Below are positions 1 to 64,000 of a DNA stretch of 64,000 bases, piece after piece; position 1 is the first letter of the stretch; every line of letters begins with the position of its first letter. The translations under genes were made by a program, and so were the position numbers. This stretch comes from Streptomyces sp. NBC_00224 (lineage in GTDB: Bacteria > Actinomycetota > Actinomycetes > Streptomycetales > Streptomycetaceae): assembly GCF_041435195.1 (NCBI RefSeq), contig NZ_CP108106.1, positions 4,622,501 through 4,686,500 on the forward strand. The letters run 5' to 3'. The notes under the pieces were generated by a model that was given only the letters and a program-made list of their open reading frames with translations, had not been told where the DNA came from and made no database searches.

Positions 1-372
1 CAGCTCGAAGATCTGGGTGACGCGGCCGGTGTACGGCCAGGGGTCGGCCAGGTCGTACGTGAAGTGGGCCTCGGCGTGGCCGGACTCGCCTCCGCCGGTG
101 CGCACCCGCTTCCAGGCGGTGTCGCGGCCGGTGCCGTGGATGGCGTGCGGCGGGGAGTTCAGCGGCAGCTGGTGCTTGGTGCCGCCGTTGCGGAACTCGC
201 CGTGCTCGATGCGGCCGCACCAGGGGACCATCGGGAACGAGCCGTAGTGCTCGCCCTGGCGCAGCACCTCCGTACCGCCGATACGGAGGCTTTCGATCCG
301 GCATCCGATGTCCGGACGGACCGTCAACTCGACGTCGCCGGCCGCCAGCCGGACACTCTTCTCGCTACTCAC
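1..372 (-). CDS. Aldose 1-epimerase family protein, N-terminal part (3' end outside window)
   Basis: The 124 visible residues have the start of a galactose-mutarotase fold: a strand-rich opening, then FPMVPWCGRIEHGEF and HAIHGTGRD, which match the family's substrate-loop R and the conserved HG segment. The enzyme would interconvert alpha and beta anomers of sugars in the cytoplasm. The GTG start (codon at 372-370) fits the first recognisable residues (SSEKSVRLAAGDVELTV). The catalytic Glu and second His lie outside the window, so activity cannot be judged. Aldose 1-epimerase-like is the family call; the sugar is unknown. Confidence 0.8.
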   Translation of the reverse strand, partial: MSSEKSVRLAAGDVELTVRPDIGCRIESLRIGGTEVLRQGEHYGSFPMVPWCGRIEHGEFRNGGTKHQLPLNSPPHAIHGTGRDTAWKRVRTGGGESGHAEAHFTYDLADPWPYTGRVTQIFEL

Positions 373-441
373 GCCCCCGACACTACTTGCGTCACCGCAC
401 ACGCCGGCGCGCGCGCCACCGTGTTGGCCGGAGTGGTGCGG

Positions 442-1278
442 TCAGCGGCGGCGGCGCAGCACGCGGCCGACCACCACGGCGGAGGCGAGCGCGAGCGCCG
501 CGGCCGGGGCGACCCAGCGCAGGGTGGCCCCCGCGCCGACGCCCGCGGGGGCGGGCACGGGCGCGTACCGCCCGCGCGGCGGCGCGTGGTCGACCTCCTC
601 GGCGCTGCGCCCGATCATGGTCCGCCGCGCGTGGGCGGCCTCTGCGGGTACGTAGTCCGCGTCCCCGGAAAGGTCGAACTCCTCCTCCGCGAGCGGATCG
701 AGCGCGGGCGGCGGAACGACGGCGTCGAAGACGGAGTGGCCGGCGCCTTCCTCGGGCGTGCCCGACCCGGACCCGGAAGTGGTGGGCCCGGTCGGCCCCG
801 CCTCGGGCGCCGTGGCGTCCGCCTCGGGCGCGTCCGCGGCTCCCTTGCCCGCGCCCCTGGTGTCCGTGGCGAGCGCCGCGCCGAAGCGGTCGAGCAGGCG
901 GGAGGCCGAGGCCCTGGCCCCTTCCGGGGTCGCCGTGGACAAGCGGCCGTCCGCCGTCGCCGTGGCGGTGAAGGACAGGCGGGTGCCCTTGCGCTCGGGG
1001 GCCAGGCGGAGGGTGAGGGAGAACTTCGCCGCGCCCGTGCCGCGCACCTCCGTGCCCTGCGCCTCCACGCCGAACGTGTCCTCGTCGAGCTCGGTGATCC
1101 GCAGCGTGCCCCGGTAGGTGATCGTGTGTCCCTCGACGCGGAGCTTCAGCCGCCCGGCCACCGGCGGCTCGCCCGCGTCCTGCTGCAGGCCGGGGACGCA
1201 GCGGGCGACCCTCGCCGGGTCCCGCAGCGTCTGGCGGAGTGACTGGACCTCAACCGGAACGAACACCTCATGCTCCAT
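442..1278 (-). CDS. SRPBCC (CoxG-like) domain protein with C-terminal membrane anchor
   Basis: The protein has 278 residues. Residues 1-150 look like a START/SRPBCC lipid-binding fold of the CoxG type: the opening MEHEVFVPVEVQSLRQTL and the 'VARCVPGLQ' motif are characteristic. A long acidic, Pro/Ala/Gly-rich linker follows (about 155-245). A single hydrophobic helix near 250-270 ends in RRRR, so the domain is probably tethered to the inner face of the membrane. CoxG proteins recruit or mature molybdenum CO dehydrogenase, but no cox genes are nearby, so that function should not be assumed. It lies downstream of the spermidine-synthase-like gene on the same strand, 63 bases apart. Confidence 0.75.
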   Translation of the reverse strand: MEHEVFVPVEVQSLRQTLRDPARVARCVPGLQQDAGEPPVAGRLKLRVEGHTITYRGTLRITELDEDTFGVEAQGTEVRGTGAAKFSLTLRLAPERKGTRLSFTATATADGRLSTATPEGARASASRLLDRFGAALATDTRGAGKGAADAPEADATAPEAGPTGPTTSGSGSGTPEEGAGHSVFDAVVPPPALDPLAEEEFDLSGDADYVPAEAAHARRTMIGRSAEEVDHAPPRGRYAPVPAPAGVGAGATLRWVAPAAALALASAVVVGRVLRRRR

Positions 1279-1341
1279 GGGAAACGAGCCTACTCAGGGG
1301 CGGCCGTCCCGTCTGCGCAAACGCGGCGAAGCCCTGACCCC

Positions 1342-2922
1342 TCATCCCGTATAGCGCGGGTGCACCAGCGTCGACGGGGGCAGTTCGTCGCGGGGCCGCT
1401 CGTCCGCCAGGGGCTCCAGCTCGGGGGCGAGCGGGGCCCCCGGGGGCCCGGACGGCGAGGCCAGGACGAAGCCCCAGTCGTGCGGGGGCTTCGTGGCGTC
1501 CGAGGCGCGGTCGGGGCCCGCCGTGAAACCCGTGAGGCGGCCCGTCGCGCGGTACGGCACGGTCCACAGGCCCGCCGCCCGTACCGTCGACTCCACCGTC
1601 CAGTACGTGTGCGCCCGCGTCGCGACCGGGCCCGCGTGCACCACGATCCGCCCGCCCGGCGCCAGCACCCGCGCGGCGAGGCCGAAGAACTCCTCCGAGT
1701 AGAGCTTGGTGCTCGGGGTGATGCCCGGGTCCGGCAGATCGGAGACCACCACGTCGAACGGCCCGGCCGAGCGCCCCGGCCCCCGCAGCCAGCCGAACGC
1801 GTCCGCGACCACCGGCCGCACCCGCCGGTCGTCGTACGCATGGCCGTTCAGCGCCGACAGGGCCGGGTCGTGGCGCGCCAAGTCGACGACGCCCGCGTCG
1901 AGTTCGACCAGTGTCACCGAGCGCACGCCCGGGTGGCGCAGCACCTCGCGCGCGGCGAGGCCGTCCCCGCCGCCCAGGATCAGCACCCGCCCGTACGGGC
2001 CCGAGTCCATCGCGGGGCCCACCAGCGCCGAGTGGTAGCGGTGCTCGTCCCGGCCGCTGACGCGCAGCCGGCCGTCGAGGAAGAGGTCGAGCGGGCCGCC
2101 GGGGCCGTGCCCGGTGCGGCTGCCGGTGAGGACGATCTCCTGCACCCCGGTCTGCACCGCGACCCGCACCTGCCCCCCGTACACCGCGCGCCGCGCCGCC
2201 TGCTCGAAGGCGCCGACCAGTGCGGTGGTCGTCGCCAGGACCGCGAGGACCAGCACGTTCGCCGCGAACAGCCACCAGCGCGCGCGTGGCGTCAGATCGC
2301 GCCGGAACAGCCACAGCACCAGTGCGCCGCCCGCCACCGCGTTGACCGCGCCGGTCACCAGCGCCCCCGTCAACTGGCCGAGCAGCGGCAGCAGGAGGAA
2401 GGGGAAGGCGAGGCCGCCGACGAGCGCTCCCACGTAGTCGGCGGCGAACAGGTCCGCGACCGTGCCGCCCGGGTCCTGCCGGGAGACCCGCTGGATCAGG
2501 GTCATCAGGAGCGGGATCTCCGCGCCGATGAGCACGCCGATCCCGAGCGAGAACGCCACCAGCGCGTACCTCGCGCCGCCGAACCAGGCGAACGTCGCGT
2601 ACAGCACCATCGCCGAGCAGCCGCCGACCAGGGCGAGGGCCGCCTCGATGAGGCCGAAGCCGACGGCGGCGTGCAGCCGCAGCCGTTTGGCGAGCAGGGA
2701 GCCGATGCCCATGGCGAAGACCATCACGGACAGCACGACGGAGGCCTGGGTGACCGAGTCGCCGATCAAGTACGAGGCGAGGGCGACCAGTTCGAGTTCG
2801 TACACGAGTCCGCAGGCCGCGCAGATGAACACGGTGCCGAGCACGATGAACCGCGCGGTGCTGCGCCGGTGTGCCGGCGGCGGGATGCCACAGGGCAGGA
2901 CGGACACAGACGGTTCGATCAT
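1342..2922 (-). CDS. Spermidine-synthase-like membrane protein (polyamine aminopropyltransferase family)
   Basis: The protein has 526 residues. The N-terminal half carries about seven hydrophobic segments (about residues 25-245). The C-terminal half is a methyltransferase-like fold of the spermidine synthase family: [28 protein letters not shown] (nucleotide-binding glycine loop), VTLVELD, and [13 protein letters not shown] where soluble enzymes have the catalytic D-x-x-D region. The membrane half suggests a transporter-fused paralogue rather than the soluble SpeE, so the aminopropyl acceptor is uncertain. It faces the DUF2617 gene upstream on the same strand, a pairing I recall from other streptomycetes. 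Confidence 0.82.
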
Positions 2923-3044
2923 GATGGGAACGCTACGTCACGACTCGCTGACATCTTGTCACCCACAAGAGTGCAACTAGCGCACCGCGGAGGGAATTAC
3001 GGCCCTCCCAGTGGCGGTGCACCCCCTCCTGCCTGCACGCATTC

Positions 3045-3569
3045 TCAGAGCCCGACGGGTGCCGCCATTCGGACACCGACCCTCGTACGGGTCACCACCA
3101 ACTGCCCTTCCTGCGGGTACGCGTGCCAGGTCCGCCAGCGCACCTGGCCCTCGCAGCGCTGCGCGAGCATCGCGGTGAACGCGTGCGGCGAGCCGGGAAA
3201 CGTCCCCGCAAGGCCGTTGGGGTGGTCCGCGACCAGCGCGAGGAGCTCCTGGGCGCGCCCCGCGAACGAGCCCCCGGACAGCGTCTCCACCCGCGCGGCG
3301 AACTCGTATTCCCACTCCCCGAGACGTTTCGCCACCCCGAGGGGCAGCGGTGTGCTGCTGCCGGGCATACAGGCGACGGTCTCCGAACAGGAGCCCCGCT
3401 CCTCTTCGAGGAGCACCTGGTGCGAGGCGCCGAGGAGCCTCAACTGGAGTTTGGCGCCGGAGAGTTCGAGGTCGAGGGCGGCCAACGCGGGCAGCGGCTC
3501 CCGGCCCAGAGCCCAGGCGAGGTCGCTGGCACGCGTGTCGGTGTAGACGGTCTTGAGAGTCGTGAGCAT
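3045..3569 (-). CDS. DUF2617 family protein
   Basis: The 174-residue product begins MLTTLKTVYTDTRASDLAW and matches my memory of the actinobacterial DUF2617 family, whose function is unknown. It has no signal peptide or membrane segment, so it is cytoplasmic. An upstream in-frame start at 3590 exists, but GGAG lies seven bases before the ATG at 3569, so I chose the latter. It lies upstream of the spermidine-synthase-like gene, 122 bases apart, and may be co-expressed. Confidence 0.75.
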   Translation of the reverse strand: MLTTLKTVYTDTRASDLAWALGREPLPALAALDLELSGAKLQLRLLGASHQVLLEEERGSCSETVACMPGSSTPLPLGVAKRLGEWEYEFAARVETLSGGSFAGRAQELLALVADHPNGLAGTFPGSPHAFTAMLAQRCEGQVRWRTWHAYPQEGQLVVTRTRVGVRMAAPVGL

Positions 3570-3813
3570 GGGTGGGCTCCGCAAAAACACACATGGGGAG
3601 GGTGGACGACCGGGGTCACCCCGGAACCGGTGCGAGGGAAGGGGGGACCGCCTGCTCAGGTCCGCCCGGTGGGGGTCCGTGGACTGCGTTCCTCAACAGC
3701 GAGGGAATCATGAAGTGCGCGGCGCTCACAGCGTTTTTACCCAACTTGGCGTGGTTTCCATCCCCTGGGATGCAACACGGTTCAACTGTTCAACCGGAGG
3801 GTGCGCATGAAGG

Positions 3814-3841
3814 CGCCCGGCGGGTGTCTGCCCGCCGGGCG
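3814..3841. terminator. Perfect 11-bp hairpin without T-tract
   Basis: The arms CGCCCGGCGGG and CCCGCCGGGCG flank a 6-base loop. It lies 3' of the Gly/His/Cys-rich gene (minus strand) and 5' of DUF2617. There is no U-tract, which is common for streptomycete terminators. It could equally be a regulatory stem. Confidence 0.5.
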
Positions 3842-3894
3842 CGCGGAAGGGGCGTGCGGACGGAATCGGCTGCCCCGTGTCAGCCGCGACCGCC

Positions 3895-3982
3895 GCGAAC
3901 GGTCAGCCGTACTCCCGCGAACCGGTCGGCCGGAGGGTCCTTCGAACCGGTCGGCCGGAGCTTGTGTGAACCGTCAGCTGGA
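3895..3982. repeat. Short direct repeats GAACCGGTCGGCCGGAG, about 25-base period
   Basis: Two exact copies of GAACCGGTCGGCCGGAG lie at 3919-3935 and 3944-3960. Degenerate copies flank them, near 3897-3909 (GAACGGTCAGCCG) and 3966-3982 (GAACCGTCAGCTGGAG). The last runs into the stop end of the Gly/His/Cys-rich gene. The 3570-3973 interval otherwise shows only the hairpin at 3814 and no convincing reading frame. Confidence 0.55.
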
Positions 3983-4258
3983 GCCGCCGCAGCCGCCGCC
4001 CCCGCCGCCGCCGCCGCAGGACGAACCGCCCCCGCAGGAGGAGTGGCCACCGCCGCACGAGTGGCCGCCGTGGTGGCCGTGGCCGCCGCCGCCGTCACCG
4101 GCCCACCAGGACCCGGCGGACGAGCCGCCCGATCCGGCCGAGCGGCCCGATCCGGACGAATACCATCCGCGCCGCCACTTGGCGCTGCTTCCCCTGGTCA
4201 ACCTGCCGACGACGTACCAGATCAGTACCAGTACGGCCCCCGCGACGACATATCCCAT
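3974..4258 (-). CDS. Small single-pass membrane protein with Gly/His/Cys/Ser-rich tail
   Basis: The 94-residue product starts MGYVVAGAVLVLIWYVVGR, one N-terminal membrane helix, followed by a basic stretch and then a low-complexity tail. The tail contains HGHHGGHSCGGGHSSCGG and further CGGGG runs. The clustered His and Cys suggest metal binding at the membrane, but that is inference. The opposite strand reads as a long Pro-rich frame, which is a shadow. The start is uncertain: an in-frame GTG lies nine bases upstream, and an AAGGA motif lies 11 bases before the ATG. It is divergent from the aminotransferase. Confidence 0.6.
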   Translation of the reverse strand: MGYVVAGAVLVLIWYVVGRLTRGSSAKWRRGWYSSGSGRSAGSGGSSAGSWWAGDGGGGHGHHGGHSCGGGHSSCGGGSSCGGGGGGGGCGGSS

Positions 4259-4359
4259 CTCCCCCACCGTCCTTCGTTCTTCTCTCTGCGTGACTGGGGG
4301 ATGCCCCCGGCCACCGGAAGCGAAAGCAGACTTGAGCAACTCCAGAGGTTCCGCGCAGG

Positions 4360-5577
4360 ATGGCGGCCATGACCTCCAGCGCGCGCCCTCTCCTCAACCG
4401 CCGCCTCGCCGAGTTCGGGACGACGATCTTCGCCGAGATGTCCGCCCTCGCGGCGTCCACCGGAGCCATCAACCTCGGCCAGGGCTTCCCCGACACCGAC
4501 GGCCCCGAGGAGGTGCGCGAGGCCGCCGTGCGGGCCCTGCGCGACGGGCGGGGCAACCAGTACCCGCCGGGCCCGGGCGTGCCCGAGCTGCGCACCGCGA
4601 TCGCGGACCACCAGCTGCGGCGCTACGGGCTCGCGCTCGACCCCGACCGCGAGGTGCTGGTGACGGCGGGCGCCACCGAGGCGATCGCGGCCGCGCTGCT
4701 CGCCCTGGTGGAGCCGGGGGACGAGGTGATGGCCCTGGAGCCGTACTACGACTCGTACGCGGCCTGCATCGCCATGGCGGGCGGCACCCGCGTCCCGGTG
4801 ACGCTGCGCCCCGAGACCGGCGAAGGCGGGCAGCGGCGCTTCGTGCTCGACCTCGACGAGCTGCGCGCCGCCGTCACCCCGCGCACCCGCCTCATCCTGC
4901 TCAACACCCCGCACAACCCCACCGGAACCGTGCTCACGCGCGCGGAGCTGACGGCGGTGGCGGAGCTGGCGTGCGAGCGGGACCTGCTGGTGGTGACCGA
5001 CGAGGTGTACGAGCACCTGGTCTTCGACGGCGAGCACGTGCCGCTGGCGACGCTGCCGGGGATGCGCGGGCGCACGCTGACGATCGGCTCGGCGGGCAAG
5101 ACGTTCTCGTTCACCGGCTGGAAGGTCGGCTGGGCCACCGGCGCGCCCGAGCTGGTCGCGGCCGTCCGCTCGGCCAAGCAGTTCCTTACGTACGTGGCCT
5201 CCGGGCCCTTCCAGTACGCGGTCGCCGAGGCGCTGCGGCTGCCGGACTCGTTCACCGACGGGATGCGCGACGAGCTGCGCGGCAAGCGCGACCTGCTGAG
5301 CGAGGGCCTGGCGGCGGCGGGCTTCGCGGTGTACCGCCCGGCGGGCACGTACTTCATCACCACCGACATCCGCCCGCTGGGCGAGGAGCTCTCGCACGGC
5401 GGCGACGGCTTCGCCTTCTGCCGGGCGCTGCCGGAGCGCTGCGGGGTGGTGGCGATTCCCAACGCCGTCTTCTACGACCACCGGGACGCGGGCGCGCCTT
5501 TCGTCCGATTTGCCTTCTGCAAGAGGGAGAGTGTGCTCGAAGAGGCCGTCTCCCGGCTGAAGGCGCTCGCGGGCTGA
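4360..5577 (+). CDS. PLP-dependent aminotransferase, class I/II
   Basis: The 405-residue product has the whole fold-type I pattern: INLGQGFPDTDGP, NQYPPGPGVPELR, LVTAGATEAI, NTPHNPTG, VVTDEVYEHLVF, and SAGKTFSFTGWKVGW, where the Lys would carry pyridoxal phosphate. The C-terminal R (VRFAFCK) would bind the substrate carboxylate. The motif set is closest to the kynurenine aminotransferase / N-succinyldiaminopimelate aminotransferase (DapC) group, so amino-acid or lysine biosynthesis is plausible; the substrate is not fixed by sequence. The membrane glycosyltransferase begins 56 bases downstream. Confidence 0.85.
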   Translation: MAAMTSSARPLLNRRLAEFGTTIFAEMSALAASTGAINLGQGFPDTDGPEEVREAAVRALRDGRGNQYPPGPGVPELRTAIADHQLRRYGLALDPDREVLVTAGATEAIAAALLALVEPGDEVMALEPYYDSYAACIAMAGGTRVPVTLRPETGEGGQRRFVLDLDELRAAVTPRTRLILLNTPHNPTGTVLTRAELTAVAELACERDLLVVTDEVYEHLVFDGEHVPLATLPGMRGRTLTIGSAGKTFSFTGWKVGWATGAPELVAAVRSAKQFLTYVASGPFQYAVAEALRLPDSFTDGMRDELRGKRDLLSEGLAAAGFAVYRPAGTYFITTDIRPLGEELSHGGDGFAFCRALPERCGVVAIPNAVFYDHRDAGAPFVRFAFCKRESVLEEAVSRLKALAG

Positions 5578-5632
5578 GCCCGCAGGCCGGCAGGCCCGCG
5601 GGACCGACTACGCGCGCGCCCGGAGGTGCACC

Positions 5633-6814
5633 CTGTCCGCCGAGATCACCGCCCTCGTACGCCGGTCCGGCGCCGCCCTGTCCACACCGCACCGGCTGAC
5701 CGCGCTGCGCCGGGCGGCGCCCGCGCTCGGGCTGTTCGCCGCCGTCCGGCTCACCGGGATGCTGTGCCTGGCGGGGTGGGCCTGGCATCTGGGGCGCTCG
5801 CCGCGCGCGCTGCTCGCGACGACGTGGGACGCCGACTGGTACATCAAGATCGCGGCGAACGGCTACGGGCGGACGCTGTACTGGCCGGGCGGGGCGGTCC
5901 AGAGCGACCTGGCGTTCTTCCCCCTCTACCCGAGCCTGCTGCGGGCGGTGACGACGTTCCTGCCGGTGGCGGGCGGCACGGCCGGGCTGCTGGTCTCCTG
6001 GACGGCGGCGGCCGCGGCGGCCTGGGGGATCTACGCGGTCGGCGAGCGCCTGGCGGGCCGCCGCACGGCAACGGCCCTCGTCCTGCTGTGGGGCCTGCTG
6101 CCGCACTCCATCGTGCTGTCGATGGCGTACACCGAGCCGGTGATGACGGCGCTGGCCGCCTGGTCGCTGTGGGCGCTCCTGGAGCGGCGCTGGCTGTGGG
6201 CGGGCGCGCTGGCGGCCCTGGCGGGCCTCTCGCGGCCGAACGCGGTCGCGGTGGCCGCGGCGGTCACGGTGGCGGCCGCGGCGGCGCTGTGGCGCGGCGG
6301 GCGGGGCGTACGGCGGGACTGGCGGGTGTGGGCGGCGGGGCTGGCGGCGCCGCTCGGCTGGTGCGGGTACGTCCTGTCGGTCGGCGCCCGAAGAGGTGAT
6401 CCGCTGCGCGGCTACTTCGCGGTCCAGGCCGGCTGGACGTCGAGGTTCGACTTCGGCCGGGGGTCGCTGCGCTTCGTACGGAAGCTGGCGACGGGGCCGT
6501 TCGACCTCGGCTACACGATGGCGTTCCTGATCACGGCGGCGGCGCTGCTCCTGTTCGCCCTGTTCCTGCTGGAGCGCCCGCCCCTGCCCGTGCTCGTCTA
6601 CACGGCGGTGCTGGTCCTGATCACGGTCGGCGGCGCGGGGTTCTTCGAGTCCAAGCCGAGGTTCCTGCTGCCCGCGTTCCCGCTGCTGCTGCCGCTGGCG
6701 GCCGCGCTGGCGAAAGCCCGGCCGAGGGCGGCGGTCACGGTGACCGCGGCCCTGGCCGGGCTTTCGTTCGCGTACGGGGCGTATCTGCTGACGCTGGCCC
6801 CGATGGCGCTGTGA
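5633..6814 (+). CDS. PIG-V-like membrane glycosyltransferase, apparent CTG start
   Basis: The hydrophobic protein (about 393 residues) has roughly eight membrane segments. The motif WDADWYIKIAANGYG follows the first helix, resembling the W-D-x-x-W-Y / GY signature of PIG-V/DUF2029-type mannosyltransferases, which use polyprenyl-phosphate sugars on the outer face. The first in-frame ATG (5759) lies inside the first helix and would truncate it. The frame stays open upstream to a CTG at 5633, preceded by GGAGG at the right spacing, so initiation is probably there. The acceptor is unknown. Confidence 0.72.
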   Translation: MSAEITALVRRSGAALSTPHRLTALRRAAPALGLFAAVRLTGMLCLAGWAWHLGRSPRALLATTWDADWYIKIAANGYGRTLYWPGGAVQSDLAFFPLYPSLLRAVTTFLPVAGGTAGLLVSWTAAAAAAWGIYAVGERLAGRRTATALVLLWGLLPHSIVLSMAYTEPVMTALAAWSLWALLERRWLWAGALAALAGLSRPNAVAVAAAVTVAAAAALWRGGRGVRRDWRVWAAGLAAPLGWCGYVLSVGARRGDPLRGYFAVQAGWTSRFDFGRGSLRFVRKLATGPFDLGYTMAFLITAAALLLFALFLLERPPLPVLVYTAVLVLITVGGAGFFESKPRFLLPAFPLLLPLAAALAKARPRAAVTVTAALAGLSFAYGAYLLTLAPMAL

Positions 6815-6832
6815 GGCGGTGAGCGCCGTGCG

Positions 6833-7378
6833 TCAGGCGTCGTCGCCGGGGGCGTCGCCCTCGTCGCCCTCGGCCTCCTCGGCGTCCTTCTCCAGGCCGA
6901 GCTGCTCCACGAGCCACTTGTCGAACTCGATCGACGCGCGGACCCAGCTGACGGTCGACGACACGAAGTGCTCCAGGGCGACGCCGGTGCCGATCAGCAT
7001 CTGCGCCTCACCGATGAGGCGGACGGCGCCGTCGTCGTGGGTGTGCGTGTAGACCTTGGGCCACAGGGTGCGGCGGTTCCAGTCGTCGATCGTCTCCAGC
7101 AGCGCGAGCTTGTCGTCGATGCTGTGCGGGCGGTCGTAGAAGGTCCGCACCGAGAAGACCTGCTGGTCGTCCTCGCCACGGAACATGAAGTACGTGCGGA
7201 ACTCCTCCCACGGCGCGGCGAGGTCGCCCTCGTCGTCCACGACGTACTTGAGCTCCATCTGCTCCAGGAGCTGCTTGACCAGATCCTGGTCGGGTACGAC
7301 GGGCCCGGCCGGTCCACCGGTGGGCTGCGGGCCGGGCTGAGCCCCGAAATTCGGAATCGAGGACGGGTCGATGCTCAT
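6833..7378 (-). CDS. YbjN domain-containing protein
   Basis: The 181-residue product has a disordered Pro/Gly N-terminus (1-30), then a YbjN-type domain (about 30-160) with the pattern LLEQMELKYVVDDEGD, FRTYFMFRGEDDQQVFSV, and a C-terminal acidic tail. YbjN proteins resemble type III secretion chaperones in fold; their streptomycete role is unknown. No catalytic residues are expected. It is convergent with the glycosyltransferase (18 bases between stops) and separated from clpB by a hairpin. Confidence 0.8.
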   Translation of the reverse strand: MSIDPSSIPNFGAQPGPQPTGGPAGPVVPDQDLVKQLLEQMELKYVVDDEGDLAAPWEEFRTYFMFRGEDDQQVFSVRTFYDRPHSIDDKLALLETIDDWNRRTLWPKVYTHTHDDGAVRLIGEAQMLIGTGVALEHFVSSTVSWVRASIEFDKWLVEQLGLEKDAEEAEGDEGDAPGDDA

Positions 7379-7423
7379 CGTGAATCTTCCTTCGTACGGT
7401 TCCGGTCATCCTCTCCCATGCCG

Positions 7424-7446
7424 GGCGGGGGCTGGCAACCCCCGCC
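7424..7446. terminator. Hairpin 3' of clpB
   Basis: The arms GGCGGGGG and CCCCCGCC flank a short loop. It lies between the end of clpB and the start of the YbjN gene, so it probably terminates the clpB message. No U-tract is seen. Confidence 0.55.
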
Positions 7447-7504
7447 ACGGGTATCCGCTGACGGCTGACCGAATCCCGGCGCGCGGGCCGGTTCGGGGCG
7501 TGTC

Positions 7505-10102
<2,598 letters not shown>

Positions 10103-10161
10103 GTGCGGTCTCTCCTCCTCGGCGTAGGTCCCCACTACATGACTCATCCAGCGTACATAAA

Positions 10162-10182
10162 GTTGAGCCGATTCCGCTCAAG
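10162..10182 (-). promoter_or_regulatory. HAIR operator and promoter of clpB
   Basis: On the minus strand CTTGAGC, seven bases, then GCTCAAC closely fits the HspR-associated inverted repeat (CTTGAGT-N7-ACTCAAG). It overlaps a plausible promoter, TTGAGC-16-TATGTA, so bound HspR would block RNA polymerase. HspR, encoded at 20995-21441, is the expected repressor. Confidence 0.85.
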
Positions 10183-10216
10183 GTGCGGGGACCGGGTTCG
10201 GCGTAGGTTTCCGCGC

Positions 10217-10669
10217 ATGACCACGACCACGGAGCCGGCCGCCGCCCCGGCCACCCGCACCCGTACCCCGCTGGACCCCCGGCAGCCCGATCCGGCCTAC
10301 CTCAGCTTCTGGCGCGAGCGGCACTTGTGCACGCTGACGACCCCGCGCCCGGACGGCAGCCCGCACCTGGTGCCGGTGGGGGTCACCTACGACCCGGAGG
10401 CCGGGATCGCGCGGGTTATCGCCAACAAGTCGAGCAAGAAGGTCGCGAACGTGCGGGCCGCCGGGGCGGAGGGGGCGCGGGTGGCGATCTGCCAGGTGGA
10501 CGGGCGCCGCTGGGCCACTCTTGAGGGCCGGGCGTACGTGGTGACGGAGCCGGGGCCGATCGCCGAGGCGGTGGCGCGGTACGCCGAGCGGTACGGGCGG
10601 GTGCCGCGCGAGAACCCGGACCGGGTGCTGATCGAGATCGTCCTGGAGCGGGCGATGGGCAAGGGCTGA
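10217..10669 (+). CDS. PPOX-class F420-dependent oxidoreductase
   Basis: The 150-residue product carries the split-barrel flavin/F420-binding fold: FWRERHLCTLTTPRPDGSPH, VPVGVTYD, ANKSSKKVANVRAAG, and VAICQVDGRRWATLEG. These match the pyridoxamine-oxidase-like F420-dependent reductases common in actinobacteria, which reduce varied substrates with F420H2. The substrate is unknown. It is divergent from clpB, so its promoter region overlaps the clpB HAIR site and it may respond to heat shock; this is inference. Confidence 0.85.
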   Translation: MTTTTEPAAAPATRTRTPLDPRQPDPAYLSFWRERHLCTLTTPRPDGSPHLVPVGVTYDPEAGIARVIANKSSKKVANVRAAGAEGARVAICQVDGRRWATLEGRAYVVTEPGPIAEAVARYAERYGRVPRENPDRVLIEIVLERAMGKG

Positions 10670-10701
10670 GCGCGGATGCCGTCGCGCGCGTGCGCGCGCA
10701 G

Positions 10702-10745
10702 CACAGCGGCGCCACCGTGTTCAGGTCCACGATGGCGCCGCTGTG
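10702..10745. terminator. Perfect 13-bp inverted repeat between convergent genes
   Basis: CACAGCGGCGCCA and TGGCGCCGCTGTG flank an 18-base loop. It sits between the 3' ends of the F420 reductase and the Rieske-like gene, so it could terminate both. Confidence 0.7.
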
Positions 10746-10788
10746 TGGGGGAAGCGCCTGAGCGATTTACAACGACGGGGGAATCGCT

Positions 10789-11109
10789 TCAGGCGCTGCG
10801 GGGGGTGGCGGTAGATGACTCGGGGTCGAACAGTTCGTGGTCACGCTGATCCAGATTGACGAACACCATGCCGTACCGCACGGCACAGCGAATCGGCTGC
10901 GGCGCCCCTCGTGGCCGGCGGAGGCACCGGTAGGCACGGACGTCCTCGTCGTCCTCGCGAGCGACCAGGATCGGCTCGCCGAACAGGGTGACCATCAACG
11001 AATCGCCACCGTGCGGAATAGCCGTGACGAGGTCGATGAAGTGCCACCCCGAGCGGTAGGCCGTGGCCATCTCGCGCCGGAAGACCCGGTCGTCCGGAGG
11101 GAGGCTCAT
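10789..11109 (-). CDS. Rieske-oxygenase-like small protein lacking cluster ligands
   Basis: The 106-residue product resembles by eye the start of a Rieske non-heme oxygenase: YRSGWHFIDLVTAIPHGGD, then VTLFGEPILVAREDDEDVRAY. At the cluster site it reads CLRRPRGAPQPIRCAVRYGM, so the C-x-H / C-x2-H ligand pairs are absent, and it continues with YGMVFVNLD, the segment that normally follows the cluster. It therefore looks like a Rieske fold with the cluster-binding loops excised and would not be redox active; a binding or scaffold role is possible. Its ATG overlaps the TGA of the repeat peptide (ATGA), so the two are translationally coupled. Confidence 0.6.
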   Translation of the reverse strand: MSLPPDDRVFRREMATAYRSGWHFIDLVTAIPHGGDSLMVTLFGEPILVAREDDEDVRAYRCLRRPRGAPQPIRCAVRYGMVFVNLDQRDHELFDPESSTATPRSA

Positions 11110-11324
11110 GCGCCGACACCCCCGGGCGCGACCTCCCAGGTGGGCTCACCCGGAGAAGCCAGGACCCGCGTCACCGGCTTGTGCTCCCAGGTGGGCTCTC
11201 CCGGAGCCGCTACGGTTCCGTGGGACGGCTTGCTCTCCCACGTGGGTTCCCCACTCGCGGCGAGAGCGCAAAGAGCAGCCGTGACAACGGCTATAGCGCT
11301 GAGTGCTCGAACCATCCTGCTCAT
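11106..11324 (-). CDS. Secreted peptide with three 17-residue GEPTWE repeats
   Basis: The 72-residue product has a signal peptide (basic start, hydrophobic core about 8-22, likely cut after ALAA). Three copies of GEPTWE follow at residues 25, 42 and 59, an exact 17-residue period; the first two continue as GEPTWE-x-K-P. No cysteine follows the signal and no lipobox is visible. GGAG lies seven bases before the ATG; a longer start (MIIKRWRSA...) is possible. It could be a secreted signal, a precursor processed at each repeat, or a cell-surface peptide; I know no family for it. The ATGA overlap links it to the Rieske-like gene, and a LuxR regulator is divergent. Confidence 0.65.
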   Translation of the reverse strand: MSRMVRALSAIAVVTAALCALAASGEPTWESKPSHGTVAAPGEPTWEHKPVTRVLASPGEPTWEVAPGGVGA

Positions 11325-11456
11325 GGCCGATCTCCACCTCTTTATGATCATTCCCTCCCCCCGCGCATAAGACGATGGCTCACTCTGAGCGCTTCCACCA
11401 GCGAGGCCAGGCATCATGTTCCTGTAATTCAGGAGTATGAGGGGGGTGTAATCCGG

Positions 11457-12434
11457 TTGTATCAGGGGCACTTCGGACATAGTCATGGCCCTACAGACCT
11501 GTGCGAGATGGGCAAGACCCTCTACGGCACCGCGTTGCGTACCGGCGGAATAACTCGCACGGAAGCCCAGGCCGCTCCCTGTCTCATCGATCTCGCGCTG
11601 CTGCGGCCCGATGCGGAGGACGCGGAGCAGCTGCGGCCGGTCCCTCCCTCCGTCGTCCTGAACCAGCTCGTGCAGCCGCTCGAACGCGAGATCCAGGAGC
11701 GCAGGAAGCTGTCGATGTCGCTGGCCAGCACCTTCGAGCCATTCATGGCCATCACCAGCGAAGACGCGGCAAGCACCCATGCGATCACGGTCCTTGAGGG
11801 ACTCGAACTCATCAACGCGACGCTGGACCGCGTCATCGACGAGTGCACCAAGGAGCTGCTCACCATCCAGCCCGGCAGCGGGCGCAGACCCGAGACCCTG
11901 GAGTCGGGCCTGCGCCGGGTCCAGCCGCTGCTCGACCGGGGCGTCGACATGCGCACCCTCTATCAGCACACCTCCCGCCACCACTCCGCGACGATCGGAT
12001 ATGTGGAGCGCATCGCGCCGTACGGCCTTGAGGTCCGCACGCTGGAAGAGATCATCGACCGGCTGATCATCGTGGACCGCCGGGTCGCCTTCATCCCCGC
12101 GCGCAGCGACCGCCGGGTCGCGCTCGAACTGCGGCACGAGGGCCTGGTGCAGTATCTGGTCGGCGTCTTCGACCAGTTCTGGCTGCACGCGGTGCCGTGG
12201 GAGGAGGAAGTCCCGTACGCCCAGAAGGCGGAGGGCATCACGGGCGTCCAGCGCTCCATCGCCAAGCTCCTGGTGGAGGGGCACGTGGACGACTCGATCG
12301 CACGCCGGCTCGGTATGAACGTACGTACCTGCCGCGCGCACATCGCCAAGCTGAACGCCGCTCTCGGCAGCGGCAGCCGCGCCCAGCTCGGCTATCTCAT
12401 CGCCCAGTCCGGAATCCTGGAGCAGGACAGTTGA
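11457..12434 (+). CDS. LuxR-type helix-turn-helix regulator (TrmB-like N-terminus)
   Basis: The product is 325 residues from the TTG chosen here. The N-terminal part (ALRTGGITRTEAQAAPCL, LLRPDAEDAEQLRPVPPSVVLNQLVQPLEREI) matches the large family of streptomycete regulators with a TrmB-like region. The C-terminal 60 residues are a LuxR-type helix-turn-helix (DDSIARRLGMNVRTCRAHIAKL). The start is uncertain: TTG at 11457 follows a G-run, ATG at 11508 has no clear ribosome site. It is divergent from the secreted repeat peptide, so peptide and regulator probably form one control unit; a peptide-to-regulator link is inference. The next gene overlaps its stop. Confidence 0.8.
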   Translation: MYQGHFGHSHGPTDLCEMGKTLYGTALRTGGITRTEAQAAPCLIDLALLRPDAEDAEQLRPVPPSVVLNQLVQPLEREIQERRKLSMSLASTFEPFMAITSEDAASTHAITVLEGLELINATLDRVIDECTKELLTIQPGSGRRPETLESGLRRVQPLLDRGVDMRTLYQHTSRHHSATIGYVERIAPYGLEVRTLEEIIDRLIIVDRRVAFIPARSDRRVALELRHEGLVQYLVGVFDQFWLHAVPWEEEVPYAQKAEGITGVQRSIAKLLVEGHVDDSIARRLGMNVRTCRAHIAKLNAALGSGSRAQLGYLIAQSGILEQDS

Positions 12435-12928
12435 ACGCGTTGCCCGACGTCGCACCGGAGGAGCCTGTCGTCGAGTTCGACGCCGACGCGGGCACCGTCA
12501 CGGTCTCCGGTGAGGGCCTTCCCGCCGTCGCGCTGCGCCGCACCGGCGGGAAGGCGAACGACCACACGCCCGTCGGCACCCGCGACGCCGGTCTGCTCAC
12601 GCTGGCCGTGGACGGCGAGCCGGCCCGTATCTCGATCGCCAAGGGGCGCCTGACCCGGCGCTCCTACCGGGTGGACGTCCGCTGCGGCACGGCGAAGTAC
12701 CGGCTGGCGCCCGACTCCATCGCGGGCAGCCGGCTCGTGCGGGACGGGCGGCGGCTCGGCACCCTGATGTGCGACGGGGACGGACGCGTGGAGGCGGACT
12801 GGCACGACGGTGCGAAGGTGCTGCCGCTCGATGTGTCGATGGGGTACGCGCTGGCCGCCGGGTTCGGCACGGGGGCGCAGCCGATGTGGATGACGGCGAC
12901 GGAGATCGTGGCGGACCTGCTGAACTGA
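12431..12928 (+). CDS. Unknown 165-residue protein coupled to the LuxR-type regulator
   Basis: The TTG start overlaps the regulator's TGA (TTGA), with GGAG eight bases before it, so both are probably made from one message. The sequence alternates short beta-strand-like segments (VVEFDADAGTVTVSGEGL, RISIAKGRLTRRSYRVDV, TAKYRLAPDS, RLGTLMCDGDGRVEADWHDG). This resembles all-beta tubby-like/LURP folds, but I could not fix a family. It has no signal peptide. It belongs to the peptide/regulator locus. Confidence 0.65.
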   Translation: MNALPDVAPEEPVVEFDADAGTVTVSGEGLPAVALRRTGGKANDHTPVGTRDAGLLTLAVDGEPARISIAKGRLTRRSYRVDVRCGTAKYRLAPDSIAGSRLVRDGRRLGTLMCDGDGRVEADWHDGAKVLPLDVSMGYALAAGFGTGAQPMWMTATEIVADLLN

Positions 12929-12965
12929 GCGGTTCGGTGGGCGGTGACTTTGGCTGCGGCTCGGT

Positions 12966-13080
12966 GGGGGCTGGTCGCGCAGTTCCCCGCGCCCCTAGGA
13001 GGTTGGGCCCGCCGGGGTTGCCACGGGGATCGCCCCGCAGGGGCGCACTTAGGGGCGCGGGGAACTGCGCGACCAGCCAC
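12966..13080. repeat. Palindromic intergenic repeat, locus A
   Basis: One arm with core CTGGTCGCGCAGTTCC runs 12966-12996, and the inverted arm runs 13051-13078, with a 55-base GC-rich loop. Member of a family found at eight loci in the window. It lies between convergent genes. Confidence 0.85.
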
Positions 13081-13109
13081 AGACGGTCCGCAGACAAACC
13101 CCGGGCCCC

Positions 13110-13625
13110 CTACACGTGCGGGTGGCTGCCCGGTGGCTCGTCGTCGTCCGCGGCTCGGCCCCGCTGGCGCCCGCGCGGGCGGTGCGGCATCAGGTCCTTG
13201 CCGCGCGCCTCGCCGGTGCCGACGATCGGCAGGGGGTGCGCGGGGCGGCCGTCGGGGGACTGGGGGAACTGCAACAGCCGCCCGGGCGCGGGTGTTTGAC
13301 CGGCCTCGGGATGCCCGGCCGCGTCCCGCCCGCCGTCGCCACCGGGGTACGCGTCCCCCTCCGGTGGGCGCCCCGTCCGCTGCGTACCGTCGCCGCCCCA
13401 GTCACCGGCGGGCTCGGCCGCGGCCGCCCGGCGGCTGACGCGGGCGTGCTCCTCCCAGCCCTCCCGGAACCAGCGGAGCTGCTCGTGCTGGAGCTCCTCG
13501 TCGGTGAGGACACGTATGCCGTCGAGGCCGGCGCGCCGGACCTTCTCGCCCAGCTCGATCAGCAGGCCGCCCAACAGCTGGGCCAGCCCGTCCTGTTCGG
13601 CCCCTGATCCGTCGTCGTCCGCCAT
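13110..13625 (-). CDS. Hypothetical protein, low-complexity C-terminal half
   Basis: The 171-residue product has a helical N-terminal part (QDGLAQLLGGLLIELGEKV, TDEELQHEQLRWFREGWEEH) and a Gly/Pro/Arg/Asp-rich tail after about residue 65. I do not recognise a family. It lies 13 bases downstream of the XRE-type gene on the same strand, so the pair is probably one transcript. Confidence 0.55.
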   Translation of the reverse strand: MADDDGSGAEQDGLAQLLGGLLIELGEKVRRAGLDGIRVLTDEELQHEQLRWFREGWEEHARVSRRAAAAEPAGDWGGDGTQRTGRPPEGDAYPGGDGGRDAAGHPEAGQTPAPGRLLQFPQSPDGRPAHPLPIVGTGEARGKDLMPHRPRGRQRGRAADDDEPPGSHPHV

Positions 13626-13638
13626 CCCCGCCCCCCCT

Positions 13639-14130
13639 TCACACCCCCGGGCTGCCGGCCCCCTCGCCGCTCTCCGGCAGGAACGCCTTCGTCACGCGTA
13701 CGAAGAGCTCCCGCAGTTCGGGAGGCACCCCCATGCGGCGGGCGGCCTCCTCGGGGCTGAGCTGAGGGCCATCCACGTCCTGCCCGCCCCGGGTCACGGC
13801 AATCGGCAGATCGTCCTCGGAGAGCCGCCCGGACCGGATGAGCATGTCCCGCAGCGGTACGCCGAGCACGGCCGCCAGTCTGCGCATGGTCTCCAGGTCC
13901 GGCATGCTCTGGCGCTGCAACAGCCTGCTCACGGCGGCCCGGTGGACCCCGGCGTCGTCCGCGAGCTTCGACTTGCCGCCGCCGCGCGGGCTGTCGATGT
14001 CGTAGTGACGCAGCCGCATCAGGCGCTCGATCCAGGTGGCGAACTCTTCGAGCCCGGCCGCGTGGCTCCGGCCGCCGTCGCCGCGGTAGCCCTGCTCGTT
14101 GCGGGCGCCGGCCCGTGCGCTCGAACCCAT
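13639..14130 (-). CDS. XRE-family helix-turn-helix protein
   Basis: The 163-residue product has a helix-turn-helix of Cro/CI type around residues 50-100: SKLADDAGVHRAAVSRLLQR, then MPDLETMRRLAAVLGVPLRD. C-terminal to it is a 'SPEEAARRMGVPPELRELF' helix that reads like a second small helical domain. The ATG at 14130 follows GGGAGAG. The WhiB-like gene starts divergently 172 bases away, so it could control that unit. Confidence 0.8.
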   Translation of the reverse strand: MGSSARAGARNEQGYRGDGGRSHAAGLEEFATWIERLMRLRHYDIDSPRGGGKSKLADDAGVHRAAVSRLLQRQSMPDLETMRRLAAVLGVPLRDMLIRSGRLSEDDLPIAVTRGGQDVDGPQLSPEEAARRMGVPPELRELFVRVTKAFLPESGEGAGSPGV

Positions 14131-14302
14131 GTGGTCGCTCTCCCTCGTCGCGGGGAACAGCGTACTCCTGGCGCACTCGCGCGACAGTAGGTGCGCGCTC
14201 GCACGCAGAGTTCGCTTGCGTACGCGCACGCACCGTGTCACCCTGATCACGCGTTCGCAATTTGCCGAACTCGTGTTCCCATACGTGGGGAGGGGTTTGC
14301 AC

Positions 14303-14611
14303 GTGCCCGCACACATGACCGCTCCAAAGACGCCCTTGACCTCGGACTTATCCCGATCGGCGGACGACCTCGACTGGCGCAGGGCCGCCGCCTGCGCAAA
14401 CCTCCCGCAACGCTCCGTATTCGCCCGCGTTCCCTCCGAAGCCGAACCGGTATTGCGAGCATGCAACCAGTGCCCCATCCGTCGGGAGTGCGAGGTGGTC
14501 GTCGACCCCGCGCACACCTTCTTCGACGGGGTGAGCGGCGGACGGCTCTGGCGCAACGGCCGCGAGGTCAAACGGACCACGGCACACGCCTCCCGGCAGG
14601 CGGGGCGATGA
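14303..14611 (+). CDS. WhiB-like (Wbl) iron-sulfur protein
   Basis: The 102-residue product has the four cysteines of the Wbl family: ACANLPQ, then ACNQCPIRREC (C-x2-C-x5-C), which coordinate a [4Fe-4S] cluster, followed by DGVSGGRLWRNGREVKR, the glycine turn and basic tail that resemble the usual G-V-W-G-G segment. Wbl proteins bind sigma factor region 4. The GTG at 14303 follows GGGGAGGGG eight bases away and is preferred to the ATG twelve bases downstream. Its stop overlaps the next gene by ATGA. Confidence 0.82.
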   Translation: MPAHMTAPKTPLTSDLSRSADDLDWRRAAACANLPQRSVFARVPSEAEPVLRACNQCPIRRECEVVVDPAHTFFDGVSGGRLWRNGREVKRTTAHASRQAGR

Positions 14612-15171
14612 GGACCGAGGGCACGGGCACGGTGAACCCCACGAGCGCGGACGCCGGTGCGGTGTGGCTGGAGTCGCTGGCCCGCCGGTTCCCCGACCTC
14701 CTCGCGGAACTGGCCCCGTCCCCCACGGGCCTGCGCGAACGGCCCGGCGGCGGGGCCGCGCGCTCCACCACCGCCCCGATCCGGCTGCACATCTCCGACG
14801 CCGTACGGGACATCACCGACGGCGTGGTCGAACTGGAGGAGGCGGTACGGGAGCGGCTCGGCCTGCGCCCGGCGGCCCCGGCCCCGGTGGTGGCCCGGCT
14901 GCGCCGCATCGCCGGACTCCTGGACCGCGTAAGGGAGTTGCCCGACCTCGCCGAGCACCTGACGGAGGAGACCCGGCGCATGGCCCGGCGCTGCGCCCGC
15001 GAACTCGGGGACCCGGAGCAGATGATCCGGCTCGACGGGCGCTGCCCCGCGTGCGACTCGGTGTCGCTGCGCATCTTCCCGGAGCGCGGCGCCGTGCTCT
15101 GCGTGAACCCCGTCTGCCGCCATGTGGTGGAGACGGCCCCAGGGGATTCGGCCCCGGGGGAGGCTTCGTGA
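14608..15171 (+). CDS. Zinc-ribbon-containing hypothetical protein
   Basis: The 187-residue product is largely helical (VRDITDGVVELEEAVRERL, VARLRRIAGLLDRVREL). It ends with a zinc-ribbon pattern, CPACD...CVNPVCRHVV (C-x2-C, then C-x4-C-x-H). It overlaps the WhiB-like gene by ATGA and the next gene by GTGA, so the three are one operon. The function is unknown; triads of this kind are frequent in actinobacterial prophages and islands. Confidence 0.6.
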   Translation: MRTEGTGTVNPTSADAGAVWLESLARRFPDLLAELAPSPTGLRERPGGGAARSTTAPIRLHISDAVRDITDGVVELEEAVRERLGLRPAAPAPVVARLRRIAGLLDRVRELPDLAEHLTEETRRMARRCARELGDPEQMIRLDGRCPACDSVSLRIFPERGAVLCVNPVCRHVVETAPGDSAPGEAS

Positions 15172-15353
15172 GCACGTGTCTGGTCTCCGGCGACCTCGCC
15201 GCCGCCGAAGTCGCCGTCTCGCCCTCGACGATTCGCAAGTGGGTCCAGCTGGGACATCTCAGATCCGCGGGCCGCCAGGGGCGCAGGCTGCTCTACCGGC
15301 TTGAGGACGTTTTCGCGGCGGAGCGTTCCGTACATCGCGAAGAGATCGAATAA
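15168..15353 (+). CDS. MerR/excisionase-like small HTH protein
   Basis: The 61-residue protein is almost entirely one winged-helix motif: AAAEVAVSPSTIRKWVQLGH, then QGRRLLYRLEDVFAAER, like an excisionase or MerR N-terminal domain that reads a DNA half site. The GTG start overlaps the previous stop (GTGA). As the last gene of the WhiB-like triad it could autoregulate the operon. It is close to the minimum size for this fold. Confidence 0.7.
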   Translation: MSTCLVSGDLAAAEVAVSPSTIRKWVQLGHLRSAGRQGRRLLYRLEDVFAAERSVHREEIE

Positions 15354-15374
15354 AGATCCTTTCCATAATCCCCC

Positions 15375-15408
15375 ATGGCCTCACCCGTCCCAGGGTGGGG
15401 CCATTTTC
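15375..15408 (+). terminator. Terminator of the WhiB-like operon
   Basis: ATGGCCTCACCC pairs with GGGTGGGGCCAT (one bulge), followed by TTTT. The remaining gap to 15721 shows no reading frame or clear promoter. Confidence 0.7.
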
Positions 15409-15720
15409 CGTGCGGGCGCACCGGCCCCAAATGCCCCCGGAGAAAGTCTGGTTGCACAATCGGCGGCCATGGATCACACTTGATGCAGCGGCAGAGCTGC
15501 GCCCGTATACCGGGCGACGGGTCTGCCGCTTCGCGTTGGCGCCTCGTGTTGGCACTTCCTGCCGCGAAGATCACATTCCGCCAATCCAACGGCGGAACGC
15601 CGCAGTTGCACGCCCTGGCGCATTAACCACCCGTACACCCCGCACACCGTCGACGCACCTCGCCCGCATGGCTACCTTTTGCGCTCTCATTCGAGCAATT
15701 CACGCCAAAGGGAGCCCGAA

Positions 15721-16281
15721 ATGGCGAGGACGGCGAGAAAGACGCGAACGGACAGCGCAGAGGCCCGAATTCACGCATGGCTGGTCGGGCACAGCCTTAC
15801 CTTCCTGCGCCTCAGCATGGGCGCGGTAATGCTCGGTTTCGGCATTCTCAAATACTTCCCGGATCTGAGTCCGGCCCAAGGGCTCGTCGTCGCCACGCTG
15901 CACCGGCTGACGGCGGGCCTGGTGCCGGGCGTGGTGTCCGGGAGAGCGGCGATGGACTGCGTCGCCACGCTGGAGTGCTCCATCGGGCTGCTGCTTCTCA
16001 CCGGGCGGTGGATGCGCCCGACGGTCGCCCTTCTCCTGGTCCACCTCGTCGGCATCCTCAGCCCGGTGCTCCTGCTGCCCGGGCGGGTGTTCGGCGGGCC
16101 GCACCACATGCCCACCCTCGAAGGCCAGTACGTCCTCAAGGACGTGATCCTGCTCGCCGCCGGGCTCGTCATCGCCACCACGGTCCGCGGCAGTGCTCTG
16201 ACCGTCCGCCAGCAAGCGCTGGACGACAGCCCGGCCGGCGTCACCCACAGCACGCCGGAGGGCATCCCGAAAGGAAACTAA
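15721..16281 (+). CDS. DoxX/YkgB-like membrane protein
   Basis: The 186-residue protein has about four membrane helices: FLRLSMGAVMLGFGILKYF, CVATLECSIGLLLLTGRW, VALLLVHLVGILSPVLLL, and VILLAAGLVIATTV. This is the DoxX/DUF417 (YkgB) layout. Related proteins act as quinone-linked membrane subunits or in oxidative and thiol stress. Its stop is three bases before the GTG of the haloperoxidase-like gene, so they are co-transcribed. Confidence 0.75.
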   Translation: MARTARKTRTDSAEARIHAWLVGHSLTFLRLSMGAVMLGFGILKYFPDLSPAQGLVVATLHRLTAGLVPGVVSGRAAMDCVATLECSIGLLLLTGRWMRPTVALLLVHLVGILSPVLLLPGRVFGGPHHMPTLEGQYVLKDVILLAAGLVIATTVRGSALTVRQQALDDSPAGVTHSTPEGIPKGN

Positions 16282-16284
16282 CCA

Positions 16285-17715
16285 GTGGATCAGATCCTGT
16301 TCTGGAACGCGGTCGCCCTGGAGGCCGACCGCACGGCCCACACCACGGGCGCCCCCGCCGAGGCCGGCACCCGGGGCCCCTGCGGCGCCTCCCGGGCGCT
16401 GGCGATGACCCATCTCGCCATGCACGACGCCTACTTCGGCATCCACCCCGGCCACGACTGCTACCTGGGCGGCTCGCTGCCCCAGGCCCCGGTCGGCGCC
16501 TCCTCCGACGCGGCCATCGCCGCCGCCGCGCACGCCACCCTCAGCGTGCTCTACCCGACCCAGAAGGACTACTTCAACGCCCAGCACCGGGCCGCCGGGC
16601 TCCCCGCGGGCCAGGGGACCAGCGACGGCCACGCCTTCGGCCTGCGGGTCGCCGGGGTGCTCCAGTCGCTGCGCAGGAACGACCCCGGCCTCGGCGACGA
16701 CGGCTACGTCTACTCGGTCGACCGGCTGCACCACCGGCCCGACCCGGTCGACCCGGGCCAGGGCGCGTACGCCGCGTTCTACGGCGCCCGCTCCCACCTG
16801 TTCGCGGCGACCACCCGCCACCACCTGGACGCCCCGCCGCGGCCGGGCACCCCGAAGTACCGGGCGGGGCTGCGCCAGGTGCGCGCCAAGGGCATCGCGA
16901 CGCATCTGACGGGTGCGCTGCCGGAGGACCTGCGGGCAAGCCGCCGCACCCAGCAGGAGACCACCGCGGGCATGTTCTGGGCGTACGACGGGGTCGTCGG
17001 CCTGGGCACACCGCCCCGCTTCTACAACCAGATCGTCCGGAAGATCGCGGAGGCGCAGCACAACGACACCGGCAAGAACGCCCGGCTGTTCGCCCTGCTC
17101 AACACGGCCATGGCGGACGCGGGCATCCTGGCCTGGTTCGACAAGTACCACTACGACCTGTGGCGCCCGGTCGTCGGCATCCGCGAGCAGGACGCCTCCT
17201 CGGGCCCGGCCGGCACCGGCACGGCGGCCCTGGGCACGGACGCCGACCCCGAGTGGCTGCCGCTGGGCGCGCCCAACACCAACAACCCCGGCGGCAAGGT
17301 CAACCGGACGCCGAACTTCCCGTCGTACCCCTCGGGCCACGCCACCTTCGGGGCGGCCGCCTTCCAGTCGGTGCGGCACTTCTACCACCAGGGGAATTAC
17401 GGTCCTGACAATCTGGCCGCCGGTCTGGAATTCGTCTCCGACGAACTCAACGGCACCAATGCCGACCCCAATGGCATCGCCCGGACCCGGGTGGTCCGCA
17501 CCTTCCCCGGCGGCCTCTGGGAAATGATCAGGGAGAACAGCCTCAGCCGGGTATTCCTCGGCGTGCACTGGAACTACGACGGCTGGGTCCCGAACGCCTC
17601 CGGCGACATGGATCTGAGTCTGAACATCGGCGGTGTCCGGCTCGGCCTCGACATCGCCAACGACATCGCCACGCACGGCCTGCGGGCCTCGCGCGCGGCC
17701 GGTCCGGCGGCCTGA
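16285..17715 (+). CDS. Vanadium-dependent haloperoxidase-like (PAP2 superfamily) protein
   Basis: The 476-residue product shows the vanadate-binding motifs in order: KYHYDLWRPV (Lys, Arg), PSYPSGHATFGA (Ser, Gly, His), and SRVFLGVHWNYDG (Arg, catalytic His). These three define vanadium chloro/bromoperoxidases and related bacterial PAP2-type acid phosphatases. It could halogenate or oxidise a small molecule with peroxide, or be a phosphatase; sequence alone does not decide. It has no obvious signal peptide. GTG at 16285 follows AAAGGA. It is central in an operon with a DoxX-like membrane protein and a beta-propeller. Confidence 0.85.
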   Translation: MDQILFWNAVALEADRTAHTTGAPAEAGTRGPCGASRALAMTHLAMHDAYFGIHPGHDCYLGGSLPQAPVGASSDAAIAAAAHATLSVLYPTQKDYFNAQHRAAGLPAGQGTSDGHAFGLRVAGVLQSLRRNDPGLGDDGYVYSVDRLHHRPDPVDPGQGAYAAFYGARSHLFAATTRHHLDAPPRPGTPKYRAGLRQVRAKGIATHLTGALPEDLRASRRTQQETTAGMFWAYDGVVGLGTPPRFYNQIVRKIAEAQHNDTGKNARLFALLNTAMADAGILAWFDKYHYDLWRPVVGIREQDASSGPAGTGTAALGTDADPEWLPLGAPNTNNPGGKVNRTPNFPSYPSGHATFGAAAFQSVRHFYHQGNYGPDNLAAGLEFVSDELNGTNADPNGIARTRVVRTFPGGLWEMIRENSLSRVFLGVHWNYDGWVPNASGDMDLSLNIGGVRLGLDIANDIATHGLRASRAAGPAA

Positions 17716-17793
17716 CCCGCCCCGGCGATGAACTTGCTGACCCGCGGCCGCAGGCCGCATTCCAGGAAATCCGGCACGGAAAAGGAAATCACT

Positions 17794-19059
17794 GTGGAAA
17801 CAACTGTGGAGACAAACGAGACTGTTGATGCGGTGACCGAGCTCGGATCCGGACACCCCGGCGACAACCCGCCCCCGCCCCGGCGCGGCGGCTTCGTCTA
17901 TGTGATGAGCAACCAGGAGACCGGCAACTCGGTGACGGTGTTCACCCGTGACGTCTACGGCAATCTGACCCGCAAGGGCACCTACCCGACCGGCGGCCTC
18001 GGCGTCGGCCGCAGCTACGACCTGGAGGACACCTCCGACCCGCTGGTCTCGCAGGGCTCGCTGATCGCCGGCGAGGACCAGCGGTTCCTGTTCGGCGTCG
18101 ACTCCGGCAGCAACGAGGTCTCCTCCCTCGCCATCGAGGGCGAGCGGCTGCGGCTGGTCAGCCGGGTCGCCACCGGCGGCGTCCGCCCGGTCAGCCTGAC
18201 CGTGCACGGCAACCTCCTGTACGCCGTCAACGCCACCGACGGCTCGATCTCCGGCTTCCACATCGGTGACGACGGCTCGCTCACCCCGGTCGACGGCTCC
18301 CGCAAACCCCTGATCGGCGGCGCGGCGGCGGGCCCGTCGCAGATCCAGTTCACGCCCGACGGCACCCAGTTGATCGTCACCGAGCGGCAGACGAACATCA
18401 TCGACGTCTTCCCCGTCGACGCGTACGGCCGCGCGGGCGAGCCGGTGCGCAACCAGTCCAACGGCCTCGCCCCGTTCACCGCCACCTTCCACGGCGACGT
18501 GCTGATGGTGGCCGAGATCATCGGCGCCCCCGGCTTCTTCGGCTCCATGTCCACCTACCGGGTCAACCGCGACGGCACCCTCCAGGTGATCAGCGGCTCG
18601 GTGACCACCACCGAACTCACCACCTGCTGGACGGCGAACAGCACCCTGGACCCGAGCGTCATCTACGTGGCGAACGCCCAGAGCGGTTCGATCGGCGGCT
18701 TCCGCATCGACGAGCAGGGCGCGATCAGCCTCTTCCCTGCGGACGGCCACCTCGCCGTCACCCGCAACTCGCACGCGACCCAGGACATGGCCATCACCAA
18801 CGACGGCCTGTACCTGTACGTGCTGACCGCCGGGATCGACGAGAAGATCGCGGACCCGCGGCTGCCCACCTACGTCGAGGGGACGCCGTACTGCGACAAG
18901 ATGTCCATCAGCGCCTACCGGATCGAGGCCAACGCCGGTCTGACCACGCTCAAGGGCTTCGGCGTGGCCGACGACCCGCCGCGGGTCACCAGCCCCGGCG
19001 TCCTGGCGCCGAGCGCGGGCGGTCTGGCCCCCGGATCGGAGGGGATCGTCGCCTTCTGA
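17794..19059 (+). CDS. Beta-propeller (lactonase/YncE-like) protein
   Basis: The 421-residue product is made of repeated four-strand blades, for example GGFVYVMSNQETGNSVTVF, YAVNATDGSISGFHIGDDG, IQFTPDGTQLIVTERQTN, and YVANAQSGSIGGFRIDEQG. It belongs to the 6-phosphogluconolactonase-like seven-bladed propellers. Without a signal peptide it may be cytoplasmic. The GTG at 17794 follows AAAGGAA at seven bases; an in-frame ATG at 17728 has no ribosome site. It closes the haloperoxidase operon, so it may act on a peroxidase product; this is inference. Confidence 0.75.
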   Translation: METTVETNETVDAVTELGSGHPGDNPPPPRRGGFVYVMSNQETGNSVTVFTRDVYGNLTRKGTYPTGGLGVGRSYDLEDTSDPLVSQGSLIAGEDQRFLFGVDSGSNEVSSLAIEGERLRLVSRVATGGVRPVSLTVHGNLLYAVNATDGSISGFHIGDDGSLTPVDGSRKPLIGGAAAGPSQIQFTPDGTQLIVTERQTNIIDVFPVDAYGRAGEPVRNQSNGLAPFTATFHGDVLMVAEIIGAPGFFGSMSTYRVNRDGTLQVISGSVTTTELTTCWTANSTLDPSVIYVANAQSGSIGGFRIDEQGAISLFPADGHLAVTRNSHATQDMAITNDGLYLYVLTAGIDEKIADPRLPTYVEGTPYCDKMSISAYRIEANAGLTTLKGFGVADDPPRVTSPGVLAPSAGGLAPGSEGIVAF

Positions 19060-19097
19060 CCCGTACCTCCTGCTGAACACTGACTAAAGCCCGCGGT

Positions 19098-19133
19098 GGT
19101 CCACGGCCGTCCCGCGAACGCCGGCCGTGGACC
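19098..19133. terminator. Inverted repeat between convergent genes
   Basis: GGTCCACGGCC and GGCCGTGGACC flank a 14-base loop, with CTTT after the right arm. It lies between the propeller gene and the sigma factor. Two CTACGGATCC repeats lie beside it at about 19143-19172. Confidence 0.7.
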
Positions 19134-19179
19134 GCCTTTGTCCCTACGGATCCATACCTACGGATCCGTACGAAACCGC

Positions 19180-20067
19180 TCAGGCCGCCAGCACCGCCAG
19201 GTCCAGGCGCCGCAGCCGGTCCGGGTCGGCCCGGAGCGTGATCCCGGTGATCCTGCCGTCCGCCAGCGTGAACCCGATGACCACCTTGAGCTCGCCGCCC
19301 GGCGCCCACACGGCGCCCACCGTGCCGTCCACCAGGGCGAGTTGGGCGGTCTGGGCCCGTCCGTTGAACGTGCCGGCCACCGCCAGTGCCCCGCGCACCT
19401 CGCCCATCGCGCCGACCTCCACGGTCGCGCGGTCGGCCCGCACCACCACATCGGGGTCGAGCAGTTCGAGCAGCGCGTCGAAGTCGCCCGCGCGCGAGGC
19501 GGCGAAGAAGGCGTCGACGACCTCCCGCTGGCGGGCCAGATCCGCGTCCGGCACCGGCGCCGACTCCTGCACCCGGCGCCGCGCACGGCTCGCCAGCTGC
19601 CGGGTGGCGACCGTGGAGCGCCCCACCACCGGGGCTATCTCGTCGAACGGCACCATGAACATGTCGTGCAGCACGAAGGCGATCCGCTCGGCGGGCGCCA
19701 GCGCGTTCAGGACGACCAGCATCGCCAGGCCCACCGAGTCCACGAGCAGCACCTCGTGCTCGGGGTCGCCCGGCTCCTCGTGCCCGCGCGGGTGGACCGG
19801 CACGGGCTCGTCGTACAGCAGCTCGCGCCGTGAGTCGCGCGAGCGCAGCATGTCCAGGCACACCCGTCCCACGACGGTGGTGAGCCAGCCGCCGAGGTTC
19901 TTCACACAGCTCGCGTCGGTGCGGCTGAGCCTCAGCCACGCCTCCTGGACGGCGTCGTCCGCCTCGTTGAGGTTGCCGAGTATCCGGTAGGCGACGGCCC
20001 GCAAGTGGGTGCGGTTGGCCTCGAACCGCTCGGCCAGCCGTTCGCCCTCGTCCACGTTCGCGGTCAC
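19180..20067 (-). CDS. ECF41-type RNA polymerase sigma factor with SnoaL-like C-terminus
   Basis: The 295-residue product has sigma region 2 (RHLRAVAYRILGN-like start, DDAVQEAWLRL, LTTVVGRVCLDMLRS) and region 4 (LAPAERIAFVLHDMF, FDEIAPVVGRS). A C-terminal NTF2/SnoaL-like domain (about 175-290) ends in RADPDRLRRL, comparable to the family's N-P-D-K-L motif. In ECF41 factors this domain controls promoter binding in place of an anti-sigma factor. These sigmas usually sit beside oxidoreductase or carboxymuconolactone decarboxylase genes; here the convergent neighbour is the haloperoxidase operon, so a shared regulon is possible. Confidence 0.88.
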   Translation of the reverse strand: MTANVDEGERLAERFEANRTHLRAVAYRILGNLNEADDAVQEAWLRLSRTDASCVKNLGGWLTTVVGRVCLDMLRSRDSRRELLYDEPVPVHPRGHEEPGDPEHEVLLVDSVGLAMLVVLNALAPAERIAFVLHDMFMVPFDEIAPVVGRSTVATRQLASRARRRVQESAPVPDADLARQREVVDAFFAASRAGDFDALLELLDPDVVVRADRATVEVGAMGEVRGALAVAGTFNGRAQTAQLALVDGTVGAVWAPGGELKVVIGFTLADGRITGITLRADPDRLRRLDLAVLAA

Positions 20068-20182
20068 TTCTTCCCTGCCTCACCCGAAGAGGTGACACCG
20101 ACTGTATCCGCTGTCCCGCCCCACGGGTACGCCGATTCAGCTCTCAACTGCCTTACAGATCAGGACATTTGATGGAGGTCCC

Positions 20183-20655
20183 ATGGCCGTACCACCCGCA
20201 TCACCCGCACCCGGTGTCACCCGGGTCGACGCGGCCCGCGCCCAGCGCCTGGAAGCGCTCGGCCGCACCTGGGCCTTCGAGCTGGGCGGCGAGGTCTTCG
20301 AGCTGCCCCGGGAGTTCACCCGCGAGACCGCCCGACGGCTGCGCGCCCTGGGCGGCGACGACCTCGGCGCCTCGCTCGAACTCCTCCTGGGCGAAGGGCA
20401 GTCCGCGCGGCTGCGCCGCCACCGCCCCTCGCCGCACGACGCCGAGGCCGCCCTCGCGTCCTGGGGCCGGGACACCGGGCTCGGCCTGGGGGAAGGCTGC
20501 GCCTCGGCGTGTACGTGGACGACAACGCCGAGGCGCTCGAAGCCGCGCTGCTGCGCCACTACGGCGTGGACCTCCTGGACTGGCACCGCGGCCGGCTCTC
20601 CTCCCGCCGCCTCGCGGTCCTGATCCGCCATCTACCGAAGGAGCCGTCATGGTGA
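20183..20655 (+). CDS. Phage tail-assembly-chaperone-like gene with apparent -1 frameshift
   Basis: The ATG at 20183 follows GGAGG. The zero frame codes for LGRTWAFELGGEVFELPREF and continues to about residue 103. Around 20488-20494 the sequence CTG GGG GAA invites a -1 slip, after which frame +1 reads a clearly coding stretch (LRLGVYVDDNAEALEAAL, HYGVDLLDWHRGRLSSRRL, LIRHLP) ending at 20655. If no slip occurs, the zero frame ends at 20623. The two halves resemble the G and G-T tail-assembly chaperones of siphophages, which use a -1 shift. A simple frameshift mutation, or separate initiation at GTG 20509, is also possible. The next gene overlaps its end. Confidence 0.6.
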
Positions 20656-20906
20656 GCAGCGGCCAAGCCGAAGGGGTCGCGATCGAGCTCGAACGGCTGC
20701 GGCGCGCGGTGGACGTCGGATTCGCCACCACCCGGGGCGACCTGGCGCTGCTCCTCCAGCGCGCCGACCAGACCGACAAGACCCTCGGCGAGCACGACGA
20801 CCGCCTGGACACCCTGGAGCGCGCCCGCTGGCCGCTGCCCGCGATCGCCGCCCTGACCTCCTGCGCCGCCCTCGCGGTGAGCATCTGGCAGGGCGCGGGT
20901 CACTGA
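20649..20906 (+). CDS. Small coiled-coil/membrane protein of phage-associated type
   Basis: The 85-residue protein has an amphipathic helical N-terminus (IELERLRRAVDVGFATTRG, QRADQTDKTLGEHDDRLDTL) and one C-terminal membrane helix (PAIAALTSCAALAVSIWQ). This layout resembles small phage membrane proteins such as XhlA. GGAG lies six bases before the ATG. It overlaps the tail-chaperone-like gene, which supports a phage-derived pair. Confidence 0.6.
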   Translation: MVSSGQAEGVAIELERLRRAVDVGFATTRGDLALLLQRADQTDKTLGEHDDRLDTLERARWPLPAIAALTSCAALAVSIWQGAGH

Positions 20907-20937
20907 ACGTCCCTTGTCCGAAGGACTGACGGCACAC

Positions 20938-20976
20938 AAAAGGGCCCGCGGCCCCCGTGAGGGGCTGCGGGCCCTT
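20938..20976. terminator. Bidirectional terminator 3' of hspR
   Basis: A long stem (AGGGCCCGCGGCCCC with a near-perfect inverted arm, loop CGTGA) is flanked by T-runs on both strands. It ends the dnaK-grpE-dnaJ-hspR transcript and the phage-like pair. Confidence 0.85.
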
Positions 20977-20994
20977 TGTGCGTGTTGCTCCTGC

Positions 20995-21441
20995 TTACTC
21001 CTGCGGCCGCTTGGGCCGCCACACCACCAGGGCGCTGGTCTGCTGCACGTCCTGGTACGGCACGAGATCGCGCCGGTACGACGCGTGGACCTGGGCCTCG
21101 CGCTGCCGCATCGCGGCCGCCGCCCCGTCCACCGCCGTGGAGAGCTCGGCGACGCGCTGCTGGAGCGCGGCCACCTGGTTCTCCAGCTCGATGATGCGCT
21201 TGATGCCGGCCAGGTTGATGCCCTCGTCCTGCGACAACTGCTGCACCGTACGGAGCAGGTCGATGTCTCGGGCCGAGTAGCGCCGGCCGCGCCCGGCCGT
21301 GCGGTCGGGCGAGACCAGGCCGAGGCGGTCGTACTGCCGGAGGGTCTGCGGGTGCAGACCGGAGAGCTGAGCGGCGACCGAGATGACGTACACCGGCGAT
21401 TCGTCGGTCAGTTCGTACGGATTGCGTCGTCGGCCGTCCAT
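20995..21441 (-). CDS. hspR: Heat-shock repressor HspR (MerR family)
   Basis: The 148-residue product has the MerR helix-turn-helix (VISVAAQLSGLHPQTLRQYD, LVSPDRTAGRGRRYSARDID) and a coiled coil after residue 80 (IIELENQVAALQQRVAELS). In Streptomyces coelicolor HspR binds HAIR repeats with DnaK as corepressor and shuts off dnaK and clpB. Matching HAIR sites lie upstream of clpB (10162) and dnaK (25204, 25256). It is the last gene of the dnaK operon, which closes the feedback loop. Confidence 0.95.
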   Translation of the reverse strand: MDGRRRNPYELTDESPVYVISVAAQLSGLHPQTLRQYDRLGLVSPDRTAGRGRRYSARDIDLLRTVQQLSQDEGINLAGIKRIIELENQVAALQQRVAELSTAVDGAAAAMRQREAQVHASYRRDLVPYQDVQQTSALVVWRPKRPQE

Positions 21442-21442
21442 C

Positions 21443-22630
21443 TCATGCTCCCTTCGCGGCCTGGAACAGTTCTTCCCGCGGATCGTGATCCGCAGTCGCC
21501 TCGCGGTACGCCTCCAGCGCGTCGCGCGCCTTGTCGTCGAGATCCTTGGGCACCACGACCTCCACGGTGACCAGGAGGTCGCCGCGCGAGCCGTCCTTGC
21601 GGACCGCGCCCTTGCCGCGGGCCCGCATCGTACGGCCGTTGGGCGTTCCCGCGGGGAGCTTCAGGGTGACCGGGGGCCCGCCGAGGGTGGGCACCTTCAC
21701 CTCGCCGCCGAGCGCCGCCTCCACGAAGGTGACGGGCACGCTGACCGTGAGGTTGTCGTCCTTGCGGCCGAACACCGGGTGGCCGTCGACGTGGACGACC
21801 ACATAGAGGTCGCCCGCGGGTCCCCCGCGCTCGCCCGCCGCGCCCTTGCCGCGCAGCCGGATCCGCTGGCCGTCGAAGACGCCCGCCGGGATACGGACCT
21901 GCATGGTCCTGGACGACTTGGCGCGCCCGCTGCCCTTGCAGACGTCGCAGGGGTCCTGGGCGATCAGACCCCGGCCCTTGCAGTCGACGCACGGGTCGGT
22001 GAGCGAGAAGCCGCCGCCGGTGCCGCGCGAGACCTGGCCGGTGCCGACGCACGTCGGGCACACCCGAGGCGTACCGTTTTTGTCGCCGGTGCCCGAACAG
22101 GCCTTGCAGGGGGCCTGGCTGGAGAGCCGGATCGGGACCGTGGCCCCGTCGACCGCCTCGGTGAAGCTGAGCGTCACCTCGGACTCCAGGTCCTGGCCGC
22201 GGCGCGGCTGGGTCCGGGTGCCGGTGCCCGCGCCGCCCCGGTTGAAGAGGCCGCCGAACACGTCGCCCAGGCCGCCGCCGAAACCGCCGCCACCACCGCC
22301 AGCAGCCCCGCCCTGGGCGCCCCCGAAGAGGTCGCCCAGGTCGAAATTGAAGCTGCCGCCGCCGGCGCCGGGACCGGCCCGGAAGCCGCCGTTGCCGAAG
22401 AGGGCGCGCGCCTCGTCGTACTCCTTGCGCTTCTTCGGGTCGCCGAGGATGTCGTTGGCCTCGGAGATCTCCTTGAAGCGCTCCTCCGCCTTGACGTCGC
22501 CCTTGTTGGCGTCCGGGTGGAACTCCCGGGCGAGCTTTCGGTACGCCTTCTTGATCTCGGCCTCGGTGGCGTCCTTGGGGACGCCGAGGACCTTGTAGTA
22601 GTCCTTCTCGACGAAGTCCTTCGTGCTCAT
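21443..22630 (-). CDS. dnaJ: Co-chaperone DnaJ
   Basis: The 395-residue product has the J domain (residues about 9-75) with HPD in FHPDANKGD, a Gly/Phe region (GAGGGSFNFDLGDLFG), and four zinc-binding repeats: CKACSGTG, CPTCVGTG, CVDCKGRG, CDVCKGSG. The C-terminal substrate-binding domain follows. It delivers unfolded proteins to DnaK and stimulates its ATPase. It ends one base before hspR and follows grpE by 45 bases. Confidence 0.96.
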   Translation of the reverse strand: MSTKDFVEKDYYKVLGVPKDATEAEIKKAYRKLAREFHPDANKGDVKAEERFKEISEANDILGDPKKRKEYDEARALFGNGGFRAGPGAGGGSFNFDLGDLFGGAQGGAAGGGGGGFGGGLGDVFGGLFNRGGAGTGTRTQPRRGQDLESEVTLSFTEAVDGATVPIRLSSQAPCKACSGTGDKNGTPRVCPTCVGTGQVSRGTGGGFSLTDPCVDCKGRGLIAQDPCDVCKGSGRAKSSRTMQVRIPAGVFDGQRIRLRGKGAAGERGGPAGDLYVVVHVDGHPVFGRKDDNLTVSVPVTFVEAALGGEVKVPTLGGPPVTLKLPAGTPNGRTMRARGKGAVRKDGSRGDLLVTVEVVVPKDLDDKARDALEAYREATADHDPREELFQAAKGA

Positions 22631-22675
22631 CGACGTCCCTCCTTCCGGACGATCACTTCATCCATGACCGCTGCG

Positions 22676-23316
22676 TCAGCCCTTGTCCGGGCCAACGCTC
22701 TCCTCGTCGGCCTTGTCTTCCTTGCCCTCCTTCGCCGCGCCCGGCTGGGGCTCGGCGACGGCGACCCGCGCGGGGCGGATCGTACGCTCGCCGATCCGGT
22801 ACCCGGGCTGGAGGATCGCGACGCACGTCGTCTCGGTGACGTCCGGCGCGTAGGAGTGCATCAGGGCCTCGTGGACCGTCGGGTCGAAGGGCTCGCCCTC
22901 CTTGCCGAACTGCTGCAGGCCCATCTTCGCGGCGACCGTCTCCAGCGACTCGGCCACCGACTTGAAGCCGCCGGTCAGTTCGCCGTGCTCACGGGCCCGG
23001 CCGATGTCGTCGAGCACGGGCAGCAGCTCGGTCAGGAGGCCGGCGACGGCGATCTCCTTGACCGTGACGCGGTCCCGCTCCACGCGGCGGCGGTAGTTCT
23101 GGTACTCGGCCTGAAGGCGCTGGAGGTCCGCCGTGCGCTCACCGAGCGCCGTCTGGGCCTGGTCCAGCTGTGCCGTCAGAGCGATCTCCTTGGCTGCGTC
23201 CCCGGCCGGGGCCGCCTTCCCCTCCTCGGAGGAGTCGGCGGCCTTCGGCTCGGCGTCTTCCTGTGTGCCGGAGGGGACGTCGGGCTTCTCCTCGAAACCC
23301 GGGGTCTCCTCAGACA

Positions 23317-23317
<1 letters not shown>
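22676..23317 (-). CDS. grpE: Nucleotide exchange factor GrpE
   Basis: The 213-residue product has an acidic disordered N-terminus, a long coiled coil (about 45-110: IALTAQLDQAQTALGERTAD, YQNYRRRVERDR) and the beta-domain tail (FDPTVHEALMHSY, VAILQPGYRIGERTIRPARV). It exchanges ADP for ATP on DnaK. Its ATG shares one base with the dnaK stop (TGATG), so the two are translationally coupled. Confidence 0.96.
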
Positions 23318-25230
<1,913 letters not shown>

Positions 25231-25255
25231 TCACCCGTCCCGGGTGGTCAACAGA

Positions 25256-25276
25256 GCTGAGTCGACTCGACTCAAC
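25256..25276 (-). promoter_or_regulatory. HAIR operator 2 of dnaK (degenerate)
   Basis: GCTGAGT-N7-ACTCAAC matches the HAIR consensus with one mismatch per half site. It lies 31 bases upstream of site 1, and AT-rich sequence beyond it (ACTTTTATG) suggests the promoter area. Multiple HAIR copies are typical of the dnaK promoter. Confidence 0.75.
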
Positions 25277-25334
25277 TTTTATGTTGCGCTTAGGTGTGCG
25301 GCTTGTGTGTGCCCGGGCTTCGTCTGCGGGCCGG

Positions 25335-25476
25335 TGGGGGCTGGTCGCGCAGTTCCCCGCGCCCCTTAGGTAGTCCGCCTCAGCCGGAGAGTCCAGCTCA
25401 GCCACAGGCTTTTAGGGGCGCGGGGCTGTGACACTTGCGGCTCCGCCGCGCGGGCGCGACCAGCCCCCACCGGGCC
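25335..25476. repeat. Palindromic intergenic repeat, locus B (interrupted arm)
   Basis: The first arm runs 25335-25368. The inverted arm begins at 25411 but is broken: GGGGCGCGGGG is followed by a GC-rich insertion of about 30 bases, and the arm resumes with GCGCGACCAGCCCC at about 25455. It lies 5' of dnaK and 3' of the FkbM gene, the only copy also next to a gene's 5' end on the minus strand. Confidence 0.75.
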
Positions 25477-25491
25477 ACACTCGACAACGCG

Positions 25492-26304
25492 TCAACTCGC
25501 GTGCGCCGCCTGCGCCGGGACCTGTTCGGCCGGGTCGGGGGTGTCCTCCCGCAGCAGCACCAGCTCGCACTGGAGCAGGCGGCCGTCCCGTGGGTCCGCG
25601 AGCCCGGGACGAACCGACATCAGGGACAGACCGAGCCCGTCGCGCGCGTGGGCCAGCACGTCGTCGAAGCCCGCCCCGCCCTCGTACAGCGGTACGAGCG
25701 CCGCCCCGGCCTGGAGGCCGACGATCTCGTCCGCGAAAGCGCCCGCACCCCGCAGCACCTCCCGCTCGTACCCCTGCACCGCGAGCCGTACGAAGACCCG
25801 CTCGCCGGGGGCGGTGACGCCTTCCCACAGCCCGTCGAGCCGGTGCGCCTCCACGCTGCGCGTGCCGGTGTACCCGGCGTGCGGGGCGGCGGCCCGGTGG
25901 CGGGGCAGCATGGTCAGCGCCGAGCTGCTCAGGCCCGCGTCGCCCGCGATGTTCAGGGTGAGCGGGCCGGTGTGGTCGGCGAGCGCGTACGGCAGGACCG
26001 ACCAGAACGGGTCCTCGGCGGCCCGCAGCCGCAGCTCGGCGCGGGGTTCGCGGAGCGGCTCGAAGGAGACGATCCGGCCCTCGTAGCCGCAGCGGCGCAG
26101 CATGGCGCCGTACGCGCCGGAGTGCGCGCCGACGTCGAGGACGAGGTCGATCTCGTACCGCCGCAGCAGCCGGACCAGGCGCGGGCCGTCGCCCATGGCC
26201 GGAGGGCGGGGCGCGCCGAGGGGGCGGGGAAGGCGGCGCAGGGCGGTGCGCGTGAAGTCCTTGAAGGCCGTGAAGTCCTTGAAGGCCTTGAAGTCGATGC
26301 TCAC
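25492..26304 (-). CDS. FkbM family methyltransferase
   Basis: The 270-residue product has the FkbM SAM-binding pattern: DLVLDVGAHSGAYGAMLRR (loop 1), IVSFEPLREPRAEL, and EVLRGAGAFADEIVGLQAGA. FkbM enzymes O-methylate sugars or polyketides. The GTG overlaps the stop of the WecA-like gene by GTGA with GGAG before it, so they are one operon. Together they suggest modification of a polyprenyl-linked surface glycan. The acidic catalytic pattern of the family is only partly visible (FVRLAVQGYE where many members have D-x-x-G). Confidence 0.78.
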   Translation of the reverse strand: MSIDFKAFKDFTAFKDFTRTALRRLPRPLGAPRPPAMGDGPRLVRLLRRYEIDLVLDVGAHSGAYGAMLRRCGYEGRIVSFEPLREPRAELRLRAAEDPFWSVLPYALADHTGPLTLNIAGDAGLSSSALTMLPRHRAAAPHAGYTGTRSVEAHRLDGLWEGVTAPGERVFVRLAVQGYEREVLRGAGAFADEIVGLQAGAALVPLYEGGAGFDDVLAHARDGLGLSLMSVRPGLADPRDGRLLQCELVLLREDTPDPAEQVPAQAAHAS

Positions 26305-27338
26305 GCCGGTGCTCCTTCGTGGGCCGCCCCGGGGGCGGGTTCGGTACGCAGCGCCTCGTCGCCGTAGACCGGCACCCTCAGCAGCACCACCACCGCGACC
26401 GCCGTACCCAGGGCCAGCGGCAGCACGGCGGGCGGGGCGAGGCGGCCGTCGTGGACGAGCAGCGCGGTGACCGTCCCGGCGAGCGCGGCGAGCCCGAGGA
26501 CGACCGCCGTGCCCTGCACGGTCAGCCCGCCGCGGCGCAGCCGGTGCGCGATGTGGTCGGCCGCGCCCTCGGCCAGCGCCCGCCCGGCGCGCCGCCGCGA
26601 CACCAGGACCACGACCGCGTCGGCCAGGACCACGGCGGTCAGGGCGAACAGCGAGGCGCCGGCCCGGGCCGGGCCGGCCTCGGTGTGGACGAGCACGGTG
26701 GCCGAGGCGAGCAGGAACCCGGTGAAGAGCGAGCCGCAGTGGCCGAGCACGATCCGCGCCGGGTGCCAGTTGTGCACCAGGAACCCGGTGAGCGAGGCGG
26801 CCAGGACGCTGAGCAGCAGGGCGAGCCCCGGCAGCGCGTCCGCGATGGCGCAGACGGCGAGCCCGAGCGCGGTCACCCCGGCCACCGTCCCCATCGCCCC
26901 GTCGGAGGCGTCCAGCAGGCTGAAGGCGTTGGTGACGAGGACGATCCACAGCACGGCGAGGGCGCCCGGGCCCGGCGAGAGCCCCGACGCCAGGGCGACC
27001 ACCACGGTGGCGGCGGCGGTCTGCACCCCGATCCTGACCCGGGCCCCGAGCGGGCGCAGGTCCCCGGCGAGGCCGAGCAGCGCGACGGCCCCGGCGGCGC
27101 CGAGCAGCGGCCCCACGCCGTCCCCGAGGGCGGCGAGCCCGAGCACCGGCCCGGCCCCGACGGCGGTGAGCGTGCCCACCGCGACCGCGATCCCGCCGAG
27201 GTGCGGGGTGCGGGCGCCGCGCGAGCCCCGGCCCCGGGCCCCGACGCGCAGGACGGCCGCGCGGACCACCGCGGCCAGCAGGGCGGTGCAGAGCAGGGCG
27301 GCGACGGCGGCCGTGAGCCCGGAGATCATGCGAACCAA
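26301..27338 (-). CDS. MraY/WecA-like phospho-N-acetylhexosamine transferase (degenerate motifs)
   Basis: The 345-residue membrane protein has about ten helices. It keeps TPHLGGIAV and NAFSLLDASDGAMG, matching the family's P-x-x-G-G and N-x-x-x-x-D-G-x-D/DG loops. The usual G-D-x-G-S in the later loop reads GHCGS, with His in place of Asp, and the early D-D pair reads GDLRP. Enzymes of this family move a sugar phosphate from UDP-HexNAc to undecaprenyl phosphate; with these changes activity is doubtful. It precedes the FkbM gene in one operon. Confidence 0.7.
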   Translation of the reverse strand: MVRMISGLTAAVAALLCTALLAAVVRAAVLRVGARGRGSRGARTPHLGGIAVAVGTLTAVGAGPVLGLAALGDGVGPLLGAAGAVALLGLAGDLRPLGARVRIGVQTAAATVVVALASGLSPGPGALAVLWIVLVTNAFSLLDASDGAMGTVAGVTALGLAVCAIADALPGLALLLSVLAASLTGFLVHNWHPARIVLGHCGSLFTGFLLASATVLVHTEAGPARAGASLFALTAVVLADAVVVLVSRRRAGRALAEGAADHIAHRLRRGGLTVQGTAVVLGLAALAGTVTALLVHDGRLAPPAVLPLALGTAVAVVVLLRVPVYGDEALRTEPAPGAAHEGAPA

Positions 27339-27530
27339 GTTAGATTGTTATGTCCGTGTATGGGCTGAATAACACGATGGACATTTCAAAAGTGCCGAAC
27401 CCTGTCCGACACTGGTCCCCGGCCGGCTACTGACGCTGGCCAACTGAGGTCGGCCTGAGCGACACAGATCACCGCGTGCGCGGCTACAGTGCCGCCGGAT
27501 AAATGGGTACGCTCAGACGAGCTCGATAAG

Positions 27531-27544
27531 TTACTGCTTAGTAA
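27531..27544. promoter_or_regulatory. Palindrome TTACT-N4-AGTAA upstream of etfD
   Basis: The inverted repeat TTACT, GCTT, AGTAA lies 28 bases before the ATG and could be an operator. Its shape is like TetR-family sites of fatty-acid regulons; that assignment is a guess. Confidence 0.35.
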
Positions 27545-27571
27545 TCCCTGGCAGGCCCGAGGAGCCCCCAC

Positions 27572-29833
27572 ATGCAACTCGCCGCGATCGTTGTGTCGCT
27601 GGTCCTAATCGCGGTCGGCGTAGCGCTGTTCGGCCGTGCCGTCTGGCAGATCTACCGGTTCGTGCGGCTCGGCCAGCCGGTGCCCGCGGGCACCCGGACC
27701 GACGAACCCGTGCAGCGCACCGTGACGTTGGCCAAGGAGTTCCTCGGCCACACCCGGATGAACCGCTGGGGCATCGTCGGCGTCGCGCACTGGTTCGTGG
27801 CGGTGGGCTTCTTCTCGCTGCTGCTGACGATCGTCAACGCCATCGGCCAGCTCTTCCAGGCCGACTGGCTGATCCCCATCATCGGCGACTGGCTGCCGTA
27901 CGAGATCTTCGTCGAGTTCCTCGGCCTGATGACGACGCTCGGCATCCTCACGCTGATCACCGTCCGCCAGCTGAGCAAGGCCGACAAGCCGGGCCGCAAG
28001 TCCCGGTTCGCGGGCTCCAACACCGGCCAGGCGTACTTCGTCGAGACGATCATCCTCATCGTCGGCGTCTGCATCATGACGCTGCGCGCCCTGGAGGGCG
28101 TCCAGCACCACGTGGACAGCTACGAGCCCGGGTTCTTCGCCTCGTACCCGCTGATCCTGGCCCTCAAGGGCCTGAGCCTGACGGCGATCCAGAACATCAC
28201 GTACGGCGTCGCGGGCCTCAAGATCGCGGCGTCGTTCATCTGGATGATCACGGTCTCCCTCAAGACCGACATGGGCGTGGCCTGGCACCGCTTCCTCGGC
28301 TTCCCCAACATCTGGTTCAAGCGCGAGGCCGACGGCGACGTCGCCCTCGGCGCGCTCCAGCCGATGACCTCCGGCGGCAAGGCGATCGACTTCGAGGACC
28401 CGGGCGACGACGACGTCTACGGCGTCTCCCAGATCGAGCACTTCTCCTGGAAGGGCATCCTCGACTTCTCCACCTGCACCGAGTGCGGCCGCTGCCAGTC
28501 GCAGTGCCCCGCCTGGAACACCGGCAAGCCGCTCTCGCCGAAGCTCCTGATCATGTCGCTGCGCGACCACGCGCACGCCAAGGCGCCTTACCTGCTCGCG
28601 GGTGGCGGCAAGGACATGGAGGGCAACGAGAAGGCGACGCCCGAGCAGCTGAAGGACGTTCCCGCGTCGGCCATCGCCGAGGCCGAGCGCCCGCTGATCG
28701 GCACCGCCGAGGAGAACGGCGTCATCGACCCGGACGTCCTGTGGTCCTGCACCACCTGCGGCGCCTGTGTCGAGCAGTGCCCGGTCGACATCGAGCACAT
28801 CGACCACATCGTCGACATGCGCCGCTACCAGGTGATGATCGAGTCCGCGTTCCCGTCCGAGGCGGGCACGATGCTCAAGAACCTGGAGAAGAAGGGCAAC
28901 CCCTGGGGGCTCGCCAAGAAGCAGCGCGTCGAGTGGACCAAGGAGGTCGACTTCGAGGTCCCGATCGTCGGCAAGGACGTCGAGGACCTGTCCGAGGTCG
29001 ACTACCTGTACTGGGTCGGCTGCGCCGGCGCCCTTGAGGACCGCGCCAAGAAGACCACCAAGGCCTTCGCGGAGCTCCTGCACATGGCGGGCGTCAAGTT
29101 CGCGATCATGGGCGGCGACGAGAAGTGCACCGGCGACTCCCCGCGCCGCCTGGGCAACGAGCCGCTGTTCCAGCAGCTCGGCCAGGAGAACGTGGCGATG
29201 CTGAACATGGCGTTCGGCGAGGACGACGAAGACCCTGAGACGAAGAAGCCGAAGTCGTCGAAGAAGATCGTCGCGACCTGCCCGCACTGCTTCAACACGA
29301 TCGCCAACGAGTACCCGCAGCTCGGCGGCGAGTACGAGGTCATCCACCACACCCAGCTGCTCCAGCACCTCATCGACGAGGGCAAGCTGATCCCGGTGAC
29401 GCCGGTGGACGGCCTGATCACCTACCACGACCCGTGCTACCTGGGCCGCCACAACAAGGTCTACACGCCCCCGCGCGAGATCATGTCGGCCGTCCCGGGC
29501 CTGCGCCAGCAGGAGATGCACCGCCACAAGGAGCGCGGCTTCTGCTGCGGCGCCGGTGGCGCGCGGATGTGGATGGAGGAGCGGATCGGCAAGCGCATCA
29601 ACAACGAGCGTGTTGATGAAGCACTTTCCCTCAACCCCGACATCGTCTCCACGGCCTGCCCGTTCTGCCTCGTCATGCTGACCGACTCGGTCAACGGCAA
29701 GAAGAACGACGGCCAGGCGAAGGAGTCGGTCCAGGTCGTGGACGTGGCGCAGCTGCTGCTTGAGTCGGTGAAGACGCCGGCGGACGCGGCGTCGGCGGAC
29801 GAGGAATCAGCGCCGGAGACCGTGGCCCCCTAA
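27572..29833 (+). CDS. etfD: EtfD-like membrane iron-sulfur oxidoreductase
   Basis: The 753-residue protein starts with about six membrane helices (1-245). Two 4Fe-4S motifs follow, STCTECGRCQSQCP and TTCGACVEQCP, then two CCG-type domains (YWVGCAGALEDR, CCGAGGARM) like those of HdrB and GlpC. This architecture matches Mycobacterium tuberculosis EtfD (Rv0338c), which passes electrons from ETF, and so from fatty-acid oxidation, to the quinone pool. No etfAB lies in the window. The stop codon is inside a repeat arm (locus C). Confidence 0.82.
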   Translation: MQLAAIVVSLVLIAVGVALFGRAVWQIYRFVRLGQPVPAGTRTDEPVQRTVTLAKEFLGHTRMNRWGIVGVAHWFVAVGFFSLLLTIVNAIGQLFQADWLIPIIGDWLPYEIFVEFLGLMTTLGILTLITVRQLSKADKPGRKSRFAGSNTGQAYFVETIILIVGVCIMTLRALEGVQHHVDSYEPGFFASYPLILALKGLSLTAIQNITYGVAGLKIAASFIWMITVSLKTDMGVAWHRFLGFPNIWFKREADGDVALGALQPMTSGGKAIDFEDPGDDDVYGVSQIEHFSWKGILDFSTCTECGRCQSQCPAWNTGKPLSPKLLIMSLRDHAHAKAPYLLAGGGKDMEGNEKATPEQLKDVPASAIAEAERPLIGTAEENGVIDPDVLWSCTTCGACVEQCPVDIEHIDHIVDMRRYQVMIESAFPSEAGTMLKNLEKKGNPWGLAKKQRVEWTKEVDFEVPIVGKDVEDLSEVDYLYWVGCAGALEDRAKKTTKAFAELLHMAGVKFAIMGGDEKCTGDSPRRLGNEPLFQQLGQENVAMLNMAFGEDDEDPETKKPKSSKKIVATCPHCFNTIANEYPQLGGEYEVIHHTQLLQHLIDEGKLIPVTPVDGLITYHDPCYLGRHNKVYTPPREIMSAVPGLRQQEMHRHKERGFCCGAGGARMWMEERIGKRINNERVDEALSLNPDIVSTACPFCLVMLTDSVNGKKNDGQAKESVQVVDVAQLLLESVKTPADAASADEESAPETVAP

Positions 29834-29880
29834 GGGGCGCGGGGAACTGCGCGACCAGCCCAGCACGGTCCGCAGACAAC
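29832..29880. repeat. Palindromic intergenic repeat, locus C (single arm)
   Basis: One inverted arm (GGGGCGCGGGGAACTGCGCG) begins at the stop codon of etfD and ends with GGTCCGCAGAC; no partner arm is present. It lies between convergent genes, next to a hairpin. Confidence 0.8.
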
Positions 29881-29890
29881 GTACGAACCG

Positions 29891-29931
29891 AAAGCGGCCA
29901 GTCCTGCCCCCGAGGCAGAACTGGCCGCTTT
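29891..29931. terminator. Strong hairpin between convergent genes
   Basis: AAAGCGGCCAGT pairs with ACTGGCCGCTTT, with an inner CTGCC/GGCAG stem, giving T-runs in both directions. It serves etfD and the secreted protein. Confidence 0.85.
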
Positions 29932-29941
29932 CGCGTATGCG

Positions 29942-30865
29942 TCAGCCGCGCTGCTGACCACGCCGGTGGTACAGCGCGAACCCCAACCCGGCCGCACCCG
30001 CCGCAGCCATCCCCCCACCGGCGGCGATGAGCGGCGCCTGGTTCCCGGACCCACCGGAAACACCCTCGGCACCGGCCTTGACGCCCCCCTTGGGGACGAC
30101 GCCGGTGGTGGGGGCGGCCTTCTTCCCGCCCTTGCCGTCGACCGTGTACTTCTCGATCAGCTTGCCGTGGAAGTCGTACACCCAGCTGTTGCCACCGTGC
30201 TTGCCGTCGATGACGACGAACTTGTAGAAGCCCTTGCCCGCGTTGACGATCTTGTACGTCCAGCCGTCGTTCAGGGTCGACGGGTTCTTCAGGTCGATCG
30301 AGCCGAGGAAGTTGCCGTTCGGCATGGAGATCTCGACGCGCGGGCCGTCGGTGGTCTTGATCAGCTTGGCGATACGCCCGTCGGGCATGGTGATCTTCAC
30401 GGAGGAGATGACCTTGGAGTCGGCCTTCTTCTCCTGCTTCTTCTTCTCCGGCGTCTTGCCGCCGTCGACCCACGAGGTGACCGTGCCGTCCGGGTTGAGG
30501 ACCACGTGCAGACCGTTGTTCTCGCCGACCGCCTTGGAGCCGTTGGCCGCGAGGGTGTCGAGCTTGGCGCCGTTCGCCCAGATCTCGGCCTCGTAGTGGT
30601 TCTGGCCGAGCTTGTAGACCTTGGCGACGGAGCCGTCGGCGAGCTTCACGGACTTCACGAAGGAGCGAAGCTCCTGCGGCTTCTGCTCGTCCTGCGGCTT
30701 CTGCTCGTCCTTGGGCTTCTGGTCGTCCTGGCCCTGGTCCACCGGCGTCGGAACCGGCGTCGGGTCGGTGTCGGCCGCGAAGGCAGCGCTTGCCGGGAGG
30801 GCGAGGGCGGCGATGGCTCCGGTGGCGATGGCGGCGGTACGAATGGTGCGACGGGTGGCGCGCAT
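29942..30865 (-). CDS. Secreted, C-terminally membrane-anchored protein
   Basis: The 307-residue product has a twin-basic signal peptide (MRATRRTIRTAAIATG..., cut near ASAAFA). A repetitive Lys/Gln/Asp/Pro linker follows (DQKPKDEQKPQDEQKPQ), then beta-strand-like repeats (FVKSVKLADGSVAKVYKLGQ, DGTVTSWVDGGK, ISSVKITMPDGRIAKLIK). A Gly/Ala membrane helix and RRGQQRG tail end it. There is no LPXTG, so it is anchored by the helix. Function unknown. Confidence 0.75.
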   Translation of the reverse strand: MRATRRTIRTAAIATGAIAALALPASAAFAADTDPTPVPTPVDQGQDDQKPKDEQKPQDEQKPQELRSFVKSVKLADGSVAKVYKLGQNHYEAEIWANGAKLDTLAANGSKAVGENNGLHVVLNPDGTVTSWVDGGKTPEKKKQEKKADSKVISSVKITMPDGRIAKLIKTTDGPRVEISMPNGNFLGSIDLKNPSTLNDGWTYKIVNAGKGFYKFVVIDGKHGGNSWVYDFHGKLIEKYTVDGKGGKKAAPTTGVVPKGGVKAGAEGVSGGSGNQAPLIAAGGGMAAAGAAGLGFALYHRRGQQRG

Positions 30866-31118
30866 ATCGGTGGCTCTTCCTCGTAACTCGACGGCTTCGG
30901 TGTCGTGTATGTCGTGTCTGTAGCCCTTTGTGGCGGCGACACCAAGAAAGTTACGAGGGGGATGTCTGGGTCATGCGTAGGCGATGTAACAGGCAACTGG
31001 CCACTTGGCCTGCGGGAATGTAAATACGCGCCATTTCAACCAAAATGCCACGCACTGCATCGGTACGACTACCCAGCGCTTAACCATTGGCCATCGATAC
31101 GGCATTCTGTGGCACGTG

Positions 31119-32234
31119 ATGCGGAGAACGGTGGTGCGAGTGGTGGCGGGAGTGGTGGTGGCCGCGGCCCTCGGGGGCGTGGCGGGGTGCGACTCCGCGT
31201 CCGCCCACCACCCGGCGCCCCGTGCCACCACGGCCGCCGCCGGAGCGGGGGGCGCGCCCCGGCCCGTACCGCACGGCCGCGGCAGCCACGTCCCGTACGA
31301 CTTCAACGGCGACGGCCACCGCGACCTCGTCGTGAACGACCTGGCCAAGGGCGACAGCTACGGCGACGACGCGGGCATCGCGGTCGTCTACGGCACGGGC
31401 TCCGCCGGCGCCCTCGACCCGGCCGCCCGCCAGGTCCTCACCACGCGCCTCAGCGCGGCCCCGGTCGGCGGCAAGCCGCCCGCCACGTTCGACGCCGAGG
31501 CGGCGTGCGACCTGGACGGGGACGGGTTCGGCGATCTGATCGTCACGACCGACCCGCCCTACGACGGCATCGGCCGCCCGCCCGTGCCCCTCCAGGTCCT
31601 CTTCGGCGGCCCCGGCGGCCTCACCGGCCGCGCGGTCGTCCTGGGCATCCCCGAGCGGGCCCGGTACGGCAACGACTGGCCCGACCACCCCGTCTGCGGC
31701 GACTTCGACGGCGACGGGGCCACGGACCTGGCGGTCACCGCGACCGGCGGGCGCGTCAGCTTCCTGCGCGGCCCCTTCGCCCGCACCGGCGCCCCGCGCG
31801 CGGCGGACGCCTCGCTGCCCGGGGGCGGCCCCGTACTGGCCGCGCCGGAGCCGAAGGCGGATGTGAACGGGGACGGGTACGACGACCTGGTGGTGCGCGC
31901 GTCGGCCGCGCCGGGCGCGCGGGCCAGGCTGCTCCTCGGCGGCCCGCAGGGCCCGGTGCGGCCCGGCGGCACCTATACGTACGCCCCGGGCACATCCGCG
32001 CGCCCGCCGAAGCCGCCCGCCAACGGCCTGCCCGCCACCGACCTCCCTGGCGGCGGCCCGGCCCCCGTGACGGACGTCCTCCAAGTCGCGGACTTCACCG
32101 GTGACAAAGTGCCCGATGTGGCGGTCCGCATCCACCGGGGCGAGACGCGGGACCTGGTGGCGGTGTACGCGGGCACGGGTGCGGGGCTGCGGGCGAAACC
32201 CCTGGTCGGGTTCACGACGGCGGGCTGGGGCTGA
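31119..32234 (+). CDS. FG-GAP/VCBS-repeat lipoprotein
   Basis: The 371-residue product has a signal peptide with lipobox VAGC (Cys24), so it is probably a surface lipoprotein. Repeats of the FG-GAP calcium-binding type follow: DFNGDGHRDLVVND, DLDGDGFGDLIVT, DFDGDGATDLAVT, DVNGDGYDDLVVR, like the blades of integrin-type propellers. Its ligand is unknown. The start is weakly defined: no clear ribosome site before the ATG. Confidence 0.8.
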   Translation: MRRTVVRVVAGVVVAAALGGVAGCDSASAHHPAPRATTAAAGAGGAPRPVPHGRGSHVPYDFNGDGHRDLVVNDLAKGDSYGDDAGIAVVYGTGSAGALDPAARQVLTTRLSAAPVGGKPPATFDAEAACDLDGDGFGDLIVTTDPPYDGIGRPPVPLQVLFGGPGGLTGRAVVLGIPERARYGNDWPDHPVCGDFDGDGATDLAVTATGGRVSFLRGPFARTGAPRAADASLPGGGPVLAAPEPKADVNGDGYDDLVVRASAAPGARARLLLGGPQGPVRPGGTYTYAPGTSARPPKPPANGLPATDLPGGGPAPVTDVLQVADFTGDKVPDVAVRIHRGETRDLVAVYAGTGAGLRAKPLVGFTTAGWG

Positions 32235-32360
32235 GCCCGTGCGGCCCGCCGCCGCCGACCCCTCCGGGTCCCCCTAGGGGATGTCACAGCTCAGCCGCAA
32301 AGACGGCCTGTTCCCGCCGCCCCGGCTTGGCGACCCGTCAGAACAGGTACGTTCGAAAGC

Positions 32361-33305
32361 GTGGCAGGATTCAGGATGGGGCGCGGCCGGGACGACCGGA
32401 ACCCGCGACGGCAACCGCAGCAGGGGCAGGGACACGGCCGAGGACAGCAGTGGCCAGACCCCCAGCAGCAGCGCGCACAGCAGCAGTACGGGTACGGGCA
32501 GCAGCAGCCGTACCCGCAGCAGGGCGAGCCGGAGTACTTCGGCGACCCGTACGGCCAGGGCCAGGGGCAGCCTCAGGGCGGATACGGCCAGGGGCAGGGC
32601 CAGGGCCAACAGCCGTACGGCCAGGGCATGCCGCAGGGGTACGCGCCCGCCCAGGACCCGTACGCCAACAACCCGGGCCACACCCAGGCCTTCAGCATCG
32701 GCGAGGACCCGTACGGCTCGGGGGCGACCTATCGCGCCGGTGCCGCCACGGCGCCGCCGTCCGGCCCCCGGCTGCGCTGGAAGGAACTGCTCAACGGCAT
32801 CGTGATGCGGCCGGGACCGACGTTCTGGCAGATGCGCGACTACCCCGTGTGGGGCCCGGCGCTCACCATCACGTTCCTCTACGGCCTGCTGGCGATCTTC
32901 GGCTTCGACAAGGCCCGCGCGGAGGTCATCAACACGACGCTCAGCAAGGCCGTGCCGGTGGTCCTGATGACCGGCGTGGTCTTCGTGATCGGCGGCATGA
33001 TCCTCGGCGCGGTGACGCACACGATGGCGCGCCAGCTCGGCGGTGACGGCTCCTGGCAGCCGACCGTCGGCCTCTCCATGCTGATCATGTCCCTCACGGA
33101 CGCGCCCCGGCTGCTGCTCGCCCTGTTCCTGGGCGGCGACAACGGCCTGGTCCAGGTGGTCGGCTGGGCGACCTGGCTGGCGGCGGGCGCGCTGTTCACG
33201 TCGATGGTGAGCAAGTCCCACGACCTGCCCTGGCCGAGGGCGCTGGGCGCGAGCGCGATCCAGCTGGTGGCGCTGCTGAGCCTGATCAAGCTGGGCACGA
33301 TCTAG
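32361..33305 (+). CDS. Yip1 family membrane protein
   Basis: The 314-residue product has an N-terminal Gln/Gly/Tyr/Pro-rich tract (about 20-120: runs such as GQPQGGYGQGQGQG), then a Yip1 domain from WKELLNGIVMRPGPTFWQMR with about five membrane helices ending at SLIKLGTI. Yip1 proteins are membrane proteins of poorly known bacterial role. GTG at 32361 is the start. A strong terminator follows. Confidence 0.8.
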   Translation: MAGFRMGRGRDDRNPRRQPQQGQGHGRGQQWPDPQQQRAQQQYGYGQQQPYPQQGEPEYFGDPYGQGQGQPQGGYGQGQGQGQQPYGQGMPQGYAPAQDPYANNPGHTQAFSIGEDPYGSGATYRAGAATAPPSGPRLRWKELLNGIVMRPGPTFWQMRDYPVWGPALTITFLYGLLAIFGFDKARAEVINTTLSKAVPVVLMTGVVFVIGGMILGAVTHTMARQLGGDGSWQPTVGLSMLIMSLTDAPRLLLALFLGGDNGLVQVVGWATWLAAGALFTSMVSKSHDLPWPRALGASAIQLVALLSLIKLGTI

Positions 33306-33324
33306 CCGGCTGGCGGATACGCGA

Positions 33325-33360
33325 AAGGGGCCCGGGGTTCAGTAGAACCCCGGGCCCCTT
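33325..33360. terminator. Strong hairpin terminator after Yip1 gene
   Basis: AAGGGGCCCGGGGTTC and GAACCCCGGGCCCCTT flank an AGTA loop, a perfect 16-bp stem ending in T's. It separates Yip1 from the convergent phosphoribosyltransferase. Confidence 0.9.
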
Positions 33361-33381
33361 CCTCGTACTCGCCGGCCCGGA

Positions 33382-33879
33382 CTACGCGTCCAGAACCTGC
33401 CCCTCGCGGCGTACGACGGGCGGCTCGACGCTCCACGGGAAGTTGATCCACTCGTCGGTGCGCTTCCACACGTACTCGCACTTCACCAGGGAGTGCGACT
33501 TCTCGTAGATCACGGCACTGCGGACCTCGGCGACGTGGTCGACGCAGAAGTCGTGGACGAGCTTGAGGGTCTTGCCGGTGTCGGCGACGTCGTCCGTGAT
33601 CAGGACCTTCTTGCCGGAGAAGTCGATCGCGTTGGGGACGGGCGCGAGCATGACGGGCATTTCGAGGGTGGTCCCGACCCCGGTGTAGAACTCCACGTTC
33701 ACGAGGTGGATGTTCTTGCAGTCCAGGGCGTAGGCGAGGCCACCGGCGACGAAGACGCCGCCGCGGGCGATGGAGACGACGATGTCGGGCTCGTAGCCGT
33801 CGTCCGCGATGGTCTGCGCGAGGTCGCGGATCGCGCCCCCGAACTTCTCGTAGGTGAGGTTCTCTCGTACGTCGCTCAT
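33382..33879 (-). CDS. Phosphoribosyltransferase (purine-type)
   Basis: The 165-residue product has the PRPP-binding motif VLITDDVADTGKTLKL and early segments YEPDIVVSIARGGVFVAGGL of hypoxanthine/xanthine-type phosphoribosyltransferases. It would form a nucleotide from a base and PRPP in salvage. The ATG at 33879 begins MSDVRENLTYEKF; a longer frame upstream overlaps dcd and is unlikely. It lies 14 bases downstream of dcd on the same strand, a nucleotide-metabolism pair. Confidence 0.85.
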   Translation of the reverse strand: MSDVRENLTYEKFGGAIRDLAQTIADDGYEPDIVVSIARGGVFVAGGLAYALDCKNIHLVNVEFYTGVGTTLEMPVMLAPVPNAIDFSGKKVLITDDVADTGKTLKLVHDFCVDHVAEVRSAVIYEKSHSLVKCEYVWKRTDEWINFPWSVEPPVVRREGQVLDA

Positions 33880-33893
33880 GTTCTCGCTGCCGC

Positions 33894-34469
33894 TCACACC
33901 TGGGTCCGATGGAAATTGAGATACGACCGCGAGGCGGTCGGTCCGCGCTGGCCCTGGTACCGGGACCCGGACCGCTCCGAGCCGTACGGCGACTCGGCGG
34001 ACGAGGTCAGCCGGAACAGGCACAGCTGCCCGATCTTCATGCCCGGCCACAGCTTGATCGGGAGGGTCGCGAGGTTCGAGAGCTCCAGCGTCACGTGCCC
34101 GGAGAAGCCGGGGTCGATGAAGCCGGCCGTGGAGTGCGTGACCAGGCCGAGCCGCCCGAGCGAGCTCTTGCCCTCCAGGCGGGAGGCGAGGTCGTCGGGG
34201 AGGGAGATGACCTCGTAGGTCGAGGCGAGCACGAATTCACCCGGGTGAAGGATGAAGGGCTCGTCACCGTCCGGCTCGACGAGCCGGGTGAGGTCCGCCT
34301 GCTCGACGGCGGGGTCGATGTGCGGGTACCGGTGATTCTCGAACACCCGGAAATAGCGGTCGAGCCGCACATCAATGCTGGATGGCTGGACCATGGATTC
34401 GTCGTACGGATCGATGCGGACGCGACCCGCGTCGATCTCGGCCCGGATGTCCTTGTCTGAGAGAAGCAC
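33894..34469 (-). CDS. dcd: dCTP deaminase
   Basis: The 191-residue product begins with GTG and [19 protein letters not shown], then [36 protein letters not shown] (signature loop with the catalytic Glu nearby), and [16 protein letters not shown]. This is a full-length dCTP deaminase, giving dUTP for thymidylate synthesis. It precedes the phosphoribosyltransferase. Confidence 0.93.
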
Positions 34470-34539
34470 GTCCCGAGGATACGCAGGGTGCGCGGGGCTG
34501 CCGTAATCGGACAGACCCGCGCGCGCCACCGCGTACCGC

Positions 34540-34713
34540 CTACCGCTGTTCGCGCACCACCGGGACGGCGTGCCGCAGCCGGGCGCAGCGGGGGCACCGG
34601 AGCAGCCGGCCGGGCCCGATCCGCTCGGCCCCGAGCTGCTGCATCGGGAACGAATCGGTGGTGAAGACATGCCCCTCGGCACAGCGGACGACGGTGCGCT
34701 CCAGCGAGTCCAT
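34540..34713 (-). CDS. Small zinc-knuckle-like protein
   Basis: The 57-residue product ([20 protein letters not shown], then [16 protein letters not shown]) has C-x3-H and C-x2-C pairs, a likely zinc site. I recall close homologues as hypothetical proteins in streptomycetes. An alternative TTG start four codons upstream is possible. Function unknown. The 34726-34972 gap holds only a GC-rich stem (about 34943-34969) just before the tRNA. Confidence 0.6.
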
Positions 34714-34972
34714 CAAGTGGCTCAAGTCCCTTCCCCAACAACAAGCATGGACGGAGAAACCACCACATTAAGGGATGAACGGGACGCCACTCCAGGCGGC
34801 ACTCCGACGACGCACCCACCCGCCTGGACCCCCTGCACCGTACGCCCCAACTCCGGCCCCCGGCACCCGAATCCCGCCACGCGGAACGCGAGCAGCCCCC
34901 GGGCGGATACGCCGGGGGGCTGGCATGGGGTAGGGTGAGCAACGATACGAGCCCCTTTCGGGGGATCGTCGC

Positions 34973-35046
34973 GCGAGTGTAGTTTAATGGTAGAACATGA
35001 GCTTCCCAAGCTCAGAGCGCGGGTTCGATTCCCGTCACTCGCTCCA
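34973..35046 (+). tRNA. tRNA-Gly (anticodon CCC)
   Basis: The cloverleaf is complete: acceptor GCGAGTG/CACTCGC, D-arm with AATGGTA, anticodon stem GAGC/GCTC around loop TTCCCAA (anticodon CCC), T-arm GCGGGTTCGATTCCCGT, and encoded CCA (35044-35046). Its 3' half is the left end of the island described below. Confidence 0.95.
35003..35046 (+). repeat. Left attachment-like repeat (tRNA-Gly 3' end)
   Basis: The 44 bases from the anticodon loop to the encoded CCA recur at 37998-38041 with 41 identities by my alignment. This is the att core expected when an element integrates into a tRNA gene. Confidence 0.85.
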
Positions 35047-35051
35047 GCTTT

Positions 35052-35078
35052 AACCCCCAGGTCAGCGATCTGGGGGTT
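35052..35078 (+). terminator. Hairpin after tRNA-Gly
   Basis: AACCCCCAG and CTGGGGGTT flank a 9-base loop, followed by a T-rich run (GTTTGTTG). It ends the tRNA transcript on the island side. Confidence 0.75.
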
Positions 35079-35175
35079 GTTTGTTGTCCAGGCCGCTTGG
35101 ACCCTTTCGGCGCGCGGCGTCCGCCGGCTGGCCATAAGCCCGGCGCTCCCACCCGCACCCAGCCATAATCGACCC

Positions 35176-35523
35176 ATGGCCACACCGCCAAGCGTCTCCG
35201 AGCTCCGCCGCGCCAAGTACGCCCGGCGGCTGCCCGCTGAGCTCTCGGAGCTGGGCGGACCCGAGCACGGCACGGTCGCCCTCCCCCTCCACCTGGCCTG
35301 GTCCGGCCTGACGGAGTTCGACCTCGATCAGCCCCGGCTGAGGATGAGCTGCTACCGGATCGTGCTGGCCGAGGGGATGCACGACGACCTGGTCGAGTAC
35401 CTCAACCGGGACCTGCTCATCAGCATGTGGCCGGTCCTGCGCACGCTCATCAGCCGGGATATCCGCGACGTGTGGGAGCACGCCTTCGCCGACCTGGCCC
35501 CGGATGCGCGGGCTGTTGCGTGA
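35176..35523 (+). CDS. Hypothetical protein upstream of AbiEii-like gene
   Basis: The 115-residue product (MATPPSVSELRRAKYARRLP, then LPLHLAWSGLTEFDLDQPRL, LIRTL...DVWEHAFADL) has no domain I can name. I recall homologues repeatedly found immediately upstream of nucleotidyltransferase AbiEii-type genes, so it may be a partner or antitoxin-like protein. Its stop overlaps the GTG of that gene (GTGA). Confidence 0.6.
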   Translation: MATPPSVSELRRAKYARRLPAELSELGGPEHGTVALPLHLAWSGLTEFDLDQPRLRMSCYRIVLAEGMHDDLVEYLNRDLLISMWPVLRTLISRDIRDVWEHAFADLAPDARAVA

Positions 35524-36185
35524 ACCTGACCCACCTGCACCGCCGCCTGCTGGCCGATGTGCTCGCCGTGGGCGGCGCGTACCCATTGGCGGTCACCGGC
35601 GGCTACGCAGTGCAGGCGCACGGGCTGGTCGACCGGCTGAGCCAGGACCTCGATGTCGCGACCGAGAACCCGGACCCCATGGAGAACATCGCGGCCACCG
35701 TACGAACCGGGCTGGAGCAACGCGGCTGGAGTGTCCGGGCATTGGAGACGGACCCGCTCTCCGCACGGCTGATCGTGACCGATCCCGACAGCGGCGAGGA
35801 GTGCGAGGTCGACGTCCTCAAGGAGGTTCTCTGACGCCCGCCTGTGCAGACCGAGTACGGCTTGGTGCTCTCCCTCGAAGACGTGGTCGGCACGAAGGTG
35901 CGGGCGCTGGCCGACCGGGGACTCGCCCGCGACCTCATCGACGTACGCGCGGCAGCGGACCGCTGGAGCCCCACAGAACTTGAGGAGCTCGGGCGGCGGC
36001 ACGCCCGCGACGCGTTCGACCTCTCCGACCTTCAGACCCGACTGGCCGGCGCGGACTGGATCGACGACACCGAGTTCGCCGCGTACGGGCTCGGCGAGCG
36101 CGACATCAGCGCCCTGCGGCAGTGGGCTCAGGAATGGGCAGATGACATCAACGAGCGGATACACGATCAGCTCGACGACGAGTGA
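35520..36185 (+). pseudogene. AbiEii-like nucleotidyltransferase, broken by in-frame TGA
   Basis: The first half, VNLTHLHRRLLADVLAVGG to EEVDVLKEVL, carries the nucleotidyltransferase pattern (GGYAVQAHGLVDRLSQDLDV: G-G...D-x-D). At 35832-35834 a TGA stands where the family has Trp in 'VLKE-x-x-W-R-P-P'. The frame then continues unbroken (RPPVQTEYGLVLSLEDVVG, LADRGLARDLIDVRAAADRW) to 36185. So one nonsense change inactivates it unless TGA is read through. The family includes AbiE-type toxins. Confidence 0.75.
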
Positions 36186-36205
36186 ACAACAAGCCTTCCG
36201 ACCCT

Positions 36206-36382
36206 TCAGGTGGCGGGGAGTTGGTAGGCGAGGACGAAGGCGTCAGCGGCCATGATGGTGTCGCAGACTTCGACGGCGCGGCCTTCGGTGTCGTACGCGG
36301 TGCGGATCAGGTGGATGACGGGGACGCCGGGGGCGAGGTGGAGCGTACGCACCTCCTGTGGGGAGGGCATGCGGGCGCGGAT
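36206..36382 (-). pseudogene. GntR-family UTRA-domain fragment
   Basis: The frame codes for ARMPSPQEVRTLHLAPGVPV, IHLIRTAYDTEGRAVEVCD and a C-terminal AADAFVLAYQLPA, the end of a GntR/HutC-type UTRA domain. The N-terminal DNA-binding domain is missing; upstream residues are unrelated Pro/Gly-rich sequence. It is a truncated remnant inside the island. The stretch from 36383 to 36712 shows no further gene. Confidence 0.65.
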
Positions 36383-36712
36383 CTCCGGGCCCCCGGGCGC
36401 GGGGCCCGGCGCCCGGCGCCCGGGGGCCGCAGACAGCAAACGGCCCTCAGGCACGGAAATCCCGCTTGGGCCGGGGCGGTCGGCTCCACGGCTTTACCCA
36501 CCTCACCGGTTCGGGTCCCGCGCCGAGCAGGACCAAGGGGCCACTCGGACACATCAGTGGGCAGGCCAAGGCTGCCCAAGTCGCTGGCCAGCGCATGGCC
36601 CCCTAATCATGCTCGACCCCAAACCGGGCAGGACACCGGCCAAGGCTGCTCCGCCGACCTTTTTCCGGATTCCTCGGGTGGAAATCTCATCACGCGCGTA
36701 CAGTTCCGGGCC

Positions 36713-37843
36713 ATGGCGAAAGTACAGCCCGCAGGGTTCTGGAGCTACACCCATCGCGATGATCAACTGGACGGCGGTCGAATCACCAGACTCTCTGAGC
36801 GCATCAGCCACGCATTCGAAATGATCACCGGTGAACCGCTTGAGATCTTCCTCGACAAGAAGGCCATTGAATGGGGCGAAGCCTGGCGCAGACGTCTCGA
36901 TATCGCCCTGACGGGAACCACCTTCCTCATCCCCGTTGTCACACCCAAATTTCTTGTAAGCCAGGAATGCCGACGTGAGGTGATCACTTTTGCCGGGCAT
37001 GCAGCAAGCCTAGGACTGGAAGAGCTCCTACTGCCGATCCTCTATGTTGATGTGCCCCAACTCGCCGAAGGTTCTAGGGGCGAACCGGACGATGAGGTCC
37101 TGGAGCTCATCGCTCGTCGGCAGTGGGTTGACTGGCGCGACCTTCGCCTGGAGGACGAAGACTCCCCCCAGTACCGAAAGGCCGTGCACATGCTCGCCTT
37201 GCGGTTGAGCGAGATCATCGAGAGTGCGCCACCACCCACACCAGTGCAGCCACCGGGCACAAACGACTCAACCGAAGACGCTCCTGGGTTCGTCGAAGCC
37301 ATGGCGGAGATGGAGCAAGCGCTCCCTTCCTGGCTCGACACTATCCAACAGTTTGCAGGAATCATCACCCTCATCGGCGAGCAAACATCCTGGGCAAGCA
37401 ACGAGATGACCGCATCCGATGCCAGAGGCGGGGGGTTCGCCGGGCGCGTTCGCGTGACCGAAGAGCTGGCTTCTCGGCTCGCGGATCCGGTGGAAACAGT
37501 CGATGCCCTTGGGGCGAAGTACTGGGCAGAGCTGGCATCCATCGATCCTGGGGTCATTAGCTTCGTCAGGCAGGCTGCTGACGGCGACCTCTCCGTCGAG
37601 GACCGGAATGTCGCCCAGGATTTCTTCCGTGCAGTTAACGAGCTCGCCGACGTGACTCGGGAAACCACCGAGAACCTCCGAGGTTTCTCCGACAGCGTTG
37701 CAGGAGCCGCTGAGGGAAGTCGTCTCCTGAGGCCGCAGTTCAGGACGATTCAATCCTCGGTTCAAAAAGTCATCGACAGTCAAACAATCATCGACGAATG
37801 GGTCCGATTGATCGGCGAAACCGACCTGAAGGATAACCGCTAG
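36713..37843 (+). CDS. TIR-domain protein, candidate anti-phage effector
   Basis: The 376-residue product starts with a TIR-like domain (about 1-150): GFWSYTHRDDQLDGGRI, EIFLDKKAIEWGEAWRRRL, FLIPVVTPKFLVSQECRREV. The region ending SQECRRE aligns by eye with the S-x-x-C-x-x-E helix of TIR NADases, whose Glu is catalytic. The C-terminal 190 residues are mostly helical (ITLIGEQTSWASNEM, FRAVNELADVTRETTENL) and match nothing I know, perhaps a sensor. Bacterial TIR proteins are often abortive-infection effectors. The ATG at 36713 is chosen as the first residue before the domain. It is less GC-rich than its neighbours. Confidence 0.75.
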   Translation: MAKVQPAGFWSYTHRDDQLDGGRITRLSERISHAFEMITGEPLEIFLDKKAIEWGEAWRRRLDIALTGTTFLIPVVTPKFLVSQECRREVITFAGHAASLGLEELLLPILYVDVPQLAEGSRGEPDDEVLELIARRQWVDWRDLRLEDEDSPQYRKAVHMLALRLSEIIESAPPPTPVQPPGTNDSTEDAPGFVEAMAEMEQALPSWLDTIQQFAGIITLIGEQTSWASNEMTASDARGGGFAGRVRVTEELASRLADPVETVDALGAKYWAELASIDPGVISFVRQAADGDLSVEDRNVAQDFFRAVNELADVTRETTENLRGFSDSVAGAAEGSRLLRPQFRTIQSSVQKVIDSQTIIDEWVRLIGETDLKDNR

Positions 37844-37997
37844 ATCCGAGAAAATCCCCTGCTCAAGTTCGTGCCAGACCCGTGCCAGGTAGGGCGGGGA
37901 CCAGCAGTCAGCGGCGGGCGCCAAGGCAGGTCCGAGACTTCTCCCTGACACCGGTTCTCTCTGGTCATGAGCCGGATGGGGCCTAGAAGATCGGTGA

Positions 37998-38041
37998 TTC
38001 CCAACCTCAGAGCGCGGTTTCGATTTCCGTCACTCGCTCCA
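37998..38041 (+). repeat. Right attachment-like repeat (tRNA-Gly copy)
   Basis: This differs from 35003-35046 at three positions. It has lost the acceptor and D-arm, so it cannot be a functional tRNA, and it marks the right island boundary. Confidence 0.85.
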
Positions 38042-38045
38042 TGAG

Positions 38046-38074
38046 AAAGCCCCAGGCCGGCGGACTGGGGCTTT
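38046..38074. terminator. Hairpin after right att repeat
   Basis: AAAGCCCCAG and CTGGGGCTTT flank a 9-base loop with T-rich end. It may be the original tRNA-Gly terminator, separated from its gene by insertion. Confidence 0.7.
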
Positions 38075-38099
38075 GCTGTTCCCCGGGCCTCTGGCCGTC

Positions 38100-38720
38100 T
38101 CAGGAGCCCAGCGTGCGTCGCGCCAGCGTCGCGAGGCTCGCCGCGATGCGCTCCGCGCTGAGGCCCAGTTCGCGTTGGTGGCGGAACAACTCGGGGGCCA
38201 GTGGGGCCAGTAGTTGGTCCGCGAGGGGCTGGGGGTCGGGCAGGCCGGCCTCGCGCGCCAGGTGGGCGACGTGGGCGTGCCAGAAGCCGTACGCGCCTGT
38301 CCCGTACCGCACCGCACCGGTCTCCGCGCCGAGGGCCAGGGGGAGGTGGGCCTCCAGTAGCGCGGCCATCTCGGTGTAGAACGCGGCCAGGCGCTCGCCC
38401 GGTGACGGGGTCTGCCCGCCCGGCTCTCCGGGGCCGAGCGGCGGTGCGCCGCGCAGCAATTTCTCCTGGAGGGCCCGCTCGTGCTCGTCGAGCAGTGCGC
38501 GGGCGATCGCCGCGCGGTCGGGATAGCGGCGGTACAGCGTCCCGCGGCCGACTCCGGCGGCCTTCGCGATGTCGTCCATGGTCACCGAGGCGGGGTCGCG
38601 CTCGGAGAAGAGCCGCTCGGCGGCCGAGAGGATCCGGGCCCGGTTGCGGGCCGCGTCCGCCCGCTCGGGCGGCGCGGTGGGTGCGGTCCCGGCCTGGGGC
38701 AGCAGCGGACGTTCACTCAT
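38100..38720 (-). CDS. TetR family repressor
   Basis: The 206-residue product has the TetR DNA-binding region at about 25-70 (RILSAAERLFSERDPASVTM, AGVGRGTLYRRYPDRAAIA) and a helical ligand-binding domain. It is divergent from the azoreductase-like gene with two palindromic operators between them (38739, 38783), so it probably represses that gene and itself. Confidence 0.9.
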   Translation of the reverse strand: MSERPLLPQAGTAPTAPPERADAARNRARILSAAERLFSERDPASVTMDDIAKAAGVGRGTLYRRYPDRAAIARALLDEHERALQEKLLRGAPPLGPGEPGGQTPSPGERLAAFYTEMAALLEAHLPLALGAETGAVRYGTGAYGFWHAHVAHLAREAGLPDPQPLADQLLAPLAPELFRHQRELGLSAERIAASLATLARRTLGS

Positions 38721-38738
38721 GACATCACCCTAGGAGGG

Positions 38739-38760
38739 AAGTGGACACGGTGTCCAGTTA
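38739..38760. promoter_or_regulatory. TetR operator half 1
   Basis: The palindrome TGGACACGGTGTCCA (38742-38756) lies just upstream of the TetR start. Its arms share GTGGAC/GTCCA with the second site. Confidence 0.75.
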
Positions 38761-38782
38761 GGCGTTACGGTCCCGAGGGTTG

Positions 38783-38807
38783 GTAAGTGGACGCCGTGTC
38801 CACTTAC
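38783..38807. promoter_or_regulatory. TetR operator 2 (perfect palindrome)
   Basis: The arms GTAAGTGGAC and GTCCACTTAC flank a 5-base centre. It lies 43 bases before the azoreductase-like ATG and fits a TetR site. Confidence 0.85.
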
Positions 38808-38850
38808 CCCGATCGGCCAGCAACCCCCCGTACCCACAAGGGAGTTCTCC

Positions 38851-39522
38851 ATGCCGCACCTCCTCCACCTCGACTCAAGCGCCCGCCTCGACTCCTTCTC
38901 CCGGCGGCTCGGGGCGACGTTCGCCGCCACGTGGCGGGCCGCCGGTGGCGGCACCGTGGTGTACCGGGATCTCGCCGCCGAGCCCGTGCCGCCGATCCGG
39001 GAGGCATGGACCCGTATCTGCGACACGTTCCTGCGCGAGGGCATCACCGACATCGGCCGCTACGCCGAGGCCGTCCGCAGCGACGAGGAGCGTGCGGCAT
39101 GGGCGGTCGTCGAACCGCTCCTCGCCGAACTGGTCGCCGCCGATGTCGTCCTCATCGGGGCGCCGATGTACAACTTCGGGGTCCCGGCCGCCCTCAAGGC
39201 GTGGATCGACCAGGTCACCTTCCCCAAGATGGTGCTCGCACCGCGCAAGTTCGTGGTCGCCTCCGCACGCGGCGGCGCCTATGGCCCCGGCCTGCCGCGC
39301 GAGCCGTTCGACCACCAGGGCCGCTACCTCGTCGACTTCTTCCGCGGCCACTACGCCGTCGACGACGCCGAGATCATGAGCGCCGAGCTCGTCAACGCCC
39401 TCGTCGATCCCACGCTGGCCCCGCGCCGCGAGCAGCAACGCGACTCGTACGCCGAGGCCGACCGCGCGGCACGTGAACTCGCCGTGAAGCTCGCCCACTT
39501 CACCATCGCCAGGGAGGACTGA
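38851..39522 (+). CDS. azoR: FMN-dependent NADH-azoreductase-like protein
   Basis: The 223-residue flavodoxin-fold product has HLLHLDSSARLDSFSRRLG (FMN phosphate loop), VLIGAPMYNFGVPAALKAWIDQV (flavin loop), and FVVASARGGAYG. AzoR enzymes reduce quinones and azo or nitro compounds with NADH. GGGAG lies seven bases before the ATG. Divergent TetR and palindromes suggest induction by an electrophile or aromatic compound. Confidence 0.85.
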   Translation: MPHLLHLDSSARLDSFSRRLGATFAATWRAAGGGTVVYRDLAAEPVPPIREAWTRICDTFLREGITDIGRYAEAVRSDEERAAWAVVEPLLAELVAADVVLIGAPMYNFGVPAALKAWIDQVTFPKMVLAPRKFVVASARGGAYGPGLPREPFDHQGRYLVDFFRGHYAVDDAEIMSAELVNALVDPTLAPRREQQRDSYAEADRAARELAVKLAHFTIARED

Positions 39523-39640
39523 CCATGCCATGGCTTTGACTGCTGGTCACAGCGCCGCCTCCTCGCGAAGCCGACACACCCGGAGCCGACAGGCCCGCGA
39601 AGGCGGCAGGCCCGGGGAGTCCCCGGGCACCCGCCGGACC

Positions 39641-40084
39641 TCAGCCCTCCGCCCCGTCGCCCCGCTCCCACCCCTGCTCGCGCAGCACCCCCGCCACATC
39701 CGGCGCCCGGTAGTGCTCGCCCTTGAGGACCTTGCCGTCGGCGCGTAGGAGCGGGCGGCCGTCGGGGCCCAGTTTGGTCATGTTGGCCCGGTGGATCTCC
39801 GCGATGACCGCGTCCAGGTCGATGCCGTGGACGAGGGCCGTGCCGTACGCCACGTAGACGACGTCCGCCAGTTCGTGGGCCAGGTGGTGCAGGGGGCCCT
39901 CGACCGAGACCTCCGCCGCCTCGGCCGCCTCCTCGACCAGGAGGTCGCGGCGGTGGGCGGCGAGGTCCGGGGGGATCTCCGTGGGGGTCGTGCGGGCGTC
40001 CAGGCCGAACGTGGTGTGGAATTCCCGGACCAGCGGGGCCGGAGACGGTGTGGCTGCTGTTGTTCGTTGTGCGGGGGTGCTCAT
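39641..40084 (-). CDS. MazG-like NTP pyrophosphohydrolase
   Basis: The 147-residue product has the MazG-type motif LLVEEAAEAAEVS ... HELADVVYVAYG (E-E-x-x-E and E-x-x-D metal ligands). Such enzymes hydrolyse nucleoside triphosphates to monophosphates, often house-cleaning. Two-thirds of the sequence is typical, and the C-terminal GPDGRPLLRADGKVLKGEHY fits known homologues. Confidence 0.82.
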   Translation of the reverse strand: MSTPAQRTTAATPSPAPLVREFHTTFGLDARTTPTEIPPDLAAHRRDLLVEEAAEAAEVSVEGPLHHLAHELADVVYVAYGTALVHGIDLDAVIAEIHRANMTKLGPDGRPLLRADGKVLKGEHYRAPDVAGVLREQGWERGDGAEG

Positions 40085-40139
40085 TCGGGTCAGTTTACGT
40101 AACCCCGGCAGACCCCAAGTCGAGCTCCCCGTACGCCCG

Positions 40140-40466
40140 TTACGCCGTCATCAGGATCAGGCGGCTCACCAGGTCCGGGCGGCGGGACGCCACCGACTCC
40201 GCCAGCGGGGAGCCCTTCGCTATGCCGAGGAGTTCCACCCGGCCCTCCCCCATGTCCTCGATCACCGCTATCAGCTGGTCTTCCGCCAGGCTCTCCGTGG
40301 TCGGGGAGAGGTGCGGGGTGATCAGCGTGTGGCCGCGCGCCAGGCCCACCGCCGCGTACGGGACCGGCGGGGTGCCGATACCCCCCTCGTGGACCAGCAC
40401 CAGCGGGCGGCCCGTTCCCGCGCGCTCGTAGTGGATCTGTGCATCTGCTATCGACACGATCGGCAT
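40140..40466 (-). CDS. Truncated alpha/beta-hydrolase-like protein
   Basis: The 108-residue frame begins MPIVSIADAQIHYERAGTGR and has PLVLVHEGG. The nucleophile elbow, normally G-x-S-x-G, reads GIAKG, so the catalytic Ser is missing, and the frame ends at LILMTA before the usual Asp/His region. It is either a decayed hydrolase or a short non-catalytic homologue. No neighbour explains it. Confidence 0.55.
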   Translation of the reverse strand: MPIVSIADAQIHYERAGTGRPLVLVHEGGIGTPPVPYAAVGLARGHTLITPHLSPTTESLAEDQLIAVIEDMGEGRVELLGIAKGSPLAESVASRRPDLVSRLILMTA

Positions 40467-40639
40467 GACCGGCCCTCCCGTTGGCACTGGCGCACAGCCT
40501 GCCCGGGGTCGGTCACCGGCGGGAGGTCACTGCTGAGGCTGGGATCGGCGATCCCAGGATGCGGACGGCTGCGTACGTACGTACGCATGCGCTATCGGCG
40601 GGGCGACTGTCCTTGGTGCCTGACTCGGTGTCATAATGT

Positions 40640-40796
40640 ATGGGTAGCCCTTCGTGCATCCCCCGTCGCGAAGGGCTACATCTATGTGCGGGCGCGTGTA
40701 TGTGCACAGCCGCGCACACCCTGCCCGGTTCCGGGCATGGCGTGGCCTTCACACGGGCAAGGGACTCCCCTCGTGGCCCCCTGCCCGTGTTTTTTC
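40640..40796 (+). ncRNA. Candidate structured RNA or regulator leader
   Basis: The segment holds three stems: GTAGCCCTTCG/CGAAGGGCTAC (40644-40679), TGCCCGG/CCGGGCA (40722-40737), and the terminator at 40751. A promoter-like TTGGTG with TAATGT 15-16 bases on lies upstream (about 40613-40640). It could be a small RNA, or a leader attenuator for the XRE gene 65 bases downstream. No frame fits the region from 40467 to 40860. Confidence 0.45.
40751..40796 (+). terminator. Strong intrinsic terminator
   Basis: ACACGGGCA and TGCCCGTGT pair with an inner GGG/CCC, followed by TTTTT. It lies 65 bases before the XRE-like start codon, with no gene upstream on this strand. Confidence 0.85.
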
Positions 40797-40860
40797 GAGT
40801 TAACAGTGGCGTAGAGTGTTTGTGCAAGCCCAGTTCTGACCAGACGGGGTGGGGGATCCG

Positions 40861-41298
40861 ATGGAAGACGACACGCCTGACACTCCTGAGCTGGCGACCT
40901 TGCAGCAGAAGGTCGCCTACATGGTGGAGAAGACCTTCCCCGGCGAGAACGTCTCGGGGCGGACGTTCTCCGACCTGGTGAAGGAGCGCGGCGGGCACCT
41001 GTCCCACAGCTACTTCTCCAACATCCTCGCGGGCAAGGTCACGCATCCCTCCGAGGACATCCTCAAGGCGCTCGGGCTCGGCTTCGGTGTCGACTGGCGG
41101 TTCTTCAAGGAGGAGTCCGAGGTCGTCGACGACGTCGTGGCGGGGCTCCAGTTCCTCGCCAAGCGGCGTACGGGCGAGATCAGCGGCATCGCAGGGCGCG
41201 GGCTCGACGACGACGGTCTTTCCGCCGAGCTGCTTCAGTTCGCCCTCTCCCTCCTTGAGGAGAGCAGCGGCAAGAAGGACAGCGACTCCGACTCCTAG
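40861..41298 (+). CDS. XRE-like regulator
   Basis: The 145-residue product has a helix-turn-helix in FSDLVKERGGHLSHSYFSNIL, and the following AGKVTHPSEDILKALGLGFGVDW is the usual continuation. The C-terminal helices (VDDVVAGLQFLAKRRTGEI) may bind a partner. ATG at 40861 follows GGGGGA. It is the first gene of the set with an IrrE-like peptidase, DUF6545 and PAP2-like proteins. Confidence 0.75.
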   Translation: MEDDTPDTPELATLQQKVAYMVEKTFPGENVSGRTFSDLVKERGGHLSHSYFSNILAGKVTHPSEDILKALGLGFGVDWRFFKEESEVVDDVVAGLQFLAKRRTGEISGIAGRGLDDDGLSAELLQFALSLLEESSGKKDSDSDS

Positions 41299-41405
41299 CG
41301 TCGCCGGACCCCCCGTATTCACTCTCGTTCGTTAAGATGCGCCGATTGATCGCATGTCCATACGCACGAACGCGTGACTACGCCCAGAGGGACCCAGAGG
41401 CTTCC

Positions 41406-41957
41406 ATGTCCATGCGCGAGCTGCGGAGAGAGTGCGAGGCCGGGCTCGCCGACCTGCCGATCCCCGCCCCGTTCAGCATCGAGGGCCTGGTCGCGAACAT
41501 GGAGGAGGCCCGCGGCCGCACCATCGTGCTGCGGGAGCTGCCCGACCGGCTGGCGCGGGTCAACGCCGCCTGCGGGCTCCGGCTCAAGGCCGGGAACACC
41601 AGCTTCGTGCTCTACCGGAAGCGGCCCACCGACTACCAGACCCAGCACGTCATCCTCCACGAGCTGTGCCACGAGTGGTTCGACCACGGGACCTCGCTCG
41701 GCGCCGAGCAGCTCAAGGCCCTGCTGCCGATGTTCGACACCTCGCTCATCCAGCGCGTCGTCAGCTCCGGCGCCGCCGTGCAGGCGCGCGCCCAGTACGA
41801 CACCCATGACGAGCGCGTCGCCGAGTTCGGGGCCTCCCTCATCCCCCGGATGGCCATGGACGTGACCAGCGACGACATGGTCGGCCGGCTCGCCAACTCG
41901 CTCTCCCGGCCCGTCGCCCACCGCCGCCGGGGCCTCAACTTCTTCCGCAGAGACTGA
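41406..41957 (+). CDS. ImmA/IrrE-like metallopeptidase
   Basis: The 183-residue product has ILHELCHEWFDH, the HExxH zinc motif of ImmA/IrrE peptidases, after DYQTQHV. ImmA enzymes cleave XRE-type repressors; the XRE-like gene directly upstream is the likely partner. AGAGG precedes the ATG at five bases. Confidence 0.82.
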   Translation: MSMRELRRECEAGLADLPIPAPFSIEGLVANMEEARGRTIVLRELPDRLARVNAACGLRLKAGNTSFVLYRKRPTDYQTQHVILHELCHEWFDHGTSLGAEQLKALLPMFDTSLIQRVVSSGAAVQARAQYDTHDERVAEFGASLIPRMAMDVTSDDMVGRLANSLSRPVAHRRRGLNFFRRD

Positions 41958-42054
41958 TTCCGCCGAGACCGATTCCGCAGAGACCGAACTCCCGCGGCCT
42001 CCACCCAAGGCCGCCGAAACCGTCCCCCATTCCTGCCCCCGAGGAATCCCCCCG

Positions 42055-43314
42055 ATGACTCCGCTCGACCTCGCCGGCTATCTCATAGCCGCGCTGATGA
42101 CCGCCGTCGCCCTGTGGCGTATGCCCGCCGCCCTGTGGGGCGACGAGGAGGACAAGCGCCGGCGCGCCCTGTGGGGCTGTTACGCCGGGTTCGCCGTCGC
42201 CCTGTGGACCAAGACCAAGTTCGTACGGATCACACTGAACGACAGTGAGGTCACCGACCTCGCCGTCCTCATCAAGCACTACACCGCCACCATCGCCATC
42301 CTGGCGATCCTCAGCTACATCGTGGCGATCTACGGCCACTTCCCGGACGAGGGCGCGATCCCCCGGCACGTGCGCTTCGCGCGGACCGTGCAGCGGGTCG
42401 CCGCCAAGGCGTCCGCGGCCACGCTGATCCTGCTGACCGTGCTGTTCTTCACGGTGGTGGACCGTTCCGTCCCCTCCGACCGGTTCGTCTCGGACCATGC
42501 GGGGCAGTGGGGCGCGACGCTCTACATGAGCGTGTTCTACCTGTACTTGGGCGCCTCCTCGGCAGTCTGCGCGTACCAGTGGGCGCTGGCCACCGGCAAC
42601 GCGCGGGTGCGGCATCTGCGCGTCGGGCTCGGCATGATGACGTTCGCCATGTTCATCGGCGTGGCCTACACCCTCAGCCGGACGCTCTTCCTGTGGGTGA
42701 GCGTCATCGACCGGCCGAGCAGGTCGTTCGCGCTGCACTTCGACGAGATCACCGAGGCCTCGCAGGTCGTGCTGTTCGCGTTCTTCGCGCTCGGCGCGTC
42801 CATCCCCGCGTTCACCAAGGGCTGGCGCCGGGTGCGGCTGTGGCGGGCGCAGGCGCGGCTGCACCCGCTCTGGTACGAGCTGATGACGGCCTTCCCGGAC
42901 CAGCCGTTCGAGCCGCCGGCGCCGCTGCTGCGGGAGCTGACGCGCTTCGACACCCCGGCCGACCTGCGGATCGACCGGTGGGCGGCGGACATCGCGGACG
43001 CGGTGGAGAAGCTGCGCCACTATGTGCCGGACGAGCTGCTCGACGCCGCCAAGGAGGCCGCCGGGCCCGAGGCGGCCGGGCCGCTCGCCGACGCGCACTG
43101 GATCAGGGCCGCGCTGGCCGCCAAGGCCGACGGCGCCGCCGCGGGCCGGGCCGCCGCCATCGAGCCGCAGCACGCCACGGACCAGGACGGCGAGGTCGCC
43201 TGGCTGGTGCGGGTGGCCGCCGCGTACAAGACGATTCCGTACGACCGGGCCCGCCAGGTCCTGGCGTCCGCCGAAGACCGCACCCAGGCCCAGGCCCAGG
43301 AGACCTCCGCGTGA
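42055..43314 (+). CDS. MAB_1171c-type (DUF6545) membrane protein
   Basis: The 419-residue product has about seven membrane helices (1-245), then a cytoplasmic domain (about 255-400) with WYELMTAFPDQPFEPPAPLL and TRFDTPADLRIDRWAADIAD. I recall this organisation as MAB_1171c/DUF6545, of unknown role, usually next to XRE/IrrE genes, perhaps a membrane sensor. Its stop overlaps the next start (GTGA). Confidence 0.7.
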   Translation: MTPLDLAGYLIAALMTAVALWRMPAALWGDEEDKRRRALWGCYAGFAVALWTKTKFVRITLNDSEVTDLAVLIKHYTATIAILAILSYIVAIYGHFPDEGAIPRHVRFARTVQRVAAKASAATLILLTVLFFTVVDRSVPSDRFVSDHAGQWGATLYMSVFYLYLGASSAVCAYQWALATGNARVRHLRVGLGMMTFAMFIGVAYTLSRTLFLWVSVIDRPSRSFALHFDEITEASQVVLFAFFALGASIPAFTKGWRRVRLWRAQARLHPLWYELMTAFPDQPFEPPAPLLRELTRFDTPADLRIDRWAADIADAVEKLRHYVPDELLDAAKEAAGPEAAGPLADAHWIRAALAAKADGAAAGRAAAIEPQHATDQDGEVAWLVRVAAAYKTIPYDRARQVLASAEDRTQAQAQETSA

Positions 43315-43928
43315 CCAGCAGCATCGAAAGCCGCACCGCCGGGCTCGACGACCCCGCCCGGCGCCCCGTCGCCCTCGCCGTCACCAATGTCCTCCAGCCC
43401 CGCAACTGCCTTCTCGTCGGCATGCTCGGCATCGGGTTCGCGGCGGCGGGCGACTGGACCGGGCTGCTGTGGGGGTTCCTCGGGGCGCTGTGCGCGGGGC
43501 TGATCCCGGCCGGGTACATCGAGTGGGAGCGGGGGCGCGGCACGTGGGGTGACCGGCACGTGGTCGACCGTACGAAGCGGGCGCCGATCTTCTTCGTCAT
43601 CCTCGGCTCGATCGGCACCGGCTCGCTCGTCATGGTCCTCGGGGACGCGCCCGTCGGCATCCTCGCGGCGATGCTGGGCCTTTGGGTGATGACGATCGGG
43701 CTGCTCGCGGTGAACACGGTCTGGAAGATCTCGGTGGACGCGTCTGTGGCGTCGGCGGTGGTGGCGCTGCTCGCGGCGGTCCAGCACGAGCCGCGCTGGC
43801 TGTTCCTGTACGCCCTGACCATCGCGGTGTGCTGGTCCCGGGTGGCCCTCAGCTACCACACGGTGGGGCAGACGGTGGCGGGGGCGGCGCTGGGGGCGGC
43901 GACGGCGGTGGCGTTCGTATTCGTCTGA
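43311..43928 (+). CDS. PAP2-like membrane protein
   Basis: The 205-residue product has about five membrane segments and SRVALSYHTVGQTVAGA, matching motif 3 of PAP2 phosphatases (S-R-x-x-x-x-x-H). The earlier region reads KISVDASVAS, where active relatives have His, so one catalytic residue may be missing. It may still bind phospho-lipids. It ends the regulator operon. Confidence 0.7.
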   Translation: MTSSIESRTAGLDDPARRPVALAVTNVLQPRNCLLVGMLGIGFAAAGDWTGLLWGFLGALCAGLIPAGYIEWERGRGTWGDRHVVDRTKRAPIFFVILGSIGTGSLVMVLGDAPVGILAAMLGLWVMTIGLLAVNTVWKISVDASVASAVVALLAAVQHEPRWLFLYALTIAVCWSRVALSYHTVGQTVAGAALGAATAVAFVFV

Positions 43929-43954
43929 CCGCGCGCGCGGGTGTCGTGTTCTCC

Positions 43955-44093
43955 GGCTGCGGCCCGGTGGGGGCTGGTCGCGCAGTTCCCCGCGCCCCTA
44001 AAGACCTGTGGCTGAGCTGGGTTCTCCGGATGCGGCCGACTACCTAAGGGGCGCGGGGAACTGCGCGACCAGCCCACCACCGGCCCGCAGGTG
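43955..44093. repeat. Palindromic intergenic repeat, locus D
   Basis: The forward arm (43968-44000) and inverted arm (44047-44083) flank a loop that contains GTGGCTGAGCTG, the conserved loop text of the family. It lies between convergent genes. Confidence 0.85.
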
Positions 44094-44103
44094 AAACGAA
44101 CCG

Positions 44104-45738
44104 TCACATGTGGATCGGGCCCGCGTCCCCGCCCTCCGTCGGATGCGGATGCGGCGGCCCCTTGCGGTACAGGATCACCGTGAGCAGCAGGCCGAGGGCA
44201 AAGAAGCCCGCCGACCACCAGTACGCCGTGGCGTAGCTCTGCAGCTGGGCCTTGGCCAGGACCTGCGGGGTGTGCTGCTTGCCGACCAGGTAACTGCTCG
44301 CCGCGCTCGTGGCCAGCGTGTTCAGCAGCGACGTGCCCACCGAACCGCCCACCTGCTGGCTGGTGTTGACCATCGCCGAGGCCACGCCCGCGTCATGGGC
44401 CGCGACCCCCGCCGTGGCCAGGTTCATCGCCGGGGCGAAGATCAGGCCCATGCCGCAGCCCAGGACCAGGAGCGGCGGCAGGACGTGGGCGGCGTACGTG
44501 CTGTCGACGTCCAGGGCCGTCATCCACACCAGCCCCGCCGCACCAAGGCCCATGCCCAGCGGCACGATCGGTTTGGCGCCGACCTTGGGCACGAAGTTGT
44601 TCTGGGCGATCACCGAGGACGCGATCATGATCACGACCATGGGGATGAAGGCGAGTCCGGTCTTCACGGGCGAGTAGCGAAGGATCTGTTGCAGGTAGTA
44701 CGTGAGGAACAGGAACACGCCGAACATCCCGGCGCCGGAGACGAACATGCCGAGGAAGGAGGCTCCTCGGTCCCGGTCGAGGACCACCCGGAGGGGCAAC
44801 AGGGGGTGCTCGGCGCGCAGTTGCCACCGTACGAAGGCGATCAGCAGGACTCCGCCCGCCGCCAGGTAGCCCCAGGTCTGGCCCGAACTCCAGCCGTGCT
44901 TCTCGGCGTTGGAGAAGCCGAAGACGATGCAGAACAGGCCCGCCGAGACGAGGAGCGTGCCGGGGATGTCCAGTTTCGGGCGGTCGGCCGGGGCTCCGGG
45001 GTGGAGCAGGCGCAGGGCGCCGAGGAAGGCGATCGCCGCGAAGATGAGGTTCACGTACAGGCACCAGCGCCAGTTGAGGTACTCGGTGAGCAGACCGCCG
45101 AGCAGCAGGCCCACCGCGCCGCCGGTGCCCGCGATGGCGCCGTAGATCCCGAAGGCCTTGGCGCGCTCCTTCGGGTCGGTGAACGTCGTGGTGAGCAGGG
45201 AGAGCGCGGCGGGTGCGAGCAGCGCGCCGAAGACGCCCTGGAGGGCGCGGGCGATGACGAGGACCGAGAAGCTGGGCGCCGCGCCGCCGATGGCCGAGGC
45301 CACCGCGAAGCCGATCAGGCCGGTCAGGAAGACGGCCTTGCGGCCCACCAGGTCGGCGACGCGTCCGCCGAGCAGCAGCAGCGAGCCGAAGGCCAGGGCG
45401 TACGCGGTGACGATCCACTGGCGGTTGCCGTCGCTGAAGCCGAGGTCGCTCTGCGCGGAGGGCAGAGCGATGTTCACGATGGTGGCGTCGAGCACCACCA
45501 TGAGCTGGGCGACGCCGATGACCGCGAGGACCAGCCAGCGGTGTTCATGGGCGGCGCCCTGATGGCCGGTGCCTCCGGCGGCAGCGGCGGCGGCCGTGGC
45601 CGCGCCCCCGCCGCGCAGTGGCTGTCCGTCGGGACTCGCCCCGGTCGCCGCCGCTCCGGCACTCTCCTCCGGTGCCGAAGCGGCGGCTATGCGTTCCGCC
45701 CTGCCCTCTTCGACGGCGTCCTTGGTGTGACGACCCAT
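44104..45738 (-). CDS. MFS transporter, DHA2 (EmrB/QacA) type
   Basis: The 544-residue protein has about 14 membrane helices after a soluble N-terminus of 65 residues. VLDATIVNIALPSAQSDLGF, LLLGGRVADLVGRKAVFLTG and the later SGAGMFGVFLFLTYYLQQI fit DHA2 exporters. These use proton motive force to pump drugs or cationic compounds. The PucR-type gene is divergently upstream on the same strand, so it could regulate it. Confidence 0.88.
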   Translation of the reverse strand: MGRHTKDAVEEGRAERIAAASAPEESAGAAATGASPDGQPLRGGGAATAAAAAAGGTGHQGAAHEHRWLVLAVIGVAQLMVVLDATIVNIALPSAQSDLGFSDGNRQWIVTAYALAFGSLLLLGGRVADLVGRKAVFLTGLIGFAVASAIGGAAPSFSVLVIARALQGVFGALLAPAALSLLTTTFTDPKERAKAFGIYGAIAGTGGAVGLLLGGLLTEYLNWRWCLYVNLIFAAIAFLGALRLLHPGAPADRPKLDIPGTLLVSAGLFCIVFGFSNAEKHGWSSGQTWGYLAAGGVLLIAFVRWQLRAEHPLLPLRVVLDRDRGASFLGMFVSGAGMFGVFLFLTYYLQQILRYSPVKTGLAFIPMVVIMIASSVIAQNNFVPKVGAKPIVPLGMGLGAAGLVWMTALDVDSTYAAHVLPPLLVLGCGMGLIFAPAMNLATAGVAAHDAGVASAMVNTSQQVGGSVGTSLLNTLATSAASSYLVGKQHTPQVLAKAQLQSYATAYWWSAGFFALGLLLTVILYRKGPPHPHPTEGGDAGPIHM

Positions 45739-45880
45739 GGCGTACGTCTCCTTACGGGGGATACGCGCCCTTCATCACGCTAAGGGGAGGTACGGCGCTC
45801 CGCCACGCGAGTGACGCGGGGGGCCAATGGGGTGGTCTACCGGGCGCAAACGTTTCGTCGCCGGGAGCAACCGCGAGACG

Positions 45881-47092
45881 CTACGGCATCGCGGGCGGCC
45901 GGTCCTCCGACACGCCGGGCTCCGGGCCCAACAACCGGAAACGTAAGGCCACTTCGAGCTCGAAGCGGGCGTCCGGGTCGTCGAGCGCGGAGCCGAAGAG
46001 CTGCTCGATGCGGCGCAGGCGCTGGCGTACGGTCTGCGGGTGCAGCGCGAGCTGTTCCGCCACCTCGGGCGCGCTGCCCCGATGGGACTGGAGCCACACC
46101 AGGAGCGTGGTGGCGAGCCGGGTGGCCTGCTTCGGAGTGAGGTCGTCCAGGGGCCGCAGACGCCGGTCGGTGAACAGCCTGACGAGCGGCTGGTCCCCGA
46201 GGAGCAGCAGCTCGGGCAGGCGCTCCTCGCAGCGGACGATCCCGGCGGACTGTCCGAGGCGTGCGAGGAGTGTGCGCGCCCAGCGCAGTGAGTCCGCCGC
46301 CATGGCGAGCGGCACGGTCGGCCCGATGACGGCCCCCCGTACATCCAGCGCCCCCGCGAACGCCTGGTCCCCGAAGGCCGTCGCGGGGTCCGGGACCAGC
46401 AGATACGGCTCGGGGCTGTCCAGGTCGGCGAGGACCGCCGGGGGCAGTCGGCGGTGGGTGCGGTCGCGGTCGGCGGGTGGTCCGAGCGCGACGCACGCCA
46501 CCATGTCCGGCAGCGTCCAGCCCGCCACCACCGCCGCCTGTTCGACCGCGGGCGGGGCCGCGCCGGAGACGATCCGCCCCAGCAGATGGTGGCGCCTGCG
46601 CCCCAGCGCGCCCGCCTTGTCGGCCTGCGCCTCGGCATAGCCGCGCACCGAGACGGCCGAGATCTCGTCGATGTGCGCGAACACCGCCTCCGCGAGCAGC
46701 ACCACCTGGTCGGCGCCCATCCCGGCCCGCCGCGCCGCGCGCGCGTACCGCCGCCAGGCGACGCGGGCGCCGAGCCGGTACGCGGCCTGGAGCGCGTCGA
46801 GGCTGCGGCCCTCCGCGAACTCGCCCCGCCCCAGCACCCAGTAGACCCGCCACCGGTCCTCGCCCCGACCGGCGGGCGGGGCGGCCCCACCCGCCTCCAC
46901 GAGGTCCGCGAATTCGGCGAGAGCGGTTTCCACCCCGCGCTGTATTCCGTATCCGAACTTACCGTCCAGCGGTCGGGAGAATTCCGGTACGTGCTGTCTT
47001 ATCTGCCGAATCACCTCGGCCGCGGTGGAGCGCTGTTCTTTTCGCAGCTCTGCGGCGAGAGCACCCGGCAGAGCTGCCCATGGCCCGGCCAT
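45881..47092 (-). CDS. PucR-type helix-turn-helix regulator
   Basis: The 403-residue product has a helical N-terminus, then GGDEF-like PucR central region, and the C-terminal HTH (TTLLVWLQSHRGSAPEVAEQ, ALHPQTVRQRLRRIEQLFGS), characteristic of PucR/CdaR regulators. It is the nearest regulator upstream of the MFS gene on the minus strand, 142 bases away, so it may control that exporter. Confidence 0.82.
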   Translation of the reverse strand: MAGPWAALPGALAAELRKEQRSTAAEVIRQIRQHVPEFSRPLDGKFGYGIQRGVETALAEFADLVEAGGAAPPAGRGEDRWRVYWVLGRGEFAEGRSLDALQAAYRLGARVAWRRYARAARRAGMGADQVVLLAEAVFAHIDEISAVSVRGYAEAQADKAGALGRRRHHLLGRIVSGAAPPAVEQAAVVAGWTLPDMVACVALGPPADRDRTHRRLPPAVLADLDSPEPYLLVPDPATAFGDQAFAGALDVRGAVIGPTVPLAMAADSLRWARTLLARLGQSAGIVRCEERLPELLLLGDQPLVRLFTDRRLRPLDDLTPKQATRLATTLLVWLQSHRGSAPEVAEQLALHPQTVRQRLRRIEQLFGSALDDPDARFELEVALRFRLLGPEPGVSEDRPPAMP

Positions 47093-47333
47093 GGCTGCGA
47101 TTATGAGCGCTTGTTACTCACCAGTCAATGGTTGCGACATGCCAGGTTGCCGCCCCGTTACCGCCCGTCACACCGGGATACGCTCACACCCGTGACAAGT
47201 TTCCGCAGCCCGTGGACAAATCTCCGGCATATCTCTGCGGACTTGACGGAGTTCGACTGAGATCCATTGCCCGCGCCCGGAATCCACACGTACTTTCGCC
47301 TGGTCGAATTCCAGACAAGGGACGGTACTGGAT

Positions 47334-48305
47334 ATGAGATTTTCCCGAATTTCCCGGGCCTGCGTGAGTGCCGCAGTCGCAGCCGCGGGGCTCATGGCGC
47401 TGAGCACGGCCCCGGCCAAGGCCGCCGAGAACGGTACGGCCGGGGCGACCGTAACCCGCCCGGTGGAGACCCACTACAGCATCGGATTCCTCGCCGGCCT
47501 CCTCAAACCCACCGAGGCGCCGCCCGGCGCCAACGACTGGTCCTGCCGCTCCACGGCCCACCCCACCCCGGTGATCCTGGTGCACGGCACGGCCGAGAAC
47601 ATGAACCTCAACTGGCGCGGAGCCGCGCCACTGCTCGCCAACAACGGCTACTGCGTCTTCGCCTTCAACTACGGTGGCAAGACGCCCACTTCACCGCTCC
47701 AGGGCATGGAGAAGATCGAGGACGGCGCGGCCGTGATGGCCGCCTTCGTCGACAAGGTGCGGGCCGCGACGGGCGCGCCGAAGGTCGACGTCGTCGCCCA
47801 CTCCCAGGGCGGCCTGGTCACGCGGTACTACCTCAACAACCTCGGCGGCGCGCCCAAGGTCGACAAGCTCGTGGCGCTGGGCACGCCGAACCACGGCACG
47901 ACGCTGAGCGGTCTGACCGAGTTCGGCCGCGTGCTCCGACTCCTCGCGCCCGCCAACGAGTTCGTGGTCGGCCCGGCCTGCCCCGCGTGCGTCCAGCAGG
48001 AAGTCGGCTCGGACTTCATCAAGGCGCTGAACGCGGGCGGCGGTACGGCGCCGGGGGTGACCTACACGAACATCGCGACGAAGTTCGATCAGGTCACGAC
48101 CCCGTACACGTCGACGTTCCTGGCCGCCGGGCCGCACGTCACCAACATCACGGTGCAGAACCAGTGCGTGCTGGACGCCACGGATCACACGGAGATCTCC
48201 TACGACCCGATCGCGCTCACGAACGTACTGAACGCACTGGACCCGGCGCACCCCCGGCCGATCCCGTGCCAGGTGGTGCTGCCGGTGACGGGCCCGCTGC
48301 TCTGA
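47334..48305 (+). CDS. Secreted alpha/beta-hydrolase lipase
   Basis: The 323-residue product has a Sec signal (MRFSRISRACVSAAVAAAGL... cut near AKA), then PVILVHGTAENM, VDVVAHSQGGLVTRYYL (Ser nucleophile), and a later DATDHTEIS with the likely catalytic His, typical of secreted triacylglycerol lipases. It acts outside the cell on fats or esters. Even number of later cysteines (CPACVQQ, QNQC, PIPC) suggests disulfides. Strongly expressed start not obvious. Confidence 0.87.
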   Translation: MRFSRISRACVSAAVAAAGLMALSTAPAKAAENGTAGATVTRPVETHYSIGFLAGLLKPTEAPPGANDWSCRSTAHPTPVILVHGTAENMNLNWRGAAPLLANNGYCVFAFNYGGKTPTSPLQGMEKIEDGAAVMAAFVDKVRAATGAPKVDVVAHSQGGLVTRYYLNNLGGAPKVDKLVALGTPNHGTTLSGLTEFGRVLRLLAPANEFVVGPACPACVQQEVGSDFIKALNAGGGTAPGVTYTNIATKFDQVTTPYTSTFLAAGPHVTNITVQNQCVLDATDHTEISYDPIALTNVLNALDPAHPRPIPCQVVLPVTGPLL

Positions 48306-48308
48306 CCC

Positions 48309-48569
48309 TCAGAGGCTGCGTACGAAGGTGGTGAAGGCGGCGGGGCCGACGACGAAGGCCCCGCCGTCCGGGTTCTTGGAGTCGCGGACGGCGATGCGGT
48401 GGGGTTGGGTGGCGATTTCGACGCATTCGCCGCCGGTGTCGGAGCTGTACGAAGACTTCTGCCAGGCGGCGACCCCGAGGGGGGCGCACTCGACGCAGTT
48501 GCCTCCGGTGTCGCCGCTGTACGACGACTTACGCCATGTCGCGCCTGCCAGGTTTTGGTTGGTCCCCAT
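48309..48569 (-). CDS. DUF397 protein (tandem motifs)
   Basis: The 86-residue product has two DUF397 units: ATWRKSSYSGDTGGNCVEC and AWQKSSYSSDTGGECVEI, then IAVRDSKNPDGGAFVVGP. DUF397 proteins pair with whiJ-type XRE regulators in Streptomyces development. The gene overlaps the XRE gene by 41 bases, which fits coupling. Confidence 0.9.
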   Translation of the reverse strand: MGTNQNLAGATWRKSSYSGDTGGNCVECAPLGVAAWQKSSYSSDTGGECVEIATQPHRIAVRDSKNPDGGAFVVGPAAFTTFVRSL

Positions 48570-49380
48570 AGCGCTCCTCCATTACACGGGCGATCAGTGC
48601 CGCCGAATCCTCCACGGAGTGCGCGGCGGCCTGCAAGTGATCGTAACGGAGTGAACCCTCCCTGATAGCTTGCGGGTTGGCCGTCATGTGGCCGCTTACG
48701 AAGTCCTCGGTGTACACCAGGTCCGGATCGTCGTCGAAGCGCAGAGTGGTGAACTCACCCATCAGTCCCGCGTGCTCACCCGCCTCGAACGGCAACACCT
48801 GCACGTTCACCCACTCCCGTGCCTTGTTGAGGTGCAGCAGGTGTTGGAGCTGCTCACGCATGACCTTCCGACTACCGACCTCCTGGTGCAGCACCGCCTC
48901 GCTCATCACCACCCAGATCAGCGGCGGGGTCTCGCGGTCGAGGATCCGTTGGCGTTCCATGCGAGCCTCGACGCGCGCGTCGATGTCGCCCTCGTCCCGT
49001 ACGCCGAGCACGGCACGTGCGTAATCCTCGGTCTGGAGCAGCCCGTACACCAACTGCGGGTGGAACGACGAAATGAAGGCCGCCCTCGCCTCCATCTCCG
49101 CGTACTGCTGGAACCACGAAGGCAGCTGGCTCCGCAGCACCAAACCCACCAGCCGCGCGAAGAACCCCTCCGTGAGGAGCGCCGCGTCCAGCCGCTCGGA
49201 GATGTCCCGCGTCGGGACCTTCCGCGCCGTTTCGATCTGGCCGATCAACGACGCCGCGCAGAAGATGCAGTTCCCGAGCTGCTCCTGCGTCATTCCGGCC
49301 GCTTCGCGCTTGCGGCGCAGCTCGGAACCGTAATAATCCAGCGGTGAGGCGCTGGGATCGAGGTCTCGGATGTTGACCAT
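48529..49380 (-). CDS. WhiJ-like XRE regulator with DUF5753
   Basis: The 283-residue product has an XRE helix-turn-helix near 20-70 (LRRKREAAGMTQEQLGNCIF, ASLIGQIETARKVPT) and a DUF5753 C-terminus (LPSWFQQYAEMEARAAFIS, VYGLLQTEDYARAVL, VNVQVLPFEAGEHAGLMG). This is the WhiJ/AbaA-type developmental regulator. It is divergent from the HATPase gene and overlaps DUF397. Confidence 0.9.
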   Translation of the reverse strand: MVNIRDLDPSASPLDYYGSELRRKREAAGMTQEQLGNCIFCAASLIGQIETARKVPTRDISERLDAALLTEGFFARLVGLVLRSQLPSWFQQYAEMEARAAFISSFHPQLVYGLLQTEDYARAVLGVRDEGDIDARVEARMERQRILDRETPPLIWVVMSEAVLHQEVGSRKVMREQLQHLLHLNKAREWVNVQVLPFEAGEHAGLMGEFTTLRFDDDPDLVYTEDFVSGHMTANPQAIREGSLRYDHLQAAAHSVEDSAALIARVMEERYGDQPKPGRRDMA

Positions 49381-49464
49381 GATGAAGGGTCACCCCCAAC
49401 CGCACGCGGTGGACAGATTTTTCTGCCCCTACCGACCGTAACCAGATCACCGCACTCTGGTGGC

Positions 49465-49889
49465 GTGAATCACGCAACTCACCCTTCCGAGGCGCAAGTT
49501 GGGGGTCGTTACGGCATGCACATCACCGTGGGCGACCACTCGGCCCGGCATCTGCGCCGGATCCTGCGCTGGTATCTGGCGAGCTGGTCCATGACCTCCC
49601 TCACCGACTCGGCCGAACTCGCGCTGACCGAGCTGACGGCCAACGTCGTACGCCATGTGCCCGGCCGCCACTGCCATGTCCTGATACTGGCCAGGCCGAC
49701 CGGGGTGCGCGTCGAGCTGACGGACGACTGCGCCGAGCTGCCGCGTACCCCCGCCCGTCCCGATGAACTCGCGGAGTCCGGGCGGGGGTTGATGATCGTG
49801 GCAGCGGTGACGAGCCGGTGGGGGGTGCTGCCGCACTCGTGGGGCGGGAAGACGGTGTGGTTCGAGTGCGACAGGAGCGATGAGCCCGA

Positions 49890-49893
<4 letters not shown>
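49465..49893 (+). CDS. HATPase anti-sigma-like protein
   Basis: The 142-residue product has the HATPase fold: ALTELTANVVRHVPGRHCHV (N box), VRVELTDDCAELP (G1) and ESGRGLMIVAAVTSRWGV (G2), as in serine-kinase anti-sigma factors. It completes the whiJ-type trio. Its stop TAG is shared with the opposing trpS stop through the CTAG palindrome. Confidence 0.87.
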
Positions 49894-50864
<971 letters not shown>

Positions 50865-50932
50865 TTGGCTGTGCCTCTCTGGGTCGGTGGCGGGCGTCGG
50901 GGACGGCCGCGCGCCTCAGAGGGCTGGGCATG

Positions 50933-50962
50933 CGAAAGGGCCGTCCGTATCGAACGGCCCTC
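50933..50962 (-). terminator. Attenuator terminator of trpS
   Basis: AGGGCCGT and ACGGCCCT pair around a 9-base loop, followed on the minus strand by TTTC. It lies between the leader peptide and trpS. A competing antiterminator pairing with leader sequence is plausible but not drawn here. Confidence 0.75.
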
Positions 50963-50989
50963 GATGGCGTGCAGGTGTCGTGGCCGCTC

Positions 50990-51043
50990 CTAGAAGGAGC
51001 GCCACCAGCAGAGATTGCTGACACGGTGCACGGCGGAAGTCAT
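50990..51043 (-). CDS. trpL: Trp leader peptide (17 residues)
   Basis: The short frame on the minus strand, ending TAG, has tandem Trp codons TGG TGG (residues 13-14; 51007-51002). It lies 125 bases upstream of trpS and immediately before the attenuator hairpin. Ribosome stalling at those codons when Trp-tRNA is scarce would favour read-through. There is no strong ribosome site, so initiation may be leaderless. Confidence 0.8.
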   Translation of the reverse strand: MTSAVHRVSNLCWWRSF

Positions 51044-51080
51044 GGGGCGAGTGTACGCCGGGGCCTGCGCCCGGGGCCCG

Positions 51081-51239
51081 CTATTTGTGGGAGTGCTCGC
51101 CCACGTAGAAGAGCAGCCAGACGAAACCGGCGAAGAGGTGCGTGCCGAAGATGTAGAAACCGGCGCGGAGGGCGATGCCGCGCTCTTTGGTCTTCTCGGC
51201 GTCCTCGGCGTCCTCGGCGTCGGCGGTGCTCTTGGCCAC
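51081..51239 (-). CDS. DUF6126 small membrane protein
   Basis: The 52-residue product (VAKSTADAEDAEDAEKTKER, then GFYIFGTHLFAGFVWLLFYV) has an acidic N-terminus with DAEDAE repeats and one membrane helix ending VGEHSHK. I recall homologues as DUF6126, of unknown function. GAGGA precedes the GTG. It is upstream of the leader peptide on the same strand. Confidence 0.7.
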   Translation of the reverse strand: MAKSTADAEDAEDAEKTKERGIALRAGFYIFGTHLFAGFVWLLFYVGEHSHK

Positions 51240-51386
51240 GGGGTCCTCTTCTGGTGGTGGGTGCTGTCCAGGGTACGGGGGCCCGGCCGCTTGTGCGTTA
51301 CGTCACGGTGACCGGCGGGCGGGGCGCTCCCTACGATGCGTGACAGATGCAGCTAGTCGATGGAGCCAGTCGAGGAGACCGATCCC

Positions 51387-52196
51387 GTGACCACAGGCGT
51401 TGCCGCTCGCGAGAGCTACTACGAGCGGACGGGCGAGCGCTCCTACAAGCCCACGGCCCACGCCGGGGGTGCGTGGAGCCCCGATGAACAGCACTTCAGC
51501 CCGGTCGCGGGGCTCGTCGTGCACGCCCTCGACCAGCACCTGGCGACGGCGACGCGACCGGGGAATCTCGTACTCGCGCGGATCAGCTACGACATCCTCG
51601 GCCGCATCGCACTCGACGAGTGCGAGATCACCGTGGAGACGGTTCGGCCCGGCCGGACCATCGAGCTCCTTGAGGCGACCGTGGCCATCGCCGGCCGTCC
51701 GGTCGTCCGCGCGCGGGCCTGGCTGCTGGCGTCCCTGGACACCTCTGCCGTCGCCGACAGCCCGCACGAGCGGCTCCCCGCACCCGAGGAGCTCGCTCCC
51801 TGGGTGATGAGCGAGGGGTGGGGCGGGGGCTACGTCTCGTCCATCGAGGTCCGCCGGACGCCGCCGGTCCGCAAGGGGCGTACGTCGGCCTGGCTGTCCT
51901 CGCCCGTCGACCTGGTCGCGGGCGAGCCGAGCAGTGCCCTCGCCTCGTACATCACGCTCGTGGACACCGCGAACGGCATCGCCGTCCAGCAGGACCCGAC
52001 GGCGTGGATGTTCCCGAACCTCGACCTGACGATCCATCTGCACCGGCAGCCGGAAGGGCCGTGGACCGGGCTTGACACGACCGTCACCTTCGGGCCGTCG
52101 GGGCAGGGGCTGACCAGCAGCGTCCTGCACGACGTCCACGGGCCCGTCGGCCACGCCGAACAGATCCTCACGGTGCGCCCGCTGGCGGGCGGCTGA
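51387..52196 (+). CDS. Double-hotdog thioesterase-like protein
   Basis: The 269-residue product has two hotdog-like halves: ARISYDILGRIALDECEITVE, VETVRPGRTIELLEATV (first) and SALASYITLVDTANGIAVQQ, MFPNLDLTIHLHRQPEG (second), as in acyl-CoA thioesterase TesB-like or polyketide-thioesterase families. Residue-level catalysis cannot be judged. GGAG lies before the GTG at 51387; an ATG nine codons upstream is also possible. Confidence 0.75.
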   Translation: MTTGVAARESYYERTGERSYKPTAHAGGAWSPDEQHFSPVAGLVVHALDQHLATATRPGNLVLARISYDILGRIALDECEITVETVRPGRTIELLEATVAIAGRPVVRARAWLLASLDTSAVADSPHERLPAPEELAPWVMSEGWGGGYVSSIEVRRTPPVRKGRTSAWLSSPVDLVAGEPSSALASYITLVDTANGIAVQQDPTAWMFPNLDLTIHLHRQPEGPWTGLDTTVTFGPSGQGLTSSVLHDVHGPVGHAEQILTVRPLAGG

Positions 52197-52199
52197 ACG

Positions 52200-52525
52200 G
52201 GCCCGGGGTTCGTCTGCGGGCCGGTGGGGGCTGGCCGCGCAGTTCCCCGCGCCCCTAAAAACCACCGTTCGCCTGCGGGTTGTCTGTGGCTGGTCGCGCA
52301 GTTCCCCGCGCCCCTTAATCAGCCCGGGGTTTGTCTGCGGGTTGTGGTGGGCTGGTCGCGCCGTTCCCCGCGCCCCTCAAAACCATCGTTCGACTGCGGA
52401 CCGTGCTGGGTTGCTCGCGCAGTTCCCCGCGCCCCTGAAAGCCTGTGGCTGAGCTGGACTCTCCGGCTGCGGCGGACTACCTGAGGGGCGCGGGGAACTG
52501 CGCGACCAGCCCCCACCGGGCCGCA
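52200..52525. repeat. Palindromic intergenic repeats, locus E (tandem)
   Basis: Four forward arms in a row, at about 80-base spacing, each with GCGCAGTTCCCCGCGCCCC or a one-base variant, are followed by one inverted arm at about 52481-52511. This is the largest copy of the family and lies between convergent genes. Confidence 0.85.
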
Positions 52526-52616
52526 GCCGAAGAGCGACGCATGCCGCGAAGCGGGCCGCCGCGAGCAGGGGCGGGCGCCGACGGTGGTGGGGCAGCGCCC
52601 GGGCCGCCGGAGGCGG

Positions 52617-52710
52617 GTGCACCACGTACGCGCGGGCAGACGCCGACGGTGGGCGGCCACCCACCAGAGGCCCGGGCGATCCAACCCCGCTGAACGGGCG
52701 GGCGGGTGGG
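52617..52710. repeat. Second repeat family, copy 1
   Basis: About 94 bases, containing GACGCCGACGGTGGGCGGCC and ending GGGCGGGCGGGTGGG, are nearly identical to the reverse complement of 60014-60107. It is next to repeat locus E; the 52526-52616 interval shows nothing else. Confidence 0.75.
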
Positions 52711-52733
52711 CGTCGCGGGCGGGTGGGCCCGGG

Positions 52734-53150
52734 TCAGTCCTCGCGCGTGTAGAACGTGTAGAACGCCGCCGCCATCATCCCGCCCCCCAGCAGCGCCCCC
52801 ATCATCGACGCCCCGAACACGCTCTCCCCGGACTGGGCGTACAGGAACCCCGTCCCCGCCCCGAACAGCGTTCCGAACGCCGCCGCCCGCAGCTCCCGCG
52901 GCAGGCGGCCCTGGATCATCAGCAACCCCAGCCCGAGCGCAGCGATCACCGCACCGGACACCAGGCCGAGCGCGATGTTGGCGCCGGTGACCTCGCCGCC
53001 CCGCCGGTTGATGGACGCGGCCCAGAAGCCGTAGAAGATCCCGATGACCACCGGCAGGGCGATCAGCGCCACCGGCAGGCCGAGACGGGCGGTCAGGCCG
53101 GAGAGAGGGCCGGGCCGGGACGGTGCCGGCATCGCTGCGTGTGCGGACAT
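52734..53150 (-). CDS. Small multi-pass membrane protein
   Basis: The 138-residue product has four hydrophobic segments (GLPVALIALPVVIGIFYGFW, NIALGLVSGAVIAALGLGLL, AAFGTLFGAGTGFLYAQ, GALLGGGMMAAAFYTFY). AAGGAG lies eight bases before the ATG. I recognise no family. It may be divergent-regulated with the gene at 53227. Confidence 0.65.
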   Translation of the reverse strand: MSAHAAMPAPSRPGPLSGLTARLGLPVALIALPVVIGIFYGFWAASINRRGGEVTGANIALGLVSGAVIAALGLGLLMIQGRLPRELRAAAFGTLFGAGTGFLYAQSGESVFGASMMGALLGGGMMAAAFYTFYTRED

Positions 53151-53226
53151 GGCGCAACTCCTTCCACTTCCCCCATACAGCCCACACCCGCGCGCCCCGC
53201 CCGGCAACCCGGGGTTGGCTGGACCC

Positions 53227-53532
53227 GTGCGCTCCTCCGTCACCGCAGTCGGCCTCGGCATCGCCGCGGGCGGGCTCGGGCTGCGCGCCCTGGTCGCACT
53301 GGGCCGTGTCCTCACCCTCGCCGACCTCCCGGCCCACACCGACCCCGGCACCGCCGCGGGCGTCTACGACACGCTCACCGCGATCCTGCGCAACGCCGCC
53401 TGGGGTGCCGTCGCCGTGGGTCTCGCCCTGGCCGTCACGGCCTGGCTGAGCGGCCGCGTACGGCGAGCCCCGCCAGCCGACGAAGCGCCGCGTCGAGCAC
53501 CGGCCGCGGCGGCGACGCCAGACCCACCCTGA
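53227..53532 (+). CDS. Small two-helix membrane protein
   Basis: The 101-residue frame (VRSSVTAVGLGIAAGGLGLR, NAAWGAVAVGLALAVTAWL) has two hydrophobic segments and a Pro/Ala tail. The last 98 bases overlap the opposing MocR gene. It reads well in third-position GC, but overlap makes it tentative. Confidence 0.45.
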   Translation: MRSSVTAVGLGIAAGGLGLRALVALGRVLTLADLPAHTDPGTAAGVYDTLTAILRNAAWGAVAVGLALAVTAWLSGRVRRAPPADEAPRRAPAAAATPDPP

Positions 53533-54778
53533 CCGCGTCCGGCGCCGAAGCCGCGCCCACCGCGAACGCCGAACCGGGCGTGACCGCGATCCCCAGCTCC
53601 GCCGCGGCCGCCGCCACGAACGTCTCCGCCCGCCACGGCGCCGGCAGCTCCCACCAGCAGTAGTAGGAGCACGGGTCGGTACGGACGGAGAAGGTGCCCA
53701 AATGGCGCGCCACCAGCGCGTGCCGCGCCGCCGCCTCGGCCCGCTTCGCCGCCGTCACCGCCTCGACCGTCCCGTCCTCCACCCACCGCACCGCCGCCTC
53801 CAGGTTGAACCGGCCCGCCGTCCACGCCCCGGACCGCAGCGCCCGCGCGACCTCCTCCGCGTACGCCTCGGGGACGCTCAGGAACCCCACCGTCAGCCCG
53901 GGCGCCAGCCGCTTCGACAGGCTGTCCACGAGCAGGGTCCGCTCCGGCGCGTATGCCGCCAGCGGCGCGGGCGCATCCACGGCGGCGGCCAGGAACGCCC
54001 ACGTCGTGTCCTCCACCGCCGCCAGCCCCAACTCCTCCAGAACCAGAGCCAGTTCCTCGCGTCGCGCGCCCGGCATCGTCAGCGACAGCGGGTTGTGGAG
54101 CGTCGGCTGTACGTACACCGCGCTCAGCGGCGTACGCCGGTGCGCCGCCTCAAGTGCCGACGGCAGCATCCCCGAGCCGTCCGTCCCGATCGGCACCAAG
54201 GTGATTCCCAGCCGCTCCGCCACCGCCTTGACCAGCGGATACGTCAGCTCCTCCACCCCCACCCGGCCCCCCGGCCGCACCAGCGCCGACAGCGCCGCCG
54301 CGATCGCCTGGCGGCCGTTGCCCGCGAACAGCAGCCGGTCCGGGTCCGGGCGCCAGCCGGGGCGGGCGAGCACCCGGGCCGCCGCCGCCCGCGCCCCGGG
54401 GGTGCCGTCCGCCGCCGCCGGGCGGGTGGCCTCCAGGAGTACGTCCGGGCGGGCCAGGCCCGCGAGAGCGCGCGCCATCAGCTCCGACTGGCCGTCCGCC
54501 ACGGGGTAGTTGAGCTCCAGGTTCACCGGGGTGCGGCCGCTGTCCTCCGCGAGCACCGACCCCGGGTGCGGCGGCGCCGCCCGTACGAACGTGCCGCGCC
54601 CGACCTCGCCCACCACCAGGCCCCGGCGCACCAGCTCCCCGTACGCCCGTATCGCCGTGGAGACCGCGACCCGGTGGCGGCGCGCGAACGTCCGCTGGGG
54701 CGGCAGCCGGTCGCCCGGGCGCAGCCTCCCGTCGGCTATCGCCTTCGCCACCCCGTCCGCCAGCCGCCGGTAGTCCAT
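53435..54778 (-). CDS. MocR-type GntR-aminotransferase regulator
   Basis: The 447-residue product fuses a GntR winged helix (DYRRLADGVAKAIADGRLRP, FARRHRVAVSTAIRAYGELV, about 1-75) to a PLP-aminotransferase domain (LYV QPTLHNPLSLTM-like loop, SLSKRLAPGLTVGF with PLP Lys). MocR regulators sense an amine or vitamin via PLP. The ATG at 54778 precedes the HTH; a longer frame is unlikely. The divergent hydrolase at 54859 could be its target. Confidence 0.88.
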   Translation of the reverse strand: MDYRRLADGVAKAIADGRLRPGDRLPPQRTFARRHRVAVSTAIRAYGELVRRGLVVGEVGRGTFVRAAPPHPGSVLAEDSGRTPVNLELNYPVADGQSELMARALAGLARPDVLLEATRPAAADGTPGARAAAARVLARPGWRPDPDRLLFAGNGRQAIAAALSALVRPGGRVGVEELTYPLVKAVAERLGITLVPIGTDGSGMLPSALEAAHRRTPLSAVYVQPTLHNPLSLTMPGARREELALVLEELGLAAVEDTTWAFLAAAVDAPAPLAAYAPERTLLVDSLSKRLAPGLTVGFLSVPEAYAEEVARALRSGAWTAGRFNLEAAVRWVEDGTVEAVTAAKRAEAAARHALVARHLGTFSVRTDPCSYYCWWELPAPWRAETFVAAAAAELGIAVTPGSAFAVGAASAPDAVRVGLASPPRPVLDAALRRLAGLAVRGRSARP

Positions 54779-54858
54779 CCCAGGCCCGCCCCTCCCACAT
54801 TGCACCGAGAGCAAAGATCTTATTGCACCGAGCAGTTGGGCCCGCCTAGCCTCCTGAC

Positions 54859-55614
54859 ATGCCCACCACCTACACCGACCGGGGCACGGGCGACGCCCTG
54901 CTCCTGGTCCACGGCCATCCCTTCGACCGCACGATGTGGGACCCCCAGATCGAGGAGTTCGCCCGTACGCACCGGGTCGTCGCCCCCGATCTGCGCGGCT
55001 ACGGCAGCGCGCCCGGCACCCCCGGCACGACCCTCCTGTCGGACTTCGCCGAGGACGTCCGCGCGCTCGCCGACCGGCTCGGCATCGCGCGCTTCACGCT
55101 CGGCGGGCTCTCCATGGGCGGCCAGATCGTCATGGAGTGCTACCGGCTCTTCCCGGAGCGCATCAGCGGCCTGCTCCTCGCGGACACCTTCCCCGCCGCC
55201 GAGACCCCGGCCGGGCGCATCGCCCGCCGCGAGACGGCCGACCGGCTCGTACGCGAGGGCATGAAGCCGTACGCGGACGAGGTCCTGGAGAAGATGGTGG
55301 CGCCGTACGCGGACGCCGAAGTGAAGGCGCACGTCCACCGGATGATGACCACCACCGATCCCGAAGGCGCCGCCGCCGCGCTGCGCGGGCGCGCCGAACG
55401 GCCCGACTACCGCGAGCTGCTCACCACCGTCACCGTCCCCACCCTGATCGTCGTGGGGCGCGACGACACGTACACACCGGTCGCGGACGCCGAGGCGATG
55501 CACGCGGCGGTCCCCGGATCCACCCTCGTCGTCGTGGAGTCGGCGGCCCATCTGCCCAACCTGGAGCGGCCCGCCGAGTTCAACGCGGCCCTGCGCGCCC
55601 AGCTGACGGGCTGA
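54859..55614 (+). CDS. Alpha/beta hydrolase
   Basis: The 251-residue product has LLLVHGHPFDRTMW (oxyanion region), FTLGGLSMGGQIVMECY (nucleophile Ser), VVGRDDTYTPVADAE (catalytic Asp region) and VESAAHLPNLERP (catalytic His). Full triad present. Substrate unknown: esters, epoxides or lactones are possible. Divergent from the MocR gene. Confidence 0.9.
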   Translation: MPTTYTDRGTGDALLLVHGHPFDRTMWDPQIEEFARTHRVVAPDLRGYGSAPGTPGTTLLSDFAEDVRALADRLGIARFTLGGLSMGGQIVMECYRLFPERISGLLLADTFPAAETPAGRIARRETADRLVREGMKPYADEVLEKMVAPYADAEVKAHVHRMMTTTDPEGAAAALRGRAERPDYRELLTTVTVPTLIVVGRDDTYTPVADAEAMHAAVPGSTLVVVESAAHLPNLERPAEFNAALRAQLTG

Positions 55615-55678
55615 ACACCCGTACCGGCGGATACTTGAGAGCGGAACGGCCTGTCGAACCGTCGACCGGGAGAGGCTC

Positions 55679-56731
55679 TTGGACACCAACGCCGACGCCA
55701 ACGCCGACTCCCTTGGCACCGCACCGCCCTGGCCCGCCACGGACGCGGCGGCGGGGCCGCCCGGGGAGCGGGGGCACCCGTGGCGCCGGGCGAGTGCGGT
55801 CCTGGGCGGGCTTGTGCTCGCCGGGGTCAGCGCGGTCGTCGGGTGCCGGACGGCCGGCTCCGACGGGGTCACGCCCGTGCCGCAGCTGCTCGCCTTCCTG
55901 CCGTGGCTGCTGGTGCCGGGCGGCGCCGGGCTGGTCCTGGCCGCGTTCGGGCGGTGGCGGCTCGGGATGGCGTGGGCGCTCGCCGTACTGGCGCTGACCG
56001 GCTGGTACACCCAGCCGTACGGCGCCGAGATCACCCGGCCGCACGGCCGCCCCCTCGGCGAGCTGCGCGTCCTCACCTCCAACACCGAATTCGGCTGGGC
56101 GACGGACGACTTGATCACGGCGGTGCGGCGCGAGAAGCCGGACTTCGTGTTCGTCGAGGAGTGCTCCTTCGTCTGCGCGGACGCGCTGGAGCAGCGGGTG
56201 ACCAAGGCGGACTACCCGTACCGGAACGTCGTACGCGAGGACAGCTCGGCCGGGTCCGCGATCCTCAGCAAGTACCCGCTCACGGCCGCCCCCACCATCC
56301 CCTCCGAGATGGCCATGCCGGGCGCGGTGGCGCGGGTGGCGGGGCGGGACGTACGGCTCCAACTCGCCCATCCCGAGCCGCCGCTGCCGGGGCGGGAGGG
56401 CACGTGGCGCCGGGAGCTGGGGCGGGTGCGGGACTTCGCGGCGTCGGCGAAGGGGGAGCCGGTGATCGTCGCCGGGGACTTCAACGCCACCCAGGACCAC
56501 GCCGCGTTCCGGTCGGTCCTGAAGGCGGGCGCCCTGCACGACAGCGCCCGGCTCGTGGGCAGGTCCCGCGCGTACTCCTGGCCCGCCGACCGCACCACGC
56601 CGTTCCGGACCCAGATCGACCATGTGCTGGTCAGCGGCGACGACTTCACGGTCAGGTCGGCGCGGTTCCTGACCCTGCACGGGTCCGACCACCGGGCGCT
56701 GGTCGTCGACCTCGAACTGTTCGAGGGTTAG
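55679..56731 (+). CDS. Membrane-anchored endonuclease/exonuclease/phosphatase protein
   Basis: The 350-residue product has three N-terminal membrane helices (ASAVLGGLVLAGVSAVVG, LAFLPWLLVPGGAGLVLAAF, MAWALAVLALTGWY) then the EEP domain: LRVLTSNTEFG, DFVFVEEC, VIVAGDFNATQDHA, IDHVLVSG, GSDHRALVVDLE. These give the metal ligands (Asn, Glu, Asp, His). Outer-face phosphodiesterase activity is plausible. The TTG start follows GGGAGAGG. Confidence 0.85.
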   Translation: MDTNADANADSLGTAPPWPATDAAAGPPGERGHPWRRASAVLGGLVLAGVSAVVGCRTAGSDGVTPVPQLLAFLPWLLVPGGAGLVLAAFGRWRLGMAWALAVLALTGWYTQPYGAEITRPHGRPLGELRVLTSNTEFGWATDDLITAVRREKPDFVFVEECSFVCADALEQRVTKADYPYRNVVREDSSAGSAILSKYPLTAAPTIPSEMAMPGAVARVAGRDVRLQLAHPEPPLPGREGTWRRELGRVRDFAASAKGEPVIVAGDFNATQDHAAFRSVLKAGALHDSARLVGRSRAYSWPADRTTPFRTQIDHVLVSGDDFTVRSARFLTLHGSDHRALVVDLELFEG

Positions 56732-56752
56732 GGCCTGTCCACCGGACAGGCC
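56732..56752. terminator. Hairpin after EEP gene
   Basis: GGCCTGTCC and GGACAGGCC flank ACC, followed by TTA. It begins one base after the stop codon. Confidence 0.8.
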
Positions 56753-56858
56753 TTAGGGCCGGATGGCGGTTCGCCGGGGTGCGGGTGGCGGGCTCCCGGG
56801 TGAGGATCGGACCGTCCGGGAGCCCGGGGCAGGGGGCCGATCAGGAGGTCGTACGCGT

Positions 56859-57788
56859 ATGCGCGCTGTCGCGGTCCAGGCCTTCAGGGCCACGCCGGGG
56901 GTCATCCAGGTCCCCAAGCCGGTACCCGGCCCCGGCGAGGTCCTGGTGAAGATCGACTACGCCGCCCTCAACCCGTTCGACTGGCAGGTCGCCGACGGCC
57001 TCCTCGACGGCCGGGTCCCTCATGTCTTCCCGCTGGTCCTGGGCCTCGACTTCGCGGGCCGCGTGGACGTGGTCGGGCCGGGCGAGAACCGGTTCGTGGT
57101 GGGCGACGCGGTGTACGGGCAGGCGGCGCGGCCACCTGTGGGGACCGGAACGTACGCGGAGTACGTGGCGATGCCGCACGACTCGACGATCGCCGGGGTG
57201 CCGGACGGGCTCGCGCTGCGGGCGGCCGCGGCGCTGCCCACCGCCGGGATGACCGCGCTCCAGATCCTGCGCACCGGCGTGGCGCTCGAACCGGGCGACT
57301 CGATGCTCCTCGTGGGCGCGGCGGGCGGGGTCGGCAGCGCGCTGACCCAGCTGGCGGCGGCGCGGGACATCCGGGTCGTGGCGGTGGTGCGGGGCGACGA
57401 ACGGGAGCGGATGCGGGCGCTGGGCGCGGCGGTCTCGATCGACTCCACCGAGCAGTCCGTGCGCGAGGCGTGTGCGCGGGCCGTGCCGGGCGGGGTGGAC
57501 GCGGTGGTCGACCTGGTGTCGGCCGACGCGGAGGCCTTCGACGCGTACGCGTCGCTGATGCGCCCGGGCGGCGCCGCGCTGAGCACCCGGGGCGCGGCCG
57601 CGCCCGGGAAGGGCGTGAACTTCCGGCTGACGGCGTCGGGAGCGCTGCTCGACGCGCTGGCCGCGGCGGCGCTGGCGGGCGAGGTGCACGTGCCGGTGGA
57701 CGGGGAGTACCCGTTGGAGAAGGCGCCGGAGGCGCTGGAGCGGAACCGGGTGGGCGGGGCGCGGGGGAAGACGCTGTTTGTGCCGTAG
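56859..57788 (+). CDS. Zinc-free quinone-oxidoreductase-like (MDR) enzyme
   Basis: The 309-residue product has the medium-chain reductase pattern: VLVKIDYAALNPFDWQVADG, GLDFAGRVDVVGPGENRFVV, LLVGAAGGVGSALTQLAA (NADPH loop), with no zinc Cys/His set, so a quinone-oxidoreductase type. AGGAGG precedes the ATG by ten bases. Substrate unknown. Confidence 0.87.
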   Translation: MRAVAVQAFRATPGVIQVPKPVPGPGEVLVKIDYAALNPFDWQVADGLLDGRVPHVFPLVLGLDFAGRVDVVGPGENRFVVGDAVYGQAARPPVGTGTYAEYVAMPHDSTIAGVPDGLALRAAAALPTAGMTALQILRTGVALEPGDSMLLVGAAGGVGSALTQLAAARDIRVVAVVRGDERERMRALGAAVSIDSTEQSVREACARAVPGGVDAVVDLVSADAEAFDAYASLMRPGGAALSTRGAAAPGKGVNFRLTASGALLDALAAAALAGEVHVPVDGEYPLEKAPEALERNRVGGARGKTLFVP

Positions 57789-57822
57789 GAATGTTTGTCC
57801 ACAGGGTGTGGATAAACATTCC
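57788..57822. promoter_or_regulatory. Inverted DnaA-box pair in a 16-bp hairpin
   Basis: TTGTCCACA (57795-57803) and TGTGGATAA (57807-57815) are two inverted DnaA-box sequences three bases apart. They lie inside a longer palindrome, so it may also be a terminator. Confidence 0.65.
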
Positions 57823-57842
57823 GACTGTCGAACACTCACCTG

Positions 57843-57972
57843 CGGGCCGGTGGGGGCTGAGCGCGCAGTTCCCCGCGCCCCTAAAAGCCTGTGGCTGAGC
57901 TGGACTCTCCGGCTGCGGCCGACTGCCTGAGGGGCGCGGGGAACTGCGCGACCAGCCCCCACCCACCCACAG
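57843..57972. repeat. Palindromic intergenic repeat, locus F
   Basis: Forward arm 57850-57882, inverted arm 57929-57960, with the conserved GTGGCTGAGCTGG loop text between. Lies between two plus-strand genes. Confidence 0.85.
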
Positions 57973-58048
57973 ACAAAGGCCGGGCAAGATCCATTGTGCC
58001 GAAGACCCACCCAAAAGGTCTGATTCACCGTGATCGCATACTGATGCC

Positions 58049-60013
58049 ATGGGTGCACAGCTCGACGTGGACAAAGACCCGGGCGACCGGGGGCGGGTGC
58101 GGCTGGCGCCGCCGCAGTGGCTGGTCAGCGGGTTGCGCCCGCAGAGCACGCCGATCGTGTGGCCCGCCGTCGCCCGCGCCGGGGTCGGCCTCGCGGCCCC
58201 GCTCGCCGTGGGCTTCGCCACCGACCAGCCGGCGTACGGCGCGCTGGTGTCGATGGGCGCCCTGTCGGGCGTCATCGGCGACACGGCCGACGCGTACCGG
58301 ATGCGGGTCTTCAACATCGCCGTGCCGCAGCTCTTCGGCGCGATCGGCGTCACGCTCGGCACCCTGGTGTACGGGGACGGCTGGCTCGCCGTCGCCGTGC
58401 TCACCCTGGTCGCGCTCGTCTCCGGAATGATCTCGTCCATCGGCGCGGTGGCCTCCGTGTCCGGGCTGCTGCTCCTGTTGAACGCGGTGGTCGGGGCCGG
58501 GCTTCCGATGCCGTCGCCGTGGTGGAAGGCGCCGCTGCTGCTCACCCTCGGCGGCCTGTTCGTCCTCCTGCTCACCCTGCTCGGCTGGCCGCTGCGCAAC
58601 CGGGTCCCGGAACGGGCCGCCGTCGCCGCGACCTACCGGTCGGTGGCCGACCTCCTCGAAGCGGCGGGCACACCGGCGTACGACGCCAAACGGCAGGCGG
58701 TCACGCAGTCGCTCAACACGGCGTACGACCTGGTGCTCGCGCGCCGCACCCGCGACCACGGACGGCGCAGCCCGCTGGTACGGCTGCTCGCGCAACTCAA
58801 CGTGGTGATCCCGCTGGTGGAGGCGGCCCCGGCGGCGCACCTGCGGGGACGGCCCCTGCCTCCTGAAATCCCTTCCGCCGTACGGGAGTTGGCGTCGGCG
58901 GTGGAGCAGGCGCGGACGGGACCGGTGCCGGACCTGGCGCTCCCCGAGCCCGCCAAGCCGTCGGAGCGGGCGGTGGACGCGGCGCTGCGGCACGCGGCGG
59001 TCGTGGTGCACAAGCCGGACCCCGACCCGTACAACGTCGACGACCGGCTCGGGCGCCCGGCGGCGCTGCGGATCCGGCTGCGGCGGGGCGCGCGCAACGT
59101 GCTGTTCTCACAGGCGTCCTGGCGGTACGGACTGCGGCTCGCGCTCTGCATCGGGCTCGCCCAGGCGCTGGTGTCGCTGGTGGCGGTGCCGCGCTCGTAC
59201 TGGGTGGCGCTGACCGTCACATTCGTACTGAAGCCGGACTTCGGGTCGGTGTTCTCGCGGGCGGTGCTGCGGGCCCTCGGCACGGCGGTGGGTCTCGTCA
59301 CGGCGGCGGCGGTCCTCGCGGAGGTGCCACGGGGCTGGTGGGACGTGCCGGTGATGGTGGTCCTGGCGGCCCTGATCCCGGCGTTCTCGGCGAAGGGGTA
59401 CGCCTTCCAGACGGCGGCGATCACGCCGGTGATCCTGCTGCTGTCGGACGTCCTGAACCACCAGGGCTTCGCCCTGGTCCTGCCGCGTCTGTGGGACAGC
59501 CTGATCGGCTGCGGGATCTCGCTGGTGGCCGGGTACCTGCTGTGGCCGGAGAGCTGGCACACCCGGATCGGGGACCGGCTGGCGGACGCGGTGGGGGAGG
59601 CAGCGGCGTACGTGGAGTGCGCGTTCGCCGGCGAGGACCAGGCGGAGCGGGTGCGGCGGCGGCGCCGGATCTACCGGGACCTGTCGGTGGTCCGCTCCGA
59701 GTTCCAGCGGGCCCTGACCGAGCCGCCGCCGACCGGGGCGCGGGCGGCGGCGTGGTGGCCGCTGGTGGTGGCGGTGGAACGGATCGTGGACGCGACGACG
59801 GCGGCGCGGGTGCGGGTGAACCACGGGGCGGCGGCGCCGTCCGCCTCCGAGGTGGCGGAGGTTTCCCGCGAGCTGCGGGCGCTGGCGGACGGGCTCCGGG
59901 CCTCGTCCACGCTGGTGGAGGTACGGGCGTCGCTGACGGGGTCGGAGGAGAGTGTCCTCGCCCCCCTCCGCCAGGAGGTCCGAGCGGCCCGGGCGATCGC
60001 GTCCCCGCGCTGA
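58049..60013 (+). CDS. FUSC family transporter-like protein
   Basis: The 654-residue product has two hydrophobic blocks, near 45-190 (LVSMGALSGVIGDTADAYRM, LLLLNAVVGAGLP) and 340-510 (RLALCIGLAQALVSLVAVPR, VALTVTFVLKPDFGSVFSRA). The second has the FUSC signature region around PDFGSVFSRAVLR. FUSC proteins relate to aromatic-acid exporters. A hydrophilic C-terminal domain follows. Confidence 0.85.
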   Translation: MGAQLDVDKDPGDRGRVRLAPPQWLVSGLRPQSTPIVWPAVARAGVGLAAPLAVGFATDQPAYGALVSMGALSGVIGDTADAYRMRVFNIAVPQLFGAIGVTLGTLVYGDGWLAVAVLTLVALVSGMISSIGAVASVSGLLLLLNAVVGAGLPMPSPWWKAPLLLTLGGLFVLLLTLLGWPLRNRVPERAAVAATYRSVADLLEAAGTPAYDAKRQAVTQSLNTAYDLVLARRTRDHGRRSPLVRLLAQLNVVIPLVEAAPAAHLRGRPLPPEIPSAVRELASAVEQARTGPVPDLALPEPAKPSERAVDAALRHAAVVVHKPDPDPYNVDDRLGRPAALRIRLRRGARNVLFSQASWRYGLRLALCIGLAQALVSLVAVPRSYWVALTVTFVLKPDFGSVFSRAVLRALGTAVGLVTAAAVLAEVPRGWWDVPVMVVLAALIPAFSAKGYAFQTAAITPVILLLSDVLNHQGFALVLPRLWDSLIGCGISLVAGYLLWPESWHTRIGDRLADAVGEAAAYVECAFAGEDQAERVRRRRRIYRDLSVVRSEFQRALTEPPPTGARAAAWWPLVVAVERIVDATTAARVRVNHGAAAPSASEVAEVSRELRALADGLRASSTLVEVRASLTGSEESVLAPLRQEVRAARAIASPR

Positions 60014-60107
60014 CCCACCCGCCCGCCCGTTCGGCGGGGTTGGGTCGCCCGGGCCTCTCGTGCGTGGCCGCCCACCGTCGGCGTCCGCCCGCGCATGCGT
60101 GGTGCGC
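60014..60107. repeat. Second repeat family, copy 2 (inverted)
   Basis: Nearly identical to the reverse complement of 52617-52710, including GGCCGCCCACCGTCGGCGTC. It begins directly after the FUSC stop and precedes repeat locus G. Confidence 0.75.
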
Positions 60108-60134
60108 CCGCTTCGCGGAAGTGGCTTGTTCTTC

Positions 60135-60355
60135 GGCTGCGGCCCGGTGGGGGCTGGTCGCGCAGTTCCCCGCGCCCCTCAGGCAGTCCGCCGCAGCCGG
60201 AGAACCCAGCTCAGCCACAGGCTTTCAGGGGCGCGGGGAACTGCGCGAGCACCCCCCACCGGCCCGCAGACGAACCCCGGGCCGAAAAGGGGCGCGGGGA
60301 ACTGCGCGACCAGCCCACCACAACCCGCAGACAATCCCCGGGCCAAAAAAGGGGC
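60135..60355. repeat. Palindromic intergenic repeat, locus G
   Basis: One forward arm (60147-60179) and two inverted arms (about 60228-60261 and 60290-60320), so three arms rather than two. Lies between convergent genes. Confidence 0.85.
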
Positions 60356-60357
60356 GC

Positions 60358-60579
60358 TCAGAACAGTGGTAGCTGGCCCGGGAACGGGGCCAGTTCGAAG
60401 CCGTCCAGGGTTCGTTGGGGTGGCGCCGCCGGGGCCCGCCGCTTGGAGCCCGGGCAGAGCGTCAGCTCCCCGCCGCCCGACGCACGCGTACGCGGATCGT
60501 GGCGCACGTACTTGCCCGCGACCACGGCCACGGCACGGCCGCACGACGGACACGGACGGCGGGGAGAGACACTCGACAT
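60358..60579 (-). CDS. Small zinc-finger-like protein
   Basis: The 73-residue product (SPRRPCPSCGRAVAVVAGKY, HDPRTRASGGGELTLCPGS, FELAPFPGQLPLF) has C-x2-C and a later Cys, consistent with a small zinc site, and a Pro/Leu tail. ATG at 60579 is chosen from the SSVSPRRPC start. Function unknown. Confidence 0.6.
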   Translation of the reverse strand: MSSVSPRRPCPSCGRAVAVVAGKYVRHDPRTRASGGGELTLCPGSKRRAPAAPPQRTLDGFELAPFPGQLPLF

Positions 60580-60675
60580 GCGTTCATGCTGCCAGAGGGG
60601 TACGACACCCGGGTGCCCCACCGGCCCGCACGCCGAGTCGGAGGCGCGGCTCCGGACGAGCCCCGCCCGTACCCC

Positions 60676-61329
60676 CTACGCCGCCGGCTTGAACGCCGAC
60701 GCCAGGCCGTTCTGCCACAGGGTGTTCACCCGCGACCGCTCCCGGCTGTTCGGGTACGCGTTGGTGCACGACGTGCCCGGCCCGCCGCCGGACATCAGCT
60801 CGCTGCACGGGCCCGAGTAGTGGTCCGGCAGACCGAGGACGTGGCCGGTCTCGTGGGCGACCACGCGGACCGAGGAGTACTGCTGGTTCTGCTGGTAGTC
60901 GAGGAAGATGTACCCGCCGCCGTGCCCGTCCGTGGACGCGTACGAGCCGTTCGGGTCGTTGCCCTCGCGGTACGAGAAGTCGGCCCCGGAGGAGGACTCG
61001 GCGAGGCGTACGTTCTGCACCGAGGAGTTCCAGATCTGCGCGGACTGCGATATCTGGGAGCGGAAGCTCGGCGCGTTGCGGGTGCTGTAGTAGACGGTGA
61101 CGGAGGCCGCCAGCGGGTTGGCGGCCCGCTTCTTGGCCACCGACTTCATCACGGCGTCGTAGAACGCCTTGTTGTTGGAGGCTTCCTTGGCCGAGCCCGC
61201 GTACGTCGAGCCGTGCACGTAAGCAGACGTGGTGGTGGAAGGCGCCGCCGCCGTCGCGGGGATCGCGCCGAGGCCGGCGAGCGCCAGACCCAGTGCGGTG
61301 GACAGGACGACAGTCCTCTGGTGTCTCAT
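60676..61329 (-). CDS. snpA: Snapalysin (M7) extracellular metalloprotease
   Basis: The 217-residue preproprotein has a Sec signal ([20 protein letters not shown]), a short pro-region, and the mature M7 domain with [13 protein letters not shown] (His, His, Asp zinc ligands). It cuts secreted proteins. Cysteines in GPCSEL and GTSCTN probably form a disulfide. AGGAG precedes the ATG. The divergent LysR gene is the expected activator. Confidence 0.93.
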
Positions 61330-61429
61330 GGGGGGCTCCTGGTCGTTCTCGTGGGGGTGGCTCCGGTGGGTTGCCGGGACCAGGGCGAGTGTCGGGGAGC
61401 CGGGTGCGCGCGGGGATGATGGCAATCGG

Positions 61430-61448
61430 CGATAACTCGGTGTTATCG
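61430..61448. promoter_or_regulatory. LysR-type operator between snpA and its regulator
   Basis: CGATAAC, TCGGT, GTTATCG is an inverted repeat with the T-N11-A spacing of LysR sites, in the gap between the divergent genes. AT content is higher than around it. Confidence 0.8.
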
Positions 61449-61501
61449 GCGGGGAATCGGCCGTCTAGTGCGGGACATGACAACCCCTTTACCCTCGGGC
61501 C

Positions 61502-62464
61502 ATGGAGCTCGACGTGAGGCACCTCCGCGCCCTCTGCGCGATCGCCGATACCGGCAGTCTGCACAGGGCCGCGCGGCAGCTCGGAACCAGCCAGCCGGCC
61601 CTGACCACCCAGCTCCGGCGCATCGAGCACTCACTGGGCGGACTGCTCTTCTCCCGGGAGCGCACCGGCTGCCGGCCGACCCCCCTCGGCCAGATCGTCC
61701 TCAGCCGCGCCCGCCCCCTGCTCGCCGGGATGAACGCGCTGGTCACCGAGGTACGGGCGGCCGTCGACGGGGTGGACGGGCGGCCCCGGCTGCGCATCGG
61801 CTCGACCGCCAGCCGCGCCATCCCCGGCTGGCTGAGACGGCTGCGCGAGCGTCTGCCCGGTACCGAGACCCAGCTCCATGTCGCCGTCTCCGCCAACGCC
61901 CTGCTCGGCCTGGTCGCGGCGGGCGAGCTCGACGTGGCCTTCATCCACCAGGTGGAGGGCTGCCCGCTGCGGGTGCCGGACGGCCTCGACGTGCGCGTAC
62001 TCGTCGAGCGCGAGCCCCAGTTCATCTCGCTCGCCGTCGACCACCCGGCCGCCGCCGACGAGGTGGTGGACCTCACCGACCTGGCGGACGACCGGTGGAT
62101 GGTCGACCCCAGCGTGGACGGCGAGTGGGACGGGCTGCGGCGCGTGTTCGCCGCCGCCGGGCTCAACCCCCGTGTGCTGCACGGCGATTACCTCACCGCC
62201 GCCTCCCTGGTCGCCACCGGCGAGGTCGTCACCCCCTGCCAGCCGACCTCCCGCCCGCGCCCGGACATGGCGATCCGGCCCCTGCGCGGCGACCCCCTGG
62301 CCGTACGGCTGCTGCTCGCCGCGCGGGCGGGGGCGTACCAGGAGGCGCTGTACGGGACGGTCCACTCCGCGCTCGACTCCGCGTACTGGGAGGCGGCCCG
62401 GATGTCCGCGCCCTACCGCGCCTGGCTGTCGGGGCCTCGGGCCTTGCGGCCCGTACTGGGCTGA
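61502..62464 (+). CDS. LysR-family regulator of snpA
   Basis: The 320-residue product has the LysR HTH (MELDVRHLRALCAIADTGSL, HRAARQLGTSQPALTTQLRR) and the co-inducer domain. It is divergent from snpA, the classic arrangement of snpA with its activator in Streptomyces. It probably binds the palindrome at 61430. Confidence 0.92.
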   Translation: MELDVRHLRALCAIADTGSLHRAARQLGTSQPALTTQLRRIEHSLGGLLFSRERTGCRPTPLGQIVLSRARPLLAGMNALVTEVRAAVDGVDGRPRLRIGSTASRAIPGWLRRLRERLPGTETQLHVAVSANALLGLVAAGELDVAFIHQVEGCPLRVPDGLDVRVLVEREPQFISLAVDHPAAADEVVDLTDLADDRWMVDPSVDGEWDGLRRVFAAAGLNPRVLHGDYLTAASLVATGEVVTPCQPTSRPRPDMAIRPLRGDPLAVRLLLAARAGAYQEALYGTVHSALDSAYWEAARMSAPYRAWLSGPRALRPVLG

Positions 62465-62479
62465 GTACCCCTTTATCGG

Positions 62480-62626
62480 CCCGGTGTTCGTCTGCGGGTT
62501 GTGGTGGGCTGGCCGCGCAGTTCCCCGCGCCCCTGAAAATGCCGCTGCGCGGCATCCCCTGGGGCGCCCCGAAGGGGCGCATCTCAGGGGCGCGGGGAAC
62601 TGCGCGCTCAGCCCCCACCGGCCATT
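62480..62626. repeat. Palindromic intergenic repeat, locus H
   Basis: Forward arm 62507-62540 (CTGGCCGCGCAGTTCC variant) and inverted arm 62586-62619. The loop contains a second inverted repeat (GCCGCTGCGCGGC and GGGGCGCCCC-like). Between two plus-strand genes. Confidence 0.8.
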
Positions 62627-62712
62627 ACGATGCACGCGATCTCCAACCCCCGCCCGCGGGACCGGAGTTCCGACATACCGCCATATGTCGCGTTGCGCAG
62701 CAAAGGACGGCC

Positions 62713-64000
62713 ATGAACAGTAGAAGCCGCACCGACAGAGGGCTACGCTCCAACGCCCTCGGCACGTTCGACACCGTCGTCATGGCCGTCGCGGGCAGCG
62801 CGCCCGCGTACTCGCTGGCCGCCACCACCGCCGTACTGACCGGGTCCGTCGGCCTCGCCGGGCCCGCCGCGCTGCTCTACTGCGCGATACCCATGCTCGG
62901 CATCGTCCTCGCCTTCGGGCGCCTGGGGCGCATCGACGTCAACGCGGGCGCCGCCTACTCCTGGGTGGCCCGGACCCTGCACCCCTTCCTCGGCTTCATG
63001 AGCGGCTGGGCGCTGGTCGTGGCCGCCACCATCTTCATGGTGGCCGGATCGCTGCCCGCCGGGCAGATGACCCTCGCCCTGTTCGACCCCGAGCTCGCCC
63101 ACCACACCGCGCTCGCCACCGCAACCGGCGCCGGCTGGTTCCTGCTGATGCTCGCCGTGGTGCTCGGCGGCGCCCGGCTCTCCGCCCGCGCCCAGGTGAT
63201 CGTCTCCGGCGTGGAGCTCGCGATCCTCGTCGTCTTCGCCGTCGGCGCGCTCCTCCACCACGGCGGCGCCGCCCCCTTCGACTGGTCCTGGCTGGGTTTC
63301 GGCCACTTCGACGGCCTGCGCGGCTTCGCCTCCGGCACCCTGATCGCCGCGTTCTACTACTGGGGCTGGGACGTCACCAGCAACCTCAGCGAGGAGACCC
63401 GCGACAGCCGCCGCACCGCCGGGCTCGCCGCCCTCGTCGGCCTCGCCGTCGTCTTCCTGCTCTTCGTCGGCTTCACCGTCGCCGTCAACATGACGCTGAC
63501 GCCGGGCGCGATCGAGCAGCACGAGTCCAACGTCCTCGCCGTGCTCGGCGAGACCATCTGGCCCGGCGTCGGCGGCAAGCTCATGGTGCTCGCCGTGGTC
63601 CTGTCCACGATCGCCACCCTGGAGACCACGCTGCTCCAGGTCACCCGCTCGCTCTTCGCGATGGGCCGCGACCGTACGCTGCCCGCCGTGCTCGGCACCG
63701 TGCACCGCCGCTGGAACACGCCCTGGGTCGCCGTCGTGGTGGTCGGCGCGGTCGCCCTCGCCCTGTTCGTCGCCTCCAACGCGCTGGGCTCGGTCGAGGA
63801 CATCATGGCCGACGCGCTCGCCGCGATCGGCCTCCAGACCACGTTCTACTACGGCCTCGCGGGCCTGGCCGCGGTCGTCGCGTACCGGGGGACGCTGACC
63901 AGGTCGGTGGGCTCCTTCGTCTTCGGCGGACTGTGGCCCGCGCTCGGCGCCGTCTTCATGTTCTGCGTCTTCGTCGCCTCCCTCACCCAGCTCAGCGGCG
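62713..64000 (+). CDS. APC-family amino acid permease (3' end outside window)
   Basis: The 429 visible residues contain about eleven membrane helices: TFDTVVMAVAGSAPAYSLAA, LAFGRLGRIDVNAGAAYSWV, SGWALVVAATIFMVAGSLP, and FYYWGWDVTSNLSEETRDSRR. This fits amino acid/polyamine/organocation permeases. AAAGGA precedes the ATG. It continues past the window. Confidence 0.85.
   Translation, partial: MNSRSRTDRGLRSNALGTFDTVVMAVAGSAPAYSLAATTAVLTGSVGLAGPAALLYCAIPMLGIVLAFGRLGRIDVNAGAAYSWVARTLHPFLGFMSGWALVVAATIFMVAGSLPAGQMTLALFDPELAHHTALATATGAGWFLLMLAVVLGGARLSARAQVIVSGVELAILVVFAVGALLHHGGAAPFDWSWLGFGHFDGLRGFASGTLIAAFYYWGWDVTSNLSEETRDSRRTAGLAALVGLAVVFLLFVGFTVAVNMTLTPGAIEQHESNVLAVLGETIWPGVGGKLMVLAVVLSTIATLETTLLQVTRSLFAMGRDRTLPAVLGTVHRRWNTPWVAVVVVGAVALALFVASNALGSVEDIMADALAAIGLQTTFYYGLAGLAAVVAYRGTLTRSVGSFVFGGLWPALGAVFMFCVFVASLTQLSG

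Follow-up and report, generated by a model that had tools for sequence, protein, structure and literature searches.

A candidate peptide signalling system of motif-bearing precursors and divergent LuxR-type regulators beside clpB in Streptomyces

RESULTS

Genes and features beside clpB

We analysed a window of 64,000 nucleotides from Streptomyces sp. NBC_00224, part of a 9.18 Mb genome; the named loci closest to it are likewise from Streptomyces. The window holds a gene for a small peptide precursor, a gene for a shortened Rieske-like protein (RSK) and, divergent from both, a gene for a LuxR-type regulator (LUX) (Table 1). This gene set adjoins clpB in most Streptomyces genomes sampled. A preliminary description of this DNA had placed the peptide, RSK, the divergent regulator and a beta-rich ORF, and we found all four where it had put them. 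The regulator is also coupled to the beta-rich ORF as described, the two overlapping by TTGA. For LUX, the TTG start at 11457 is favoured because the start region is common to homologues.

Table 1. Genes and sequence features at the locus (positions within the window)
Feature	Position	Strand	Length	Remarks
clpB (chaperone)	7505-10147			name is a reading of its protein
PNPOx-like gene, "PNP"	10217-10669			name is a reading of its protein
RSK, shortened Rieske-domain relative	10789..11109	(-)	106 aa	profile and structure matches
Peptide precursor	11106..11324	(-)	72 aa	signal-like N-terminus, then three GEPTWE units
GEPTWE copy 1	11235..11252	(-)		residues 25-30
GEPTWE copy 2	11184..11201	(-)		residues 42-47
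GEPTWE copy 3	11133..11150	(-)		residues 59-64
Operator-like inverted repeat GTTCCTG-N5-CAGGA	11418..11434	(+)		intergenic region shared by peptide gene and LUX
LUX	11457..12434	(+)	325 aa	TTG start; homologues, profile and fold searches
Beta-rich ORF	12431..12928	(+)	165 aa	overlaps LUX by TTGA

A LUX homologue was present at 132 of 136 fetched loci, including all 80 named loci, and was divergent from and upstream of RSK at 131 of 132 (best hit). Two to four LuxR-family genes lay within 6 kb at 30 of the 80 named loci, and six at one other locus. The beta-rich ORF had no Pfam or NCBIfam match. It had been taken for a partner of the regulator, but a homologue occurred within 6 kb at only 18 of the 80 named loci (22 over all fetched loci). 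By its distribution, the beta-rich ORF is not a core part of the system.

A family of small precursors with a repeated motif

The 72-residue peptide of the window was as first described: its three GEPTWE units recur with an exact 17-residue period, its sole Cys falls inside the signal and leaves none after it, and its stop overlaps the RSK start as ATGA (11106-11109). When the mature part was shuffled 200,000 times, some 6-mer occurred twice in 70 shuffles and three times in none. The codon spellings of the three GEPTWE copies differ from one another. Signal-like N-termini, here and below, were called by our own hydrophobicity filter rather than by a trained signal-peptide predictor.

We then read the DNA upstream of RSK at the 133 fetched loci whose RSK exceeded 55% identity. 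At 132 of them we found a small precursor that bears a signal and carries [D/E/N]-x-x-W in 1-12 copies. Because this motif was itself the search criterion, the presence of the W and of the initial motif letter is partly true by construction, unlike the placement of the ORF, the common signal sequences and the repetition of the motif. The lone exception, locus L025, carries a second RSK copy on a short flank without LUX. At most loci the precursor ORF overlaps RSK by a few bases, at many of them as ATGA or GTGA. The peptide family is kept across species, and it is wider than the single 72-residue peptide first noted, an observation that is itself confirmed. Two traits of that peptide did not carry over to the family. 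Three copies are not a defining trait, given the range in copy number, and of the 315 spacings measured across the 132 loci just 46 equalled 17 residues, so that we rejected a fixed period as a functional feature.

The motif varies widely between loci. We counted 32 distinct four-letter cores across 117 distinct LUX genes, a set in which some species are represented twice; the cores include EPTW, EPSW, DIGW, DSGW, DLAW, DITW, DVGW, DPGW, DSTW and NTSW. Within one precursor the two middle letters agreed in 96.2% of 741 pairs; between different loci they agreed in 7.6% of 8646 pairs. Agreement within precursors together with divergence between loci would be expected of a multi-copy product diverging by species.

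The regulator and the shared intergenic region

The structure model of LUX (pLDDT 89.4), from which the domain limits were read, comprises a winged HTH (about residues 17-61), a long helix (64-103), a PLD/TrmB-like domain (about 108-244) and a LuxR-type HTH (263-318). The protein matched archaeal TrmBL2 (PDB 5box, E = 8e-13; 5bpi, Foldseek E = 2.7e-13). LUX homologues make up a large family. In a Pfam scan of 116 of its members, the GerE HTH was found in 111 and DUF7436 in 59, and the TrmB models matched only 3 and 4. No autoinducer-binding domain was among the 25 of 39 Pfam families listed for these members, and none of the 50 matches listed for the LUX model was named as a TPR protein.

Between the peptide gene and LUX, an inverted repeat TTCCTG-N3..8-CAGGA was present at 93 of 132 loci, and some relatives have a longer form of the palindrome, CATGTTCCTG-N6-CAGGAACATG. 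The palindrome is probably an operator for autoregulation. We rejected a regulon built on it: in its relaxed form it shows no over-representation across its own entire genome (20 hits versus 18 for the control), so that no regulon is visible.

RSK lacks the iron-sulfur ligand pairs

RSK, which marks this locus, is widespread in the genus. At a threshold of E = 1e-3, 335 of 392 genomes had a match, in some cases a weak one, and with another RSK member as query 301 of the 392 sampled genomes had a match at E = 1e-50. Among the best 120 of 168 RSK protein hits, the organism was Streptomyces wherever it was stated. The protein aligns with the N-terminal and Rieske region of ring-hydroxylating dioxygenase alpha subunits, and it matched GbcA (E = 4e-7) and PDB 9jp5 (E = 7e-5). 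Unlike those dioxygenases, it has only 106 aa, without a catalytic domain or 2Fe-2S ligand pairs. The Pfam Rieske model scored RSK at E = 0.18, below the cut-off. Its structure model was of moderate quality (pLDDT 74.9), and the leading Foldseek matches had E = 0.002 and above, with none at 0.001 or better.

The CxxH ligand pair was found in none of 33 aligned RSK sequences. CxH occurred in two of the 33, close to the C-terminus rather than at the Rieske position, and the first-loop Cys was kept in 29 while its His partner was not. Hence, the initial reading of a Rieske fold without iron-sulfur ligands agrees with the loss of the ligand pairs from RSK.

The motif follows the regulator

Mantel tests were performed on 80 loci with 999 permutations, and clpB distance served as the species background. 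With clpB controlled, motif distance was correlated with LUX distance (partial Mantel r = 0.58, p = 0.001; this and the following p values are optimistic, because close relatives remain among the loci and the permutations leave some effect of shared ancestry). The corresponding correlations were weak yet non-zero for RSK (r = 0.087, p = 0.001), although RSK overlaps the peptide gene, and for PNP (r = 0.093, p = 0.001), whose mean divergence of 0.267 is near that of LUX (0.326). With LUX controlled, the correlation with the motif became -0.028 for PNP (p = 0.92) and -0.083 for RSK (p = 1).

Trees gave a similar picture. On maximum-likelihood trees, the second motif letter required a minimum of 13 changes with LUX, against 26 with clpB, 28 with PNP and 25 with RSK. 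Alignment length is not the reason for the fewer changes on the LUX tree, because five LUX trees built from 140 random columns gave 12-14. We also compared other LuxR copies of the clusters, which are perhaps not all orthologous between clusters: tandem copies gave r = -0.289 with the motif where LUX gave 0.512 (n = 19), and opposite-strand copies gave 0.078 where LUX gave 0.316 (n = 13). We conclude that the motif tracks LUX far more than it tracks RSK, PNP or the other LuxR copies of the cluster.

Within LUX, 19 of the 25 top co-varying sites fell in the PLD domain (hypergeometric p = 0.005). We do not claim a residue code in LUX, because the independent-pairs results listed gave 2 or 5 pairs with support (3 or 6 when all branches were counted), too few to separate such a code from ancestry. 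At the level of whole genes, however, the co-variation makes LUX the likely responder to the peptide, as had been supposed of the regulator from the first, and we propose it as the candidate peptide receptor as well as the regulator.

Regulator-peptide pairs at other loci

LUX family members picked by LuxR similarity yielded 88 loci (89 genes) at which RSK was not found, and at these we searched for divergent ORFs within 700 bp. A [D/E/N]..W motif lay in the mature part of 25 of 37 divergent signal ORFs; for signal ORFs elsewhere at these loci the count was 13 of 96 (p = 2.9e-9). Many of these peptides had already been known from a looser scan before the paralogue test; when the two pairs of the window's own genome, which had prompted the test, were left out, the count for divergent ORFs was 23 of 35. 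D..W was the most over-represented residue pair at gaps 1-4 (24 versus 3.5 in shuffles, z = 12.8), and the next was W-G (z = 6.7). Typical peptides at these loci end in QDPNWG, GDSSWN, NDPGWG, HDPEWG or DDQWG, and the regulators that they adjoin are paralogues of about 24-42% identity. By the same filter, 63 of the 88 sampled family loci had no divergent DxxW ORF.

RSK, the one candidate enzyme looked for in this respect, turned up in the fetched flanks of none of the 25 regulator-peptide loci. Because DxxW peptides recur at loci where RSK was not found, the pairing of regulator and peptide seems to be independent of RSK; like the beta-rich ORF, RSK is not core to the regulator-peptide system. 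Two further ORFs at the paralogue loci repeat SINWD and VIGWD.

Two peptides in the S. coelicolor group adjoin regulators linked to actinorhodin

We take SCO3661 to be clpB and S. coelicolor to belong with S. violaceoruber. The RSK of genome G262 has the same sequence as its S. violaceoruber counterpart (P0076). The G262 locus runs clpB, RSK, peptide (ending ...ATTSDTIWS), LUX (60% identical), a second LuxR gene of 327 aa (longest start) and a third of 394 aa. In the available text of PMC3282765, SCO3665 and SCO3666 are LuxR-family proteins of 327 and 394 aa. Since order and sizes in G262 match these, the LUX of the S. coelicolor group is, judged by gene order and size, SCO3664.

A second member, SCO2686, was placed in locus L378 by five published oligonucleotides, four of them exact and one matching at 19 of 20 positions. 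It is a LUX family member of 338 aa (39%), and its divergent peptide, 144 bp away, ends in DDSQWG. Nine LUX family members with long matches were found in G262, and just two, the SCO3664 and SCO2686 counterparts, have a detectable peptide of their own beside them.

According to the available text of PMC6585502, the regulator gene SCO3664 is among the genes whose transposon insertions raised actinorhodin more than 50-fold, a complementation plasmid for it existed in a screen that included 16 complementations, and SCO2686 and SCO3664 are listed among eight regulatory down-modulators of actinorhodin. Because insertion in SCO3664 raises actinorhodin so strongly, we infer that LUX, with or without the peptide, restrains antibiotic production in the S. 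coelicolor group, directly or not.

DISCUSSION

A model for the regulator-peptide pair

What can be read from the DNA is a precursor with motif copies, a syntenic divergent regulator, gene-level co-variation of the two, a palindrome between them and further pairs elsewhere; binding, processing, export and import of the peptide are steps that we infer. The reading we favour, and hold to be the likely one, is a ligand-receptor peptide signalling module that would work in the manner of RRNPP systems but with an unrelated receptor. Sec would export the precursor, and extracellular cleavage would release a short peptide around the D-x-x-W motif (around GEPTWE in the window). This peptide would re-enter the mycelium through an oligopeptide permease and bind the PLD-like domain of LUX. 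The DNA binding of LUX at the intergenic palindrome and at other promoters would then change. Multiple motif copies may raise the yield per precursor, and changes in the two middle letters and in the letter after Trp could give each species a signal of its own that fits the local receptor. RSK would be an output or accessory gene rather than a maturation enzyme. The peptide had at first been taken for a processed signal or effector; of these, a signal is probably right, in that the peptide is kept across species and its motif co-varies with LUX, and the processing is a predicted step.

Might the peptide instead be a secreted effector such as an antimicrobial or a surface peptide, with LUX merely controlling its expression and sensing something else? 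Competition can diversify small secreted peptides, divergent regulators are a common arrangement, and binding of the peptide to LUX is a predicted step. However, the constrained part amounts to four or five residues and in many precursors forms one motif lying at the C-terminus or close to it, and the motif follows the regulator far more closely than it follows the other neighbours. We therefore regard an effector as unlikely.

A second explanation is that the peptide gene and LUX travel together in a single recombining cassette and hence correlate without contact. Co-transfer, too, would make motif changes fewer on the tree of LUX than on that of clpB, and site-level co-variation between LUX and motif is inseparable from ancestry. 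Yet RSK, overlapping the peptide gene and thus equally linked, hardly follows the motif, and D-x-x-W peptides recur beside regulators as distant as the paralogues described above. Linked inheritance of this kind seems improbable to us.

The preliminary description had also suggested that the Rieske-like protein binds or modifies the peptide, in the manner of a RiPP-like system in which RSK acts as modifier or chaperone. The overlap of the two genes at many loci and their near-constant pairing at the clpB locus speak for such a role, but RSK has lost its cluster ligands, stays well conserved beside a variable peptide, shows hardly any co-variation with the motif and did not turn up in the flanks fetched at 25 other regulator-peptide loci. 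Hence, we rejected RSK as a peptide modifier and give a RiPP-like system very little weight; RSK is a conserved gene with a putative accessory or output role. That the short ORF is a leader peptide or attenuator controlling RSK translation is least credible of all, for despite the translational overlap and its Trp codons it has a signal-like N-terminus, keeps its amino-acid repeat through synonymous codon change and is present at loci where RSK was not found.

Relation to known systems

The signalling module that we favour is best compared with the RRNPP family, whose regulators carry TPR receptor domains. LUX joins a TrmB/PLD-like part to a LuxR HTH and is not a TPR protein, so the system is not a member of that family. 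What it has in common with RRNPP systems (Rap, Rgg, NprR, PlcR and PrgX), as given in the available text of PMC13220807, is a small secreted precursor beside a cytosolic regulator, a regulator that we propose to bind a short imported peptide, and strain-specific signals. A small exported precursor adjoins the regulator at 132 of 133 main loci and 25 of 88 loci without RSK, export being judged by our heuristic. The precursors differ from those of RRNPP systems in holding up to 12 motif copies, and the same text describes RRNPP systems from Gram-positive bacteria and Firmicutes, whereas LUX occurs in Streptomyces and relatives.

The archaeal regulators TrmB and TrmBL2 have in common with LUX the winged HTH, the long helix and the PLD-like domain. 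TrmB differs in its sugar-binding domain (title of PDB 2f5t), and LUX adds a C-terminal LuxR-type HTH to the pattern and is paired with a peptide gene. Through this HTH, LUX matches chains of CviR and SdiA and so resembles the AHL receptors of LuxR/LuxI systems, but its leading model matches are TrmBL2 and PLD folds, and the Pfam families listed for it included no autoinducer domain. Gamma-butyrolactones are small molecules with TetR-type receptors and no peptide gene. Their signalling in Streptomyces resembles the present system in that cell-cell signals control secondary metabolism (available text of PMC4748050 and PMC13220807).

The nearest precedent in Streptomyces is BldK of S. coelicolor, a likeness that lies in a peptide signal and its uptake by an oligopeptide permease. 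A 655 Da peptide signal taken up by this permease was reported long ago, and a 2022 pangenome paper suggests that Streptomyces strains may use different peptides (both in the available text of PMC9640686). We rejected identity with the BldK signal and do not claim it, because no Trp-containing fragment of 4-8 residues from the two S. coelicolor-group peptides or the window peptide fits a mass of 655. Peptide signalling has been suspected in Streptomyces since the BldK permease work, and a candidate species-specific signal with a candidate receptor can now be pointed to at 132 of 133 loci. The two S. coelicolor candidate peptides adjoin regulators listed as actinorhodin down-modulators; if the model is true, a synthetic peptide would be a cheap switch for antibiotic production.

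We found no description of such a system in the open-licence PMC literature (preprints and most subscription papers lie outside that scope), and the literature searched there puts forward no gene family for Streptomyces peptide signalling. The system is likewise undescribed in the available text of PMC6585502, PMC3282765, PMC5839063, PMC4748050, PMC13220807, PMC11303876 and PMC9640686. Because the motif differs by species and tracks the neighbouring regulator, the system looks like an undescribed peptide language of antibiotic producers. We would put at even chances the broader proposal of a whole undescribed class, with hypervariable tetra- or pentapeptides (D-x-x-W-G and kin, and CxxCW in another family), cytosolic non-TPR receptors of the TrmB/PLD-LuxR type, species-specific pherotypes, arrays of several receptors and control of antibiotics. 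At 28 loci from other families of the same order, a W motif was found in 7 of 17 divergent signal ORFs and in 2 of the 41 located elsewhere (p = 0.0016). These seven divergent W-motif ORFs from outside the family of Streptomyces all come from one family; five end in CxxC, and three of these five in CxxCW.

The regulator family and its neighboring genes

Among the 116 members of the LUX regulator family in alignment A2, 59 match Pfam DUF7436 (E of 0.01 or better). At the locus of family member SCO2686 (L378), the published complementation primer SCO2686-F maps within the divergent peptide ORF, so that the complementation clone would hold the peptide gene minus its last codons. ArgR sites have been published both immediately upstream of SCO2686 and inside it.

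The β-rich ORF beside LUX had no match in Pfam or NCBIfam. Its homologues occur within 6 kb, at variable distance, in 18 of 80 named loci.

Coordinates of features in the window and at L378
Feature	Position	Strand
β-rich ORF, 165 aa	12431-12928	(+)
Features at SCO2686 / divergent peptide ORF	L378:2694-2855 and 2714-2736	

Diverged RSK copies, peptide variants and unusual arrangements

Two genomes carry a strongly diverged copy (about 40%) of the Rieske-like protein RSK, and despite this the peptide is kept: QQDPAWD at L209, beside four LUX-family genes, and QQDPTWG at L210, beside three. A second RSK copy (64%) lies close to a contig start in genome G023 (L025); neither LUX nor a DxxW peptide was found in its fetched flank.

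Five divergent peptides from another family of the same order (L328, L332, L344, L347 and L348) terminate in CxxC; for three of the five the terminus is CxxCW. These endings hint that the signal also has a disulfide-bearing form.

In one genome assigned to another class of the phylum (G678, L275), a peptide whose C terminus is YDTGWD is encoded divergently from a close member of the LUX family (E 1e-100). The pair may reflect transfer or contamination. At L195, a single LUX-family gene is flanked on both sides by near-identical small secreted peptides, each with NDSGWG. L207 holds an array of six LuxR-family genes adjoined by one detected peptide gene. One signal may serve several receptors here, or some receptors may eavesdrop.
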